In this document: positions 1-6,501 of the stretch, piece by piece
Layout of the letters: every line of letters begins with the position of its first letter
Numbering within the stretch: position 1 is the stretch's first letter
Assembly (NCBI GenBank): GCA_937911845.1
Contig: CALDQF010000467.1
Span: 1 to 6,501, forward strand
DNA: 6,501 nt
Direction: 5' to 3'
DNA from: an uncultured Phycisphaera sp.
GTDB taxonomy: Bacteria > Planctomycetota > Phycisphaerae > Phycisphaerales > SM1A02
Notes under the pieces: generated by a model
Seen by the model: only the letters and a program-made list of their open reading frames with translations
Told to the model about the DNA's origin: nothing
Databases searched by the model: none
Program-made: the position numbers and the translations under genes

Positions 1-3000
1 TCCTTCCTCAGATTCGTGGCGTGCTTTCTGTTCGCCAACAGCAGGTGTTGCGGATGGTGGCCGGGCCTAAAGACCGAACCCTGATTTTGGCGGGTCCCGC
101 CAGTGATGTGGCTGCCGTCAAAGAAGTTCTTCCCGTCTTTGACAAACTCCGTGCGGGTGAACGAGACATCGTGATCTTGCCTTTGCGTGGCCCGGATGCG
201 CAGGCCAGCGTTGAACGTGCGTTGGCGTTGGCCCGCGATCGACTCGCCGGTCGCGCTTTGTCGTCGATGGATCAAACCATCGAGGCCGTGTTTGATGCTC
301 AAGAGGGCACGGTGCGCATCGAAGCGACTCCGGTTGGGGCCGATGCCTTCCGGACCGCTCTTGATGAACTCGACCAGATTCCCTTGGTGGCCCCCACCGT
401 TCGTCAAGTTTCGGTGCAGTACGGATCAGCCGCTGACGTGGCCGGTGATCTCGCGGCCCTGTTGCAAATGCTCTCTGAGGTCAATGGTCGCCGTGTGGCT
501 GAAGTGTCTGCGGTCGAGGCGTTGAACGCCTTGCTGTTGACGGGATCTCCCGAATCTGTCGCCGAGGCTGAAGCATTACTGGCCCGGGTCGATCTTCCCA
601 AGGCCGGTGCCCAGGTGGTGCGAACCGTGTCGGTTCAGGAGGTCGCTGACCCGGAGCTGCTGGTTGAGGATGCTCGAGAAATTTTCGAGATTCTGAGTAC
701 GGGGACCAAGGCGGCAGATGCGTCCATCACCGCGACGTACAAGCAAGAGGCCGAGGTTGTTTTGCTGTCGGGATCTTCGTTGGCGGTGCAGCGCATGGAG
801 GAGGCCATTGGTCAAGCGCGTGCGGCCTTGCCAGCGCCGGATGTGCGCCGGGTGGTTGCGGTTCAGCGCGGCGATGCCGAAGAGGTGGCCGAACGGTTGC
901 GCACGGCACTTGACGAGTACCCCAAAGATCCCGGGCAGTCGATCAGCCCAGTGGACATCTCTGTGTTGTCGATTACCAATGAGTTGATGTTGATCGGGCC
1001 ACAAAAGTGGGTCGAGACCGGCATCGACCTGCTCTCGAAAGTGGATCGTCTTAGCGATGGGCCCTTGCCACCATTGCGTCTGCTCGGGGTCCGCAATACG
1101 GACGCTGCCACAGTTGCTGATTTACTTCGGCGACGGTTCGTTGCTCGGGGTGCCGACGAACGGCGCTCCGATCCCGTTGAAATCGATGTCGCTGAAGGTG
1201 CGAATGTTCTCATCATCACGGCCTCGGATGCACGTCAGGTTGAGATTAAGGGGCTGGTGGACGAACTCAACGCGTTCGGTGGTGCCGACCGAGAAGGCCG
1301 GGTCATTCGAATCTTCCCGCTCAAGACAGCTCAAGCCGAAGAATTGGCCCGGACCCTCGACGAGATGTTCCCTGAGAAGCCGGTTCCTCTGGATCGGCGT
1401 GGCCGACCAATGACTGAGTTGCGCGAGCCTCGAGATGTGGTGGTCCGCGCGAACCGTCAGACGAATTCTCTGATTGTTGATGCGCTCGCGGATCGAATGA
1501 GCTCTTTTGAAGAGTTGGTGCGACAGTTGGATCGAGAGCAAGTTCGGACTGAGACTTCTATTCGAACCTACCGGCTCACCGAAGCAGACCCACAACGTGT
1601 TGCGGCATCACTGCGGGAGCTTTCTGCTCAGGGCGTTTTGAATGTGGCTGGTGGCGACCGTCGTGTTCCCGTCAATGTGTCGGTGGAAGAGGCGACAAAG
1701 TCCCTCATCATCTCCGGGCCGGACGAGGCTTTTGCCCGCATCGAAGCGCTGATCGAAAATTTAGATGTCGCCCCACCGCGGGCCGAGACTGAACTTCGAT
1801 TCTTCCAGCTTCAGCATGCGCAAGCGGAGCGTATGGCGCAAATGTTCCGCCCCATTTTGTTGGGTCGTTTGCAAGAGTTGATGCCAGATCTGAAAGATCA
1901 GCCTGCAGCCGTGGAAGTGACCGCGGAGCCAGAAACCAACACGTTGATCGTCTCGGCACCCACTGTCTTACAAGATGTGGCGCAGGAATTGGTGGATCGT
2001 CTCGACCAGTCCTCATACGCCGGGCGGCGAACCTTCCGGACGCAGCGACTGGACCCGTCGGTTGCTGATGCTGAAGAGATTGCACGGAATCTCCGCCGGC
2101 TGCTCGAGCGAGAGGGCGGTCCAAAAGTTCGCGTTATTAGTTTGGAAGAGTTGCTGTCGGAACAAAAGGGATCAGAAGCAACATCACCTCCGAAGACTCC
2201 AGGTCAAGGTGGGATCAGCGTCCATTCGATCTCTGGCTTGGTCGCGGCGGCGGCACTGGGGGTTCTGCCCGAGTCGAACGACGCCGATACAGAAGAAGCC
2301 GATTTGATTGTCGCGGTGGATCCCGCAACGAATTCATTGGTGTATTTGGGATCTCCGGAATCCATCGAGTCCGCCACCGCACTGGTGAACGAGTTGGCGG
2401 CCGAACTGCCACCTCCGCCCGCCGAGATTTTGAGCATCGAGCTTCCGGACTCAATCGATCCGGGTGCTCTCACCCAACTGCTTCGCGACGCCCTGTTGCA
2501 ACTGGATGTTGCCGGTGGGACCAGCCGAGCTAGGAAGATCGGGATTCTTCCCAACCCAGACAGCAACGCATTGGTGGTTACGGGGAGCGAATCTGATCTT
2601 GACCTGGTCACCCAACTGCTCGCGGCCATCGCTAAACCTACCGGCGATGTTCCGCGTGAAGCTCGAGTTTTCCGCTTAGAAAAGGCAGCTGCTGATGTCG
2701 TGGCCGCGGCGGTTTACTCGTTGGTTGGCCGCGAGCCGTTCAACTATTTCCGATCTCGGAATCAAGCCCCCAAGACGGTGACATTGAGTTATGGCGGACT
2801 GGAACCGGTTGCCATCCAAAATGATCAAGTTGATGCCGCGGGCGACCTTTCGACGGGGACCGTCATGGTCACCGCGCCAGTCAAAGTGTTGCCCATTTTG
2901 GCGGCTTTCATCGCTGAACTTGATCGGCAAGAAGACGGTGTGGCCACATCGGTCAGAACGTTCCGCTTGGAGTTTGCCCAAGCCGAAACTATGCGCCGCA

Positions 3001-6000
3001 CGATTCTTCCCATTGTGAACAGTCAGTTTGCCACCATGGATCGATACGGCGATCGTCAGGAGATCGCCCTTGAAATTCGCGCTGACGTGCGGACAAACAC
3101 CCTGGTGGTTGCGGGCCGTGAAGAGCAACTTCAAGCTGTTTCAGGATTGGTTGACACGCTTGATGTCTCGGATGAAGCCGAAGGTTTGCGTCAACGCAAG
3201 ATTGAGCTTGTTCAAGTACTGGAGGCCGACCCCAGCACGGTGGCCCGGGCAATTCGTGAGCAATTCCCTCGTGGTCGAGGCGACGATCTCACTGTGACGG
3301 TGGATCCACGTACCCGAAGCATTGCTTTGGGTGGTACCGAGGCCGTGCTGGGTCAGGCGCGTGAACTCGTCACCTTGCTTGACCAGCCTGAAGCTGCTGA
3401 CGAAACCGTCCTTCGCACTTTCCGTCTGGATGAAGGCCGGGCCGACGAAGCGGTCCGTCTGCTGACCTCATCGTTGGGGCTGGATGCTCAAGGTCGAACC
3501 ACAGGTACAGCCGTGTTGCCCGAAGGGGCAGATGAGGCGGTGCTGGTCCGTGCTCGAATCGTGGCAGATCAACGAACCAATGCGGTTGTGGTGAACGCGA
3601 CCGCTGAATCGATGCCCATCATTGAGGGGCTGCTCGAGGAATTGGCGGCGGCACCGCCCAAGCCAATGCGTGAGTTCCACGTGGTGCAGTTGGAACACGC
3701 CATGGCTGACGATGTGGTGTACACCCTGCAGCGCGTATCAGATCGGGGAACCCGGGAGACTCCAGGGCCAAGCTTCGATTTTGAACGGGACGCGAACCGA
3801 GTCATCGTGCGAGCCACGCCAGACCAGTGGAAGAACATTCAGGAGGTGATCGAGAGTCTGGACCGCGCGGTGGAGAATCCATTGGTCACGGAAATTGTGT
3901 CGCTGCAGTGGTCGGAAGCGAAGCAAGTTCGGGAGGCCCTCGGCATCTTCTATGGCACATATGCCTACGCCGCCACAACACCGGCCCAACGCTCGGTCTC
4001 CATCGTGGCCGATCCCAGCACTGGGAGCTTGGTTGTTTCTGCACCCGAAGGAGAGTGGGAGAGCATTCGCTCTTTGATTTCCAAATTGGATCGTGAGGAG
4101 AATGATGCTTCCTTGCAACTTCGGTCTTTTACGTTAGCGCACGCCGATGCCAGGGCCGTCGCGCGAGCCATCAATGAAGCGTTTTCTGGTGAATTGACCG
4201 GGAGAAACCAGCGGGGGAACCAAGCCTCTCGAGGTCGTGAAGATCGCGACGCTCCGCCTACCGTTCTGGTGGAAGCAAACGAATGGGTACGTGCAAGCGC
4301 AGAAACAGAGACCAACAGCGTAGTCGTCGCGGCCAACCGAAACCGAATGGACAAGATCGCGGAGATCGTTACTTCTTTGGATCTTGCCGGTCAAGAATCG
4401 CAAGGCGGGGTGGTTGAGGTCATCCGCATTGCCTCGTCCAGTTCGGTGGTGATCGCCGACGAGCTCAGACGGACGTTCAATCCCATCGCCAAGCGTCGTA
4501 ATCAGTCCTTGTCCATCCAGGCGTCGGTCGCTTCAAACGCCATCATCGTCTCGGCGCCTCTGCCATTGATGGAGCGAATCGAGCAGACCGTGGCCGCCTT
4601 GGAATCCTCCGCGCCTTCCGACGGTGAAGCGGTCTTGATCATTGACTTGGACCACGTATCTCCGCAGGACGCGCAACGATTCTTGAACAGTGTTGGGGCC
4701 GCGGGAGGTCAAGACGCTGCGGGAAGAAATTTCCGGGAGCCACTCCGGATTTCACCGGTTCCAGGACGCAACGCCATCGTGGTGGCACTGAATCCTGCCG
4801 ACCGAGACCGGGTGACGTCTCTCCTGAAGGCCCTCGATCGTGAAAATGCTGACGCGGCTGCTGAAGTGCGGCTGGTGCAGCTGCAGCGCAACCGAGCCGA
4901 CGCCATCGCAAATATTGTGCGGCGAGTCCTCGAGCCTGCCAACAGTGCGGTTGGTACACCACTCGGCAAAGGTCTAGCCGCGCAGCTTCGTGCGCTGCGG
5001 GTGCACCAAGACGGTGGGGCCGACCAAGATTTGGCTTTGGATCTCACGGTCCCCATTAAGGTTCAGCCAGACACGTCGAGCAACACTGTGGTGGTGACTT
5101 CCTCGCGATCCAACGTTGAGGCCATTGAGTCGTTCATTGAACTTCTGGACCGCGTGCCAGTGACCCCTTCGGTGTCGGTCAACGTGATGGTGTTGGACCA
5201 CATCGACGCCGATGCCTTCAGCGCGTTGGTACGTGATCTGGCCTCTCAATCGAGCCAGCTTTCTCGCACTCCGGTCAGTGGCGTGGTCGGCTTGCCCGCG
5301 GACCCCGCCGGTCGTGCTCTGTTGACGGGCATCGCCTTGTCGGTAGATGACCGCACCAATGCGATTGTGGTCGCGGGTTCTGAAGAGGCCGTCGCGTTGG
5401 TGGAAGTGATGCGCATCAAGATGGATGTGCCCGCTTCCGACGGTTGGCTCGAGCCAAGGTTATTCCCGGTCCAGCACGCCAATGTCGAAGATCTTGCCAG
5501 TCGCTTGAACGATCTGCTGTCGAGCGCTGGGGAAGAGCCGGATGCAGCGAGGCGCTTCGGAAGACTTCGCGTGTTGCCGGCCCTTGGTGACTCCACGGTC
5601 TACAACTCGCGACTGAGCGCCCCCTTGGACGAGGTGTACGTCAGTGCAGAATCTCGGCTGGGTGCCGTTCTTGTGGTGGCGGAAACCGAGCACCTGCAAA
5701 TTGCCGCGGAATTGATTGGCATGTTGGATGTGCCTTCATTTCGCACCTCGGGTGGCTTTGCCTCCATTGGACTTGCGAACGGCTCGGCGGAGTTGGTGGC
5801 GGGGCGCTTGCAGCGGGTTATTGATGAGCAACGAGAGGTTGGGGCACTGGGAGACGATGATGGTTTGATGGTGGAGCCCGATGTGGCCAGCAACGCGATC
5901 ATCCTCTCGGGTTCGGTGCCTGCTCTTGAACTTGCTCGTTCGGTTCTACCCACTCTGGACACTGCAAGCTCTGATGTGGTGGTGGAAACAATTGGTCTTG

Positions 6001-6501
6001 TGTTCGCGGACCCAGTTCGAGTGGCTGATGTTGCGCAGTCTTTGTTGCAAGCTCGATCTCAGATGCGGCAGCGCATGGGAGCGGGGGCTCGCGCTGTGGC
6101 CGAGACTGCGGTGGTGTTGCCCGATTTGCGATCCAACAGTTTGTTGGTGACCGCCACGCAGACTGGTTTTGAAATTGTCCAAGACCTCGTGCTGCAACTG
6201 GACGTGGAGCGTGACCTCAATGAGACCGTCTTTGAGGTAATCCCAGTGGGTCGAGCGGGACTGTCGCGGACGGCTGACGCGGTCGGACGGTTGCTGGAGC
6301 GACGCACCGTTGGGCTCTCTTCTTCGGAACGAGCGCGGCGTCAACCATTGGTGATTCCTGATGCTCGCACCGGCGCCTTGTTGGTGGCCGCCGCACCTGA
6401 GAGGCTACTGATGGCTGTTCCTGCACTGCTGCAAGCTCTGGCCTACAACGAGAGTGTATTGACAGAATTAGAAGGCTTTTTGATGGACATCCCAGTTGAA
6501 C
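1..6501 (+). CDS. Giant secretin N-domain (NolW-like) tandem-repeat protein, partial at both ends
   Basis: One frame is open across the whole window: first complete codon at base 3, last at 6498-6500, 2,166 residues without a stop. The start lies upstream, because the sequence opens inside a repeat; the in-frame ATG at 54-56 falls mid-domain and is not the start. The stop lies downstream. The protein is about 25 degenerate repeats averaging 84 residues. Each has a beta-alpha-loop-beta-beta-alpha pattern with an R-x-F-x-L strand, an A-D-A-x-x-V-A helix, a T-N-A-L-I-V type strand and a final helix ending in L-D. This matches the secretin N1-N3 (NolW-like) domain, which builds periplasmic rings in type II/III secretion and type IV pilus secretins. 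Those proteins have one to three copies; this one has many times more and shows no secretin barrel signature in the window. It has no cysteine, six tryptophans (residues 336, 1276, 1303, 1352, 1428, 1815), little lysine and many acidic residues, consistent with export. No signal peptide can be assessed. The coding call is near certain, the family good, and the function (envelope scaffold or multi-ring conduit) inferred. Confidence 0.95.
3..143 (+). other. Repeat unit 0 (C-terminal half only, cut by window edge)
   Basis: Residues 1-47 fit the second half of a unit: a hairpin strand K-D-R-T-L-I-L-A-G-P (residues 23-32) followed by a helix ending V-F-D at 45-47. Its first half must lie upstream, which shows that the gene began before this window. 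Confidence 0.6.
165..380 (+). other. Repeat unit 1, divergent NolW-like domain
   Basis: Residues 55-126. The first strand is D-I-V-I-L-P-L-R and the first helix starts at P-D-A-Q-A-S-V. The hairpin strand, E-G-T-V-R-I-E-A-T at 101-109, lacks the T-N hallmark. The closing helix ends in E-L-D (122-124). Assigned mainly by spacing and hydrophobic pattern. Confidence 0.5.
396..593 (+). other. Repeat unit 2, shortest unit
   Basis: Residues 132-197, about 66 residues, with almost no loop between helix 1 and strand 2. It starts T-V-R-Q-V-S-V, has helix A-A-D-V-A-G-D-L, hairpin strand L-N-A-L-L-L-T-G at 174-181, and closes R-V-D at 195-197. It approximates the minimal fold of the repeat. Confidence 0.6.
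606..833 (+). other. Repeat unit 3, divergent
   Basis: Residues 202-277. The opening strand is Q-V-V-R-T-V-S-V. The first helix carries a short extra lead (D-P-E-L-L-V-E-D-A-R). The hairpin strand E-V-V-L-L-S-G at 251-257 lacks T-N, and the last helix has no closing L-D. Confidence 0.5.
840..1052 (+). other. Repeat unit 4
   Basis: Residues 280-350. The first strand is V-R-R-V-V-A-V-Q-R. The first helix, D-A-E-E-V-A-E-R-L, is canonical. The hairpin strand is I-T-N-E-L-M-L-I-G at 324-332, the first unit in the window to carry the T-N hallmark. It ends K-V-D-R-L and contains the first tryptophan, residue 336. Confidence 0.65.
1065..1280 (+). other. Repeat unit 5
   Basis: Residues 355-426. First strand L-R-L-L-G-V, helix T-D-A-A-T-V-A-D-L-L, a short Arg-rich loop (379-390), then hairpin strand G-A-N-V-L-I-I-T-A at 399-407 and a closing helix. 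From here the repeats look more canonical than units 0-3. Confidence 0.7.
1287..1538 (+). other. Repeat unit 6, canonical
   Basis: Residues 429-512. The strand R-V-I-R-I-F-P-L and helix A-Q-A-E-E-L-A-R-T-L are followed by a loop of about 20 residues. The hallmark R-Q-T-N-S-L-I-V-D-A is at 485-494 and the unit closes Q-L-D-R-E. It is one of the clearest matches to the NolW-like pattern. Confidence 0.8.
1542..1775 (+). other. Repeat unit 7
   Basis: Residues 514-591. First strand S-I-R-T-Y-R-L, helix E-A-D-P-Q-R-V-A-A-S-L, hairpin strand A-T-K-S-L-I-I-S-G-P at 564-573 (Lys in place of the hallmark Asn), and closing N-L-D followed by a Pro-Pro linker (591-592). Confidence 0.8.
1776..2012 (+). 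other. Repeat unit 8, canonical
   Basis: Residues 592-670. First strand L-R-F-F-Q-L, helix H-A-Q-A-E-R-M-A-Q-M-F, hallmark P-E-T-N-T-L-I-V-S-A at 643-652, closing R-L-D. All elements of the family pattern are present, with a modest helix-to-strand loop. Confidence 0.8.
2016..2411 (+). other. Repeat unit 9 with about 60-residue loop insertion
   Basis: Residues 672-803, the longest unit. The core is canonical: strand F-R-T-Q-R-L, helix D-A-E-E-I-A-R-N-L, hallmark P-A-T-N-S-L-V-Y-L-G at 774-783. Between helix 1 and strand 2, residues about 705-765 form a Ser/Pro/Gly-rich insertion with a small hydrophobic patch (L-V-A-A-A-A-L-G-V-L, 746-755) too short for a membrane span. The unit runs into a four-proline linker (803-806). 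Confidence 0.75.
2412..2639 (+). other. Repeat unit 10
   Basis: Residues 804-879. After the polyproline linker: strand E-I-L-S-I-E-L-P, helix D-P-G-A-L-T-Q-L-L-R, hallmark P-D-S-N-A-L-V-V-T-G at 852-861, and a closing helix ending without L-D. Confidence 0.75.
2649..2930 (+). other. Repeat unit 11 with extended aromatic loop
   Basis: Residues 883-976. First strand A-R-V-F-R-L, helix A-A-A-D-V-V-A-A-A-V. A long loop (about 910-948) is rich in aromatic residues near its start (F-N-Y-F). Hairpin strand S-T-G-T-V-M-V-T-A-P is at 950-959, closing E-L-D-R-Q. Confidence 0.7.
2940..3173 (+). other. Repeat unit 12, canonical
   Basis: Residues 980-1057. The strand S-V-R-T-F-R-L, helix F-A-Q-A-E-T-M-R-R and hallmark D-V-R-T-N-T-L-V-V-A-G at 1028-1038 make this one of the best matches to the secretin N-domain consensus. 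It closes T-L-D-V. Confidence 0.85.
3180..3392 (+). other. Repeat unit 13, compact
   Basis: Residues 1060-1130. First strand R-K-I-E-L-V, helix D-P-S-T-V-A-R-A-I, very short loop, hairpin D-P-R-T-R-S-I-A-L-G-G at 1101-1111 (Arg at the hallmark Asn position), closing L-L-D. Confidence 0.75.
3393..3656 (+). other. Repeat unit 14, canonical with moderate loop
   Basis: Residues 1131-1218. First strand V-L-R-T-F-R-L, helix R-A-D-E-A-V-R-L-L, a Gly/Thr-rich loop (1161-1183), hallmark D-Q-R-T-N-A-V-V-V-N-A at 1189-1199, and an Ala/Pro-rich joint (1215-1221) to the next unit. Confidence 0.8.
3657..3869 (+). other. Repeat unit 15
   Basis: Residues 1219-1289. First strand R-E-F-H-V-V-Q-L, helix H-A-M-A-D-D-V-V-Y-T-L, hairpin R-D-A-N-R-V-I-V-R-A at 1262-1271, closing S-L-D-R-A. 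Tryptophan 1276 sits at the start of the second helix. Confidence 0.75.
3873..4100 (+). other. Repeat unit 16
   Basis: Residues 1291-1366. First strand V-T-E-I-V-S-L, helix S-E-A-K-Q-V-R-E-A-L, a Tyr/Ala-rich loop (1317-1330), hairpin D-P-S-T-G-S-L-V-V-S-A at 1337-1347, closing K-L-D-R-E-E. It carries two tryptophans (1303, 1352), more than any other unit. Confidence 0.8.
4101..4388 (+). other. Repeat unit 17 with Arg/Gly/Asp-rich loop
   Basis: Residues 1367-1462. Strand L-R-S-F-T-L, helix H-A-D-A-R-A-V-A-R-A-I, hallmark T-E-T-N-S-V-V-V-A-A at 1435-1444, closing S-L-D. The loop at about 1399-1428 is strongly hydrophilic (G-R-N-Q-R-G-N-Q then R-G-R-E-D-R-D) and looks disordered. Confidence 0.8.
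4401..4610 (+). other. Repeat unit 18, compact
   Basis: Residues 1467-1536. First strand V-V-E-V-I-R-I, helix S-V-V-I-A-D-E-L-R-R, short basic loop (A-K-R-R-N), hallmark V-A-S-N-A-I-I-V-S-A at 1509-1518. The last helix ends A-L-E, without the usual L-D. Confidence 0.75.
4620..4844 (+). other. Repeat unit 19
   Basis: Residues 1540-1614. First strand A-V-L-I-I-D-L, helix S-P-Q-D-A-Q-R-F-L, Gly/Ala-rich loop (1565-1575), hairpin P-G-R-N-A-I-V-V-A at 1587-1595, closing A-L-D-R-E. Confidence 0.75.
4848..5159 (+). other. Repeat unit 20 with about 35-residue loop
   Basis: Residues 1616-1719. First strand E-V-R-L-V-Q-L, helix R-A-D-A-I-A-N-I-V-R-R, loop at about 1646-1681, hallmark T-S-S-N-T-V-V-V-T-S at 1691-1700, closing L-L-D-R-V-P. 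It is the first of three consecutive long-loop units. Confidence 0.8.
5163..5432 (+). other. Repeat unit 21, canonical hallmark
   Basis: Residues 1721-1810. First strand V-N-V-M-V-L, helix D-A-D-A-F-S-A-L-V, Ser/Pro/Gly loop (about 1750-1775), and the hallmark D-D-R-T-N-A-I-V-V-A-G at 1782-1792. That hairpin is close to the textbook secretin N-domain sequence. Closes K-M-D-V-P. Confidence 0.85.
5442..5735 (+). other. Repeat unit 22 with about 35-residue loop
   Basis: Residues 1814-1911. First strand P-R-L-F-P-V, helix A-N-V-E-D-L-A-S-R-L, loop at about 1842-1877, hairpin S-R-L-G-A-V-L-V-V-A at 1884-1893 (Gly at the hallmark Asn position), closing M-L-D-V-P. Carries tryptophan 1815. Confidence 0.75.
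5739..5966 (+). other. Repeat unit 23
   Basis: Residues 1913-1988. First strand G-F-A-S-I-G-L, helix S-A-E-L-V-A-G-R-L, short acidic Gly-Asp loop, hallmark V-A-S-N-A-I-I-L-S-G at 1961-1970, closing T-L-D. Confidence 0.75.
5970..6209 (+). other. Repeat unit 24
   Basis: Residues 1990-2069. First strand V-V-V-E-T-I-G-L-V, helix R-V-A-D-V-A-Q-S-L-L, an Arg/Met/Ala-rich loop (2018-2033), hallmark L-R-S-N-S-L-L-V-T-A at 2042-2051, closing Q-L-D-V. Confidence 0.75.
6213..6452 (+). other. Repeat unit 25, last complete unit in window
   Basis: Residues 2071-2150. First strand V-F-E-V-I-P-V, helix T-A-D-A-V-G-R-L-L, Ser/Arg loop, hairpin D-A-R-T-G-A-L-L-V-A-A at 2120-2130 (Gly for the hallmark Asn). 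The last helix ends without L-D. Confidence 0.7.
6453..6500 (+). other. Start of repeat unit 26 or of a C-terminal region (cut by window edge)
   Basis: Residues 2151-2166 include G-F-L-M-D-I-P-V, which could be the first strand of another unit. The frame is still open at the window end, so the protein continues. Sixteen residues are too few to decide between a further repeat and a different domain. Confidence 0.4.

Follow-up and report, generated by a model that had tools for sequence, protein, structure and literature searches.

The window, by which we mean the whole 6,501-nucleotide stretch of DNA analysed, raises the question of what a protein might do that appears to be built of secretin N-domains from one end to the other. 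It is contig C467 in its entirety, belongs to a fragmented genome (493 contigs) of the Phycisphaerae (Planctomycetota), and is filled by a single forward-strand open frame (nt 3–6500, 2166 aa) with both ends open. The original prediction was of about 25 tandem secretin N-domain-like repeats in one polypeptide, recurring about every 84 residues between nt 165 and 6452, with no secretin barrel in view, and it proposed either a very long stacked-ring tube or a flexible rod or scaffold. It also recommended a Pfam profile search and a look for a barrel nearby.

Secretin N-domains in the window

The repeats, their number and their period were borne out. The Pfam search assigned the units of the window to Secretin_N (PF03958; 534.9 bits, E = 1.5e-164), with 17 stretches individually significant, and the only other Pfam matches in the window were KH-type cross-matches, none of them with a stretch significant by itself, and a DUF4911 match below the cut-off. 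NCBIfam TIGR02517 scored 421.4 bits (cut-off 351.35), a value that is the sum over 12 repeated stretches of a barrel-less fragment. With a profile HMM seeded on the repeats of the window itself and refined iteratively on relatives, we detected 24 units and two one-unit gaps (residues 48–133 and 198–282), for a total of about 26 units. Their mean spacing is 86 residues (20 spacings between successive unit ends), and the median across all of the giant secretins described below is 80 residues (4407 spacings).

All of the units lie on the forward strand. The first is detected in its C-terminal part alone (nt 30–143), and the two that we infer from the gaps, undetected by the HMM and with approximate ends, occupy nt 171–377 and 621–824, on either side of a detected unit at nt 402–593. 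Further units were detected at nt 849–1049, 1077–1268, 1308–1535, 1563–1766 and 1797–2009, at nt 2064–2396, where there is a long internal loop, and at nt 2454–2627, 2664–2927 and 2955–3164. Four units that were also modelled (nt 3210–3386, 3414–3644, 3678–3866 and 3891–4094) are followed by those at nt 4122–4382, 4419–4601, 4638–4841, 4869–5153, 5187–5423, 5457–5729, 5769–5960, 5988–6203 and 6234–6407. The end of the last unit enters a divergent contig tail (nt 6402–6501, about the last 33 codons) that is unlike a full-length relative (P0001), three further relatives (L012–L014) and contig C29 of the same genome, and that is probably an assembly artefact, a misassembled contig end. The predicted extent of the array thus holds to about nt 6400 and not beyond.

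The beta-alpha-beta-beta-alpha signature expected of the repeats was seen four times in an AlphaFold2 model of nt 3198–4121 (pLDDT 89.7, pTM 0.58), which was based on an alignment of 117 rows (the window plus 116 of 192 candidate four-unit runs) and has additional short strands in one loop. T2SS secretins ranked first when this model was searched with Foldseek and VIA-align. The third modelled unit superposes on GspD N-domains at 1.3–1.7 Å (1.3 Å over 59 residues for a single unit on V. cholerae GspD), in agreement with the assignment of the units as secretin N1-type domains.

The complete gene and its neighbours

The barrel is missing from the window because the contig is cut. P0001 (3262 aa) shares 98% identity with the window, and three contigs of the window's own genome can be placed along it: C164 at residues 1–410, the window at residues 373–2505 and C29 at residues 2512–3262. 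Contig C164 carries the N-terminus, and C29 the last units and a secretin barrel (PF00263, E = 8.8e-52); the barrel of P0001 is at residues 3043–3208 (E = 2.1e-49). In the Phycisphaerae loci L012–L014 (28.5, 28.5 and 22.5 kb) the whole array (32–33 detected units) and the barrel are held in a single uncut frame of about 3300 aa, and P0001 and L012 each have 32 detected units and two unit-sized gaps, or about 34 units. The window is therefore the middle (about residues 373–2505 of about 3262) of a complete giant GspD-type secretin. The absence of a barrel holds for the window alone and not for the gene, as the look for a barrel nearby located it on C29, and what had seemed a repeat protein without a barrel is instead a complete secretin of about 34 units and a barrel, encoded in a T2SS operon.

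In relatives the full gene begins with a signal-peptide-like start and an N0-like domain, continues with N1-type units, about 34 in all, and ends in the secretin barrel. The GspD N0 profile PF21305 matched 23 of 58 N-terminal segments (61 minus the three of L049, and including seven downstream halves of split genes, see below); it matched neither the window species' own segment nor that of L012, although the latter aligns with the remaining segments. The canonical plan of three N1-type domains (PulD, ExeD, XcpQ) was rejected on the 32 detected units and two gaps of P0001 and L012.

The neighbouring genes identify the giant secretin as the GspD of type II secretion. In L012, F and G are above the Pfam cut-offs, and the remaining pseudopilins and K are weak matches. 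In L080, T2SSE, T2SSK and a PilM-type L are above the cut-offs, T2SSI and the N-methylation motif are below them, and F and G were found by tblastn. Assignment as the type IV pilus secretin PilQ was rejected, based on the above-cut-off neighbours T2SSG (L012) and T2SSK (L080) and on the 23 of 58 matches to PF21305. An M-type neighbour is present in 45 of 56 loci. For the protein in the M position (L011 1352–2281, reverse strand), a model built with 34 of the 46 M-type proteins predicts two fused parts, one resembling PilO/GspM and the other a GspC-HR/PilP-like domain. No Pfam match to GspC was found in the ten L012 ORFs scanned.

In L012 and L078, F lacks an adjacent GspE gene; the position immediately before F, which GspE has in L080, is taken in both by an AMP-binding gene resembling acetyl-CoA synthetase (L012 466–2478, forward strand; L078 18634–19986, reverse strand). 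Directly after D, L010 has an ORF of 175 aa with a lipobox-like start, as judged by eye (2253–2777, forward strand), which had no Pfam match above the cut-off. A similar sequence is located behind D at 14 loci (L010 itself, the query L012, L013, L014, L026, L040, L061, L067, L078, L082, L084, L085, L090 and L093, of which L026 and L040 represent one and the same site). This ORF is a candidate pilotin.

The giants resemble GspD/PulD (N0-N1-N2-N3-barrel) in their C-terminal PF00263 barrel, N1-type fold, linker length, T2SS partners and GspC-HR-like partner domain. They differ in having 20 to about 65 N1-type units rather than three and, in one lineage, in having the array split between two genes.

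Distribution, unit number and a split lineage

The window is not an isolated oddity. Secretins occur in at least 197 of the 198 genomes of the class Phycisphaerae, and a giant secretin of 20 to about 65 units in at least 62, namely 49 genomes with a barrel-bearing frame of ≥2000 aa, 12 genomes of the split lineage (frame about 1550–1850 aa; the split is presumed in G045, G083 and G184 from frame length and family) and the window's own. Four of the 49 are single-contig genomes (G002, G032, G038 and G167), which argues against an assembly artefact as the origin of the giants. With 6169 aa, 63 detected units and two gaps, L059 is the longest. Secretin frames were at most 1641 aa in eight genomes outside the class that were chosen for their many Secretin_N candidates, and among the matches listed from a protein database (72, and 120 of 203, reaching close relatives only) all of the named organisms were planctomycetes. 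Among the papers listed in our literature search, which covered few subscription journals, none was on giant or multi-N-domain secretins in Planctomycetes or Phycisphaerae.

In a barrel tree of 61 giants (including the window's own C29) and 22 ordinary secretins, two of them identical, a branch supported at 96/85 separates the giants from the ordinary secretins. The root is unsure owing to long ordinary branches. Eleven of the 13 members of the ordinary group nearest to the giants have three units and the other two have five. Judged from these barrel sequences, the giants are one clade, adjoining ordinary secretins.

To compare the arrays unit by unit, we identified the reciprocal-best units of P0001 and 17 relatives. 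All were in order in L078 (30 units; 19/19) and in L040 (50 units; 24/24). Between P0001 and L040, four units at the start and twelve at the end are in register (ten of the twelve matched), and the surplus units lie between them. Most of the other near relatives kept the order of P0001 completely or almost so (16/19 steps in the poorest case, L089), and distant giants did not (L064, 7/11 steps; L056, 5/9; L036, 6/11; L059, 5/7). Since the changes in array length among near relatives lie between conserved end units, the number of units probably sets the reach of the protein. This number has a narrow range in several families: f2 (50 in all five counted; the sixth genome, G046, is outside the count), f5 (37, n = 2), f7 (42–47, n = 9), f18 (40–45, n = 6) and f21 (39–48, n = 6, one cut by a contig end). 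The range is wide in f14 (20–40), in f15 (33–65) and in the window's own family, f1 (31–55), a variation that speaks against the tube proposed below. Genome size was rejected as the cause of unit number (rho 0.08, p 0.58, 51 genomes), in a comparison that took the 34 units of the window's genome from its relatives and omitted loci cut by contig ends (e.g., L042, L045, L058, L068, L075 and L094), with L070, also cut, kept. The rho of 0.93 within f1 comes from six genomes and was not relied upon.

The variation in array length, from 20 to about 65 units, and the absence of the giant from five of the 11 genomes of the window's family are what would be expected if the array were a neutral repeat expansion with no function of its own. 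We regard this as very improbable, as the dN/dS of the window is 0.059 relative to L012 and 0.050 relative to L014 (2150 and 2151 codons, respectively), pN is lower than pS in all 24 listed units, and the reciprocal-best units run in increasing order in several relatives (19/19 to 24/24). The giant array is under purifying selection, with a dN/dS of about 0.05; relative to L013, synonymous sites are saturated.

In nine loci of families f18 and f16 (L048, L049, L051, L052, L058, L063, L077, L083 and L094) the array is divided over two adjacent genes. Six of these have each half as a single complete gene; the loci L058 and L094 are truncated by contig ends, and the upstream half of L049 consists of two frames that overlap at a masked stretch. 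The upstream protein has 23–29 detected units (six complete loci) and no barrel, and ends in a tail that is basic and mostly rich in Arg. Its downstream partner has 13–16 units, the barrel and its own signal-peptide-like start, as judged by eye, and the totals including gaps are 40–45 units. The stretch before the first downstream unit is acidic, with a net charge of −5 to −22, in six of the nine loci and has a net charge of 0 to −3 in three. Tail and acidic start occur together in L048, L049, L051, L052, L063 and L083; L077, L058 and L094 have the tail and little net acidity. It is possible that the tail and the acidic start represent electrostatic docking of two stacked tubes.

The split forms cluster (92/58) within the fused giants, in a tree other than that of the 61 giants and 22 ordinary secretins and whose ordinary set included truncated giants, and a single fission is thus the simplest account of their origin. 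We aligned the six complete split loci with 20 fused proteins. In eight of the nine fused proteins of f7 the break maps to a constant position, give or take one unit, between units −16 and −14 counting back from the end, on colinear paths that hold 19/24 reciprocal-best units at best and 8/15 at worst; in the ninth (L073) it ranges from −14/−13 to −21/−20. In the 11 fused proteins outside f7 the path holds only 1–12 units and the position of the break is scattered, which counts against a tube.

The steady unit totals of several families, preserved after the split, point to length. This bears on the proposal that the surplus units are a cargo-handling or scaffolding surface, for substrate, peptidoglycan or envelope proteins, with tube length a side effect. 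Such a surface would fit the mutual divergence of the units, which keep position-specific identity in near relatives, and the fact that their internal loops vary (−8 to +32 residues, 5–95%) and the linkers between them do not. We nevertheless consider it improbable, given the steady totals and given that Pfam finds in the window Secretin_N, the non-significant KH-type stretches and the below-cut-off DUF4911.

The proposed periplasmic tube

We think it likely that the approximately 34 N1-type units each form a ring and that the rings stack into one continuous periplasmic tube, a giant counterpart of the T2SS GspD. The tube would run from the N0 end at the inner membrane to the barrel in the outer membrane, with its N0 base held by the inner-membrane protein encoded just upstream (the predicted GspM/PilO fold with its GspC-HR/PilP-like domain), and a pseudopilus powered by GspE/F would push folded cargo along it. 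Such a pseudopilus in a long tube would keep secretion possible even at places where the two planctomycete membranes are far apart. Of the two forms originally proposed, the tube is thus the better supported over a flexible rod or scaffold, with ring formation, the number of chains (12–15), the ratio of one ring to each unit and a height of about 2.5–3.6 nm per ring inferred from characterised GspD and PilQ.

The main alternative is that only the units near the barrel form rings and that the rest of the chain is a flexible or spring-like tether of beads, joining the channel to an inner-membrane platform at varying distance. Several observations are compatible with a tether. In the four-unit monomer model the orientation between units is undefined (pTM 0.58), and its match to an assembled stack is poor: two-unit superpositions gave 4.2 Å (4e9j_B) and 6.5 Å (5wln_A), and three-unit superpositions on the assembled GspD stack gave an rmsd of 7.3–18 Å, or 27 Å for 8co1, so the stacked arrangement is not seen in the monomer model. 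Neighbouring units also co-vary only weakly, with top z values outside column 69 of 4.4 (61-21), 4.1 (53-63) and 4.0 (57-21) by mean-field coupling over 4295 pairs. As this barely exceeds the i,i+2 control (z of 3.8 and 3.6, 4038 pairs), we dropped co-variation as proof of neighbour contacts; the strongest couplings within units appear compatible with the monomer fold, as judged by secondary structure only. In addition, the width of the planctomycete periplasm differs from cell to cell, according to one account (PMC5394234).

The tether is nevertheless unlikely in our view, as the linkers of the giants are short and uniform like those of ordinary secretins: 93% of 2229 linkers between detected units have 6–12 residues (mode 9, then 8), and all 50 linkers in 20 ordinary secretins have 7–11 (mode 8). 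The N1–N3 domains of PulD are tightly packed (PMC6882859). Unit order is kept in near relatives. Moreover, the halves of the split arrays are separate polypeptides, each with a signal-peptide-like start (by eye), and an array cut in two would be tolerated by stacked rings and not by a single-chain tether.

If the rings stack as proposed, the length of the tube can be estimated from the height per ring. Tightly packed GspD rings occupy about 25 Å each, and the barrel part of PilQ about 95 Å. We used 25–36 Å per ring, the lower value from GspD and the upper from the length of Thermus PilQ less its crown and barrel part, which would give a tube of about 85–125 nm for 34 units and about 160–235 nm for 65. 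Thermus thermophilus PilQ has six stacked N-rings (N0–N5) of 13 chains, a length of 350 Å and crown spikes of about 40 Å, and it resembles the giants in its additional N1-type domains, by which its periplasmic tube is extended to span a wide periplasm (PMC5745081). It differs in that it serves type IV pili and DNA uptake and has five N1-type rings; the giant has about seven times as many and lies in a T2SS operon.

The planctomycete periplasm can be much enlarged, as reported for other classes of the phylum (PMC5394234). Against a tube counts the fact that the giant and its GspL are absent from five of the 11 genomes of the window's family. The other secretins in giant-bearing genomes are of ordinary length, so that not every envelope machine needs the reach, and a long tube would serve the T2SS machine alone or a part of the envelope. 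TamB (PF04357), which we used as a proxy for a wide periplasm, was found in none of 20 genomes. TonB_C (PF03544) was present in 11 of 62 giant-bearing genomes versus 73 of 136 others of the class (Fisher p = 1.3e-6, kinship ignored), the latter including fragmented genomes and possible giant-bearers outside the tally of at least 62. Its rarity is possibly linked to envelope width; counterexamples are the window's own genome and G044, which has the longest array and a TonB-type frame of merely 244 aa.

On balance, we lean slightly towards the view that the Phycisphaerae have the longest known secretion conduit, of 20 to about 65 rings and some tens to about two hundred nanometres, made from one giant chain or from two placed end to end, with a length set genetically by unit number and a pseudopilus spanning an enlarged periplasm. 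If so, the envelope spacing of planctomycetes would be testable through repeat counts, and a natural length series together with one split version would offer a model for the assembly of ring stacks and for the work of a pseudopilus in a very long tube.

Two repeat-only proteins from Planctomycetota outside the class differ from the giants in that no barrel was found in the L091 frame (Pfam was run on two L091 frames, the repeat protein and a Kdo-kinase-like gene) and no secretin match in the 2208-aa G481 frame. They share with the giants long tandem N1-type arrays, and are Secretin_N repeat proteins of 2690 aa (L091 7774–15843, reverse strand; 26 units plus gaps) and 2208 aa (G481:C1:4114382-4120798).
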